NCBI GenBank assembly: GCA_027486345.1
Contig: JAIXPH010000025.1
Coordinates: 1-47,814, forward strand
Source: Paracoccaceae bacterium
GTDB lineage: Bacteria > Pseudomonadota > Alphaproteobacteria > Rhodobacterales > Rhodobacteraceae
Length of the DNA stretch: 47,814 nucleotides
Direction: 5' to 3'
Numbering within the stretch: the first letter of the stretch is position 1; every line of letters begins with the position of its first letter. The notes beneath the pieces were generated by a model. That model saw nothing but the letters and a program-made list of their open reading frames with translations. It was not told the DNA's origin and searched no databases. Shown one piece after another: positions 1 to 47,814 of this stretch. Made by a program: the position numbers and the translations under genes.

Positions 1-115
1 GCTGACCGCCGCCATCGTGGGCCTGGGCGCTGTCGCCTACCCGCTGGTGAAGGACGGCGTGTCCACCAAGGCCACCGCCGCCAAGACCGCGCTGACGGCC
101 GCTCCGACCAACTGA
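1..115 (+). CDS. flp: Flp-type pilin, 3' end only (copy 1)
   Basis: Only the last 37 codons are present; the reading frame begins at base 2 and stops with TGA at 113-115. The visible part (hydrophobic LTAAIVGLGAVAYPLVKDG, then an Ala/Thr-rich tail ending APTN) is nearly identical to the complete pilin at 240-428. It is therefore a tandem copy of the structural subunit of the type IVb Tad pilus. The 5' end lies outside the window. A 7-bp inverted repeat (133-139 with 154-160) follows the stop and may slow transcription between the two copies. Confidence 0.85.
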   Translation, partial: LTAAIVGLGAVAYPLVKDGVSTKATAAKTALTAAPTN

Positions 116-239
116 TCCACGATCCAGACAGTGCCCCGGGGCGAGATTGCGGTCCGGGGCGCATGATCCACCACTCCACCACTCACCTGTGAGGTCTTGT
201 GCCAACAAGTCCCTCACTCTCACACCAAGGACTTAAGCC

Positions 240-428
240 ATGACCAAATTTACCAATCTCTTCAAACGCTTCAAGAACGACGAATCCGGTGCCGTGACCG
301 TTGACTGGGTCGTGCTGACCGCTGCCATCGTGGGCCTGGGCGCTGTCGCCTATCCGCTCGTGAAAGACGGCGTCGAGACCAAGGCAACTGCCGCCAAGAC
401 CGCGCTGACGGCTGCCCCCAGCAACTGA
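240..428 (+). CDS. flp: Flp-type type IVb pilin (copy 2)
   Basis: A 62-residue prepilin. It has a short charged leader (residues 1-18, rich in Lys/Arg/Asp), then GAVTVDWVVLTAAIVGLGAV, which combines the prepilin-peptidase site (cleavage after the Gly near residue 18) with the hydrophobic pilus-core helix, and an Ala/Thr-rich tail. Family knowledge: Flp pilins normally have Glu at +5 and Tyr/Phe at +6 of the mature chain; here these are Asp and Trp. The ATG follows an AAGGACTTAAGCC leader. The preceding gene (1-115) is a duplicate. The product would be matured by the peptidase at 10468-10962 and polymerised by CpaF/TadB/TadC. Strong hairpins after the stop suggest a separately terminated, abundant transcript. 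Confidence 0.88.
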   Translation: MTKFTNLFKRFKNDESGAVTVDWVVLTAAIVGLGAVAYPLVKDGVETKATAAKTALTAAPSN

Positions 429-435
429 TGAGATC

Positions 436-487
436 GCCCCTTTCAGGGGCAATGTCCCCGCGGCAAGGATGCCATCTTGCCGCGGGG
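436..487 (+). terminator. double hairpin after flp copy 2
   Basis: Two adjacent hairpins lie just after the flp stop. The first is GCCCCT-ttc-AGGGGC (436-450). The second is a perfect 12-bp stem, 456-467 with 476-487, around an 8-base loop. The sequence after the second stem (TCGTTCAC) is only weakly T-rich, so this may be a terminator, an attenuator or a 3'-end stabiliser. It would let the pilin be made in excess over the assembly machinery downstream. Confidence 0.6.
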
Positions 488-554
488 TCGTTCACAGAGG
501 GAGAGGCCCTGAGGGCCGTTCCGCAAAGACACTAGCCGAGGGGCGCGAAGGTTC

Positions 555-740
555 ATGGTGAATTGGTTGCGAAAGCGAATTCCACACCGTCTGTCCCAAG
601 AGGATGGCGCGGTCACAGTCGATTGGGTCGTTCTTACGGGCTTTGTCATCGCGCTGTGCGTTGCGCTGGTGGCGTTGATGAACGACGCCTTCACTGCGGG
701 CGGCACAGCGGTCCAGACCTCGATAACCGCCTCCCCGTAA
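555..740 (+). CDS. third small Flp-like pilin
   Basis: A 61-residue protein with the same processing core as the Flp copies: EDGAVTVDWVVLTG at about residues 16-29, a hydrophobic helix to about residue 42, and a short Thr/Ser-rich tail ending in SITASP. The leader (residues 1-17) is basic. Its helix (FVIALCVALVALMNDAF) differs clearly from copies 1 and 2, so this is a diverged paralogue rather than a recent duplicate. It could be a minor pilin or pseudopilin of the Tad system; its exact role cannot be read from the sequence. It lies between the flp hairpins and cpaB. Confidence 0.75.
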   Translation: MVNWLRKRIPHRLSQEDGAVTVDWVVLTGFVIALCVALVALMNDAFTAGGTAVQTSITASP

Positions 741-818
741 ACACGCCACAAGCCGGGCCCATGGTCCGGCTCTACCCATTCCCGGCCCCGATGGCCAACT
801 CATAGATGGTGCAAAAAA

Positions 819-1652
819 ATGCGGATGATCTTCGGATTGGTGCTGATCGCAGGCATGGCCCTTGCGGGTTTTGCCGTCTACATGGCCCAAGGCTACATCA
901 ACCAGACGGAAAACGCGCTGTCGGAAGAGCGCGCCTTCCGCGAGATGGTGGGCGATATGGTGCAGGTCTATGTCGCGGCCAAACCGTTGGCCTATGGTCA
1001 GCAACTGACCAAGGACGACGTCAAGCTGATCTATTGGCAGGCCAGCGCGCTGCCCGACAAGCCGTTCACCGCAGAGACGGACCTGTTCCCCTCCGATGCC
1101 GACAAGCCGCGCTATGTGCTGCGCGCCATCGACCTGCATGAACCGATCCTTGCCAGCAAGGTCACCGAACCGGGGCAACCGGCAGGTCTGACCGGTCTCC
1201 TGGAGGCGGGCATGCGCGCCTTTGCCATTTCGGTCGATGCTTCCACCGGCGTGTCGGGCTTTGTCCACCCCGGGGATTTCGTCGACATCTACTGGACCAC
1301 CAGCTCCGGCACCGGCGGCGATGTGACCCGCCTGATCGAAACCCGCGTCAATGTGGTCGCGGTGGACCAGCAGGCCTCGGGGGATGACATCGGCGGCGCG
1401 GTGGTGGCCCAGACCGTGACCATTCAGGGCACCTCAGAGACCGTGGCGCGTCTGGCGCAGGCTCAGGCGACGGGGCGGCTGTCGCTGGCCTTGGTCGGAC
1501 AGGGCGAACAGCCCGACATGATCGCCGCCGACATCCGCGCCGACACCGGATCGTTGATGGGCGAGGTCGCGGCCATCGAAGAGAAGAGCTGCTCGATCAG
1601 GACGCGCAAGGGGTCCGAGGTCGTCGAAATCCCGATCCCCTGCACCAACTGA
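819..1652 (+). CDS. cpaB: Flp pilus assembly protein CpaB/RcpC
   Basis: A 277-residue protein. An N-terminal membrane anchor (MRMIFGLVLIAGMALAGFAV) is followed by an SAF-like domain (about residues 48-110, PLAYGQQLTKDDVKLIYW). The RcpC/CpaB domain contains GMRAFAISVDASTGVSGFVHPGDFVDIYWT near residues 130-160. Family knowledge: CpaB is a periplasmic protein that works with the CpaC secretin in Tad pilus assembly. The start is ATG 819; a second ATG two codons later is possible, and the SD sequence is weak. The gene follows the pilins, and a clear terminator comes after it (1683-1716), so cpaC probably has its own promoter. Confidence 0.92.
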   Translation: MRMIFGLVLIAGMALAGFAVYMAQGYINQTENALSEERAFREMVGDMVQVYVAAKPLAYGQQLTKDDVKLIYWQASALPDKPFTAETDLFPSDADKPRYVLRAIDLHEPILASKVTEPGQPAGLTGLLEAGMRAFAISVDASTGVSGFVHPGDFVDIYWTTSSGTGGDVTRLIETRVNVVAVDQQASGDDIGGAVVAQTVTIQGTSETVARLAQAQATGRLSLALVGQGEQPDMIAADIRADTGSLMGEVAAIEEKSCSIRTRKGSEVVEIPIPCTN

Positions 1653-1682
1653 GCGACGGCGAAAAGCGATTCAACCCTGAAG

Positions 1683-1716
1683 GGCGCGACCACAAAATCC
1701 TGTGGTCGCGCCTTTT
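1683..1716 (+). terminator. Rho-independent terminator after cpaB
   Basis: A perfect 12-bp stem (1683-1694 with 1701-1712, GGCGCGACCACA and its complement) with a 6-base loop, followed by TTTTG. It begins about 30 bases after the cpaB stop and separates the flp-cpaB unit from cpaC onward. Confidence 0.85.
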
Positions 1717-1887
1717 GCCTGCGCGAACCATAGCCAACGCCCCACCCTTCGCATCAAGAATACCGCCCAAGGTTTTGATTCTTGCAAAAAAAGGCGGTTT
1801 CGGGCATCTTTCGCGCAAGAACGGGCGACAGACCCGGGAAGAGGCACGGTCCGTGGTGCAGGTAATGTGTGATCGAAAGGGCAGGTC

Positions 1888-3279
1888 ATGAGGATTTTGA
1901 ACCTGGTCGCTTTGGCGGCTGTGGGGCTTTCCGTGGTGATGTGGCCGATGCGCCCCGCCGGGGCAGAGGTGCTGAAAGTGATGGAGGGGTCCAGTTCGGA
2001 ACCCCTGAACGTGCCCATGAACCGCGCCGTCGTGCTGGAAAGCGAGACGCCCTTTTCAGAGCTTTCCATCGCCAATCCGGGGATCGCGGATATCTCCACC
2101 CTGTCGGACAAGTCGATTTATGTGCTGGGCAAGACGCCGGGCCGTACCACGATGACGCTGCTGTCAGCCGAAGGCAAACTGATTGCCAATGTCGATGTGC
2201 ACGTCACACCCGACATCGCGGAGTTCAAGGAACGCCTGCAACAGATCCTGCCCGGCGAAAAGATCGAAGTGCGGACCGCAAATGACGGCATCGTCATGTC
2301 GGGCATGGTGTCCTCGGCCACGAAACTGGATCGGGCGATGGATCTGGCCAACCGCTACGCACCCGACCGGGTGTCGAACCTGATGACGGTGGGCGGCACG
2401 CAACAGGTCATGCTGAAGGTCCGCTTTGCCGAAATGCAGCGCTCCGTGGCGAAGAACCTGTCCTCATCCATCGCGCTGCGCGGGGTCAGCGGTGATCTCG
2501 GTGCCAGCGGCGAAACCGGGACCTGGCTGAACGAAGGCAATAGCCTGACCGGTACGTCGATCACCCCAAGGGTTGATGCAAACTCGGCCATGTCCATCGG
2601 CATCGCCACCGGCTCTCTGCAATTCTCCGTCCTGCTGGAAGCGCTGGAGTCCAAGGGCGTGGTGCGCACCCTTGCCGAACCGAACCTGACCGCCCTGTCG
2701 GGACAAGAGGCCAAGTTTCTGGCCGGTGGCGAATATCCGATCCCGATTGCCACCGATCAGGGCATCGGCGTCGAATACAAACCCTTTGGCGTGCAGTTGA
2801 ACTTCATCCCCACCGTGCTGGATGCCGGGATGATCAACCTGCAACTTCAGGCCACGGTGTCCTCCATCGACAGCACGGTGACGCTGTCCTCGGGCGGGGT
2901 GAACATCAACGGTCTGCGGGTGCGCGAAACCTCGACCACCGTTGAAATGCGCGACGGTGAAAGTTTCGCCATCGCCGGGCTGTTGCAGGATGACTTCCGC
3001 AACCTGAAGGGTCAGATTCCATGGCTGGGCGACGTCCCGATCCTTGGCGCATTGTTCCGCTCGTCCGAATATCAGCGCGCGCAGAGCGAGCTTGTGATCA
3101 TCGTTACCGCCCATCTGGTCAGCCCCACGCGCGGCGAAGCCCTGGCCTTGCCCACGGACCGCATCCGGTTGCCGTCGGAAAGCGAATTCTTCCTGTTCGG
3201 CAAGACCGAAGGGCGTGGCCCCGCCGGTGAGGTGGCCCGACAGGATTACAACGGTTCCTATGGTTATGTGATGGAGTGA
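1888..3279 (+). CDS. cpaC: Tad secretin CpaC/RcpA
   Basis: A 463-residue outer-membrane secretin. It has a signal peptide (residues 1 to about 29, ending PAGA), then a pilus-formation N-terminal domain (about 30-110, with NRAVVLESETPFSELSIANP), and a BON-like stretch (about 110-165). The secretin/bacterial type II-III domain (about 235-420) contains VRTLAEPNLTALSGQEAKFLAGGE, the GVQLNFIP strand, and the terminal SSEYQRAQSELVIIVTAHLV typical of the family. The oligomer forms the outer-membrane channel for the Flp pilus. ATG 1888 has an upstream purine-rich GAAAGGGCAGG. The 170 bases between the cpaB terminator and this start should contain its promoter; an inverted repeat CAAGAAT/ATTCTTG (1755-1761, 1778-1784) lies there. 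Confidence 0.95.
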   Translation: MRILNLVALAAVGLSVVMWPMRPAGAEVLKVMEGSSSEPLNVPMNRAVVLESETPFSELSIANPGIADISTLSDKSIYVLGKTPGRTTMTLLSAEGKLIANVDVHVTPDIAEFKERLQQILPGEKIEVRTANDGIVMSGMVSSATKLDRAMDLANRYAPDRVSNLMTVGGTQQVMLKVRFAEMQRSVAKNLSSSIALRGVSGDLGASGETGTWLNEGNSLTGTSITPRVDANSAMSIGIATGSLQFSVLLEALESKGVVRTLAEPNLTALSGQEAKFLAGGEYPIPIATDQGIGVEYKPFGVQLNFIPTVLDAGMINLQLQATVSSIDSTVTLSSGGVNINGLRVRETSTTVEMRDGESFAIAGLLQDDFRNLKGQIPWLGDVPILGALFRSSEYQRAQSELVIIVTAHLVSPTRGEALALPTDRIRLPSESEFFLFGKTEGRGPAGEVARQDYNGSYGYVME

Positions 3280-3283
3280 CGTC

Positions 3284-3988
3284 ATGGCGATGAAACATCC
3301 TGCCGTGATGGCCTCTCCGCTGTTGTTTGTCGCTGTGCTTGCCCTGTCAGGGTGCGGCGCTGCGGGACTGCGCATCATCAGCACCGATGTCGATCCGGGT
3401 GATTTCGGCGCGGCGACCATGAACAATTCGCTGGTCATGACAGGCCAGCGCGACGCCACCGCGGCCCTGCAATCGCGCTTCGCCGGTGAGGTGGAGTCGA
3501 CCATCACCTTCGCCTTCAACTCGGCCGTCCTGACGCCCGAGGCCCGCAAGGTCCTGGACCGTCAGGCCAATTGGATCCGGCAATTCCCCGAACTGCGCTT
3601 CCGTGTCTACGGTCACACCGATCTGGTAGGGTCGGACGGTTACAACAAGGCGCTGGGCAAGCGCCGTGCCGAGGCGGTCGTGGCCTATTTCAACAGTCTG
3701 GGCATCAGCCGCAACCGGCTTGAGGCGCTGGTGTCCTATGGCGAAACCCGTCCTGTGGTGCAGACCACCGCCGCCGAAGAGCGCAACCGCCGCACCGTCA
3801 CCGAAGTGTCCGGTTTTTACGAACGCGTGGCGGGCGATCTGGACGGCAAATACGCCGAGGTCATCTATCGCAGCTACATCGAGGCCGCGACACCCGTCTC
3901 AAACCTGACCGGGATTGGCGACAACGGTGGCAATGATAGCAGCGGCGGCGGACAAGCCGCGCCCGCGCCCGCCGCACCGGGCGGTTGA
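3284..3988 (+). CDS. OmpA-family lipoprotein in the cpaD position
   Basis: A 234-residue protein with a lipoprotein signal (VLALSGC, lipid Cys near residue 24). A C-terminal-type OmpA peptidoglycan-binding domain occupies about residues 72-180: ITFAFNSAVLTPEARKVLD, then YGHTDLVGSDGYNKALGKRRAEAV, then ER-NRRT. A Gly/Ser/Asn-rich, then Pro/Ala-rich tail ends the protein. It starts 4 bases after cpaC. Many Tad loci have CpaD, a periplasmic protein partnering the secretin, at this position. This protein probably anchors the secretin complex to peptidoglycan instead; that role is inferred from position and domain. The 254 bases that follow hold no gene; they end in an SD-like AGGGGA before cpaE. 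Confidence 0.85.
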   Translation: MAMKHPAVMASPLLFVAVLALSGCGAAGLRIISTDVDPGDFGAATMNNSLVMTGQRDATAALQSRFAGEVESTITFAFNSAVLTPEARKVLDRQANWIRQFPELRFRVYGHTDLVGSDGYNKALGKRRAEAVVAYFNSLGISRNRLEALVSYGETRPVVQTTAAEERNRRTVTEVSGFYERVAGDLDGKYAEVIYRSYIEAATPVSNLTGIGDNGGNDSSGGGQAAPAPAAPGG

Positions 3989-4242
3989 CCTCGCCAGACG
4001 CGGGCAAAGGTCAGGGCGCGCCCTCCTTCGATTGGGGCGCGCTGTTTCCAAATAAGGCAGCGGATGTTTCCGTTCTGCCCAAAAACCCCAGAAAAACGAA
4101 AATTTAGTCCCAAAGTCGCCACCATTGCAGGCGAGTTATGGCCCCCAAGGGAAACAAAGACGGGGCATCGCACCGTCGGGCGTTCCTGGCCCGGGCGAAT
4201 CACCTCCCACCGCTCCGGGCCTGTTTTTAGGGGACCTGGACG

Positions 4243-5526
4243 ATGAGTAGCGTGGCAAATCTACAGCCTGAACCGGCGACCATCCTGGCCTGCACCGTCT
4301 CGCGCGATGTGCAGAACTTCGATCTTCTGATCGATGACATGGAAATTGAACTGGGTGACGCCTGGGGTGATCTGGGCTTTGCCGAGGCGGCCCAATTCCT
4401 CGACCAGCCGGATGCGGCGGCGCTGGAATTCATCTGCGTCGCCGTCGATGCCGTGGACGAGACCAATCTCGACCCCGTGGCCAACATCATCCGCGGCGCA
4501 AAGACGCGCGGGATCGGGGTGATCCTGATCGCCGACAAGGTCAGCCCCGTCGGGTTGCACCAGCTGCTGCGGCTGGGGGCGGATGATTTCGTGCCCTATC
4601 CCCTGCCCGAAGGCGCGCTGCGCGATGCCATCGACCGTGTGCGGCAGGCCCGCGCGGCGGCCCTCGCCCCGCCCGCCCCGCCGCCGCAAGAGGTGGCCGT
4701 TCCCGACCCCGACCATATCGCGCCCAGCTTCAAGGCGCGTGGCGACCGCGACGGTGTGATCCTGCCGGTGCATGGCATGGCGGGCGGCACCGGGGCCTCG
4801 ACCTTTGCCGCCAATCTGGCCTGGGAGCTGGCGACGATCGTCAAGACCGACGCCCCGCGGGTCTGCATCCTCGATTTCGATTTCCAGTACGGCTCGATCG
4901 CCACCTGTCTTGATCTGCCGCGCAACGAGATGGTGTTCGAAATCCTGTCGGAAGCGGCCAGCGTGGACAGCGACTCCTTCTTGCAGGCGATGATGACCTA
5001 CAAGGACAAGGTGCATGTGCTGACTGCACCCGCGGACATGCTGCCGCTGGACATCGTGACCGCCGATGACATCGCGCGCTTGCTGGAGATCGCCCAGACT
5101 AATTTCGATTTCGTCATCATCGACATGCCCAAGACCATCGTGGCCTGGACGGAAACCGTGCTGACCCGTGCGCATCTTTACTTTGCGACGATGGAGTTGG
5201 ACATCCGCTCTGCCCGCAACGTCATGCGGCTGAACCGTGCGCTGAAGGCCGAAGCCCTGCCCTTCGAAAAGCTGCGCTACGTGTTGAACCGCGCCCCGAA
5301 ATTCACCGACCTCGCTGCCAAGGGGCGGGTGAAGAAAATGGCCGAAAGCCTTGAGATCAAGCTGGAGCTGCAACTGCCCGATGGCGGCCCGCAAGTGACC
5401 ATGGCGAACGACCACGGCCAGACGCTGGCGGAATCCGCGCCGAAGAACCCGACGCGCAAGGAAATCCAGAAGCTGGCCAAGACGATTTATGACCTGAACC
5501 GCGCCGCGGAGGCCGGGAAGAAGTGA
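4243..5526 (+). CDS. cpaE: Tad pilus localisation ATPase CpaE/TadZ
   Basis: A 427-residue protein. Residues 1 to about 140 form a receiver-like atypical domain (ACTVSRDVQNFDLLIDDMEIELG, then RLGADDFVPYPLPEGALRDAI). A MinD/ParA-like P-loop domain (about 165-415) follows. The deviant Walker A, GMAGGTGASTFAANLA (about 177-192), lacks the usual lysine, as is known for TadZ proteins. The Walker B-like segments are ILDFDFQYGS (about 209) and FVIIDMPKT (about 290). Family knowledge: TadZ/CpaE marks the cell pole or site where the Tad machine assembles. The start is ATG 4243 after AGGGGACCTGGACG. It lies 27 bases before cpaF and is probably in one operon with it. Confidence 0.93.
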   Translation: MSSVANLQPEPATILACTVSRDVQNFDLLIDDMEIELGDAWGDLGFAEAAQFLDQPDAAALEFICVAVDAVDETNLDPVANIIRGAKTRGIGVILIADKVSPVGLHQLLRLGADDFVPYPLPEGALRDAIDRVRQARAAALAPPAPPPQEVAVPDPDHIAPSFKARGDRDGVILPVHGMAGGTGASTFAANLAWELATIVKTDAPRVCILDFDFQYGSIATCLDLPRNEMVFEILSEAASVDSDSFLQAMMTYKDKVHVLTAPADMLPLDIVTADDIARLLEIAQTNFDFVIIDMPKTIVAWTETVLTRAHLYFATMELDIRSARNVMRLNRALKAEALPFEKLRYVLNRAPKFTDLAAKGRVKKMAESLEIKLELQLPDGGPQVTMANDHGQTLAESAPKNPTRKEIQKLAKTIYDLNRAAEAGKK

Positions 5527-5553
5527 CCTGACAGGCCTGGGGGGGCCACGTAA

Positions 5554-7005
5554 ATGTTTTCCCGTTTCAAGAAACCTGATGCTGCCGCACCTGCTCCGGC
5601 ACCCAGCGCACCGCGCGTCGCCGTCGCTTCGGCCGGTCCACCGGCCGGCGCGGCGCGCCCTGCGGTGAAGTCCAACCTTGGCACCCGCCCTGTCGCGCCT
5701 TCGGCCGAAGCGGTGGCGGCGGACAAGGAAAAGAAGCGCAAGGAACGCCTGATGGAGTTGAAGGTCGAGTTGCACAAGCGGCTGCTCGAAAACCTCAACC
5801 TCGCGGCGCTGGAACATGCGACCGAGGCCAACCTCAAGGCCGAAATCGCCGACATCACCGCCGAGGCGCTGACTGAACTGTCGGTCGTGCTGAACAAGGA
5901 TGACCGCAGCCAGCTCAATCAGGAACTTTATGACGAGGTGATGGGCCTTGGCCCGCTGGAGCCCCTGCTGAAGGATGAGTCCATCTCGGACATCCTGGTG
6001 AACGGGCCAAAGCGCATCTTCATCGAACGCAGCGGCAAGCTGCAACTCAGCGACATCACCTTCAAGGATGAAAAGCACCTGTTGCGGATCATCGACAAGA
6101 TCGTGTCCGCCGTGGGTCGCCGGGTCGATGAATCCAACCCCTATTGCGACGCCCGCCTTGCCGACGGGTCGCGCTTCAACTGCATGGTCCCGCCGGTGGC
6201 GGTGGATGGCAGTCTGGTGTCGATCCGGAAGTTCAAGAAAGAAAAGCTGAAGATCGAGGATCTGGTCCGCTTCGGGGCCTTTACCGAAGAAATGGCGGCC
6301 TATCTGCAAGCCGCCGTGTCCTGCAGGTTGAACGTCATCGTCTCGGGCGGCACCGGGTCGGGGAAGACGACGACGCTGAACGCGCTGTCCTCCTTCATCG
6401 ACAATGCCGAACGCGTGCTGACCATCGAAGACACCGCCGAATTGCAACTGCAACAGATCCATGTGGGCCGGATGGAAAGCCGCCCGCCGAACGTCGAGGG
6501 CAAGGGCGCCGTGACCCAGCGCGATTGCTTGCGAAACGCGCTGCGGATGCGTCCGGACCGCATCATCGTGGGCGAAACCCGCGGCGAAGAGGTGATCGAC
6601 ATGTTGCAGGCCATGAACACCGGCCACGACGGATCGATGACCACGATCCACGCCAACTCTGCCCGCGACGGCATCAGCCGTCTGGAGAACATGGTGGCCA
6701 TGGCCGGGATCGAAATGCCGCTGAAGGCCGTCCGCAGCCAGATCGCAAGCGCCGTCAACCTGATCGTGCAGGCCAGCCGCTTGCAGGACGGCAGCCGCCG
6801 AATGACCAGCATCACCGAAATCACCGGGATGGAGGGTGAGGTCATCTCGATGCAGGAGGTGTTCCGCTATGAACGCCTTGGCGTCGAACCCAATGGCAAG
6901 ATCATCGGTCGCTTCAACGCCACCGGGGTGCGGTCGCATTATTCGGACCGCTTCCGCCAGTGGGGCTATGACCTGCCCGCCTCGATCTATGAACCCATCA
7001 TCTAA
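5554..7005 (+). CDS. cpaF: Tad pilus assembly ATPase CpaF/TadA
   Basis: A 483-residue type II/IV secretion ATPase. A Pro/Ala-rich N-terminus (about 1-45) precedes a helical N domain (about 60-130). The ATPase core has Walker A GGTGSGKTT (about 265-273), an Asp box/Walker B RMRPDRIIVGETRGEE (about 331-346) and a His box GHDGSMTTIHAN (about 357-368). It is a hexameric cytoplasmic motor that powers Flp pilus polymerisation through the TadB/TadC platform. All catalytic motifs are intact and the length is normal. It lies 27 bases after cpaE and 9 bases before tadB. Confidence 0.97.
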   Translation: MFSRFKKPDAAAPAPAPSAPRVAVASAGPPAGAARPAVKSNLGTRPVAPSAEAVAADKEKKRKERLMELKVELHKRLLENLNLAALEHATEANLKAEIADITAEALTELSVVLNKDDRSQLNQELYDEVMGLGPLEPLLKDESISDILVNGPKRIFIERSGKLQLSDITFKDEKHLLRIIDKIVSAVGRRVDESNPYCDARLADGSRFNCMVPPVAVDGSLVSIRKFKKEKLKIEDLVRFGAFTEEMAAYLQAAVSCRLNVIVSGGTGSGKTTTLNALSSFIDNAERVLTIEDTAELQLQQIHVGRMESRPPNVEGKGAVTQRDCLRNALRMRPDRIIVGETRGEEVIDMLQAMNTGHDGSMTTIHANSARDGISRLENMVAMAGIEMPLKAVRSQIASAVNLIVQASRLQDGSRRMTSITEITGMEGEVISMQEVFRYERLGVEPNGKIIGRFNATGVRSHYSDRFRQWGYDLPASIYEPII

Positions 7006-7014
7006 GGACAGATC

Positions 7015-7983
7015 ATGCAGATGACTGCGGCACCCCTGATCTACATCGCCATCTTCGTGGCGGTCGTCCTTCTGGTCGAAGGGCTTTATCTGACCATCTT
7101 CGGCAAATCGATCAGCCTGAACAACCGCGTCAGCCGACGGCTGGCGCTGCTGGAAAAGAACCAGAACCGCGAAGAGGTTCTGGAACAGCTCCGCAAGGAA
7201 ATGACCCAGCACATGAACGTGCGGGGAATTCCGCTCTATTCCATGCTGGCCAAGAAGGCCCAGCACGCCAACATCGCCTTTTCGCCGCAGGCCCTTGTCG
7301 GGGTGATGGCGCTGGTGTCGGTGGCGGCCTTTCTGGGCCTGACGATCGGCACGGGGGCGCCCCTTCCGATCCGTGCCGCACTCTCCGTCGGGATGGGTGT
7401 CGGCGGGGTCTATGTCTGGGTCAACCACAAGGCCAAGAAACGCATGGCCCTGCTGGAAGAACAGCTTCCCGACGCTGTCGAACTGATGGTCCGCTCGCTG
7501 CGGGTGGGCCATCCCTTTGCATCGGCCATCGGCATCGTGTCCAAGGAGGTGCCCGATCCCTTGGGCACCGAGTTCGGCGTCATCGCCGACGAGGCCGCCT
7601 ATGGCCGCGATGTGGCCGAAGCGCTGAAGGCCTTTGCCGAACGGATGGACAATCAGGATCTGCGCTTTCTTGCCGTCGCGGTGACGATCCAGCAGCAGTC
7701 GGGCGGCAACCTTGCCGAAATCCTGTCCGGTCTGGCCAAGGTGATCCGGTCGCGCTTCAAGCTGTTTCGCCGCGTCAAGGCCATCACCGCCGAGGCGAAA
7801 TGGTCCGGCATGTTCCTGTCGGCCTTTCCGGTTATCGCCGGAGTTGCCATCCTGACGATCAAGCCGGACTTTTTCGACGACGTGATCGACACGCCGCAAT
7901 TCGTGCCCGCCTGTCTCATTGTCGGCGTGTTGCTGGTGATCAACGTCATCTTCATGCGCGTCATGGTCAACATCAAGGTTTAA
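7015..7983 (+). CDS. tadB: Tad inner-membrane platform protein TadB
   Basis: A 322-residue membrane protein with an N-terminal TM helix (about 6-26), a pair of helices (about 92-130), a T2SSF (GspF-like) cytoplasmic domain (about 165-270; EEQLPDAVELMVRSLRVGHPFASAI is characteristic) and C-terminal TM helices (about 262-320). TadB pairs with TadC as the inner-membrane base on which CpaF acts. ATG 7015 follows a short gap with AAGGACAG. The gene lies 9 bases before tadC. Confidence 0.95.
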   Translation: MQMTAAPLIYIAIFVAVVLLVEGLYLTIFGKSISLNNRVSRRLALLEKNQNREEVLEQLRKEMTQHMNVRGIPLYSMLAKKAQHANIAFSPQALVGVMALVSVAAFLGLTIGTGAPLPIRAALSVGMGVGGVYVWVNHKAKKRMALLEEQLPDAVELMVRSLRVGHPFASAIGIVSKEVPDPLGTEFGVIADEAAYGRDVAEALKAFAERMDNQDLRFLAVAVTIQQQSGGNLAEILSGLAKVIRSRFKLFRRVKAITAEAKWSGMFLSAFPVIAGVAILTIKPDFFDDVIDTPQFVPACLIVGVLLVINVIFMRVMVNIKV

Positions 7984-7992
7984 GGCCCAGTC

Positions 7993-8967
7993 ATGCAATT
8001 ATTGACCAATGTTCAGGATTGGCTTGTCGGCCTGATGGGTCCGATGGGACCGTTGATCGCTCTGGGCGGCGTGGGGCTTTTCCTTGTGCTCTGCACGCTG
8101 CCCTTCATGCTGCAACGCCAGGCCGAACCCTTTGAGCGGCTCAAGCAGAAGAGCGAAACCGGGCGGCGTACCGAAACCGCCGTCACCTTGCGCCGCGCCG
8201 ATGACAAGGGCGCGGACAAGCTGGAAAAATTCGCGCATTTCCTTGAACCGCAAAACAAGGAGCAGCTTTCGGCGTCGAAGCTGAAGATGCTGCGCGCGGG
8301 CTACCGCTCCAAGCATGCGGTGCGGATTTTCCACGCCTTCCAGTTTCTGGGCGGTGTGCTGGGCCTCGGCGGTGGCGTGCTCTACACCATGCTGACCCGT
8401 GACCCCAGTGTCGAACCCGATGTGCAGAGCATGCTGATGACGACGCTGCTGCCCGCTGCCGCCGGCTATTACCTGCCGACCTATTGGTTGACCAAGCGCT
8501 TGCAGGAACGGCAGGAGCAGATCACCCAAGGCTTCCCCGATGCGCTCGACATGATGCTGGTCTGTGTCGAGGCGGGGCAATCCTTGGACCAGTCGATCAT
8601 CCGCGTCTCGCGCGAGGCCCGCGTTGCCTATCCCGCGCTGGCCGAAGAATTCGAGATCGTCGCGCATGAGGTTAAGGCGGGCAAGGAACGGGTACAGGTC
8701 TTGCGCGACATGTCGGAACGGGTCGGACTGGCGGACATCACCTCTTTTGTGACCACGATGATCCAGTCGGCGACCTTCGGGACATCCATCGCCGATGCGC
8801 TGCGGGTCTATTCTGCGGAAATGCGTGACAAGCGCGTGATGCGCGCCGAAGAGAAGGCAAACACCTTGCCGACGAAAATCACCCTCGGCACTATGCTGTT
8901 CACGGTGCCGCCGCTGCTGATCATGTTGATCGGGCCGTCGCTGTACAATATCTCGAAGATCAATTGA
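7993..8967 (+). CDS. tadC: Tad inner-membrane platform protein TadC
   Basis: A 324-residue paralogue of TadB. TM segments lie near residues 15-35 and 110-160, the T2SSF domain near 180-310 (QGFPDALDMMLVCVEAGQSLDQSI, then LADITSFVTTMIQSATFGTSI), and a final TM helix follows (FTVPPLLIMLIGPSLYNI). Length and order match canonical Tad operons. It is adjacent to tadB and 12 bases before the TPR lipoprotein. Confidence 0.95.
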   Translation: MQLLTNVQDWLVGLMGPMGPLIALGGVGLFLVLCTLPFMLQRQAEPFERLKQKSETGRRTETAVTLRRADDKGADKLEKFAHFLEPQNKEQLSASKLKMLRAGYRSKHAVRIFHAFQFLGGVLGLGGGVLYTMLTRDPSVEPDVQSMLMTTLLPAAAGYYLPTYWLTKRLQERQEQITQGFPDALDMMLVCVEAGQSLDQSIIRVSREARVAYPALAEEFEIVAHEVKAGKERVQVLRDMSERVGLADITSFVTTMIQSATFGTSIADALRVYSAEMRDKRVMRAEEKANTLPTKITLGTMLFTVPPLLIMLIGPSLYNISKIN

Positions 8968-8979
8968 TCGAGGATTCAT

Positions 8980-9558
8980 GTGACAGCCGCCCGAACCGGC
9001 ACAAAGGCCGGTGCCGCCCTTCTGGCCCTTCTTGTCCTTGCCGCCTGCGCCCCCGCAGGCGGCTTTGATGCATCCGGCGAAAACAATCCCCCCGCCGCCG
9101 ATGCCAAGGGCCAAGGGGTGGACGGGCTGATCGTCGGGCACCGCCTGATGGCGGCGGGCGAATATGAACTGGCCCTGCGTGCCTATCTGCGCGCCGCAGC
9201 GCAACAGGGAGTGAATGTCGATACGCTCTCGGCGCTGGGATCGGCCAATCTGAAACTGGGCCGACTGGGGCAGGCCGAACAACTGCTGCGCCGCGCGCTG
9301 GAGGAGGACGGCCGTTTCGTGCCCGCGCTGAACAATCTTGGCGTCGTCTTGATGGAACGCGGCAAGGCCGGTGAGGCGCGGGTCTATTTCCAGCAGGCCT
9401 TTGCTTTGGACAGTGGCCAATCGGACTCCATCCGCGAAAATCTCAAGCGCGCTATCGCCCAGAGCGAAAGCACGGTCTATGATACTTCGCAAGAGAAGCC
9501 CCGGTTCAATCTGGTGCGGCGCGGAAACGGGGAATACCTGCTTTTGTCCGACATCTGA
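8980..9558 (+). CDS. tadD: TPR lipoprotein TadD
   Basis: A 192-residue protein beginning at GTG 8980; the overlapping ATGTGA cannot be the start because it terminates at once. A lipobox, LVLAAC, lies near residue 23. Tetratricopeptide repeats follow (about 48-165; GEYELALRAYLRAAAQQGVNVDTLSALGSANLKLGRLGQAEQLLRRAL and a second unit). TadD proteins are outer-membrane-attached lipoproteins that help secretin assembly. It is followed after 48 bases by a second TPR lipoprotein. Confidence 0.85.
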   Translation: MTAARTGTKAGAALLALLVLAACAPAGGFDASGENNPPAADAKGQGVDGLIVGHRLMAAGEYELALRAYLRAAAQQGVNVDTLSALGSANLKLGRLGQAEQLLRRALEEDGRFVPALNNLGVVLMERGKAGEARVYFQQAFALDSGQSDSIRENLKRAIAQSESTVYDTSQEKPRFNLVRRGNGEYLLLSDI

Positions 9559-9606
9559 TCTCCGGGACGTCAGACGAGTGTCGAGCAGTCAAAAAGGACG
9601 CATCAG

Positions 9607-10464
9607 ATGCGCCACCCTGCCCCGCGTACCAGCGCTTTGGCGCTGACGGTCCTTGCCGCGGCCCTTCTGGCGGGCTGCCAGACGTCCGGCGACGCCGCAG
9701 CGCAACGCGCGCTCGACAGCGTCAATGTCGTGGATGAAACCAATCTCAACGACGTGATGCTGACCGTGGCCGACCCGGAAGAGGCGGTGAATTACTTCTC
9801 GAAGGCCAGCGCCGAAAAACCCGACCGCATCGATCTGAAACGCGGTCTGGCCAAATCGCTGATGCGTGCGGGACAGGCGACGCAGGCGGTGGCGGTCCTG
9901 ACCCAGATCCTCGCCAGCCCCGAGGCCGGGAACGAAGACCGCGTGAACCTTGCCGATGCGCTGATCCGCACCAATGAATGGGCCCGGGCCGAGGCAGAGT
10001 TGAACAAGGTGCCGCCCACCTATGAGACCTTTGAACGCTACCGGCTTGAGGCGATGGTGGCTGACAGCAAGAAGAACTGGAAAAAGGCCGACGCCTTTTA
10101 TGAAACCGCCGTCGGTCTGACCACGCGGCCCGCCGGGGTCTTGAACAACTGGGGCTTTTCCAAGCTGAACCGCCGCGATTTCCCCGCTGCCGAACGGCTG
10201 TTCACCGAAGCGTTGACCTATGATCCGTCGATGTTCACCGCCAAGAACAATCTGGTTCTGGCCCGCGGCGCACAGCGCAAATATGACCTGCCCGTGGTGC
10301 CGATGGATCAGACCGAACGGGCGGAGCTGATGTACACGCTGGCCCTGACCGCGATCAAGCAGAACGACCTTGCCGTCGGAAAGGCGCTGTTGTCCGACGC
10401 CATCGAAACCCACCCGCAGTATTTCGAGGCCGCCGTGCGCAGCCTTGCCGCGCTGGAGGGGTAA
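9607..10464 (+). CDS. second TPR lipoprotein of the Tad locus
   Basis: A 285-residue protein with a lipoprotein signal (AAALLAGC, Cys near 24). TPR-like repeats cover about residues 55-255, including AEKPDRIDLKRGLAKSLMRAG, VLNNWGFSKLNRRDFPAAERLF and a final repeat with AIKQNDLAVGKALLSDAIETH. It resembles TadD-type pilotin-like lipoproteins, and a second copy is common in Tad loci of this family. It ends 3 bases before the prepilin peptidase gene, so the two are probably translated from one message. Confidence 0.85.
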   Translation: MRHPAPRTSALALTVLAAALLAGCQTSGDAAAQRALDSVNVVDETNLNDVMLTVADPEEAVNYFSKASAEKPDRIDLKRGLAKSLMRAGQATQAVAVLTQILASPEAGNEDRVNLADALIRTNEWARAEAELNKVPPTYETFERYRLEAMVADSKKNWKKADAFYETAVGLTTRPAGVLNNWGFSKLNRRDFPAAERLFTEALTYDPSMFTAKNNLVLARGAQRKYDLPVVPMDQTERAELMYTLALTAIKQNDLAVGKALLSDAIETHPQYFEAAVRSLAALEG

Positions 10465-10467
10465 GCC

Positions 10468-10962
10468 ATGCTCGCCTCTGTCTGGACCGCGCTGTGGTTT
10501 TTGCCCGCCATCACCGCCATCGGCATCTGGGTGGCATGGAGCGACATGAAATTTATGCGCATCCCGAACAAGGCCGTGATGGCGATGCTGCTGGCCTATC
10601 TGGTCTTTGGGCCCATCGCCTTGCCGCTGAGCACCTGGCTCTGGGGCTGGGTCCTGGGCGCGGCGGTGCTGGCCATCGGCTTTCTGGCCACGGCCGGGGG
10701 GGTGATGGGCGGCGGCGATGCCAAATATGCCGCCGGCATGGCACCCTTCCTGATCGGGGCGGATTGGCGGGTGCTGATCGCGCTCTTTGCCGCCTGCCTG
10801 CTTGGGGCGTTCACCGCGCACCGGCTGATGCGGCTGGTTCCCGCCTTTCGCCGCGCCACGGGCGATTGGGAAAGCTGGCAGCGTGATGACTTTCCCATGG
10901 GGCTGGCGCTGGCCGGGACGATCATCTTCTATTTTTCACTGAGCGTCCTTGTCTCTGCCTGA
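10468..10962 (+). CDS. cpaA: Flp prepilin peptidase CpaA/TadV
   Basis: A 164-residue polytopic membrane protein (A24 aspartyl peptidase family). The two catalytic-type motifs are present: an Asp followed by IPN in WSDMKFMRIPNKA (about residues 25-37), and GGGDAKYAAG (about 77-86). About five TM helices are visible. It should cleave the Flp leaders at the Gly of the GAVTVDW site. Short length without the methylase domain is normal for CpaA/TadV. It is tightly coupled to the upstream lipoprotein gene. Confidence 0.92.
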   Translation: MLASVWTALWFLPAITAIGIWVAWSDMKFMRIPNKAVMAMLLAYLVFGPIALPLSTWLWGWVLGAAVLAIGFLATAGGVMGGGDAKYAAGMAPFLIGADWRVLIALFAACLLGAFTAHRLMRLVPAFRRATGDWESWQRDDFPMGLALAGTIIFYFSLSVLVSA

Positions 10963-11019
10963 ATTTCTCCACCTTTGACGGACAGGATCGGCCCCAGACC
11001 TTTGGATGGGACCCTGCCG

Positions 11020-12351
11020 ATGAATGTCCAAGCCGCCACCCCGATTGCCGAACCCACGGGCATCACACCGCCGCCCGTCCCGCGCAGTCTGGCCGAAACC
11101 GGGCTGAACGCGGTGATGATGCGGGACATCCTGCTGAAAACCATGTTCCGCACCAATGCCGAACAGGTCTCTGACCTGTCCAGGCTGATCGCCCTGCCCT
11201 TGGTGCTGACGCAAGAACTGATCGACGCCTGCCGGGGTCAGCGCATGGTCGAGGCGACGGGGACCCTTCACGCCACCTCCGGCAACGAGATGGGCTACCG
11301 GCTGACCGACAGCGGCAAGGCCCGCGCCTTGGATGCCTTGGCGCAATCGGAATATTACGGGGCCCTGCCCGTCCCGCTGGAAATGTACCGCGCGCAGGTC
11401 AAGGCGCAGTCGATCCGCAACATCCAGTTGACCCGGGCGCAATTGACCAAGGGCATGGGCCATCTGATCCTGCCGCCCGACCTGATCGACAATCTGGGTC
11501 CGGCGGTGTCGTCGGGACGGTCGATCCTGATGTATGGCCCGCCGGGCAACGGGAAATCCTCGATCTCGAACGGCATCCGCGATGCCTTGGGCGACAAGAT
11601 CTATGTCCCCCGCGCCATCGAGTATTCCGGGCAGGTGATCACGGTCTATGACCCCATCGTGCACACCGCAGCACCGGTGCCGATGGATGACCCCAACGCC
11701 CTGCGCCGCACCGGTTTCCGCTTCGACACCCGCTATGTCTATTGCGACCGCCCCACCGTGATCACCGGGGGCGAATTGACGCTGGACATGCTCGATCTGA
11801 AATACAACGCCACGGCGCGGACCTATACGGCATCGCTGCAACTCAAGGCCTCGGGCGGGGTGTTCATCGTTGACGACCTTGGCCGTCAGGCCGATCCGCC
11901 GCAAAAACTGGTGAACCGCTGGATCGTGCCCTTGGAAGAAAGCCGCGACATCCTTGCCCTGCAATCGGGCGAGAAGTTCACGGTGCCTTTCGACACGCTG
12001 GTGATCTTTTCCACCAACTTCCACCCGAATGAGATTTTCGACGGCGCGGCGCTGCGGCGGATCTTCTTCAAGATCAAGGTAGATGGGCCCAATCAGGAAA
12101 ACTTCCTGAAGATCTTCGCCCTCGTCGCCCGCAAGAAGAAGATGCCGCTGAATGAGACGGCGCTGCTGCATCTGCTGAAGGCGAAATATCCGACCATCAA
12201 CAACAATTTCGCCAACTATCAGCCCACCTTCCTGATCGACCAGATGATCGCGATCTGCGAGTTCGAGGGCATCCCCTACCAGATGACGCCCGACCTGATC
12301 GACCGCGCCTGGGCCAACATGTTCGTCAAGGACGAAAAGATCGCGAAGTGA
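11020..12351 (+). CDS. AAA+ ATPase linked to the Tad locus
   Basis: A 443-residue P-loop ATPase. The N-terminal part (about 1-150) includes GLNAVMMRDILLKTMFRTN and LPLVLTQELIDACRGQ. Walker A is GPPGNGKSS (about 172-180), Walker B VFIVDDLGR (about 281-289), and an arginine-rich sensor region follows (LRRIFFKIKVD). I chose ATG 11020 because GGATGGGA precedes it; a TTG 45 bases upstream is in frame but has no SD. I recall near-identical ATPases beside Tad genes in other alphaproteobacteria. Its task is not established; a chaperone or remodelling role in pilus assembly is an inference. It is the last gene before a bidirectional terminator. Confidence 0.8.
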   Translation: MNVQAATPIAEPTGITPPPVPRSLAETGLNAVMMRDILLKTMFRTNAEQVSDLSRLIALPLVLTQELIDACRGQRMVEATGTLHATSGNEMGYRLTDSGKARALDALAQSEYYGALPVPLEMYRAQVKAQSIRNIQLTRAQLTKGMGHLILPPDLIDNLGPAVSSGRSILMYGPPGNGKSSISNGIRDALGDKIYVPRAIEYSGQVITVYDPIVHTAAPVPMDDPNALRRTGFRFDTRYVYCDRPTVITGGELTLDMLDLKYNATARTYTASLQLKASGGVFIVDDLGRQADPPQKLVNRWIVPLEESRDILALQSGEKFTVPFDTLVIFSTNFHPNEIFDGAALRRIFFKIKVDGPNQENFLKIFALVARKKKMPLNETALLHLLKAKYPTINNNFANYQPTFLIDQMIAICEFEGIPYQMTPDLIDRAWANMFVKDEKIAK

Positions 12352-12376
12352 CGGGGTCCAGAAAACACTTGGAACA

Positions 12377-12401
12377 AACGATCCTTCACCGAAGGATCGT
12401 T
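12377..12401. terminator. bidirectional terminator between convergent genes
   Basis: A perfect 11-bp stem AACGATCCTTC (12377-12387) with its complement (12391-12401) around a 3-base loop. It lies between the convergent AAA ATPase and cyclo-ligase genes and overlaps the latter's stop codon. It has A-rich and T-rich flanks, so it could serve both strands. Confidence 0.7.
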
Positions 12402-12951
12402 ACCCAAACAGCCGCACGCCGCGTTCGGTGACGATGGCGTCCAGCCGCTGGTCGAACTGGTCAATCGGTACCTCGGGCAATTCCTGCGCGGCAAAGGCAA
12501 AGCCCACCGCCAACACGTCATGGCGTGCCCGCAATCCGGCCAAGGTCCGGTCATAGAACCCGCCACCATAGCCCAGACGATAGCCGCGCGCGTCAAAGCC
12601 GACCAAGGGCACGATCACCACCTCGGGGTCGATCCATGCGCCCTCCGCCGGGATGAAGGCCTTGAAATCGCCCTCCACCATCGCGCAACCGGGCGACCAT
12701 TCGCGGAACTTCAGCGCCTGACCGGGGCCAAGGATCACCGGCACCCCCACCGCCCCCTGATGCGCCAGCATCGCGGCCATCGGGTCAATCTCGGTCCGCA
12801 TCGCCATGTAACTGGCCATCGGACGGTCGCGATGGGGCGACAGGAAATCCGCCAGCATCTCTGCCGCCTGCCCCTGCCCTGCGGCAAAGGCCTCCTTGCG
12901 GGCGGCGAAACAGGCCTTGCGGGCTGCGGCCTTGGCGTCATCCACGCTCAT
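12400..12951 (-). CDS. ygfA: 5-formyltetrahydrofolate cyclo-ligase
   Basis: A 183-residue enzyme converting 5-formyl-THF to 5,10-methenyl-THF with ATP. Visible motifs are the N-terminal KAAARKACFAARKE, the substrate region YMAMRTEIDP, VIVPLVGFDARGYRLGYGGGFYDRTL (phosphate/ATP loop, about 120-146) and the terminal FDQRLDAIVTERG. Translation starts at ATG 12951; the frame stays open upstream, but that part is antisense-phase to mgtE. The start shares ATGA with the mgtE stop, so the two genes are translationally coupled. In many bacteria this gene follows zapA and ssrS (6S RNA); that is not so here. Confidence 0.93.
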   Translation of the reverse strand: MSVDDAKAAARKACFAARKEAFAAGQGQAAEMLADFLSPHRDRPMASYMAMRTEIDPMAAMLAHQGAVGVPVILGPGQALKFREWSPGCAMVEGDFKAFIPAEGAWIDPEVVIVPLVGFDARGYRLGYGGGFYDRTLAGLRARHDVLAVGFAFAAQELPEVPIDQFDQRLDAIVTERGVRLFG

Positions 12952-14315
12952 ATCAGCACCATCGTCGCAAGGCCCAGAAAGGCCAGATAGCCCATCACAT
13001 CGGTCAAGGTCGTGACAAAGGTGCCCGATGCCAGTGCCGGGTCCAGCCCCATGCGTTCCAGCGTCAGGGGCACCATGACCCCGCCCAGCGCGGCCACGAT
13101 CTGGTTCACCACCATCGCCATCGCCAGAACCAACCCCATCCACGGATCGCCAAGGATCACTGTCCCCGCCACCCCCAGCAGCACCGCGAGCGCCAGCCCG
13201 TTCAGCGCACCCGCCTGCAATTCGCGCAACACCACCCGTTTCGCGTTGGAACTGGTCAGATCGCGCGTCGCAAGCGCCCGGACGGCCACCGCCAGCGCCT
13301 GCGTCCCGGCAATCCCCCCGGTCGAGGACACAATCGGCATCACCGCCGCCAAAGCCACCAGCGTGGCGATGGTTGATTCGAACATCGAAATCACCAGCGC
13401 CGACAGCGAGGCGGTGAACAGGTTCACCACCAGCCACGGCAGACGCTGCCGCACCGTGGCGATGGGACCGTCCAGAACGCTCGCCTCTTCGCCGACACCG
13501 GCAAGGCGCAGCATGTCTTCCTCGTGCTCCTCGTCCAGCACGTTCATGGCGTCATCGATGGTGATGACGCCCACCAGACGCCCACCCGCATCCACCACGG
13601 GGCAGGAAATCAGGTGATACTGGTTGAAGATATAGGCGACCTCGGATTCTTCTTCGGTTGCTTCAACCGTGCGGAAACTGTCCTCGGTGATGTCCTTCAG
13701 CCGGATGTCGCGGCGCGACGACAAGAGCCGCCCAAGGGTGACATAGCCCAAGGGCTTCATCCGCGGATCGACAAGGATCACGTGATAGAACTGGTCGGGC
13801 AGGTTGTCGGCGACGCGCAGGTAATCAATCGCCTCGCCCACCGTCCAATGTTCGGGCGCGGTGACCACCTCGCGCTGCATCAGGCGGCCTGCGGAATAAT
13901 CCGGGTAGGACAGCGCCTGTTCGACGGCCACACGGTCCGCCTTGTCCAGCGCGCCAAGGATCATGTCCTGTGCGGGGGCCTCAAGGTCTTCGAGGATGTC
14001 AACGACGTCGTCGGTGTCCAGATCGCGGACCGCCTCGGCCACCACTTCGGGGGGCAGGCTTTCGATCACCTCTTCGCGGATCGATTCGTCCAGTTCCGAC
14101 AGCACGTCGCCGTCAATCTCACCCGACCACAGGGTCAGCAGGTCGCGGCGTTCCCCCGGATTGATCTGTTCCAGAATGTCGGCGATGTCGGCGGCGTGCA
14201 GCGGTTCCAGAATCCGGGCAATGCGGGCGCGGTCGGCCTGTTCGACCGCCTCGCGGATATCCTCGATCCGGGCGGCGTGAACTTCGTCGTCTTCCATCGC
14301 CTCGATATCGGACAT
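12948..14315 (-). CDS. mgtE: magnesium transporter MgtE
   Basis: A 455-residue Mg2+ channel. The acidic cytoplasmic N domain (about 1-130; ADIADILEQINPGERRDLL) is followed by tandem CBS domains (about 135-265; two halves with GYVTLGRLL and LVGVITIDDAMNVL) and five TM helices (about 285-455). The pore region is recognisable from ALVISMFESTIATLVALAAVMPIV and STGGIAGTQALAVAVRALA. Mg2+ binding at the N/CBS interface gates the pore in this family. It ends in a 4-base ATGA overlap with the cyclo-ligase gene. The start at 14315 faces guaD across a 144-base divergent spacer; no M-box leader is evident. Confidence 0.95.
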   Translation of the reverse strand: MSDIEAMEDDEVHAARIEDIREAVEQADRARIARILEPLHAADIADILEQINPGERRDLLTLWSGEIDGDVLSELDESIREEVIESLPPEVVAEAVRDLDTDDVVDILEDLEAPAQDMILGALDKADRVAVEQALSYPDYSAGRLMQREVVTAPEHWTVGEAIDYLRVADNLPDQFYHVILVDPRMKPLGYVTLGRLLSSRRDIRLKDITEDSFRTVEATEEESEVAYIFNQYHLISCPVVDAGGRLVGVITIDDAMNVLDEEHEEDMLRLAGVGEEASVLDGPIATVRQRLPWLVVNLFTASLSALVISMFESTIATLVALAAVMPIVSSTGGIAGTQALAVAVRALATRDLTSSNAKRVVLRELQAGALNGLALAVLLGVAGTVILGDPWMGLVLAMAMVVNQIVAALGGVMVPLTLERMGLDPALASGTFVTTLTDVMGYLAFLGLATMVLI

Positions 14316-14459
14316 AGGACCACCCGGTTCGCTGAAGGGATTACCCCGCCCCGGCCCGAAGCTGTTTTTGGCTTTCGGCGGAGTCGTTGAAATTTACCCA
14401 TTGGCCGAAAGGCCCTAGGTTTGCAAGCGACGCATCAACGGGCAAGGGCGAAGAGACAT

Positions 14460-15740
14460 ATGGCCGATCTGATCCTTGGGCAGGTTCTGTCCTTTTCCGC
14501 CGATCCCTTTGAGATGGGCGAGTCCGCCGCCCGCCATGAGCGTCACGGCGGGGTTCTGGTGGCGGGCGGCAAGGTGCAGGCGGTGGGCACGGCTGCGGCG
14601 CTGCGTGCCGCCCATCCGCAGGCAAAGGTCACGGATTACGGTGATGCCTTGGTGATGGCGGGCTTTGTCGATGCCCATGTGCATTACCCCCAGACCGCCA
14701 TCATCGCCTCTTGGGGCAAGCGGCTGATCGACTGGCTGAACAGCTACACCTTCCCCGAGGAGATGCGTTTTGCCGACCGCGCCTATGCGGATGAGATTTC
14801 GGACCGCTATCTGAACCTCGCCTTGGCGCATGGCACCACCAGCCTGTGCAGTTATTGCACGATCCATCCGGAGTCTGTGGATGCTCTGTTCACCGCCGCC
14901 CAAGCACGCGGGATGCGGGTCTTTGCCGGTAAAACCTGCATGGACCGCAACGCGCCCGAAGGCCTGCGCGACACGGCGCAATCGGCCTATGACGATTCGA
15001 AGCGTTTGCTTCAAAAGTGGCATGAGGTGGATCGGCTGTCCTATGTGATCACGCCGCGCTTTTCGCCCACCTCGACGCCCGAACAACTGGCGGCGATGGG
15101 GGCTTTGTGGGCGGAGTATCCCGATTGTCTGATGCAGACACACCTTTCCGAACAGACGGATGAGATTGCTTGGGTAAAGGAGTTGTTCCCTCAGTCGCGC
15201 GACTACCTCGACACCTATGAGGCGCAGGGCCTTCTGCGCGAAGGCGCGGTCTATGGCCATGCCATCCACCTGACTGCCCGCGAAAAAGATCGCTTGAAAG
15301 AGGCCGGGGCGTCTTTGGTGCATTGCCCGACATCGAACACCTTCATCGGCTCGGGCCTCTTTGACACGGGCCTCGCGCGGCAGATGCGGGTGGGCTTGGC
15401 GACCGACACCGGAGGGGGGTCGTCGTTTTCCATGCTGCACACGATGGCGGCGGCTTATGAGGTGGCGCAGTTGCGCGGCCAAGCCTTGCATCCATCGCAC
15501 CTGTTGTGGCTGGCCACGGTGGGATCAGCGCGCGCGCTGCGGGCCGAGGATAAGATCGGCAATCTGGCCCCGGGGATGGAGGCGGATATCGTGATAATCG
15601 ACCTGAAATCCACCCCCGCTATTGAGCAGGCAACGCGCCGGGCCGAGACGATCTGGCAGGCGGTGTTCCCGACGATCATGATGGGCGATGATCGGGCGAT
15701 CCGGGCGGTTTGGGTCGGGGGGAAGGTGGCGGGGCTGTGA
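14460..15740 (+). CDS. guaD: guanine deaminase
   Basis: A 426-residue amidohydrolase converting guanine to xanthine. Metal-site motifs are DAHVHYPQ (about 71-78), a His in THLSEQTDEI (about 229), GHAIHL (about 266) and the Asp of LATDTGGG (about 314). The substrate loop ASWGKRLIDWLNSYTFPEE is diagnostic for GuaD. I start at ATG 14460 after AAGGGCGAAGAGA; the 13 upstream in-frame codons are not needed. The gene is divergent from mgtE and followed by two palindromic repeats, and its stop lies inside the arm of the first. Confidence 0.93.
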   Translation: MADLILGQVLSFSADPFEMGESAARHERHGGVLVAGGKVQAVGTAAALRAAHPQAKVTDYGDALVMAGFVDAHVHYPQTAIIASWGKRLIDWLNSYTFPEEMRFADRAYADEISDRYLNLALAHGTTSLCSYCTIHPESVDALFTAAQARGMRVFAGKTCMDRNAPEGLRDTAQSAYDDSKRLLQKWHEVDRLSYVITPRFSPTSTPEQLAAMGALWAEYPDCLMQTHLSEQTDEIAWVKELFPQSRDYLDTYEAQGLLREGAVYGHAIHLTAREKDRLKEAGASLVHCPTSNTFIGSGLFDTGLARQMRVGLATDTGGGSSFSMLHTMAAAYEVAQLRGQALHPSHLLWLATVGSARALRAEDKIGNLAPGMEADIVIIDLKSTPAIEQATRRAETIWQAVFPTIMMGDDRAIRAVWVGGKVAGL

Positions 15741-15789
15741 CGTAGGGGGCGCATTCATTGCGCACCCTACCCGCCCCTTCTACGTCACA
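15736..15789. repeat. nested palindromic repeat element A
   Basis: Outer arms TGTGACGTAG (15736-15745) and CTACGTCACA (15780-15789) are perfect inverted repeats. Inside lies a second palindrome GTAGGGGGCGCA-ttcat-TGCGCACCCTAC with one mismatch. The left arm contains the guaD stop codon. The inner core (GTAGGG, GCGCA, ACCCTAC) resembles short palindromes that I recall as dispersed in Rhodobacterales genomes; that is memory, not a search result. It can act as a terminator for guaD. Confidence 0.75.
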
Positions 15790-15800
15790 ACATCAGCCAA

Positions 15801-15895
15801 GGGGCGCGGCCGTCCCGCCGGGGTGGTTGCACATATATGTGCGGCCGCCCCGGGGGGGCGGGACGGCCGCGCCCCGATGCTTTGGGCATCGGGGC
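15801..15895. repeat. large perfect hairpin plus adjoining stem-loop (REP-like element B)
   Basis: Perfect 19-bp arms, 15801-15819 (GGGGCGCGGCCGTCCCGCC) and 15857-15875, enclose a GC-rich region with the 14-bp perfect palindrome GCACATATATGTGC. The right arm also forms the left arm of a second hairpin, GCCCCGATGC (15871-15880) with GCATCGGGGC (15886-15895). It sits in the 196-base gap between convergent guaD and the UPF0173 gene, which holds no gene. It is likely a dispersed REP/BIME-type repeat or a bidirectional terminator. Confidence 0.75.
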
Positions 15896-15936
15896 AATCC
15901 CAATCGTTGCGCCATCGAATAACCAAACCGCTGCGA

Positions 15937-16626
15937 TTAAACGACAATTCCCTCCATCACCTGCGACTCGATCACATTCACCCCCGGCAACCCCGCCTTC
16001 ATCACCTCGGCGCTCTGCTCCAAGGCCCCGAAGGTCCGGTAATGGCAGGGGATCACGGTCTTGAAATCAAAGTAGCGCTTGGCCGCATAGGTCGCCCGCG
16101 CCATGTCCATCGTGAAATGCCCACCCGCGCACAGAATGCCGATGTCGGGTTTGTGGTAATCCCCCATCCACTCCATATCCGCCATGATGTCGGTATCACC
16201 CGAGACATAGACCGTGTGCCCGTCGCCCGCGATCATGAACCCGGCCTCGGACCCCACCAGACGCGGGCCATCCTCGCCTGCCCAGCTTGAGGAATGGCAG
16301 GCGTTGACCATCGTCACCTTCGCCCCGCCCAGATCGACCGTGCCGCCCTTGTTGAAGCCGACCGTGGCGATGCCCTCTTTCGCGGCGATCCAAGCGGTCA
16401 GGTCATAGATGCCGACCAAGGGAAGCCCCTTGTCGCGGCAAATCCCCACCGCATCGCTGGAATGGTCGCCGTGGCCATGGGTCAAGAGCACGTGGGTCGC
16501 GCCCGCCACAGCCTCATCCCGCCGATCTGCGGGGAACAGGGGATGGCCGAACCACGGGTCGATCAGCAGCACCGCCTGCTCCACCTCGATCCGAAAGCCT
16601 GAGTGCCCCAGCCATGTGATCTTCAT
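15937..16626 (-). CDS. UPF0173 metal-dependent hydrolase
   Basis: A 229-residue metallo-beta-lactamase-fold protein of the UPF0173 (YtkL-like) family. It starts MKITWLGHSGFRIE and has HGHGDHSSD as the dinuclear metal motif (about residues 50-58), a further His in NACHSSSW, the Asp of YVSGDTDIMADM and a final His in IPCHYRTFGAL. All predicted metal ligands are present. The physiological substrate is unknown for the family. It converges with guaD across the palindromic repeats and diverges from gatC across 127 bases. Confidence 0.9.
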   Translation of the reverse strand: MKITWLGHSGFRIEVEQAVLLIDPWFGHPLFPADRRDEAVAGATHVLLTHGHGDHSSDAVGICRDKGLPLVGIYDLTAWIAAKEGIATVGFNKGGTVDLGGAKVTMVNACHSSSWAGEDGPRLVGSEAGFMIAGDGHTVYVSGDTDIMADMEWMGDYHKPDIGILCAGGHFTMDMARATYAAKRYFDFKTVIPCHYRTFGALEQSAEVMKAGLPGVNVIESQVMEGIVV

Positions 16627-16753
16627 ATGCCATTCCTTCTGAGTTCCGCGCTTTCCCTCGTTCTAATCCGCCCCGCGCCAAAGGAAACCGCCGCCACACT
16701 TGCAGCCAAGTTGAGGCATCGCTAAACGATCCCAAACCCATCAGGAGTTTCCC

Positions 16754-17041
16754 ATGTCCATCGACATCGAAACCGCCCGCCGCGTGGCGAAACTCGCCCG
16801 CATCCGCGTCGCGCCCGAAGACCTGCCGGAACTGGCGGGGCAGTTGTCCGGCATCCTGACGTTCATGGAACAACTCAACGAGGTGGACGTGACGGGCATT
16901 GAACCGATGACCTCGGTCACGCCGCAGCGGCTGAAACGCCGCGCCGATGTGGTGACGGATGGCAACATCCAAGCCCAGGTCCTGAAAAACGCCCCCGATG
17001 CCCGCGAGGGCTTTTTTGCCGTGCCGAAGGTGGTGGAATGA
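16754..17041 (+). CDS. gatC: Asp/Glu-tRNA amidotransferase subunit C
   Basis: A 95-residue Gat[42 protein letters not shown], the signature GIEPMTS, then a tail FFAVPKVVE. GatC stabilises the GatA-GatB complex that converts misacylated Glu-tRNAGln (and Asp-tRNAAsn) into the cognate aminoacyl-tRNA. SD-like AGGAGTTTCCC precedes ATG 16754. The stop overlaps the gatA start by ATGA, indicating coupling. Confidence 0.95.
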
Positions 17042-18519
17042 CACACGCGAACCAACTGACCATCGCCGCCGCGCGGGACGCGCTGCGCAAGGGTGAGCTT
17101 TCGGCGGTCGATCTGACCATGTCCTGCCTGACCGCTATCGACGCGGGCGATGCGCTAGGGGCTTATGTCCACAAGACCCCGGACATTGCCCTGGATCAGG
17201 CCCGCGCGGCGGATGCGCGGATCAAGGCGGGCGATGCGCCGGACCTGTGCGGGATTCCCCTTGGCATCAAGGATGTGTTCTGCACCAAGGGCGTGCCGTC
17301 GCAGGCTGCCTCCAACATCCTCGCCGGGTTCAAGCCTGAGTATGAATCCACTGTCACCAGCAAGCTGTTCACTGCGGGCGCGGTGATGCTGGGCAAGCTG
17401 AACATGGACGAATTCGCCATGGGCAGCTCCAACGAATCCTCGTGCTATGGCAAGGCGGTCAACCCGTGGAAAGTTGACGCACGGCACCTGACTCCCGGTG
17501 GGTCGTCGGGTGGCTCTGCCGCTGCGGTCGCCGCCGACCTCTGCATCGCCGCCACCGGCACCGACACCGGCGGGTCGATCCGCCAGCCCGCCGCCTTCAC
17601 CGGCATCGTGGGCATCAAGCCGACCTATGGCCGCGTCAGCCGCTGGGGCATCATCGCCTATGCTTCGTCGCTCGATCAGGCCGGACCGATGACCAAATCC
17701 GTCCGCGATGCCGCGATCATGCTGGGCGCGATGGCTGGCCATGACCCCAAGGACTCCACCAGCGCCGACATCGCGGTGCCGGACTTTGAGGCCGCGCTGA
17801 CGGGCGACATCCGGGGCAAGAAGATCGGCCTGCCGCGCGAATACCGGCTGGACGGGCTTTCCGCCGAAGTCACAGCACTCTGGGACAAAGGCGCCGACAT
17901 GCTGCGCGCGGCGGGGGCCGAGATCGTCGATATCTCTCTCCCGCACACCAAATACGCCCTGCCCGCCTATTACGTCATCGCACCCGCCGAGGCGTCGTCC
18001 AACCTCGCCCGCTATGATGGCGTCCGCTACGGCCACCGCGCCAAGCTGTCCGCAGGCGATGGCATCACCGAGATGTACGAGGCCACCCGCGCCGAAGGCT
18101 TCGGCAAGGAAGTCCAGCGCCGCATCATGATCGGCACCTATGTGCTGTCGGCGGGCTTTTACGACGCCTATTACAACCGCGCCCGCAAGGTCCGCGCCCT
18201 GATCAAGCGCGACTTCGAGAACGCCTTTGCCGCCGGTGTCGATGCCATCCTCGCCCCCGCCACGCCGACCCCGGCCTTTGGTCTGGGCGAGATGGGGACG
18301 ACCGACCCGGTGGAGATGTATCTCAACGACGTCTTTACCGTGACCCTGAACCTTGCCGGTCTGCCCGGCGTGGCGGTTCCGGTGGGGCTGTCCGCCTCGG
18401 GTCTGCCTTTGGGCCTGCAACTGATCGGCCAGCCGTGGCAAGAGGCGGACCTGCTCAATCACGCCTATGTGCTGGAGCAGGCTGCGGGCTTTGTTTCCAA
18501 GCCGGAAAAATGGTGGTAA
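17038..18519 (+). CDS. gatA: Asp/Glu-tRNA amidotransferase subunit A
   Basis: A 493-residue amidase-signature enzyme that releases ammonia from glutamine for tRNA-dependent amidation. It has the catalytic Lys in [10 protein letters not shown] (about residue 78) and the Ser-rich [13 protein letters not shown] loop with the cis-Ser. [28 protein letters not shown] contains the nucleophile Ser. It is full length. gatB is not in the window; in alphaproteobacteria it is often unlinked. Confidence 0.97.
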
Positions 18520-18604
18520 GGCGCGCAATCGCCTGCCACAGTGAATTGCGCCCGTGATGGCGCAGGGCGAAGCCGAAGTAAGCCAGAGCGAAAGTCCAGA
18601 ACCG

Positions 18605-19417
18605 ATGCGGATGCGTGCCTCCTTCCTGACCCTTGCCGCCGTGGCCCTTGCGGCCTGCTCTCCGCCTGTGCCCGACAGCGGGGCAGGCGTCGGCTTTCAG
18701 GACTATGACAGCTACCTGCGCGAGCAGGAGGCCGCCGCCGCCCGCGCCCCGGTGACGGGGGCCTTCCCTGCGGCCACCGCCCCGGCAGGCACCGGCTTTT
18801 CGACCGACATCGCCGCCGCCGCGATCAACCGTGCCACAGGCGTTGCGCCGACCACCGCGCCGATGGCCGGTGCCCCGCTGACCGCAGCCCCTGTCTATCC
18901 CGCACCGACCAGCGCCGTGCCCGCGCTTGATCCCAATCTCCCGCTCGACCCCAACCGTCCGCGCGGGAACGAGCCCAGCACCATCGCCGGCACCACCAGC
19001 GAGATGACGGGCATTGCAGGCAGCGCCGTCGCGGGAGGCGGGATTTCGGACGAGCAGGATTTCAACGCGGTCTCGGCGCGCGAAACCATCGAATCCGACA
19101 AGGAACGCATCGCGCGCAACCGCGCGCAGTATACCGTGATCCAGCCGACCGCCGTGCCGGAGCGCACGGCCAACACCGGGCCGAACCTTGTGGAATATGC
19201 GCTGTCCACCACGCACAATCCGGGCACGCAGATGTATTCCCGCTCGTCGATCCGGCTGACGGACCCGAACGTGGCGTGCGCGCGCTACACCTCGTCGGAT
19301 TTCGCGCAGCAAGCCTTCCTCGAGGCGGGCGGCCCGAAGCGTGACCGCAAGGGACTCGATCCGGATGGCGACGGTTTCGCCTGTGCCTGGGACCCCCGGC
19401 CTTTCCGGCTGCAGTGA
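18605..19417 (+). CDS. excalibur-domain lipoprotein
   Basis: A 270-residue predicted lipoprotein with lipobox VALAAC (Cys near 19). A long low-complexity Ala/Pro/Thr-rich region (about 25-140) follows. The C-terminal excalibur-type Ca-binding motif DRKGLDPDGDGFACAWDP (about 247-264) has the DxDxDG loop and paired Cys characteristic of the family. I start at ATG 18605, since the 17 codons upstream are hydrophilic and would bury the signal peptide; ATG 18611 is an alternative. The last codon overlaps the GTG of the amidase gene (GTGA), so the two may act together at the cell wall. This functional link is inferred. Confidence 0.8.
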   Translation: MRMRASFLTLAAVALAACSPPVPDSGAGVGFQDYDSYLREQEAAAARAPVTGAFPAATAPAGTGFSTDIAAAAINRATGVAPTTAPMAGAPLTAAPVYPAPTSAVPALDPNLPLDPNRPRGNEPSTIAGTTSEMTGIAGSAVAGGGISDEQDFNAVSARETIESDKERIARNRAQYTVIQPTAVPERTANTGPNLVEYALSTTHNPGTQMYSRSSIRLTDPNVACARYTSSDFAQQAFLEAGGPKRDRKGLDPDGDGFACAWDPRPFRLQ

Positions 19418-20076
19418 GCTGGCCGTCCCCCAATCACGGCGAACGCCGGGGCGGGGCGGGGCCGGAGCTGGTGGTGATCCATTACACGGCGATGGCCAGT
19501 TGCGCCGCTTCCCGCGCGCAGCTGTGTGATCCCGTGGCCGAGGTGTCGGCGCATTGGCTGATCGATCTGGATGGCAGCACGGAACAATTGGTCGATGAGG
19601 GCCGCCGCGCCTGGCATGCCGGCGCAGGGTCTTGGGGCGGCGTGACGGATGTCAATTCGCATTCCATCGGGATCGAATTGCAAAATAGCGGCGATGCCCC
19701 CTTTCCGGCACCACAGATGGTGGCGCTGGAAACCCTGCTGGCCGGGATCCTGGACCGCTGGCACATCCCGCCCGCGCGCGTGATCGCCCATTCCGACATG
19801 GCCCCCACCCGCAAGGCTGATCCCGGTCCGCGCTTTGACTGGCGGCGGCTGGCACGCCGGGGCCTGTCCGTCTGGCCGCAGGCTGCCGACGCCGATCCCG
19901 GCGCTTTCGTTCCCGCGCTGCGCGCCTTTGGCTATCCCGATGCGCCGCCCGAGGCGCTCTTGACCGCCTTTCGGCTGCGCTTCGCCCCCTGGGCGCGCGG
20001 CCCCGTCAGCCCCTCCGACGCTGGCGCGGCCTGCGACCTCGCCCAACGCTTTCCTGCCGCAGCGCTTTCCCGTTGA
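19414..20076 (+). CDS. N-acetylmuramoyl-L-alanine amidase (AmpD/Amidase_2 type)
   Basis: A 220-residue zinc amidase. The first ligand is in VVIHYTAM (about residue 22). Further features are SAHWLIDLDGST, GIELQNSG and IAHSDMAPTRKADPGPRFDW, which holds the last His and the catalytic-type Lys/Asp. A C-terminal peptidoglycan-binding-like segment lies at about 150-205. No signal peptide is seen, which suits a cytoplasmic AmpD-like role in cell-wall recycling. The start is GTG 19414, overlapping the stop of the excalibur gene. It ends 32 bases before rnpB. Confidence 0.88.
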   Translation: MSWPSPNHGERRGGAGPELVVIHYTAMASCAASRAQLCDPVAEVSAHWLIDLDGSTEQLVDEGRRAWHAGAGSWGGVTDVNSHSIGIELQNSGDAPFPAPQMVALETLLAGILDRWHIPPARVIAHSDMAPTRKADPGPRFDWRRLARRGLSVWPQAADADPGAFVPALRAFGYPDAPPEALLTAFRLRFAPWARGPVSPSDAGAACDLAQRFPAAALSR

Positions 20077-20108
20077 CGCCCCCGCCCCCGGCGCGTAAGC
20101 CCCACCTC

Positions 20109-20516
20109 GCGCGGATGGCTGGATGACCGCGGGCCGGGCAACCGGTTCGAGGAAAGTCCGGACTCCATGAAGTAAGGGTGCCGGGTAATGCCCGGCGGGG
20201 GAAACCCCAGGGAAAGCGCCACAGAGAAGAGTCTGCCTTGCATGCAAGGCGATGGTGAAACGGTGGGGTAAGAGCCCACCGCGGACCTGGCAACAGGGAC
20301 GGCACGGCAAGCCCCACCCGGAGCAATGCCGAATAGGGGCCTCGCGCGGAAAGGTCCGGACCACAGGCGCAAGCCTGCCGTAGACCTCCGCAGGGACACT
20401 TCAGCCCGAGATGGCCCGGGTTGGCAGCTTGACCGGCGCGGTGACGCGTCTGGCAGAGGAATGGTCATCCAGAGGGGCAACCCTTGGACAGAATCCGGCT
20501 TACAGGCCATCCGCGC
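20109..20516 (+). ncRNA. rnpB: RNase P RNA, class A
   Basis: The conserved 5' block GAGGAAAGTCCGGACTCC (from 20149) and the 3' block ACAGAATCCGGCTTA (20488-20502) form P4. The ends pair as P1: GCGCGGATGGC (20109-20119) with GCCATCCGCGC (20506-20516). The interior carries the typical GCGCCACAGAGA, GGTGAAACGGTGGGGTAAGAGCCCACC and CGGAAAGGTCCGGACCACAGGC elements, so the catalytic core looks intact. This is the RNA subunit that matures the 5' ends of tRNAs. The ends are set by the P1 helix and may be off by a few bases. Open frames through this region are spurious. Confidence 0.97.
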
Positions 20517-20646
20517 ATCTGGCCACGCCGCAACAGCCACGACCCGTTTGGTGCAGGCGTCTCAGCACCCGCGGGGCAGTTGGTCTGCGCAGGGACGCGG
20601 ACTCTATGTCCGCCCCCCTTACCTGCCCAGGGCGGCGCGGAGCGCG

Positions 20647-20802
20647 TCAGATATAGCGCTCGCGAAACAGGCCCCGCTCGATTTGACGTTGGCGGTTTTC
20701 AAGGTCGATCCGGTCAACCGCGCTGTCGAGATAGGCCCGCTCCAGATCCGCACGGTTGGGAATATGGAAGGCGCGGATGAACTTCTTCACGTTTTCGAAC
20801 AT
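20647..20802 (-). CDS. DUF3563 small protein
   Basis: A 51-residue protein starting MFENVKKFIRAFHIPNRADL, with the family's IDLExRQRQIERGLF segment at the C-terminus. The frame is open further upstream, but ATG 20802 has an excellent SD (AGGAG, 7 bases away). The function of DUF3563 is unknown; such proteins are common as single small genes in alpha- and betaproteobacteria. A palindrome TTGCTGCA-t-TGCAGCAA lies 81-97 bases upstream. The 130-base gap towards rnpB contains a weak 6-bp hairpin (20597-20613) and nothing else visible. Confidence 0.85.
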   Translation of the reverse strand: MFENVKKFIRAFHIPNRADLERAYLDSAVDRIDLENRQRQIERGLFRERYI

Positions 20803-20882
20803 TTGGAACACTCCTGTCGGGTTGTCCCCCCTACCGAAGAGATAGGACGCAACGGACGGCATGAGTAGCGGCGACATTGGAA

Positions 20883-20899
20883 TTGCTGCATTGCAGCAA
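20883..20899. promoter_or_regulatory. TTGCTGCA/TGCAGCAA palindrome upstream of DUF3563
   Basis: An 8-bp perfect inverted repeat with a 1-base centre, 81 bases from the DUF3563 start. It resembles CTGC-N-GCAG type operators such as those reported for the PHB regulator PhaR in Rhodobacterales. Similar elements occur upstream of the DUF1127 gene (47070-47118). Operator function is inferred. Confidence 0.45.
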
Positions 20900-20933
20900 G
20901 CGCAAGGCCGGTGTCGCGCGCGCCTTGCCATGG

Positions 20934-21064
20934 CCCCCTCACCCTGCCCTCTCCCCCAAGGGGAGAGGGGGGCTTCATCCTGACAGGGACATCCCCATGC
21001 GACTCCGACGGCCTGCCGGATCGCGTCCCCTCTCCCCTCGGGGGAGAGGGTCAGGGTGAGGGGG
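20934..21064. repeat. CCCTCTCCCC/GGGGAGAGGG paired palindromic repeat
   Basis: Two GAGAGGG-type hairpins (20946-20970 and 21028-21050 approximately) are themselves nested in a large inverted repeat. The left arm, CCCCCTCACCCTGCCCTCTC onward from 20935, pairs with the right arm, GGGGAGAGGGTCAGGGTGAG up to 21064, with a single-base bulge. The structure ends 3 bases before the recN stop codon. This CCCTCACCCT...GGGGAGAGGG type of palindrome is a common dispersed intergenic repeat in GC-rich proteobacteria. It may terminate or stabilise recN mRNA. The gap 20803-21066 otherwise holds only the upstream region of DUF3563. Confidence 0.75.
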
Positions 21065-21066
21065 CA

Positions 21067-22710
21067 TCACGCCGACAGCAAGGCCCGCGCCGCTTGCCGC
21101 GCCGCGTCCGAGATCGTGTCCCCCGACAGCATCCGCGCGATTTCCTCGACCCGGTCGGGGGCCGAGAGCGGCACCACGGTGGACAGGGTCTGGTCCGCCA
21201 CCACCCGCTTTTCCACCCGCCAATGGGTCCCGCCCAAAGCGGCGACCTGCGGCGAGTGCGTCACGACCAGCACCTGACAGCCCGCGGCCAGCGCCTTCAG
21301 CCTGCGGCCGACGGCATCCGCCGTGGCCCCGCCGACGCCGCGGTCGATCTCGTCAAAGATCATGGTTAAACCGGGGGCATCGCCCGTCAGGCACACCTTC
21401 AACGCCAAGAGAAACCGGCTGAGTTCGCCACCAGAGGCGATCCGGTTCAACGCCCCGGACGGTGCGCCCGGATTGGTGGCGACGGTGAAGGTCACCGCGT
21501 CCACGCCCTCCGGACCCGGCTCACCCGCCGTCACCTCGGTCACAAAGACCGCGCGTTCCATTTTCAGCGGCGCGAGTTCCGCAGCCATCGCCAGATCCAG
21601 CCGCTTGGCGGCCGCCAGACGCGCCTGCGTCACCGCCGCCGCCTCGTCACGATACCGGCGCTCCGCCTGTACCACGGCCTTTTCCAGCGCGGCGATGCCG
21701 CTTTCCCCGGCATCCAGTGCCGCCAGACGCGCGCGCAGCCCATCGGCATGGCCACCCAGATCATCCGCCGCCACGCCATGCTTGCGCGCAAGCGCCCGGA
21801 TGGCAAAGAGACGCTCTTCCAGCGCCTCAAGCTCTGCCGGGTTGAAATCCAGCGCCTGCAGCGTGTCCTCAACCCCGGCCTGCGCCTCGGAGAGTTCGGC
21901 CAAGGCGCGGTTCAGCGCTGCCAGCGCCGGTTCCAGCCGCCCTTCGGCCCGATCCGCCGCCCCTTCTAGCCAGCGCATGGCGTCGCAAATGGCCTGTTCC
22001 GCGCCATGCTCGCCAATCGCGGCATGGGCGCGGGCGATGTCGCTGCGGATGCGTTCCGCGCCCTGCATCATGCGGCGGCGGGCATCCAGACTTGCCTCTT
22101 CCCCCGCCTCGGGGTTCAGCTTGTCCAGTTCCGCCACGGCGTGGCGCAGGAAATCCTCTTCCTTGCGGGCCGCTTGCAAGGCCAACTCCGCCTCAGCCAG
22201 CGCCGCACGCGCCTGCGATTGCCCGCGCCATGCCGCGCGCAGGGGGGACAGGTCCAGCCCGGCAAAGGCATCCAGCAGCGCCCGATGCCCGCGCGGGTTC
22301 AGCAATCCCCGGTCGTCATGCTGGCCATGCAGTTCCACCAGCGTGTCGGACAGGTCGCGCAGCACCTCGCCGGACACCCGCCGGTCATTGACCCAAGCCG
22401 TCTTGCGGCCATCGGCCGTGTTCACGCGGCGCAGGATCAGGTCATCCTCGGCCTCGATCCCCGCCTCGGTCAGCACCGCGCGAGCGGGGTGATCGGCGGA
22501 CAGATCGAACACCGCCGTCACCTCGCCCTGTGCCGCGCCCTGGCGCACCAGTTCCGCCCGCCCGCGCCAGCCCAGCACGAATCCCAACGCATCGAGCAGG
22601 ATCGACTTCCCCGCCCCGGTCTCCCCGGTCAGCACGTTCAGGCCCGGCTGGAACTCCAGCGCCAGCCGGTCGATGATCAGCACATCGCGGATGTCGAGAG
22701 AGCGGAGCAT
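21067..22710 (-). CDS. recN: DNA repair protein RecN
   Basis: A 547-residue SMC-like ATPase for double-strand break repair. It has Walker A LTGETGAGKSILLDAL (about 31-46), a long coiled-coil middle (about 160-370, Ala/Glu/Arg-rich), the ABC signature RIASGGELSRFLLALK (about 437-452) and Walker B LTMIFDEIDRGVGG. The start is ATG 22710 after AGGAACAG; an earlier in-frame ATG lacks support. It follows bamD with a 22-base gap. Downstream of recN is the palindromic repeat at 20934-21064. Confidence 0.95.
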   Translation of the reverse strand: MLRSLDIRDVLIIDRLALEFQPGLNVLTGETGAGKSILLDALGFVLGWRGRAELVRQGAAQGEVTAVFDLSADHPARAVLTEAGIEAEDDLILRRVNTADGRKTAWVNDRRVSGEVLRDLSDTLVELHGQHDDRGLLNPRGHRALLDAFAGLDLSPLRAAWRGQSQARAALAEAELALQAARKEEDFLRHAVAELDKLNPEAGEEASLDARRRMMQGAERIRSDIARAHAAIGEHGAEQAICDAMRWLEGAADRAEGRLEPALAALNRALAELSEAQAGVEDTLQALDFNPAELEALEERLFAIRALARKHGVAADDLGGHADGLRARLAALDAGESGIAALEKAVVQAERRYRDEAAAVTQARLAAAKRLDLAMAAELAPLKMERAVFVTEVTAGEPGPEGVDAVTFTVATNPGAPSGALNRIASGGELSRFLLALKVCLTGDAPGLTMIFDEIDRGVGGATADAVGRRLKALAAGCQVLVVTHSPQVAALGGTHWRVEKRVVADQTLSTVVPLSAPDRVEEIARMLSGDTISDAARQAARALLSA

Positions 22711-22732
22711 TCTGTTCCTGTCGTGAGACGGC

Positions 22733-23575
22733 TTAGAGCCATTCACCCTTGATCATCTGGCGATAGATGCCGGCCAACCAGCTGTTGCCCTTGGCCTCGG
22801 GTTCCAGCCCCTGTTTTTTGAGCAGAGCGAAGCTGTCCTCATAGAACGGGTTGGAGCGGTAGTTGTAGCCAAGGATCGCACCCGCCGTCTGCGCCTCGTC
22901 GCGCAGGCCAAGGGCCAGATAGCATTCGACCAAGCGGTGCAACGCTTCGGCGGTGTGGGTGGTGGTCTGGAAATCCTGCACCACGGTGCGGAACCGGTTG
23001 ATGGCGGCGGTGTAATTGCCGCGCTTCAGGTAGTAGCGCCCGATTTCCATTTCCTTCGCGGCCAGATGGTCGAAGGCGAGCTCGAACTTCAGGATCGCCG
23101 AGCGGGCGTAATCGCTGTCCGGGTAGGTTTCGATCACGTCGCGCATGGATTGCAGCGCCTGGAAGGTCAGGCCCTGATCGCGGCCCACATCCTCGATCTG
23201 GTCGTAATAGGACAGCGCCATGAGATAGAGCGCATAGGCCGCATCCTCATCCGCCGGGTAGAAGTCCAGGAAGCGCTGCGCGGCAACCCGCGCCTCTTCG
23301 TATTCCTTGGCCTTGTGGTGGCTGAAGGCCTGCATGATCAAGGCACGCTTGGCCCATTCGGTGTAGGGATAAATCCGCTCCACCTCTTCGAAATAGCGCA
23401 ACGCCTCTTTGGGTTTGCCGTCACCTTCAAGGATCAGTTCCCCGCGCTTGTACAGCTCTTCGGCGGTGTAGCTTTCCATGGGGGCGTCACGCGTGCCACC
23501 CGGCGCACAGGCGGACAGCGTGGCCGCCAGAAGCATTGCGCCAAATACCCGCGCGCCTGCTGTCACGACTGCCAT
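22733..23575 (-). CDS. bamD: outer membrane assembly lipoprotein BamD
   Basis: A 280-residue lipoprotein of the BAM complex. The signal peptide ends in LAATLSAC (Cys about residue 23), and five TPR-like repeats follow (about 45-250): YKRGELILEGDGKPKEALRYFEEVERIYPYTEWAKRALIMQAF, then FLDFYPADEDAAYALYLMALSYYDQIEDVGRDQ, a BamD hallmark. ATG 23575 is preceded by GGGGTAGGCGGA; ATG 23593, six codons earlier, is an alternative with a poorer SD. It lies between lpxC and recN, a standard alphaproteobacterial order after ftsZ. Confidence 0.93.
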   Translation of the reverse strand: MAVVTAGARVFGAMLLAATLSACAPGGTRDAPMESYTAEELYKRGELILEGDGKPKEALRYFEEVERIYPYTEWAKRALIMQAFSHHKAKEYEEARVAAQRFLDFYPADEDAAYALYLMALSYYDQIEDVGRDQGLTFQALQSMRDVIETYPDSDYARSAILKFELAFDHLAAKEMEIGRYYLKRGNYTAAINRFRTVVQDFQTTTHTAEALHRLVECYLALGLRDEAQTAGAILGYNYRSNPFYEDSFALLKKQGLEPEAKGNSWLAGIYRQMIKGEWL

Positions 23576-23724
23576 TCCGCCTACCCCACGCATTGCTTTG
23601 GACCGGCCCGACCGAGAGCGAAACACACCCCGGGGCGACCGTTCGCCCAACCTTTGCCACGTCCTAGCACAGAAAAATCCGGGGCGCAAAACGGCTTTCA
23701 CGCCGCAGGCCCTGCAGCACCGCG

Positions 23725-24648
23725 TCAGGCGGCGCGCACCGGAAGATCGGCGGCGATGACCCCCACGCCGGGCAGTTTCCCCAAGGTGTGCGCGCCGACT
23801 TCGACACGTTCCCACGCCTCCGGCTGGGCAAACAGGGCGCGCAGCAGGCGGTTGGTCATGGCATGGCCCGCGCGGATGCCGGTGTAGCGGCCAAGGATCG
23901 GCGCACCGGCCAAAGAAAGATCCCCCAGGGCGTCCAGCATCTTGTGGCGCACGGGTTCATCGGCATGGCGCAAGCCACCGGGGCTGAGCACCTGATCGCC
24001 TTGAAACACGACCGCGTTTTCCAGCGTGCCACCCAGGGCCAGCCCATTGGCGCGCATCGCATCGACGTCGATCTGGCGGCAGAAGGTGCGGCTGTCGGAC
24101 AGTTCCCGCACGAAAGCCCCGTTGGCCAGATTCAGACGCTTGGTCTGGCGACCGATCGCAGCCTCGGCAAAATCGATCTGGAAGTCGATCTCCAGCAGTT
24201 CTGCCGGTTCCAGCCGCGCCACGGCATCGCCATCGCGCACTTCGACCGGCTTGAGGACACGGATCGCCATGACGGGCGCGTCCTGCGCCACGATTCCGGC
24301 CGCAAGGAACCCTTCGACGAAAGGCACGGCGGAGCCGTCAAGGATCGGCACTTCCGGCCCGTCGATTTCGATCAGCGCGTTGTGGATGGCGCAACCGGCC
24401 AGCGCCGCCATCACATGTTCGATGGTCGAGACGGAAACGTCCGCGGCATTGGCCACCAAGGTGCACAGGCGCGAGGGCACGACATGATCCCAGATGGCGG
24501 GGATCGTCGCATCACGCGCGGCGACATCGGTCCGGACAAAGACAACACCATGGTCCACGGGCGCAGGCTTGACGGCCATCCGCACCGGCGTGCCGCGGTG
24601 CAGGCCGAGTCCTTCGAAAATGGCTGTGGTCTTGAGCGTGTTTTGCAC
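23725..24648 (-). CDS. lpxC: UDP-3-O-acyl-N-acetylglucosamine deacetylase
   Basis: A 307-residue zinc enzyme making the first committed step of lipid A synthesis. It has an N-terminal GLGLHRGTPVRMAVKPA and zinc ligands His in TIEHVMAALAG (about residue 78) and His/Asp in HKMLDALGDLSL (about 237-241). The catalytic-region His is in AGHAMTNRLLRAL. The length is typical. It starts 170 bases beyond the ftsZ terminator, so it should have its own promoter within 24649-24820. It is followed by bamD after about 150 bases. Confidence 0.96.
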   Translation of the reverse strand: MQNTLKTTAIFEGLGLHRGTPVRMAVKPAPVDHGVVFVRTDVAARDATIPAIWDHVVPSRLCTLVANAADVSVSTIEHVMAALAGCAIHNALIEIDGPEVPILDGSAVPFVEGFLAAGIVAQDAPVMAIRVLKPVEVRDGDAVARLEPAELLEIDFQIDFAEAAIGRQTKRLNLANGAFVRELSDSRTFCRQIDVDAMRANGLALGGTLENAVVFQGDQVLSPGGLRHADEPVRHKMLDALGDLSLAGAPILGRYTGIRAGHAMTNRLLRALFAQPEAWERVEVGAHTLGKLPGVGVIAADLPVRAA

Positions 24649-24824
24649 GTGTCATCAGTCCGTTCTGGCGGAGCACCTGTCCAAGGGACATCGCGCCCGC
24701 GCATTCACGCCAAGCCCCCTTGACGCAGGGCTTTGGTAATTCCGCACTGCGGCAATCTCAACTCACTCTTTGTAACTGAATATGTCACAGATCAGCCGCC
24801 GCGGAACCCGTTGAATACAAAAGA

Positions 24825-24854
24825 AAACGGCCCGGAGTTTTCTCCGGGCCGTTT
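24825..24854 (-). terminator. Rho-independent terminator of ftsZ
   Basis: A perfect 13-bp stem AAACGGCCCGGAG (24825-24837) with its complement (24842-24854) and a 4-base loop. On the - strand the stem runs into TTTTCTTTTG. It begins 18 bases after the ftsZ stop codon, isolating ftsZ from lpxC. Confidence 0.92.
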
Positions 24855-24871
24855 CAATCCGTGATCAAGGA

Positions 24872-26539
24872 TCAGTTGGCCTGACGGCGCAGGAAGGCGG
24901 GAATCTCGATCCGTTCCTGATCCGCGCTGAGTTCCGGCTCATCATCGAAAGAGTTGACCGGAGGCTGCTGGCGGGCCTGCGGGGCGGGTTCGGCACCGCC
25001 ACCGGCCATGCGGTTGATCAGCGAGCCGATGCCAAAGCGCGGGCGCGGCTCGGCCGCCGGTTTCGGCGCGGGCGCGGCAGCGCGCTGCGGTGCGGCGGGC
25101 GCTTGCGGACGCGGCGCAGGCGCACCGTTGCCTTTGGTGACAGCGGCTTGCAGACGGGCGAGCGCCTCGGGCGAGGGGGTGCCGGGTGCGCGCGGACGCG
25201 GGGCCACGAAAGCGGCGGCGTCCTGATCATGCGCGGCGGACATCGGGCGCTGCTGCGGTGCAGGCTGCGGACGATAGGCCGGCGGCGGCATGTCATCGGC
25301 AACGTCGTGCTGCGGCTGGAACGACGGCTGCGGCGCGTCGAACAGCGACGGGGCCGGATTTTGCAGCGGCATCGGCTGGGGTTGATGCTGCGGCTGCTGG
25401 GCCATCGGCTGCGGCGCATATTGCTGCGGCGCGGGCTGCTGGACCTGCATCGTCAAGGGCATTTCAGCGCGCGGCTGCGGGGCCGGGGCATATTGCTGCG
25501 GCGCGGCCTGCGGCGGCAGCGGGGCAGCCATGCTGCGACGGGCGACCGGGGTTTCGGCGCGGTTGGCGGCGGTGGCGTCGATGCCGGTCGCCACGACCGA
25601 CACGCGGATCGCGCCTTCCATGCTGGTATCCAGGGTGGAGCCGACGATGATGTTGGCGTCCGGGTCCACCTTGTCGCGGATGATGTTCGCGGCCTCGTCC
25701 AGTTCGAACAGGGTCAGGTCATAACCGCCGGTGATGTTGATCAACACACCCTTGGCGCCATTGAGCGAGATTTCATCCAAGAGCGGGTTGGCGATGGCCT
25801 TTTCGGCCGCCTGCACGGCGCGGTCTTCGCCGGTGGCTTCGCCCGTGCCCATCATGGCCTTGCCCATCTCATCCATCACGGCGCGCACGTCCGCGAAGTC
25901 GAGGTTGATCAGGCCCGGCCGCACCATCAGGTCGGTCACGCCCTTGACGCCCTGATAGAGGACGTCATCGGCCATGGCGAAGGCTTCGGTGAAGGTGGTG
26001 CGCTCATTCGCCAGACGGAAGAGGTTCTGGTTCGGAATGATGATCAGGGTATCCACGACCTTTTGCAGGGCCTCGATGCCCTCTTCGGCCTGACGCATGC
26101 GCTTGGCCCCTTCGAACTGGAAAGGCTTGGTCACCACGCCGACGGTCAACACGCCCAATTCCCGCGCGGCCTGCGCGATGATCGGCGCGGCCCCCGTCCC
26201 CGTGCCGCCGCCCATCCCGGCGGTGATGAAGCACATATGCGCCCCCGCCAGATGATCGACGATCTCTTCGATGGTTTCCTCAGCGGCGGCGGCCCCGACG
26301 GTCGGACGCGCGCCCGCCCCCAGACCCTCGGTCACTTTCAGACCCATCTGGATGCGCGAGTGGGCTTTCGACTGCTGCAGCGCCTGCGCGTCGGTGTTCG
26401 CGACCACGAACTCCACGCCTTCAAGCTGCTTGTCGATCATGTTGTTCACGGCGTTGCCACCAGCCCCGCCCACACCGAAAACAGTGATGCGCGGCTTGAG
26501 TTCTTCCCGCTGCGAGGAAATCGAAAGGTTCAGGGTCAT
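24872..26539 (-). CDS. ftsZ: cell division protein FtsZ
   Basis: A 555-residue tubulin homologue forming the Z ring. The GTPase core (about 10-320) has [23 protein letters not shown], the tubulin signature [14 protein letters not shown] (about 107-120) and the T7 loop [12 protein letters not shown] very long Gln/Pro/Ala-rich linker (about 330-520) follows, and a C-terminal tail [16 protein letters not shown] carries the FtsA-binding peptide. ATG 26539 follows GGCGGAG; the longer in-frame extension is promoter DNA. The linker is typical of alphaproteobacteria and makes the protein much longer than the E. coli one. It has its own promoter region in the 207-base gap after ftsA. Confidence 0.97.
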
Positions 26540-26614
26540 TGCCACTCCGCCTGCTGTTCGTTGTGCCGCCTGTTGTATCCGTCCGGCTTGGTTTCGCGCC
26601 TGTCCCGGGCGCAG

Positions 26615-26662
26615 GAATCCGAATTTATCCACGATTCTATCCACAGAGTGCGTTCAGGTCAC
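26615..26662 (-). promoter_or_regulatory. ftsZ promoter with DnaA boxes and GANTC sites
   Basis: On the - strand GTGACC (26662-26657) and TAGAAT (26639-26634), 17 bases apart, fit a sigma70-type promoter about 95 bases upstream of ftsZ. On the + strand two near-consensus DnaA boxes, TTATCCACG (26625-26633) and CTATCCACA (26637-26645), flank it 12 bases apart. GANTC sites lie at 26615-26619 and 26633-26637, the second inside the -10. The motifs are seen directly. Control by DnaA and CcrM/GcrA, as known for Caulobacter ftsZ, is inferred. Confidence 0.6.
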
Positions 26663-26746
26663 GCGAAAAACGCCGGAAGCCCACAAAATATGGGCCTCAG
26701 GACGCAGGTTTCAGCGGTATTTCGCCAAAGACGCTGTATGTCGGGG

Positions 26747-28081
26747 TTACCAGTTCTCTTTGAACCACTTAAAGGCCCGTTTCAGCGACCGTGCCGGATA
26801 ACGCTCGCTCGGCACGTCGAAATCCCACCATTCGTCTTGCGGGTGTGCGGCAAACAGGCAGAGCCCCACGGCACTGGCAAAGGCCGGACCCGTCGCCGCT
26901 TGCGGCAGGCCCTGAACACGCAGCGGACGGCCAAGCCTGACCCGCTGCCCAAGGATACGCGCGGCCAGCCCGTCAAGACCGGGGATCTGGCTTGCGCCGC
27001 CCGTCAGCACGATCTGCTGGCTGGGCAAATGTTCAAATCCGGCGGCATCCAGACGGACGCGCGCCTCTTCGAGGATTTCTTCGACGCGCGGGCGCATGAT
27101 GCCGATCAGCTCGGTCCGGCTGACCTGACGGCGGTCTTTTTCCCAATCGCCCGAGTCACCGCCGATTTCGATCATCTCGCGGTCGTCCATGCTGGTGGCA
27201 TGCACGCCGCCATGCTTGGTCTTGATGCGTTCGGCCACCGCCACCGGGATCTGCAAGCCCTTGGAGATGTCCGAGGTGACATGATCCCCGCCCATGCGGA
27301 CCGCGTCCGAATAGATCATGTGCTTTTTCATGAAGATCGAAATGCCGGTGGACCCACCGCCCATGTCGATGCAGGCCGCGCCCAGTTCCTGCTCATCCTC
27401 GACAAGCCCGGCGATGCCCGAGACATAGGCCGAGGACGCCACGCCCGCGACCTCAAGATCGCAGCGCTTGATGCAATAGAGCAGGTTCTGCACGACCGAG
27501 CCTTCGACCGACAACAGGTGCATGTCGCAGGCCAGACGGTTGCCGATCTGCCCGCGCGGGTCACCCAGACCGGTGCGATGATCCAGCGCAAAGTTGACGG
27601 GCTGGGCGTGCAGCACCTCGCGCCCCATGCCGATGTCGGGCACGTCACAGGCGGCCAGCACGCGACCGATCTCTTGTTCCGTCACCACGCTGTCTGCGAG
27701 TTCGATGTCCCCGGCAAGGCCATAGCTGCGCGGTTCCGCGCCCGAGAAGCAGGCGATGACATGGTCCACCCGCACATTGGCCATCTTCTGCGCCGCCTGC
27801 ACGGCGGTGCGGATGGCGCGTTCGGTTTCGTTCATCACCGCGATTTCGCCGAATTGCACCCCGCGCGAGCGAGTGGTCGCCGCACCGATGACCCTGAATT
27901 GCGATTGCCCCGCCATCGGCCCGACGCCATCGGTTTCGCGCATCGCATCCGGCCCGTCAAAGCGCAGGATCAGGCAGGCGATCTTGGAGGTGCCGACGTC
28001 CAGAATGGCCACGACGCCCCGCTGCATCGCCGCGCGGCGCATATGGCGCATGGCCCGCTGGGATTGATAGAGATCGGTCAT
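26747..28081 (-). CDS. ftsA: cell division protein FtsA
   Basis: A 444-residue actin-like ATPase that tethers FtsZ to the membrane. It has the phosphate-1 loop AILDVGTSKIACLI (about 25-38), the 1C domain (about 105-190), ACIDMGGGSTGISIF (phosphate 2, about 225-239) and VLTGGASQIPGLDGLAARIL (adenosine region, about 355-374). The C-terminal amphipathic membrane-targeting helix is LKRAFKWFKENW. The ATG at 28081 overlaps the ftsQ stop (ATGA). Confidence 0.96.
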   Translation of the reverse strand: MTDLYQSQRAMRHMRRAAMQRGVVAILDVGTSKIACLILRFDGPDAMRETDGVGPMAGQSQFRVIGAATTRSRGVQFGEIAVMNETERAIRTAVQAAQKMANVRVDHVIACFSGAEPRSYGLAGDIELADSVVTEQEIGRVLAACDVPDIGMGREVLHAQPVNFALDHRTGLGDPRGQIGNRLACDMHLLSVEGSVVQNLLYCIKRCDLEVAGVASSAYVSGIAGLVEDEQELGAACIDMGGGSTGISIFMKKHMIYSDAVRMGGDHVTSDISKGLQIPVAVAERIKTKHGGVHATSMDDREMIEIGGDSGDWEKDRRQVSRTELIGIMRPRVEEILEEARVRLDAAGFEHLPSQQIVLTGGASQIPGLDGLAARILGQRVRLGRPLRVQGLPQAATGPAFASAVGLCLFAAHPQDEWWDFDVPSERYPARSLKRAFKWFKENW

Positions 28082-29028
28082 AGTTCGCTCCCGCTCGTCT
28101 CGATGCCCATGGCGTTGCGGCGTTCACTCATGGCGTAGGGTGACAGCCGCAGCACGGGTCGTTGTTCGTTTCTCAGGTCCACGGTCAGAATGTCCCGCGC
28201 CAACAGGTCTTCGGCCTTGTCCAGCGCGATCAGACGTTCCAGCGCTGCCGGGGCGTTCTGCTCGGGCAGCATGATCTTTTGATTGCGGTCCAGCACCAGA
28301 TCCCAGCGCCGGTCCCCCACCCGCACCAGTCCGCGCAGCCGCGGCGTGATGCCTTGGGCGATCGTGAACAGCTCCAGCGCCTCGGCTGCCGCGCGGTCCG
28401 CGCCTTCGCCAGCGATCAGGGGCAGGTCGGGGCGGTCATCGCGCGCGGACAGACCGGCCACGCGGGCGCCTGTCGCATCCAGCATTTCGATCCGGTCGCC
28501 TTCGCGCCAGACCAGCGCGGGCACGCGTTCGGTGATCAGCACCTGCAACACGCCGCCACTGCGCACGCGCAATTCGGCGGTGGCCACGGCATCCAGCGCC
28601 TCGATCCGCTGGCGCGCACCGTCAAGGTCCAGATCAAAGGACGACTGCGGCAGGTTCAGCTTCAGCCGCGCGCGGATCGCCTCGGCCAATTCGGGGGCGG
28701 CGCCTTCGACCGACACGAGGCTCACACGGAATTCGGGGCGGCTCTGGAACTTGTCCACCATGCCGGTAAACAAGCCCGTCACCTGTGCCCGCCGCGCATC
28801 GTCGCGCAGGTAAAGCCCGGCCACGAGCGCCACGACAAAGATCGGCAAGCCCACACGGAAGGTCACGCGGAACAAGGGCGTCAGCCACAGCCGCTGCATC
28901 CGGTAGGCCCAACGGCTGGGCGCAGGATCACGCCGCAGACCCGCACGCGGTGCAGCGCGCTGTTCGGCACTGCGCGCCTGCGCACGATCATAGACGCGAT
29001 AACGGTTGTCGGCGTTCAGCGGTTGCAC
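28078..29028 (-). CDS. ftsQ: cell division protein FtsQ
   Basis: A 316-residue bitopic division protein. It has a basic cytoplasmic N-terminus (about 1-55, with [12 protein letters not shown]), one TM helix (about 57-75, [16 protein letters not shown]), a POTRA domain (about 95-165, [34 protein letters not shown]) and a beta domain to the end. I choose GTG 29028: it has GGAGG seven bases upstream and overlaps the ddl stop by 13 bases. The open frame upstream of it is ddl in another phase. FtsQ links early and late divisome proteins. Confidence 0.93.
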
Positions 29029-29936
29029 GAGGCATCCTCCACGATCCAACGGCACAGCTCGGGGAAACTGATGCCCACATGCGCCGCCTGTTCGGGCGAG
29101 AGCGAGGTGGGCGTCATCCCCGGCTGGGTGTTCGTCTCCAGCAGGATCAGCCCGTCCAACCCGCGCGATTCGTCCCAACGGAAGTCGGTGCGGCTCAGCC
29201 CCCGGCAGCCCAAGGCGCGATGGGCGCGCAGGGCATAGTCCAGGCAGGCGTCGGTGATCTCGGCAGGCAGGTTCGCGGGCAGTTCATGGCGCGACCCGCC
29301 GGGGCGGTATTTCGCGTCATAGTCATACCAGCCGTCGGTGATGATGTCGGTCACACACAGCGCCCGGTCGCCAAGCACCGATACCGTCAACTCGCGGCCC
29401 GGCGCATAGGTTTCGACCATCACCGTCTCTGGCATCTCGGCCGACAGGATAGGGGCGTTCTGGCCGGGACGCACGATATAGACACCGACCGACGATCCTT
29501 CGTTATTCGGTTTCACCACATAGGGCGCGGGCAGCACATGGCCCGCCGCCACGGCGTCCCGATGAACGATGCGGCTTTCCACCACCGGCAGGCCTGCCGC
29601 GCGATAGGCATCCTTGGCGCGGCTTTTGTCCATCGCCAGCGACGAGGCCAGCACGCCGGAATGGGTGTAAGGAATCCCAAGCCATTCGAGGATGCCCTGC
29701 ACGCAGCCATCCTCGCCCCAGCGGCCATGCAGCGCGTTAAAGCAGACATCAGGTTGGATTTCGGCCAGACGTGCGGGCAGATCGCGGCCGGCATCGACCT
29801 CGACCACCTCAAATCCCGCCACCCGAAGCGCCTTGGCGCATTCACGCCCTGTGGACAAGGACACCTCGCGCTCAGCCGAGAGTCCGCCCATTAGGACCGC
29901 AATTCGGGGGGCTGCCCTGCCTGAACCGCCCGCCAT
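29016..29936 (-). CDS. ddl: D-alanine--D-alanine ligase
   Basis: A 306-residue ATP-grasp enzyme producing D-Ala-D-Ala for the peptidoglycan stem peptide. It has [19 protein letters not shown] (N-terminal substrate loop), [15 protein letters not shown] (about 67-81), [31 protein letters not shown] (ATP loop) and [14 protein letters not shown] (metal-binding Glu/Asn). Its 3' end overlaps ftsQ. It is separated from murB by 58 bases; the second DUF2484 gene often found here in relatives is absent. Confidence 0.96.
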
Positions 29937-29994
29937 GTATAACCGCCTCTGCCCAGCCTTTTTCGGCCGGTGCTGTAGTCTTTGTTTTTATTCG

Positions 29995-30924
29995 CTATTC
30001 AGCGAGGGTTTCACCCACCCGCATGATTTCCCACTCTAGCGTGATCCCGCTCGTTTGGAAAACCCTTTTTCGCACATCCTCGCCCAATCCTTCCAGATCC
30101 GCCGCCGTCGCCCCGCCCGCGTTGATCAGGAAATTGGAGTGCATGGTGGACATCTGCGCCCCACCCCGCCGCGCCCCGCGCATGCCCGCGTCGTCGATCA
30201 CCTTCCACGCCTTCAATTCATGCGTGTCATCGGCCCGGCCCGTCGAGGAGTGGCCGACGGGATTGCGGAAGGTGGACCCGGCCGAGCGGTCCTTGGTCGG
30301 CTGGCTGGCATCGCGTTTGGCGATCTGGTCGGCCATCTTGGCCTCCAGCGCCGCCGGATCACCGGGCCCGGCGGTGAAGGTCGCCTCGATCACCACCCAG
30401 CCTTCGGGGAGAGTCGATTGGCGGTATCGCAGGTGCAGATCAGCGGTGGGGATGGTGACGATATCACCGGAGCGGGTCACGGCACGCACGCTGACCAGAT
30501 GATCGGCCACATAAGACCCATAGCAGCCCGCGTTCATCCGCACCGCCCCGCCGATGCTGCCCGGAATGGTGCGCAGGAAGGTCAGGTCCAGCCCGGCCTC
30601 TGCCGCGCGCCGCGCGACATGGGCATCCAGCGCCGCCGCCCCGGCGATCACGCGGTCGCCCGCAACCGTGATTGTGTTAAAGCCTCGGCCCAGCCGGATC
30701 ACCACCGCCCGCAGCCCGCCATCGCGGACGATCAGGTTCGACCCCACGCCCATCGGAAACACCGTCACCGCCGGGTCAAGGTCGCGCAGGAAGGCGGCAA
30801 GGTCGGCCTCGTCCGCCGGCTGGAACAGCCAGTCGGCAGGCCCGCCGACGCGCAGCCATGTCAGGTCGGCCAAAGGCCGGTTCGGAGTGAGCGCGCCGCG
30901 CGGGAGGGGGAGTGTCCGGGTCAT
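29995..30924 (-). CDS. murB: UDP-N-acetylenolpyruvoylglucosamine reductase
   Basis: A 309-residue flavoenzyme. It has FAD-binding [13 protein letters not shown] and [16 protein letters not shown] (about 55-70), [19 protein letters not shown] (about 125-143), the catalytic Ser in [12 protein letters not shown] (about 223) and a final Glu in [13 protein letters not shown] 30924 has GAAGG upstream. The open frame continues far upstream but is antisense to ftsW there. Its start faces the ftsW start across 210 bases, so it now lies at an inversion boundary. Confidence 0.96.
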
Positions 30925-31032
30925 GCCTTCAGCTATCGCCCTTGCCCCCCGCAACGCAAGAGGGACAGGCGCCGCGACCGGCAAGGATCGGCCAAGCCCG
31001 GCCGCCGCCCCACCGCCGGGCCCGTTTCGTGC

Positions 31033-31061
31033 TGGAAATGCGGGGCGGTCTTCGATAGACT
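31033..31061 (+). promoter_or_regulatory. candidate promoter of the inverted ftsW-murG-murC unit
   Basis: TGGAAA (31033-31038) and TAGACT (31056-31061), 17 bases apart, lie about 70 bases upstream of ftsW. Each matches four of six consensus positions. A promoter must exist in 30925-31134, because the unit is divergent from murB and cannot be reached from mraZ. Confidence 0.4.
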
Positions 31062-31134
31062 TTCCCTCAGACCCGGACAACCGGGCAATCGGCAGCAACG
31101 ACCCCGCAACGGGGCAGACAGACAGGCGGATCCC

Positions 31135-32301
31135 ATGACGGAAATGGTCTATGGCGCTAGCCCGGCAAGGGTGCGCGAACCCGTGCTTCCGCGGTGGTGG
31201 CGCACCATCGACAAATGGTCGCTGACCTCGATCATGGTGCTTTTCGGCATCGGGCTGCTTCTGGGTCTGGCCGCCTCGGTCCCCTTGGCCACGCGCAACG
31301 GGCTGGAGCCGTTCTATTACGTGCAGCGCCAAGCGGCCTTTGGTCTGATTGCCATGATCGCCATGTTTGGCGTGTCGATGATGCCCCCCGAGGCCGTGCG
31401 CCGCGCCGGTGTGGTGGGGTTCATCCTGACCTTCCTTGCGCTTTGCGTGCTGCCCTTTGTCGGCACCGACTTCGGCAAGGGCGCGATCCGCTGGTTCTCC
31501 TTTGGCTTCGCCTCGGTCCAGCCGTCGGAATTCCTCAAGCCCGCGTTCATCATCACCGTCGCCTGGCTGATCGCCGCGAGTTTTGAGCTGAATGGCCCGC
31601 CCGGAAAGCTGGCCTCCTTCGGATTGACCGTGACGGTGGTGCTGATGCTGGCGATGCAGCCGGACTTCGGGCAGGCCGCACTGGTCCTGTTCGGCTGGGG
31701 CGTGATCTATTTCGTGGCCGGGGCCCCGATGACCCTGATCGGCATTGTCGTGGCCATCGTCGTCGGCGGCGGGTTCTTTGCCTATGAGTCGTCCGAACAC
31801 TTTGCCCGCCGGATTGACGGCTTCCTGACACCCGACGTCGATCCCCGCACCCAGTTGGGCTATGCCACCAACGCCATCCAAGAGGGCGGGTTCTTCGGTG
31901 TCGGCGTGGGAGAGGGTCAGGTGAAATGGTCCCTGCCCGATGCCCATACCGACTTCATCATCGCCGTCGCGGCCGAGGAATACGGTCTGGTGCTGGTCTG
32001 CGTCATCATCGGGCTTTACGCCACGGTCGTTGTGCGCAGCCTGTTCCGCCTGATGAAGGAGCGCGATCCCTTCATCCGCTTGGCGGGGACGGGGCTGGCC
32101 TGCATTTTCGGGGTTCAGGCGATGATCAACATGGGGGTCGCCGTGCGGCTGTTGCCCGCCAAGGGGATGACCCTGCCCTTTGTCAGCTATGGCGGGTCCT
32201 CTGTCATTGCGGCGGGGATCACGGTCGGGGCATTGCTGGCCATGACACGCAAGCGCCCGCAGGGGCAGATGGGTGACATCTTCCATCGGCGGGGGCGGTA
32301 A
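31135..32301 (+). CDS. ftsW: septal peptidoglycan polymerase FtsW
   Basis: A 388-residue SEDS-family glycosyltransferase with about ten TM helices. Motifs include [25 protein letters not shown] (about 115-140), [26 protein letters not shown] (about 235-260), [14 protein letters not shown] and a final [15 protein letters not shown]. It polymerises septal glycan together with the FtsI transpeptidase. The start is ATG 31135 in GGATCCC-ATG. It is encoded on the + strand, opposite to murD and murB, and is followed after one base by murG. Confidence 0.96.
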
Positions 32302-32302
32302 G

Positions 32303-33415
32303 ATGGCAGCGGCGGAGCGTAAGTCGCCGCTGCTTCTGATCGCGGCAGGTGGCACCGGCGGGCATATGTTCCCCGCCCAAGCCCTTGCCGAAGCGATGGT
32401 GCGGCGCGGTTGGCGAGTGAAACTTTCGACGGATGATCGCGGCGCGCGCTATGCGGGCGGCTTTCCCCATGTGGTGGCGGTGGAAAAGGTGCGCTCTGGT
32501 ACCTTTGCACGCGGCGGGGCCTTGGCCAAGCTGGTGGTGCCGTTCCAGATCGTGGGCGGTATCCTTGCCGCCGTGGTGGGGATGCTGCGCGACCGGCCCG
32601 CGCTGGTGGTGGGCTTTGGCGGCTATCCGACGATCCCGGCGCTGTCTGCGGCATGGGTGCTGCGTCTGCCGCGCATGATCCATGAACAGAACGGCGTGTT
32701 GGGCCGGGTGAACCGCCTGTTCGCCGCGCGGGTGGACCGCGTCGCCTGCGGCACATGGCCCACCGACCTGCCCGCCGGAGTCGAGGGCATCCACACCGGC
32801 AACCCGGTCCGCGCCGCCGTGCTGGAACGCGCTGGCGCGGCCTACATTCCCCCGGGCGATTACCCGATGAGCCTTGTGATCATCGGCGGCAGCCAAGGCG
32901 CGCGCATCCTGTCCGACGTCGTCCCCGCCGCCATCGGTCGCCTGCCCGCCCCCCTGCGCCGCCACCTGCGCGTCGCCCACCAAGCGCGCGAAGAGGACAT
33001 GCCCCGCGTCGAACAGGCCTATGAGGCCGCAGGGGTGATGGCCGAGGTGCGCTCCTTCTTCTCCGACATCCCAAGACGGCTGTCCGAGGCGCAACTGGTC
33101 ATCTCGCGCTCGGGCGCCTCTTCGGTGGCCGACATCAGCGTGATCGGCCGCCCCGCCATCCTGATCCCCTTCGCCGCCGCGACGGGCGATCACCAGACCG
33201 CGAACGCCCGAGGACTGGTCGAGGCCGATGCCGCGATCCTGATCCCGGAAAAGGCGCTTGACCCCGCCAGCCTGACCGCGCAATTGGAAGCCGTACTGAC
33301 AACGCCCGAGGCCGCCGTGAAGATGGCCCGCAATGCCGTGGCACAGGGCCGCCCCGACGCGACAGAGCGTCTGGTCGATCTGGTCCTGTCCCTGACAAAG
33401 GAAAACACGCGATGA
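32303..33415 (+). CDS. murG: UDP-GlcNAc:lipid I transferase MurG
   Basis: A 370-residue GT-B enzyme making lipid II. The N-terminal G-loop is [20 protein letters not shown] (about 11-30), with [15 protein letters not shown] and [15 protein letters not shown], then [16 protein letters not shown] in the UDP-binding half, and [24 protein letters not shown] start at ATG 32303 (TAAGATG after ftsW); the earlier in-frame start lies within ftsW. The stop overlaps murC by ATGA. Confidence 0.96.
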
Positions 33416-34833
33416 ACGCGACCAAACTGCCGGGCGAGCTTGGCCCGATCCATTTCATCGGCATCGGCGGCATCGGCATGTCGGGCATCGCCGAGGTCTT
33501 GATGACCCTTGGCTATCGCGTGCAGGGATCAGACGCCAAGGCGTCCAAGATCACCGACCGTCTGGTCGCCTTGGGCGCAACGGTCTTTGAGGGCCAGCGG
33601 GCCGAAAACATCGGCGCAGCGGCGGTGGTGGTGATCTCCTCCGCCATCAAGAAGGGCAATCCGGAGCTTGAGGAAGCCCGCCGCAAGAAACTCCCCGTCG
33701 TGCGCCGCGCGGAAATGCTGGCCGAGTTGATGCGCCTGCGCTCCAACATCGCCATCGCGGGCACCCATGGCAAGACGACGACCACGACCATGGTCGCCAC
33801 CCTCTTGGACAAGGGCGGCTTTGACCCCACGGTCATCAACGGCGGCGTGATCCATGCCTATGGGTCGAACGCCCGCGCGGGCGAAGGCGAATGGATGGTG
33901 GTCGAGGCCGACGAAAGCGACGGCTCCTTCAACCGCCTGCCCGCCACCATCGCCATCGTCACCAACATCGATCCCGAACATATGGAACATTGGGGCAGCT
34001 TTGACGCACTGCGCAAAGGCTTCCTCGATTTCGTGTCGAACATCCCCTTCTACGGTCTGGCCGTCTGCTGCACCGACCACCCCGAGGTGCAGGCGCTGGT
34101 TGGCCGCCTGACCGATCGCCGGGTCAAGACCTTCGGCTTCAACGCGCAGGCCGATGTGCGGGCGGTGAACCTGCGGTTTGACAAGGGCACGGCACAGTTC
34201 GACATCCTGCTGCAAAACGAAGGCGACGACGCCCGCATCGACGGCTGCACCCTGCCGATGCCGGGGGATCACAACGTCTCCAACGCCCTCGCCGCCGTCG
34301 CGGTCGCCCGCCATCTGGGCATGAAGCGCGACGAAATCCGCGAGGCGTTGGCCGGGTTCGCCGGTGTCAACCGCCGCTTCACCAAGGTGGCAGAGGTGAA
34401 CGGCGTCACCATCATCGACGATTACGGCCACCACCCGGTGGAAATCGCCGCCGTGCTGAAGGCCGCGCGTCAGGCCATCGCAGGCACCCCCGGCGCGCGC
34501 GTGATCGCCATCCACCAGCCGCACCGCTATTCCCGCCTTTCCAGCCTGTTCGAGGACTTCTGCACCTGCTTCAACGAGGCGGACGTCGTGGCCATCGCCG
34601 ATGTCTATTCGGCGGGCGAGGACCCCATTCCCGGCGCCGCCCGCGATGATCTGGTCGCAGGCCTGATCGCCCATGGCCACCGCCATGCGCGGGCGATTCT
34701 CGACGAGGCCGATCTGGCCCGACTTTTCCGCGAACAGGCCCGTCCGGGGGATCTTTTCGTCTGTCTGGGGGCCGGGACAATCTCGTCCTGGGCCAATGCC
34801 CTGCCCGCCCGCCTGATCGGTGCGGCGGCGTGA
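33412..34833 (+). CDS. murC: UDP-N-acetylmuramate--L-alanine ligase
   Basis: A 473-residue Mur ligase. It has [17 protein letters not shown] at the N-terminus, the ATP loop [17 protein letters not shown] (about 120-136), [20 protein letters not shown] and the [18 protein letters not shown] segment. It adds the first amino acid to the UDP-MurNAc stem. Translation is coupled to murG (ATGA overlap). It is followed after 109 bases by the DUF2484 gene. Confidence 0.97.
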
Positions 34834-34942
34834 GGTTGAATTCCAAGGAAAATTCCCGCTTGGAGAAATCGGGGGTTCCGGGCCAAACTGCGCCTCGCGC
34901 CGCAAGACCGTTGAAAGCGGCAATGGCGCGGGGGGAACCTGT

Positions 34943-35203
34943 ATGATTTGGGCGTTTCTTGTCTTTGGGCTGTGGCTGCTGGCTGCCAATCTGGCGGCGC
35001 TTGTCAGCTGCCCGATCCGCCACAACCGCGCCGCCTTGGCACTGGTCGTGGTGGGGATTCCGATCCTTGGCTGGATCACTTGGCTTTATGGTCCGGTTCT
35101 GGGCGTTCTGGCGCTGGCGCTGGGATGTGCCGCGCTGCGCTGGCCGCTGCCCCGGCTGATCGCCGGGGGCACGCACGCGCAGGTGCAGGAACCGGCGGAA
35201 TAG
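34943..35203 (+). CDS. DUF2484 small membrane protein
   Basis: An 86-residue protein with three hydrophobic segments: MIWAFLVFGLWLLAANLAAL, ALALVVVGIPILGWITWLYG and VLGVLALALGCAALRWPL. This family is found next to murC/murB in Rhodobacteraceae; its function is unknown. ATG 34943 is preceded by GGGGGGAACCTGT. It ends 4 bases before the convergent murD stop, leaving no room for a terminator. Its move with ftsW-murG-murC fits inversion of a whole block. Confidence 0.82.
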   Translation: MIWAFLVFGLWLLAANLAALVSCPIRHNRAALALVVVGIPILGWITWLYGPVLGVLALALGCAALRWPLPRLIAGGTHAQVQEPAE

Positions 35204-35207
35204 GCGG

Positions 35208-36623
35208 TCAGCCCGCCGCTGCCACGCCGGCCAGGGCCCGCACGCGGGCGGTAAAGTCCTCACCCCGCTTTTCGAAGTTCGGATATTGGTCAAAGCTGGC
35301 CGCCGCAGGGGCGAGCAGCACCACCTCGCCCTCCTGCGCCTCTTCGGCGGCACGGGCGACGGCGCGCTCCATCGTCTCGCAGATCTCATGCGGGGTGTCG
35401 CCGATCTCCAGCGCGAAATCGCGGGCGGAGTGGCCGATCAGATAGGCCTTCACCACGGCCTTCAGATGGGGCTGCAAGGCGGTGATCCCGCCCTCCTTGC
35501 CCAAGCCCCCGGCGATCCAGCGGATGCGCGGAAAGGCTTGCAGCGCCTTGGCGGCACTGTCCACGTTGGTGGCCTTGGAGTCGTTGATGAACCGCACCCC
35601 GCCGCGCGTGACGACCAACTGGCTGCGATGCGGCAGGCCCGCAAAGCTGTGCAGCGCCGCCTCGATCTGACGCGGGGCCAGCCCCAAGGCGCGGCAGGCG
35701 GCAAAGGCGGCGCAAGCGTTCTGGTGGTTATGCGCCCCCGGCAGGCCCGCGATGCCGCGCAGGTCGATGGAGGCCACCTGCCGTCCTTTGCGCCATTCCG
35801 CCAAAAACCCCTTGCGCGCAAAGACCGACCAGCCGAAATCATCCAGCTTTTGACCCGAGGAGATGCGGATCACCCGATCATCCTGCGGCCCGGTCGCCAG
35901 TTGGTTGGCCAGAAACCGCCCTTCGCTTTCGTCCACACCTATGATGGCGCGGTCCGGGCCCCCTTCGGCAAAGAGCCGCCGCTTGGCCGCGAAATAGCCG
36001 CCGTAGCCGCCGTGACGGTCCAGATGATCCGGCGACAGGTTGGTGAACACCGCCACATCCGGGGTCAGGTTGCGCGCAAGCTCGGTCTGGTAGGACGAGA
36101 GTTCCAGCACCACCACCTCGCCATCCTGCGCGGGATCGATGTCCAGCACCCCGCGCCCGATGTTGCCTGCCATCTGGGTGGGACGGCCCGCCTCGGCCAG
36201 GATATGATGGATCAGCGCCGTGGTGGTGGATTTGCCGTTCGATCCGGTCACCGCCACAACCTTGGGCGTGACCTCAAAATTGTCCCAGTCCTGCGAGGCG
36301 TAGGAGCGGAAGAACAACCCGATGTCATTGTCCACCGGCACGCCCATCTCCATCGCGCGGGCGATCACCTTGTGCGGCGCCGGGAAGTGGTGCGGGATGC
36401 CGGGACTGGTGATCAGGCAAGCCACCCCGTCAAAGGCGCTCTGACGGGTCAGGTCGGTGAGGGTGAACCCCTCCACCTCTGCCTTGGCCCGCGCCTCGGG
36501 GCTGTCGTCCCAGAGCAGCGCCTCCGCCCCCCCAGCCACCAACGCCCGCGCCGTGGCCAGCCCCGACCGCCCAAGGCCCAGCACCGCCACCTTCGCCCCC
36601 GCAAACCCTTGAACCGCAATCAT
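35208..36623 (-). CDS. murD: UDP-N-acetylmuramoylalanine--D-glutamate ligase
   Basis: A 471-residue Mur ligase. It has [22 protein letters not shown] (N-terminal Rossmann), the ATP loop [18 protein letters not shown] (about 120-137), [20 protein letters not shown] and [20 protein letters not shown] 36623 follows AAGGGGAAATCAG. Upstream, instead of mraY directly, lie a pyrimidine-rich spacer, a coding remnant and the inserted membrane-protein gene. The 3' end is convergent with DUF2484. Both changes alter the operon around this essential gene. Confidence 0.96.
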
Positions 36624-36687
36624 CTGATTTCCCCTTGGCTGCTGGGGAGAGGGATAGGGGAAGCGGGGGATGTGGGAAAGGGGGAAG

Positions 36688-36795
36688 TCAGGGGGTCTCG
36701 GGGAGGAGCGCTTGGAGGGAGGGGATCTCGGGATCGTCGGGGAAGTGGTTGAGGAGGAGGTTGGCGACGGTTTGGGTGTTGGGAGTGATGGTCGC
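36688..36795 (-). pseudogene. 35-codon coding-like remnant fused behind the inserted gene
   Basis: Immediately after the TAG of the inserted gene, the same frame continues as 35 sense codons with GC-rich host-like codon use. They include [19 protein letters not shown] and end in TGA at 36688-36690. There is no start codon of its own. It looks like the 3' end of another gene left at the insertion junction, or the original C-terminus of the frame. I do not recognise the family. The GC step falls at about 36795. The bases between here and murD (36624-36687) are a pyrimidine-rich spacer. Confidence 0.45.
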
Positions 36796-37308
36796 CTAGC
36801 TGCATCCAAAACACCAAACTGCGAACATAACGAGAAGCAGGTTTCCGAAAGAGACGAACCATAAGACATGCCAAAAGATTGTGCGCGTCCCAATTTTCGT
36901 TTGATGCCTGGTTCCATCAACAGCAAGTGAATAAAAATTCGACCAACCAAAGTCAGCTGAAAATCGTCGCTCCAAGTCGGCAAGATACCTTTCCAGCATC
37001 TCTAAATGCTGTCGGAGGCCTTCGTTCCGCTCGGCCCCATAAAACGCCGTCAAAAACCCCAGAAGCGCCGAGGCAATTTGGATAACCCACACAGGAAGAA
37101 GTAGTTTCTCCGGAATAGTTTGACTGGCAGCCAAAAGAGTGAATACGAACGCTGCGGAAATAGCCTCGTGCTGATTCATGCGATCGATGGTCCGATTGAC
37201 CTCATCACGTAAGGGCTGATATTCGGCGATTAGGAGTTCCTTGTCACCATCCTTGAGTGATATCGTCTTATCAAGGTGAGTGCGATCATATTTCGGTCGT
37301 TGCGGCAA
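36796..37308 (-). CDS. unknown membrane protein inserted in the dcw cluster
   Basis: A 170-residue protein beginning at TTG 37308 with a good SD (AAGGGAGT, 7-8 bases away). A hydrophilic N-terminus has [19 protein letters not shown] (about 23-41). Hydrophobic helices follow at about 48-64 ([16 protein letters not shown]) and 68-90 ([21 protein letters not shown]). A charged helical stretch (about 92-125, [20 protein letters not shown]) leads to a third TM helix (about 147-167). GC is low: 27 of 60 in the line I counted (36841-36900). I recognise no named family; the EYxxLRxEV opening recalls small orphan membrane proteins seen in accessory regions. It is probably horizontally acquired. Its function is unknown. 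Confidence 0.7.
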
Positions 37309-37499
37309 CTAGAACTCCCTTTCCGATTGGCTGTCCGCTGACAGCTCTAGGTTCAAGTTGTTTGGAGGCGCTAGTTAATGCGCCACTGTTCAGCGACATT
37401 TACCACCCAAGATCAGCGCCACACGAAAAACAGCCCCACATATGGGACCGCCCTCATGCACTCATCTTAGACGGGAACCGCCACGACGCAAGCGCCCCC
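37309..37499. other. spacer between mraY and the inserted gene
   Basis: A 191-base region of mixed composition with no convincing gene. In the mraY sense it contains CCCATATGTGGGGCTGTTTTT, which may be a weak terminator, and CTGTC-agcg-GACAG near the inserted gene's SD. The promoter of the inserted gene should be here, but no clear -35/-10 pair was found. The composition changes back to GC-rich at about 37450. Confidence 0.5.
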
Positions 37500-38582
37500 T
37501 CACCGCACCTTCAGCGTCGCCAGACCCACCAGCGCGAGGATGAGCGAGATGATCCAGAAGCGGATCACGATTTGGGGTTCGGCCCAGCCTTTTTTCTCGA
37601 AATGGTGGTGGATCGGGGCCATCAGGAACACGCGGCGGCCGGTGCGTTTGAAGTAGAGGACTTGGATGATCACGCTCATCGCCTCGACCACGAACAGCCC
37701 GCCGACGATGGCCAGCACGATCTCATGCTTGGTGCAGACGGCGATTGCGCCCAGTGCGCCGCCAAGGGCCAAAGACCCGGTATCGCCCATGAAAACCGCC
37801 GCCGGGGGGGCGTTGTACCACAGGAAGCCCATGCCGCCGCCAAAGAGGGCCGCGCAGAAGATCAACAACTCCCCCGTGCCGGGCACGAAATGCACGCCCA
37901 GATATTCCGTCCATTGCGAGTTGCCGACGACATAGGCGATCACGCCAAACGTCCCTGCCGCAATCATCACCGGCATGATCGCCAGCCCGTCCAGACCATC
38001 CGTCAGGTTCACCGCATTCGCCGCGCCCACGATCACCACCATGCCAAAGGGCACAAACAGGATAGACAGGTTGATCAGCACATCCTTGAAGAAGGGCAGC
38101 GCCAGTTGGTTGGTCAGCCCCTCCGGGTGGAACCGCGCGGCGGCATAAGAGGCCAGACCCGCGATCAAGAGCCCCGCGATGAAGCGCACCTTGCCCGAGA
38201 CGCCCTTGGTGTTCTGCTTGGTGACCTTGGCATAGTCATCGGCGAACCCGATCAGACCAAAGGCCAGCGTGACCAGCAGCACGATCCAGACATAGGGATT
38301 GTCCCAGCGTGCCCACAACAGCGTGGAGACCATCAGCGCCGACAGGATCAAGAGGCCCCCCATGGTGGGCGTTCCGGCCTTGGAAAAGTGGCTGGCCGGG
38401 CCGTCGTCGCGGATCGGCTGGCCCTTCTTCTGTTTGCGGCGCAACAGGTCAATCAGGGGTCGTCCGAAGACGAAGCCGAAGATCAGCGCGGTCAGGAAGG
38501 CCCCGCCGGCGCGGACGGTCTGATAGCGGAACAGGTTGAAGATGTCGCCGCCGTCCGAAAAGGCGGTAAGCCAGTAGAACAT
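37500..38582 (-). CDS. mraY: phospho-MurNAc-pentapeptide translocase MraY
   Basis: A 360-residue, ten-TM enzyme forming lipid I. Motifs are [19 protein letters not shown], the Asp pair in [12 protein letters not shown] (about 112-123), [13 protein letters not shown] (about 186-198) and the loop [12 protein letters not shown] (about 322-333). The start ATG 38582 directly abuts the murF stop. It ends the compact mraZ-mraY - strand unit before the inserted region. Confidence 0.97.
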
Positions 38583-40031
38583 TCACTCTGCCCCTTGATC
38601 CAATGCCGCGACCGACTGCCCCAATTTGCGCAGGCCGTCAACGACGAGCGAGACTTTCGATCCCTTCGATCCCTTCACAAGGATCACATCCCCTGCATCC
38701 ACAAGGTGGCGCGCCCGCAGGGCGAGTTCCGGCGCGGTCTCCACCCATTCGCCCCGCTGTGCGCGCGGCAGCGCCTGCCACAGCGCCTTCATGCGGGGGC
38801 CGACGCAATGGATGGTCGTGACCGCCTGCAGCCCCGGATGCTGCGCGATGGCGGCATGCAGCGCGGCCTCGGTCGGGCCAAGCTCCAGCATGTCGCCCAG
38901 CACCGCGATGCGGCGGCCGGTGTCATGGCGGCCGACGCCGTGTTGCGGCTCGGCGGTGATCAGCACATCCAAGGCCGCGGCCATCGAGGCCGGGTTGGCG
39001 TTGAAGGCGTCATCGAAGAGGTCGAAGGCGGTTTCCTCGACCACATCCAGAAGGATACGCTCGCGCGTGCCGCGCCCGGTCGGGGGGGACCAGCGCCCGA
39101 TGTCCAAGGCGGCGATGGCCGGATCGCAGCCCACCGCCTGTGCCACCGCGAGGGCGGCGAGGGCGTTGTGCGCGAAATGCCGCCCCGGCGAGGCGACCTT
39201 GAACAGCAAGGGTGCCCCCGGCACCGTGCCGCGCACGATGGTGGCGTTGCCCGACATATCCACCGAGGTGATGCGCCAATCGGCATCGGGGGAGGTGCCG
39301 AACAGCACCTGCCGCGCGCCCATCGCCTGCGCCTTGGCGGTCAGGATCGGGGTTGTCGCCAGATCGGCGTTCAGGATGGCCACACCGCCCGGAACGAGGC
39401 CCTCGATGATCGACGCCTTTTCATGGGCGATGCCTTCGACGCTGTCGAACGCCTCAAGGTGCGCGGGCGCGACAGTGGTCACCACCGCCACGTCCAAGCG
39501 GGCGAGGCGGGCCAAGGGCGCAATCTCGCCGGGATGGTTCATCCCGATCTCGATCACCGCAAAATCCGTATCGGCAGGCATCCGCGCGAGCGTCAGCGGC
39601 ACGCCCCAATGGTTGTTATAGCTGGCCTCGGCTGCATGGACGCGGCCCTGCCCGCCCAGGACCGCGCGCAGCATTTCCTTGGTCGAGGTCTTGCCGACCG
39701 ATCCCGTGACACCGACCACCTTCGCCTTGGTGCGGGCGCGGGCGGCGGCCCCCAATTCTTCAAGCGCGCGCAGGACATCGGGGACCAGCAGCAAGGGCGC
39801 ATCCGCCGCCACACCGTCGGGGATGCGGCTGACCAACGCCGCCGCCGCCCCTTTGGCCAGCGCTTGGGCCACGAAGTCATGCCCGTCCCGCACATCTTTC
39901 AGCGCGACGAACAGATCCCCTGGCTGGATCGTGCGGGTGTCGATGGAGACGCCCCCCGCCTGCCACTCGCCCGTGACCCGCCCGCCCGTCGCCGCTGCGG
40001 CCGCTGCCGCTGTCCAGAGGACATCACCCAT
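38583..40031 (-). CDS. murF: UDP-MurNAc-tripeptide--D-alanyl-D-alanine ligase
   Basis: A 482-residue Mur ligase. It has VSIDTRTIQPGDLFVALKD (about 29-47), the ATP loop GVTGSVGKTSTKEMLRAVL (about 108-126), IEIGMNHPGEI, FNANPASMAAAL and the terminal VKGSKGSKVSLVVDGL. It joins the Ddl product to the tripeptide. The start overlaps the murE stop by one base (TGATG). Confidence 0.96.
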   Translation of the reverse strand: MGDVLWTAAAAAAATGGRVTGEWQAGGVSIDTRTIQPGDLFVALKDVRDGHDFVAQALAKGAAAALVSRIPDGVAADAPLLLVPDVLRALEELGAAARARTKAKVVGVTGSVGKTSTKEMLRAVLGGQGRVHAAEASYNNHWGVPLTLARMPADTDFAVIEIGMNHPGEIAPLARLARLDVAVVTTVAPAHLEAFDSVEGIAHEKASIIEGLVPGGVAILNADLATTPILTAKAQAMGARQVLFGTSPDADWRITSVDMSGNATIVRGTVPGAPLLFKVASPGRHFAHNALAALAVAQAVGCDPAIAALDIGRWSPPTGRGTRERILLDVVEETAFDLFDDAFNANPASMAAALDVLITAEPQHGVGRHDTGRRIAVLGDMLELGPTEAALHAAIAQHPGLQAVTTIHCVGPRMKALWQALPRAQRGEWVETAPELALRARHLVDAGDVILVKGSKGSKVSLVVDGLRKLGQSVAALDQGAE

Positions 40032-41509
40032 CAGATCACCCCGTCCAAAGCCGCCACCGCGATGCTGGCCTGTTCCACATCGTCAAAGGGATAAACCTGC
40101 CCCTTGATGGTCTGCCCCGTCTCATGCCCCTTGCCCGCCACCAAGAGCGCATCGCCCGGTTGCAGTTCCGCCACGCCGCGCAGGATCGCTTCGGCGCGGT
40201 CGCCGACCTCAAACGCCGTGGGGCAGGCTTGCAGAATTTCGGCACGAATGGCCGCTGGTTCTTCGCTGCGGGGGTTGTCGTCTGTCACAAACAGAACATC
40301 CGCGTGCGCCGCCGCCGCTGCCCCCATCAAGGGGCGCTTCGTGCGGTCGCGGTCGCCGCCTGCGCCGAAAACCACAATGATGCGCCCCATCACATGCGGG
40401 CGCAGCGCCTTCAGCGCGGTTTCCACCGCATCCGGCGTATGGGCGTAATCGACAAAGACCTGCGCGCCGTTCTTGCGCGTCGCCGCGCGCTGCATCCGGC
40501 CCCGCACACCAGTCAACTGCGGCAAGGCGTTGAACACCCGCGCCGGATCATCGCCTGAGGCAATCGCCAGCCCTGCCGCCACCGCCACATTCGCCGCCTG
40601 AAACCCGCCGATCAAATCAAGGCGCACCTGCACCGCCTGACCCTGCCAGCCGATCCGCACCTCTTGCCCCGTCGCATCATAGCGGCGCGACAACAGTCGC
40701 AAGTCGGCCCCTGCCGCCTCCCCGACCGTCAACAGACGCTGCCCCCGCGCACGGGCCAAATCGACCAGACGCGCGGCATCGGGATCGTCTAGGTTGATCA
40801 CCGCCACCCCGCCCTCGGGCAAAACCCGCGAAAACAGCAACGCCTTGGCCTGAAAATAGGCCTCCATCGTGCCGTGATAGTCCAGATGGTCCTGGGTGAA
40901 GTTGGTGAAGCCCGCCGCCGCCAGACGCACGCCATCCATCCGGCGTTGGTCCAGACCGTGCGAGGATGCCTCCATCGCCGCATGGGTGACACCCGCACCC
41001 GCCGCCTGCGCCAGCATGGCGTGCAGCGTCACGGCATCGGGGGTGGTGTGGCTGGAGGGTGCCGCCCAAGCGCCCTCGACCCCGGTGGTGCCGATGTTGA
41101 TGGCCGGATGGCCCAACGCCATCCAGATTTGGCGGGCGAAGGTGGCCACGGATGTCTTGCCGTTGGTTCCCGTCACGGCAACCATCGTCTCTGGCTGCGC
41201 GCCGAACCACAGCGCCGCCGCCCCGGCGAGGGCCGCGCGCGGGTCTTCGGCCACCACAAGCGCGGCCTCCGATCCGGCCAAGGCATCCGCCGCCAGTGCA
41301 GCCCCTGCCGCATCGGTCAGGATCGCCGCCGCCCCGGCCTGCATAGCGGTTTCGACATAGGCCGCGCCATGCACCTTGACGCCCGGCAGTGCCGCAAAGA
41401 GCATCCCCGGACGCACCGCCCGGCTGTCCACCGTGACGCCCGTCACCACAGGATCGCGCCCGGCCCGTGCGGTCAGGCCCAGTTCTGAAAGTCTTGCCCG
41501 CTCCGCCAT
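40031..41509 (-). CDS. murE: UDP-MurNAc-L-Ala-D-Glu:meso-diaminopimelate ligase
   Basis: A 492-residue Mur ligase. It has TVDSRAVRPGMLFAALPG near the N-terminus, the ATP loop VTGTNGKTSVATFARQI (about 111-127), EASSHGLDQRRMDG, NFTQDHLDYHG, and DDNPRSEEP (about 409-417), the motif that selects meso-diaminopimelate in Gram-negative bacteria. There is a 21-base gap after ftsI. Confidence 0.97.
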   Translation of the reverse strand: MAERARLSELGLTARAGRDPVVTGVTVDSRAVRPGMLFAALPGVKVHGAAYVETAMQAGAAAILTDAAGAALAADALAGSEAALVVAEDPRAALAGAAALWFGAQPETMVAVTGTNGKTSVATFARQIWMALGHPAINIGTTGVEGAWAAPSSHTTPDAVTLHAMLAQAAGAGVTHAAMEASSHGLDQRRMDGVRLAAAGFTNFTQDHLDYHGTMEAYFQAKALLFSRVLPEGGVAVINLDDPDAARLVDLARARGQRLLTVGEAAGADLRLLSRRYDATGQEVRIGWQGQAVQVRLDLIGGFQAANVAVAAGLAIASGDDPARVFNALPQLTGVRGRMQRAATRKNGAQVFVDYAHTPDAVETALKALRPHVMGRIIVVFGAGGDRDRTKRPLMGAAAAAHADVLFVTDDNPRSEEPAAIRAEILQACPTAFEVGDRAEAILRGVAELQPGDALLVAGKGHETGQTIKGQVYPFDDVEQASIAVAALDGVI

Positions 41510-41530
41510 CGTTCCGGTCCCGCTCTTTGG

Positions 41531-43318
41531 TCAGTTTGATGCGGCTGTTAGCGTATCCGGGGCCTTGGGTTCAACCATGGGCCGCAAGCCAAGCAGCGGG
41601 GCCGCGCGGCGCACGATTTCGGCGGCCACGGGAACCGCAGTCCAGCCCGCCGTGCGGCGCGGTTCGGACCCGGAGGTGTCCACCGGCTCATCGAGCGTCA
41701 CCACCAGCACATATTTCGGCTCGGACGCGGGGAACATCATGGCGAATGTGTTCACCACCTTGTCGGTGTCATAGCCGCCCTGCTTGTTGGGCTTTTCGGC
41801 GGTGCCGGTCTTGCCCGCGACCTCATAGCCCGGCACGTCGGCCATGGTGGCCGTGCCGTGGGTGACCACTTCGCGCAGCATCGAGCGGGCGTCACGCGCG
41901 GTCTGTTCGGACATGACGCGCGGGCCGGTCTGCGGCACGCCGCCACGCAGAAGCGTCGGCGTGATGCGGATACCGCCATTGGCGATCGCGCCATAGGCTG
42001 CGGCCAGATGCATCGGGCTGGCCGAGATGCCATGGCCATAGGATGTCGTGATCACCGTGATGTCGGGCCATTTCTTCGGCACGATGGGCTTGGCCCCCGG
42101 CGCCTCGACCAGTTCGATCTGGGTGGGTTCAAAGAACCCAAGCGCCTTGTAGAACGCCTGCTGGCGCAAGGCCCCGATCGTCAGCGCAAGGTTCGCGGTC
42201 CCCACGTTCGAGGATTTGGCGATCACGTCGCGCACCGACAAAAGCGGGCCATAGTTCTTGTTCTGGAATTCCTTGATGGTGAAGCGGCCCACCTTTTTCG
42301 GCGCATTGGCGTCCACCATGGTGTCCGGCGTCACCAAGCCCAGTTCCAGCGCATTCGCGACGGTAAAGATCTTGAAGGTGGAGCCAAGCTCATAGACCCC
42401 CTGCACCGCGCGGTTGAACAACGGGCTATCGCCGGGTTCGCCGCTGGTGGGGTTGTTCGGGCGGTCGTTCGGATCAAAGGCCGGCAGCGAGGCGAGCGAG
42501 AGGATCTCCCCCGTATGCACATCCATCAGGATCGCCGCCGCGCCCTTCGCCGACAGCATGGTCATGCCGGTTTGCAGGATTTCCTCGACCACCGCTTGCA
42601 GCGTCAGGTCCAGTGACAGTTGCAGGGGTTGTCCCGCCTGCGCCGGGTCGCGCATCCGGGCGTCCAGCGCCTTTTCAATCCCCGCAGTGCCGATCACCTC
42701 GGCCGAATGTACGCCCTCGGCCCCGAAAGAGGTGCCGCCCAGCACATGCGCGGCCAAGGCACCGTTGGGATACAGCCGCATCTCGCGCGGGCCGAACAGA
42801 AGGCCGGGATCACCGATCTCATGCACGCGCTGCATCTGTTCGGGGCTCAGCACCTTGCGGATCCACAGGAAGCTGCGGCCATCGGTGAAGCGGCGATACA
42901 GATCCTCCGCCTTCAACTCGGGGAAAATCGCCGCCAGTTCCTGCGCCACACGCTTGGGGTCCACCATGTCGCGCGGATGGGCATAGAGCGCATGGGTCAA
43001 CATGTTGGTCGCCAGCACATTGCCGTTGCGGTCGGTGATGTCAGCCCGCTGCGCCGTGATCTCGGCCCCCAGCGCGGCCGAGCGCGGCTCCATCGGTTCG
43101 GTCGCGGCGAGAAGACCCATCCGCGCGCCGATCAGCGTGAAGGCCGCGGCAAAGCCCATGCCCAGCAGCAAGAGCCGCCCCTCGGCGCGCAGGCGGGACT
43201 TGTCGCGCATCGCCTCATGCCGCAGGCGCAGATTCTCGCGTTCGATGCTGTCGGGGTTCACGCCTTGCTGGCGGGCCAGAAGAATGCGTGCCAGCGGGCG
43301 AAGCGGGGTGCGGATCAC
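41531..43318 (-). CDS. ftsI: septal transpeptidase FtsI (PBP3)
   Basis: A 595-residue class B penicillin-binding protein. It has a cytoplasmic N-terminus (about 1-45), one TM helix (about 48-68, LLLLGMGFAAAFTLIGARM), a dimerisation/pedestal region (about 85-230), and a transpeptidase with the active-site STFK in YELGSTFKIF (about 315), SSN in IAKSSNVGT (about 370) and KTG in VAGKTGTAEKP (about 505). It works with FtsW. A 4-base overlap with ftsL indicates coupling. Confidence 0.97.
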   Translation of the reverse strand: MIRTPLRPLARILLARQQGVNPDSIERENLRLRHEAMRDKSRLRAEGRLLLLGMGFAAAFTLIGARMGLLAATEPMEPRSAALGAEITAQRADITDRNGNVLATNMLTHALYAHPRDMVDPKRVAQELAAIFPELKAEDLYRRFTDGRSFLWIRKVLSPEQMQRVHEIGDPGLLFGPREMRLYPNGALAAHVLGGTSFGAEGVHSAEVIGTAGIEKALDARMRDPAQAGQPLQLSLDLTLQAVVEEILQTGMTMLSAKGAAAILMDVHTGEILSLASLPAFDPNDRPNNPTSGEPGDSPLFNRAVQGVYELGSTFKIFTVANALELGLVTPDTMVDANAPKKVGRFTIKEFQNKNYGPLLSVRDVIAKSSNVGTANLALTIGALRQQAFYKALGFFEPTQIELVEAPGAKPIVPKKWPDITVITTSYGHGISASPMHLAAAYGAIANGGIRITPTLLRGGVPQTGPRVMSEQTARDARSMLREVVTHGTATMADVPGYEVAGKTGTAEKPNKQGGYDTDKVVNTFAMMFPASEPKYVLVVTLDEPVDTSGSEPRRTAGWTAVPVAAEIVRRAAPLLGLRPMVEPKAPDTLTAASN

Positions 43319-43677
43319 GGGAAATCTCCATCCGGGGCGACTTGGCCGATCACGTCCTGCGGATTGTCGATGCTGCCCATCAGGGGCACTTGCGGCGGAT
43401 AGGCGATGTCACGCGCGGCGCCCAATTGCTCGGGCGTCAGCGGGAACAGGCCCAGCCGGTCAAAGTTCAGCGTGGCCAGTTGGCGCAGCCGCTCGGGACG
43501 GTTGAGATAGGCCCATTCCGCGCGTTGCAGCGTCAGTGCCTCGCGCAGGGCCGCGATGTCATCCTGCAAGGCCGCCATGTCCTTCAGCGCCTGCTGCGTC
43601 GCGTAATTCTCGCGGTAGGCCCAGAACGCCAGCCCCATGACCGAAAGAAACGTCAGGACATAGAGCACAGGGCGCAT
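43315..43677 (-). CDS. ftsL: cell division protein FtsL
   Basis: A 120-residue bitopic protein. A short cytoplasmic N-terminus and TM helix ([21 protein letters not shown]) are followed by a periplasmic coiled coil (about 24-65, QQALKDMAALQDDIAALREAL) and a short tail. Low sequence conservation is usual; the identification rests on position between rsmH and ftsI plus topology. The start overlaps the rsmH stop by one base. Confidence 0.9.
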   Translation of the reverse strand: MRPVLYVLTFLSVMGLAFWAYRENYATQQALKDMAALQDDIAALREALTLQRAEWAYLNRPERLRQLATLNFDRLGLFPLTPEQLGAARDIAYPPQVPLMGSIDNPQDVIGQVAPDGDFP

Positions 43678-44681
43678 CAGCGGCGTCCTTTCTTGGTCTG
43701 GATCTGGGGCAGGCCCAACGCCTTGGGGTCCAGCGCACGCGGGGCCACATCGGTGCGCCGCGCCACGCGCAGCTTGGCCGACCGGGCGCGAGGGTTGTCG
43801 GCCAACTCCACCTCATCGGGGGCAACGGCCTTGCGGGTGACCATCTCAAAGCGCGCGGCATCTTCGGCCCGCGCCGGGGCATAGCGGTTGGCGTTCGACT
43901 CTGCGCCGCTGGCCAGTTGCAGGTAGCGCTTCACGATCCGGTCTTCCAGCGAATGGAACGTGACCACCGCCAGCATCCCGCCGGGTTTCAGCGCGCGTTC
44001 GGCAGCGGCCAGACCTTCGGCCAATTGGTCGAATTCGGTGTTCACGGCGATGCGGATGGCCTGAAAGCTGCGGGTCGCGGGGTGGCTTTGCCCCGGTTTC
44101 GGGCGCGGCAGGCAACGGGCGACGATCTCGGCCAGGCGCAGGGTCGTAGTGATCGGCTCCACCGCCCGCGCCGCGACGATGGCATGGGCGATCCGGCGCG
44201 AGGCGCGCTCTTCGCCATAGTGATAGAGGACATCGGCCAGCACGGTTTCATCCGATGTGTTCACCAGATCGGCGGCCGAGGGTCCATCCTGGGACATCCG
44301 CATGTCCAAGGGTCCGTCCTTCTGGAAGGAGAACCCCCGTTCCGCCCGGTCGATCTGCATCGACGAAATGCCAAGGTCGAGCACGACACCATCCAGCGGC
44401 CCGCCCGCGTGCTGATCCAGTTCGGAAAACGTCCCCGGCACCAGCGTCAGGCGGTCGCCATAGTCGCCGATCCAGCCCGCCGCCATTTCCAGCGCCAAGG
44501 GGTCACGGTCCACCCCGATCACGCGGTCCGCCCCCGCCGCCAGAAGGCCGCGCGCATAGCCGCCCGCGCCGAAGGTGCCGTCCAACCAGACCCCCTGCAC
44601 GGGTGCCACCGCCGCCAGAAGCGGGCGCAGCAGCACCGGAACATGCGGAGCGCGACCGGTTTCGGGATCGCTGCCGGTCAC
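43677..44681 (-). CDS. rsmH: 16S rRNA m4C1402 methyltransferase RsmH
   Basis: A 334-residue SAM methyltransferase (MraW). It has [13 protein letters not shown], the SAM loop [14 protein letters not shown] (about 34-47), [41 protein letters not shown]-type motifs and [16 protein letters not shown]. It is the conserved second gene of the dcw cluster, 3 bases after mraZ. Confidence 0.97.
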
Positions 44682-44684
44682 GGT

Positions 44685-45200
44685 TCACACCCCCGTGTCG
44701 TCGCTCAGCAGCGACAGGATGTCCATGTCCTCGGGCAGGTCGGCAAGGTCGTCTTCCGCCGCGCGCAGGATATCGGCGTCATAGGTCGCGGCCTTCCATA
44801 TCTGGAACGTGTCCAGCGCGCCCGCGAACACCGCCTCGGCCCCCTTGGCCAGATCATCGGCCCCGATGCCGATCTTGTCGCGCACCTTGGCGGGCAGGAC
44901 GATGCGACCGTCGTCGTCAATCTCGATGGTGGCCGACAGGGTGATCAGGTTGCGCTCAAGGATGCGGCGCTTTTGCGATCCCAGCGGCAAGGCGCGGATG
45001 CGCGCCTCAAGCCGTGCGGCCTCGGCAATCGTGTAGCATTCGGTGAATTTGCGGCGCTCGTCGCCATAGACCATGACGATGCGCTTGCGGGTGCTGTCCG
45101 GATCGCCAGCTTCGAGGACACGGCGAAAGGCTGCCGGGATCGACACCCGCGCCTTGCCATCCACCTTTTGGGTGAACTCGCCTCTGAACGCCTCGGACAT
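44685..45200 (-). CDS. mraZ: transcriptional regulator MraZ
   Basis: A 171-residue DNA-binding protein with two SpoVT/AbrB-like halves: FRGEFTQKVDGKARVSIPAAFRRVLE (about 4-29) and TLSATIEIDDDGRIVLPAKVRDKIGI (about 85-110). Family knowledge: MraZ represses its own operon through tandem TGGG repeats spaced 10 bp, and such repeats are present at 45479-45542. I start at ATG 45200; a GTG 33 bases upstream is in frame, and SD-like AAGG/AAGGAG occur for both. A long structured leader precedes it. Confidence 0.94.
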   Translation of the reverse strand: MSEAFRGEFTQKVDGKARVSIPAAFRRVLEAGDPDSTRKRIVMVYGDERRKFTECYTIAEAARLEARIRALPLGSQKRRILERNLITLSATIEIDDDGRIVLPAKVRDKIGIGADDLAKGAEAVFAGALDTFQIWKAATYDADILRAAEDDLADLPEDMDILSLLSDDTGV

Positions 45201-45267
45201 GGGCCTTGCGGCTCCTTCTTGCTCGGCAGCCACACCATTTTCCGTTCACGGGTCTGTGAAACGGAAA

Positions 45268-45303
45268 CGGCGGATCGTGCTGCTGCCACTGCACGATCCG
45301 CCG
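45268..45303 (-). terminator. intrinsic terminator/attenuator in the mraZ leader
   Basis: Perfect 13-bp arms, CGGCGGATCGTGC (45268-45280) and its complement (45291-45303), with a 10-base loop. On the mraZ strand the stem is followed by TTTCCGTTTC. Placed between promoter and mraZ, it should stop most transcripts before the dcw operon. Confidence 0.8.
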
Positions 45304-45478
45304 CCTGTCCCATCGCTGGGCGTCCAGCTACGCGCGCCGCTTGGGGGAAGCGTCTGCTCGCTCGCGCGCCGGATCTCTTACATTCAAGAAAGCGAGTGCC
45401 TGTATGAAGCCTGATCGTTCGCCTGTTCGGGGTCTTGCGCTGCCCCTGCGTTGTATCTGCTCGCCGTCTCGATGAAGT

Positions 45479-45542
45479 ATGGATGCCACGGGATTTCATG
45501 GGTGGCAATGGAAAATTTTGGGAAAAGTTGGGTGAAGGCGGG
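45479..45542. promoter_or_regulatory. putative MraZ operator, seven 10-bp units
   Basis: GG occurs at exactly 10-bp intervals seven times on the + strand. The units are ATGG 45479, CGGG 45489, TGGG 45499, TGGA 45509, TGGG 45519, TGGG 45529 and CGGG 45539. MraZ is known to bind TGGGN repeats with this period. The array is about 280-340 bases from mraZ and reads CCCA in the mraZ sense. Confidence 0.6.
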
Positions 45543-45597
45543 CAAGCGCCATAAGGGCTTGCGCGGCAGGCACCGCCACACCGTGAAAACAGCCCTA

Positions 45598-45603
45598 GTT
45601 ATA
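45598..45603 (-). promoter_or_regulatory. possible -10 element for the mraZ leader
   Basis: TATAAC on the - strand (45603-45598) would place a start near 45590, just upstream of the MraZ repeat array, which is the arrangement known in E. coli. No good -35 is found at 16-18 bases, so this is a weak call. Confidence 0.3.
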
Positions 45604-45748
45604 GCGGAGCGGACACAAACAGCCCCAAGATGTGCCAAGCCTTGGCCCGTCCCGGCGCGCCCCATCTTTTCCCGGCGATTGTGGCTTTTTGTCAAATCCA
45701 TGGCCTGTTCACGGACGCTCGCGCCCGCGTGACGGGCGGAAATGGCAA

Positions 45749-45773
45749 AAGTCCGGGGGTTCGCCCCGGACTT
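45749..45773 (-). terminator. Rho-independent terminator of mrp
   Basis: A perfect 10-bp stem AAGTCCGGGG (45749-45758) with its complement (45764-45773) and a 5-base loop. On the - strand it runs into TTTTGCC. It lies 78 bases after the mrp stop and insulates mrp from the mraZ leader. Confidence 0.8.
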
Positions 45774-45850
45774 CCCATGAATTCCCACCGAAGTGATTCG
45801 CTGTGATCCGCTGCGCTTATCGCGTCCCGTCTGATCCCGGCGCCGCGCGC

Positions 45851-46924
45851 TCAGGCCATCCCGCCCGCCACCAGCCGATGCGCCAGCCGGGCATAAGCCT
45901 CGGCCACCGTGCCATCCCCCGCCGCGATGGGCGTGCCGCTGTCGCCTGCGATCCGCACCTCAAGCGCCAAGGGGATTTCGCCAAGGAAGGGCAGGTCCAG
46001 CTTCGCCGCCTCGGCCGCCACGCCGCCATGGCCGAAGATATGCGCCTCATGCCCGCAATTGGGGCAGATGTAGGTGGACATGTTCTCGATCAGACCGAGC
46101 ACCGGGGTTTTCAGCTTCTGGAACATGTCCAGAGCTTTGCGCGCGTCCAGCAGCGCCACGTCTTGCGGGGTGGAGACGACGATGGCCCCGGTCAGTTGCG
46201 TGCGTTGGCACAGCGTCAGCTGGATGTCCCCGGTGCCCGGCGGCAGATCTACGATCAGCACATCCAGCCGCCCCCAATCCACCTGCGTCAGCAATTGCTG
46301 CAACGCGCCCATGATCATCGGCCCGCGCCAGATCACGGCCTCATCCTCTTTCAACATCAGACCTATCGACATCAGGGTGACGCCATGCGCGTGCAGGGGT
46401 TCGATGGTCTTGCCATCCGGGCTGGCCGGGCGTTTGGAGACCCCCATCATGCGCGGCTGGCTGGGGCCATAGATATCGGCGTCCAACAGTCCGACCCGCC
46501 GCCCCTGCCGCGCCAAGGCCACGGCGAGGTTCGACGACACCGTCGATTTGCCCACACCGCCCTTGCCCGAGGCGACCGCAATGATCCGGTCCACCCCGGT
46601 GATCCGCTGCGGCCCACCCTGTTGCGGCGTGGGATGCTGGCCGATCTTCAGGCTGGGGGCTGGGGGTTTCGCCGCAGGGCCATGCGCCGTCATCACCACC
46701 TGCACCGAGGTGACGCCGGGCAGCGCCCGCAGCGCGGCTTCGGCCTGCGCCTGCGCGGGGGCCAGAGCGCGCGCCTCCTCCGGGGTTGCCGCCTCGATCA
46801 CGAAGCGAATCGCGCCCGCTTCGACCGTCAACGCACGCAAGAGGTCACGTGACACCAGAGTCCCGCCGCCGGGCAGAGCCAAACCCGCCAGAACCTCGAT
46901 CACCGCTTCGCGCGTCACGCCCAT
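45851..46924 (-). CDS. mrp: Mrp/ApbC iron-sulfur cluster carrier ATPase
   Basis: A 357-residue P-loop NTPase. An N-terminal MIP18/DUF59 domain (about 1-85) precedes the deviant Walker [22 protein letters not shown] (about 116-136), followed by [16 protein letters not shown] (about 145-160) and [13 protein letters not shown] (about 222-234). The metal-binding CxxC is in [16 protein letters not shown] (about 287-302). It transfers Fe-S clusters to apoproteins. It has its own terminator and is divergent from the DUF1127/ccsR unit. Confidence 0.95.
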
Positions 46925-47038
46925 GTCCTCGCCTTTCGCTGCTGATCCACTTGATCCGGCAGAAAGTCATGCGCCGGACCGGGAAAGGCAAGGCGGGGTT
47001 TACCAAATGCTCAATTAATCAGCGAAGCTATGGTAAAT

Positions 47039-47118
47039 GTTGAATATTTTGTGACGATCAGCCATGCGATTGCTGCATGGCAGCATTGCAGACCCGGCGG
47101 ATTGTGCAGCTGCAGCAA
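47039..47118 (+). promoter_or_regulatory. upstream region of the DUF1127-ccsR unit: heat-shock-like promoter and palindromes
   Basis: GTTGAA (47039-47044) and CCATGC (47062-47067) resemble an RpoH-type promoter; RpoHI/RpoHII control is known for the Rhodobacter CcsR operon. Two imperfect palindromes follow: TTGCTGCATGGCAGCA (47070-47085) and TTGTGCAGCTGCAGCAA (47102-47118). They are related to the element at 20883-20899. Further upstream, TTTACCA (46999-47005) pairs with TGGTAAA (47031-47037). Functions are inferred. Confidence 0.4.
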
Positions 47119-47192
47119 TTGTCCCATGTTTACGGTAACGGCGCGACAGAGAACGCCAGAGAATGAACCGAACTAACTGAGGCTGATTGAAA

Positions 47193-47408
47193 ATGGCTTA
47201 TGTGAACACCTCCCGCGCCGCGTCTCTTTCGCTGGCTGACCGCTTTCCCGGTTTCCTTGCCTCGGTGAAAGCAGCCCTCGCCCGCCGCGCCGTCTACATG
47301 CAGACCGTCCGTGAACTGGACGCGCTGACCGACCGCGAACTCGCCGATCTCGGCATCTCGCGCCTCGACGTTCCGGCGCTGGCCCGCGAAGCGGCTTACG
47401 GCAAATAA
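47193..47408 (+). CDS. ccaF1: DUF1127 small RNA-binding protein (CcaF1-like)
   Basis: A 71-residue basic protein. The second half has the DUF1127 signature TVRELDALTDRELADLGISR (about residues 35-54), and the rest is helical and Arg/Ala-rich. ATG 47193 is preceded by GAGG in ACTGAGGCTGATTGAAA; an in-frame TTG two codons upstream is unlikely. In Rhodobacter sphaeroides a DUF1127 protein (CcaF1) of this size is co-transcribed with four CcsR RNAs and affects their maturation. The same arrangement is seen here, so orthology is very likely. Confidence 0.88.
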   Translation: MAYVNTSRAASLSLADRFPGFLASVKAALARRAVYMQTVRELDALTDRELADLGISRLDVPALAREAAYGK

Positions 47409-47414
47409 GGTTTC

Positions 47415-47490
47415 TTGCTGAACCCCACCTCCTCCCGGGGTTCGTAGCAAAAGCGGCGGCACTTCTCCTCCTCCCTGGTGTCGCCGCACT
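47415..47490 (+). ncRNA. ccsR1: CcsR-type RNA 1 (two CCTCCTCCC hairpins)
   Basis: Hairpin 1 is GAACCCC (47420-47426) paired with GGGGTTC (47437-47443), and its loop is ACCTCCTCCC. Hairpin 2 has arms 47453-47462 and 47478-47487 (one G-U pair) with CCTCCTCCC at 47467-47475 in the loop. The loops are exact anti-Shine-Dalgarno sequences, the hallmark of the CcsR (cuckoo) RNA family. It begins directly after the DUF1127 stop, so it is probably cut from the 3' part of that mRNA. The ends are approximate. Confidence 0.8.
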
Positions 47491-47534
47491 TTGATCCGAA
47501 CGGAACGCAGACGCGTATACGTTCAAACCAGACC

Positions 47535-47608
47535 GAGCGGCCCGACCTCCTCCCCGGGCCAATCGTGCAAGCGGCGACCCGTCTCCTCCTCCCTGGGGTC
47601 GCCGCATC
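47535..47608 (+). ncRNA. ccsR2: CcsR-type RNA 2
   Basis: Hairpin 1 is GGCCCG (47539-47544) paired with CGGGCC (47555-47560), with loop ACCTCCTCCC identical to that of copy 1. Hairpin 2 has perfect 10-bp arms GCGGCGACCC (47571-47580) and its complement (47596-47605), with CCTCCTCCC at 47585-47593. It is separated from copy 1 by about 45 unpaired bases. Confidence 0.8.
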
Positions 47609-47635
47609 CTCTTCCGGGCCAGATGGCCCAAGATT

Positions 47636-47711
47636 TTCGCGCGGCCCTCTCCTCCTCCCATGGGCCGACGGAACCGCGGCGATCCCCTCCTCCTCCCTGG
47701 GATCGCCGCAC
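47636..47711 (+). ncRNA. ccsR3: CcsR-type RNA 3
   Basis: Hairpin 1 is CGGCCC (47642-47647) paired with GGGCCG (47662-47667), with CCTCCTCCC at 47651-47659. Hairpin 2 has perfect 11-bp arms GCGGCGATCCC (47676-47686) and its complement (47699-47709), with CCTCCTCCC at 47689-47697. It is preceded by a small GGGCC-agat-GGCCC hairpin that could be a processing signal. Confidence 0.82.
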
Positions 47712-47739
47712 CCCTTTCCGGGCCACATGGCCCAAGACT

Positions 47740-47814
47740 TTCGCGCGGCCCTCTCCTCCTCCCATGGGCCGACGGAACCGCGGCGATCCCCTCCTCCTCC
47801 CTGGGATCGCCGCA
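47740..47814 (+). ncRNA. ccsR4: CcsR-type RNA 4, at the window edge
   Basis: Nearly identical to copy 3 and offset by exactly 104 bases. Hairpin 1 is 47746-47771 with the motif at 47755-47763. Hairpin 2 is 47780-47813 with the motif at 47793-47801. The window ends one base after the last stem. This stem may serve as the terminator if T residues follow, or more copies may exist beyond the edge. Confidence 0.8.

Follow-up and report, generated by a model that had tools for sequence, protein, structure and literature searches.

The cuckoo RNA family and its CIN1 locus in alphaproteobacteria were reportedly described by Reinkensmeier and Giegerich in 2015. Such RNAs have free stems and a fixed loop motif and often lie beside a short DUF1127 gene, according to passages in PMC10253847 and PMC4504443. 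The closest described operon, CcaF1-CcsR1-4 (RSP_6037) of Rhodobacter (Cereibacter) sphaeroides, is reported to encode a 71-aa protein, CcaF1, and four CcsR RNAs behind an RpoHI/RpoHII promoter (PMC10253847). CcaF1 is described as binding RNA and RNase E as cutting the 3' UTR into the CcsR RNAs (PMC10253847, PMC8625941, PMC7866481), which are reported to target flhR mRNA (PMC8307010). The loop motif has been described as anti-Shine-Dalgarno (PMC3927594), and in the rhizobial RNAs NfeR1/alpha-r14 and SmelA075/SmelA099 each loop is given as CCUCCUCCC on variable stems (PMC3927594, PMC10746234). In Sinorhizobium, the regulator LsrB is reported to bind and activate the cuckoo RNA NfeR1, with a TGCA-N6-GCAT box at -72 to -57 (PMC10746234). 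VtlR is reported to activate three DUF1127 genes and the sRNA AbcR2 in Brucella (PMC12595884), and abcR1, atu1667 and vrsA in Agrobacterium (PMC7486931).

We analysed a 47,814-base stretch of DNA (the window), which is the whole of contig C42 of a Rhodobacteraceae genome. Judging from its sequence, we assign the 3' end of the window, with a probability of about 0.92, to a CcaF1-CcsR stress operon, that is, a CIN1 locus of the cuckoo RNA family. The locus itself is known biology; the new part is a box in its promoter and the regulatory circuit that this box suggests. As in R. sphaeroides, a 71-aa DUF1127 gene is followed directly by two-hairpin RNAs with CCUCCUCCC loops; an RpoH-type promoter is predicted upstream of the gene. 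Unlike that operon, which has four units, the present one has at least five and probably six or more. No T-run terminator was found here in C49:100-400, on the contig that continues the array, whereas R. sphaeroides has one according to PMC10253847, and the passages on R. sphaeroides mention no regulator box like the one described below. This comparison rests on Rfam and on papers, because R. sphaeroides was not identified among the loci that we compared. The loops and variable stems also resemble those of the rhizobial RNAs; NfeR1-type sRNAs, however, have three or four hairpins per RNA, whereas the units here have two and lie in a DUF1127 operon.

The DUF1127 gene and the CcsR-like units

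The gene and the units within the window are as follows.

47193..47408 (stop included), + strand: ccaF1-like gene for a 71-aa DUF1127 protein (ORF list, PF06568)
47410..47492, + strand: CcsR1-like unit 1, loops 47428-47436 and 47467-47475; RF02791 102.1 bits, fold z -4.9
47531..47610, + strand: CcsR-like unit 2, loops 47546-47554 and 47585-47593; RF02791 55 bits, fold z -3.8
47632..47714, + strand: CcsR-like unit 3, loops 47651-47659 and 47689-47697; RF02791 49.1 bits, fold z -5.6
47736..47814 (contig end), + strand: CcsR-like unit 4, loops 47755-47763 and 47793-47801; RF02791 41 bits, fold z -5.9

The 71-codon DUF1127 gene recognised in the first-pass annotation is borne out by Pfam, with a match to PF06568 at E 1.7e-13 and 50.5 bits against a cut-off of 23.3. 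The ORF list gives the product as 73 aa from an upstream TTG; from the ATG it is 71 aa, and its length is 71-72 aa in all 17 genus loci (our own and 16 others). As expected of a CIN1-type locus, this short gene lies directly upstream on the same strand, with loop 1 beginning 19 nt after its stop. The distance is 18-20 nt in 16 of the 17 genus loci and 47 nt in one.

Exact copies of CCTCCTCCC start at 47428, 47467, 47546, 47585, 47651, 47689, 47755 and 47793, all on the + strand, and nowhere else in the window. Eight copies compare with 0.48 expected and a maximum of 3 in any of 100 shuffles, and we rejected a chance origin of the motifs on these numbers. The earlier observation that all eight loops contain exactly this motif is correct: when the four units in the window and two on C49 were folded, all six gave a pair of hairpins that leave the motif unpaired (z -3.1 to -5.9), and CCUCCUCCC loops, again typical of CIN1 loci, account for 12 of the 12 loops in these units.

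A covariance search with the CcsR family, proposed as a check in the first-pass annotation, matched RF02791 to 47410-47492 at 102.1 bits against a cut-off of 65.3. Unit 1 is the only unit to pass; the other five score 41-55 bits. Since they fall below the gathering cut-off, and in this differ from the CcsR1 family as Rfam defines it, units 2 onward are called CcsR-like by loop, fold and position and are not Rfam members. The proposed CcaF1/CcsR assignment is upheld by the agreement of the CcsR1 match with the gene order, the genus-wide RpoH-like promoter and the published R. sphaeroides layout.

The stems call for a different description from the one first given, in which copies 1 and 2 had entirely different stems from copies 3 and 4. 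Second hairpins of all copies share GCGGCG/CGCCGC, and GGCCC/GGGCC in hairpin 1 is common to copies 2, 3 and 4. The sole real outlier is hairpin 1 of copy 1, with the stem GAACCCC/GGGGTTC. Copies 3 and 4, with 94% identity across 104 nt, are duplicates and therefore not independent witnesses.

Position 47814 is the last base of C42. Searching the whole genome with the CcsR1 model revealed two further units that open contig C49 of the same genome (C49:5-87 and C49:109-191), and a BenE-type transporter gene follows the last of them. Past the array, the C49 flank aligns at 86% over 1,099 columns with the relative G006, in which the locus is contiguous. A single base distinguishes the last 83 nt of C42 from the first 83 nt of C49, and the two ends do not overlap exactly. 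These are therefore probably different copies (at least six units), or else one copy with an error (five). We conclude from these sequences that the array comprises at least five units and probably six or more. The earlier count of four RNAs of two hairpins each is thus right for the window and incomplete for the array. Similarly, looking beyond 47814 for a terminator or further copies, as had been suggested, yielded the copies on C49 and 0 Rho-independent terminator-like sites after the last unit in C49:100-400. We do not regard such a terminator as a defining feature of the family. A pattern search found six motif pairs in the genome, all within the array on C42 and C49, and a second motif-pair locus was discarded on this ground.

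In six relatives (L067, L071, L085, L087, L094 and L098) the array ends with a hairpin whose C-rich loop is identical or nearly identical to the others, and a T run comes after it; the terminator there apparently serves as a cuckoo hairpin as well. Our own genome, unlike these, has no T run after its last hairpin. Given that arrays run off the contig end here and in 2 of the 16 other genus arrays, copy number can be undercounted.

Fixed loops and covarying stems among relatives

At E <= 0.001, RF02791 has matches in 17 of the 19 genomes of the genus and in 121 of the 149 of the family, with our own genome counted in both; 17 of 19 and 9 of 149, respectively, have matches over the Rfam cut-off. 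The CcsR1 model also matched, below the cut-off, in 1 of 14 control genomes (Thermus composti), so that weak single matches are no proof. Weak single matches of 25-30 bits lie off the main array in six genus genomes (G018:C1:3724821, G009:C7:230785, G011:C9:109848, G012:C1:1255358, G004:C1:32623 and G008:C216:2776) and may represent second cuckoo loci or chance.

For comparison we used the array of the window, 16 others from the genus and 23 from the family, the last drawn from the better of the 121 matches and not a random sample; a 101-nt stretch, L103, was left out. A separate set of named loci, found through the protein, consists of the best 80 of 419. Exact loops number 6-15 per array (median 9.5) in the 14 complete genus arrays and 2-14 (median 9) in the 23 family arrays. 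With up to 15 exact loops per stretch, these arrays differ from the '2 - 4 hairpins' of the cuckoo description in PMC4504443. Among the best 80 of 419 named loci, one or more loops follow the DUF1127 ORF in 78 and none does in two. In the DNA covered, none of the 80 has the motif ahead of the ORF on the same strand, nor on the opposite strand in the 1.5 kb after it. One named record, L184 (CP059262.1), titled Exiguobacterium profundum isolate SSD5 chromosome, contains a CcaF1-type gene 57% identical to ours and looks mislabelled.

Unit 1 is 92% identical on average between species of the genus (136 pairs). Mean identity among later units is 68% between genomes and 70% within one, and some genomes contain runs of identical copies; tandem duplication changes the copy number. 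The spacing of loops within a unit is 37-40 nt in 78 of 80 genus units, where units were defined as loop pairs 35-41 nt apart. The first-pass annotation had named relatives lacking the conserved loops as evidence that would tell against it. The relatives keep them: among hairpins found stem-first (GCGGCR...YGCCGC), which are present in 40 of 41 array stretches, 135 of 139 have the exact loop. The arms of the real hairpins also remain complementary. In the genus, complementarity averages 8.94 bp compared with 6.31 +/- 0.15 when right arms are re-dealt (135 distinct arm pairs from 166 loops), and in the family 10.31 bp compared with 6.42 +/- 0.12 (195 of 210). Compensatory changes on both sides were seen at all 11 stem positions across three loop registers that overlap, counted in hairpins chosen for four pairs adjoining the loop. 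The proposal that the loop is under selection while stems drift is therefore supported by relatives, in which loops persist and stems covary, although the comparison of stems within the window on which it was based was wrong. Arrays of this kind have a fixed first unit and later units that duplicate and diverge, with loops frozen and stems compensating.

Two other readings of the array have to be set against these patterns. It might serve mainly as a multivalent sponge or decoy, whose C-rich loops titrate CcaF1, Hfq or a C-rich-binding protein, and not as a source of separate antisense RNAs. Variation in loop number (6-15 in the genus, 2-14 in the family), together with fixed loops in later units that are 68% identical, fits such a dosage of binding sites. 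Counter to this, the 92% conservation of unit 1 is far above what a mere repeat would need, and in R. sphaeroides the units are reported to be cut out by RNase E (PMC8625941) and to target flhR mRNA (PMC8307010); we consider the sponge improbable. Far less probable still is that the repeats are coding or mobile, for example a repeat peptide or a REP-like element, instead of RNA genes. Long open frames cross the array in both orientations and copies 3 and 4 have the look of a recent duplication, but the stems covary by base pairing and all 6 motif pairs of the genome lie inside the CcsR array. Unit periods, moreover, fall into all three classes modulo 3 (21, 17 and 23 of 61), which rules out a coding repeat. 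We thus retain the CcaF1-CcsR operon as the best reading of the locus.

A conserved box upstream of the predicted RpoH-type promoter

The promoter region contains four elements, three of which overlap.

47061..47081, no strand assigned: dyad GCCATGC-N7-GCATGGC, overlapping the VtlR-like box; fits the generic LysR-type T-N11-A pattern
47071..47085, no strand assigned: dyad TGCTGCATGGCAGCA, at first taken for a PhaR box; overlaps the VtlR-like box
47074..47088, + strand: VtlR/LsrB-box-like element TGCATGGCAGCATTG, 1 mismatch to the VtlR motif on the other strand
47102..47130, + strand: predicted RpoH-type promoter, -35 TTG in TTGTGCA and -10-like CCCATGTT

T-N11-A is the generic pattern of sites for LysR-type regulators. 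The pattern of TTGTGCA followed by a CCCATGTT-type element recurs in 17 of 17 genus loci and in 26 of the 40 array loci scanned. The CTGC core of the TGCTGCATGGCAGCA dyad starts 29 bp before the -35 TTG in 23 of the 25 loci with both and 28 bp before it in two. More broadly, the stretch before ccaF1 in the 17 genus loci keeps AGCCATGC...TGCTGCATGGCAGCATTG...ATTGTGCANNTGCAGCA...CCCATGTT with small changes. The GCCATGC arm of the wider dyad is invariant in these 17 loci, and ATGC-N7-GCAT, present in 113 of 122 upstream stretches (a set that includes some genomes twice, once unnamed and once named), is the most widely kept element there. Other spacings in the 122 stretches are N9 (30), N4 (2), N5 (1) and N10 (1), with N6 and N8 at 0. 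Symmetry of the arms beside ATGC/GCAT is only modestly above chance (55 of 75 compared with a shuffle mean of 48.4; 19 of 1000 shuffles reach 55). We estimate from the -10-like element that transcription starts near 47138. Given this estimated start, the VtlR-like box would span roughly -64 to -50 and the wider dyad -77 to -57, a placement similar to that of the LsrB box of NfeR1, reported at -72 to -57 (PMC10746234). The spacing of the box differs, with TGCA-N6-GCAT for NfeR1 and TGCA-N5-GCAT here.

The VtlR motif given for Brucella in PMC12595884 is CAATGCAGCCATGCA, from which TGCATGGCAGCATTG differs at 1 of 15 positions; the published short form GCAT-N3-TG-N3-T fails here at its T, where the window has A. 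The VtlR motif with at most 2 mismatches was found in 17 of 17 genus loci, 19 of 23 family loci and 72 of the 80 named loci (best 80 of 419), compared with 0 of 340, 0 of 460 and 0 of 1,600, respectively, for scrambled motifs at the same threshold (0 of 2,400 altogether). Matches are poor at L097 (4 mismatches), L099 (6) and G021 (L269; 4), and 4 to 6 mismatches are found at 5 of the 80 named loci. Within the window, the motif at up to 3 mismatches is not rare (2 found, 2.5 expected), so that the case for a LysR-type regulator rests on the single mismatch, the place of the box and its conservation.

Taken together, these features lead us to suggest, with slightly less than even confidence, that a LysR-type regulator, recognising a VtlR/LsrB-like box just upstream of the predicted RpoH-type promoter, switches the CcaF1-CcsR operon across the Rhodobacteraceae. 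PMC11975290 describes LsrB as confined to Rhizobiales, so a different LysR-type protein would have to act here. The arrangement recalls the VtlR/LsrB regulon of Brucella and Agrobacterium, where DUF1127-type small proteins and sRNAs are paired under one box; it differs in that the passages on VtlR do not present AbcR and VrsA as cuckoo RNAs. If this suggestion is true, one regulator-DUF1127-sRNA circuit would be common to two alphaproteobacterial orders, on the Rhodobacteraceae side and in Rhizobiales, and redox or metabolite sensing would be added to sigma-factor control of ribosome-mimicking sRNAs. The conserved box makes such a common circuit of LysR-type regulator, DUF1127 protein and cuckoo RNA directly testable. 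Among the papers listed by our literature search, none names VtlR or LsrB together with CcsR; PMC12501420 names both CcaF1 and LsrB.

A different owner for the box would be PhaR, the PHB regulator, in which case carbon storage would control the array. Several observations speak for it. Perfect TGCTGC-N3-GCAGCA dyads number only five in the whole genome; one of the five separates phaC from a phasin-like gene (PF09361, slightly under its cut-off) next to phaR. The dyad is perfect at 15 of 17 genus ccaF1 promoters. In each of the 18 genus phaR loci a TGC dyad precedes the PhaR motif by 695-820 nt. In the 300 nt upstream, CTGC-N3/4-GCAG is present at 47 of the 80 named loci (best 80 of 419) compared with 4 of 74 for the control stretch. 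We also built a PhaR-box matrix from phaR upstream regions of 17 other genus genomes, which supplied 48 putative boxes scoring 24.35 on average and at least 18.84. In the window the ccaF1 site takes second place with 19.35, and the next unrelated site reaches 11.15, although CTGC-N3-GCAG sites score high by construction because the matrix was trained on sites picked by that pattern. Arguing against PhaR, the centre of the dyad is purine-N-pyrimidine in 48 of 48 training boxes. The ccaF1 site, despite a score inside the training range, does not fit this CTGC-R-N-Y-GCAG form; its centre is A-T-G, which the VtlR motif explains and PhaR does not, and A-T-G or A-T-A is the centre in 43 of the 47 named loci with the dyad (from the best 80 of 419). 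The phaR-bearing loci L081 and L083 have lost the left half of the dyad and kept GCCATGC-N7-GCATGGC. Two family genomes with CcsR loci have no phaR match: G021, complete in one contig, is without the TGC dyad and keeps CTATGC-N7-GCATAG, whereas G116 (84% complete) has the TGC dyad. Because the centre, the wider conservation of ATGC-N7-GCAT, L081/L083 and G021 all disagree with it, we regard ownership of the box by PhaR as unlikely and favour the LysR-type regulator.

Some neighbouring observations may be recorded here. Other TGC dyads in the genome include one on C36 inside a 456-aa ORF and one on C22 about 190 bp upstream of an ORF that is ParA-like by eye. The best window match to the PhaR-box matrix (27.96) is a perfect PhaR-type box, TGCTGCATTGCAGCA, at 20884-20898. 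It lies about 80 bp upstream of a 51-aa DUF3563-like ORF at 20647-20802 on the - strand (PF12086 at 21.4 bits, below the 26.9 cut-off), a candidate PhaR-controlled small protein. Motif arrays without a recognised DUF1127 ORF just upstream occur at L089, L099, L102 and L104. At L089, L102 and L104 a VtlR-box-like element with 2-3 mismatches is found 104-117 nt before the first loop, and cuckoo arrays without CcaF1 may therefore carry a VtlR-like promoter box.

Proposed operation and candidate targets

The loops of the array imitate the mRNA-binding tail of the ribosome. By analogy with R. sphaeroides, a single transcript would start at the RpoH-type promoter under stress induction, encode the 71-aa DUF1127 protein and continue across the two-hairpin units, of which there are at least five and probably six or more. 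RNase E, aided by binding of CcaF1, would then release CcsR RNAs some 80 nt long from the 3' part. The loops of these RNAs would expose the anti-Shine-Dalgarno sequence CCUCCUCCC and, during stress, would pair with G-rich ribosome-binding regions of target mRNAs, damping their translation or altering their stability.

Predicted target sites are leads only. GGAGGAGG-N3-12-ATG occurs in 26 places in the genome, compared with 4 for the pattern read backwards, and 6 of the 26 sites start ORFs of at least 374 aa. Pfam was run on 8 of the 26 ORFs: five of the six long ones have domains (ABC ATPase, TPP enzyme, periplasmic binding protein, acyl-CoA synthetase type and tetrapyrrole methylase), and L113, L120 and L122 have none. 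The full complement, GGGAGGAGG, precedes 4 of the 26 ATGs (L115, L119, L120 and L122). The known CcsR target flhR was not located in the target prediction for this genome.

Elsewhere in the window, a gap at 45234-45850 separates an ORF that is mraZ-like by eye (44685-45233, - strand) from an Mrp-type gene (45851-46924, - strand). In R. sphaeroides the sRNA UpsM is reported to derive from the mraZ 5' UTR (PMC7866481); an Rfam scan gave no match in this gap. An inverted repeat of the CCCTCTCCCC...GGGGAGAGGG type, seen by eye at 20937-21066, lies 3' of the RNase P RNA gene and before a RecN-like ORF, and is perhaps a REP-type or terminator element.
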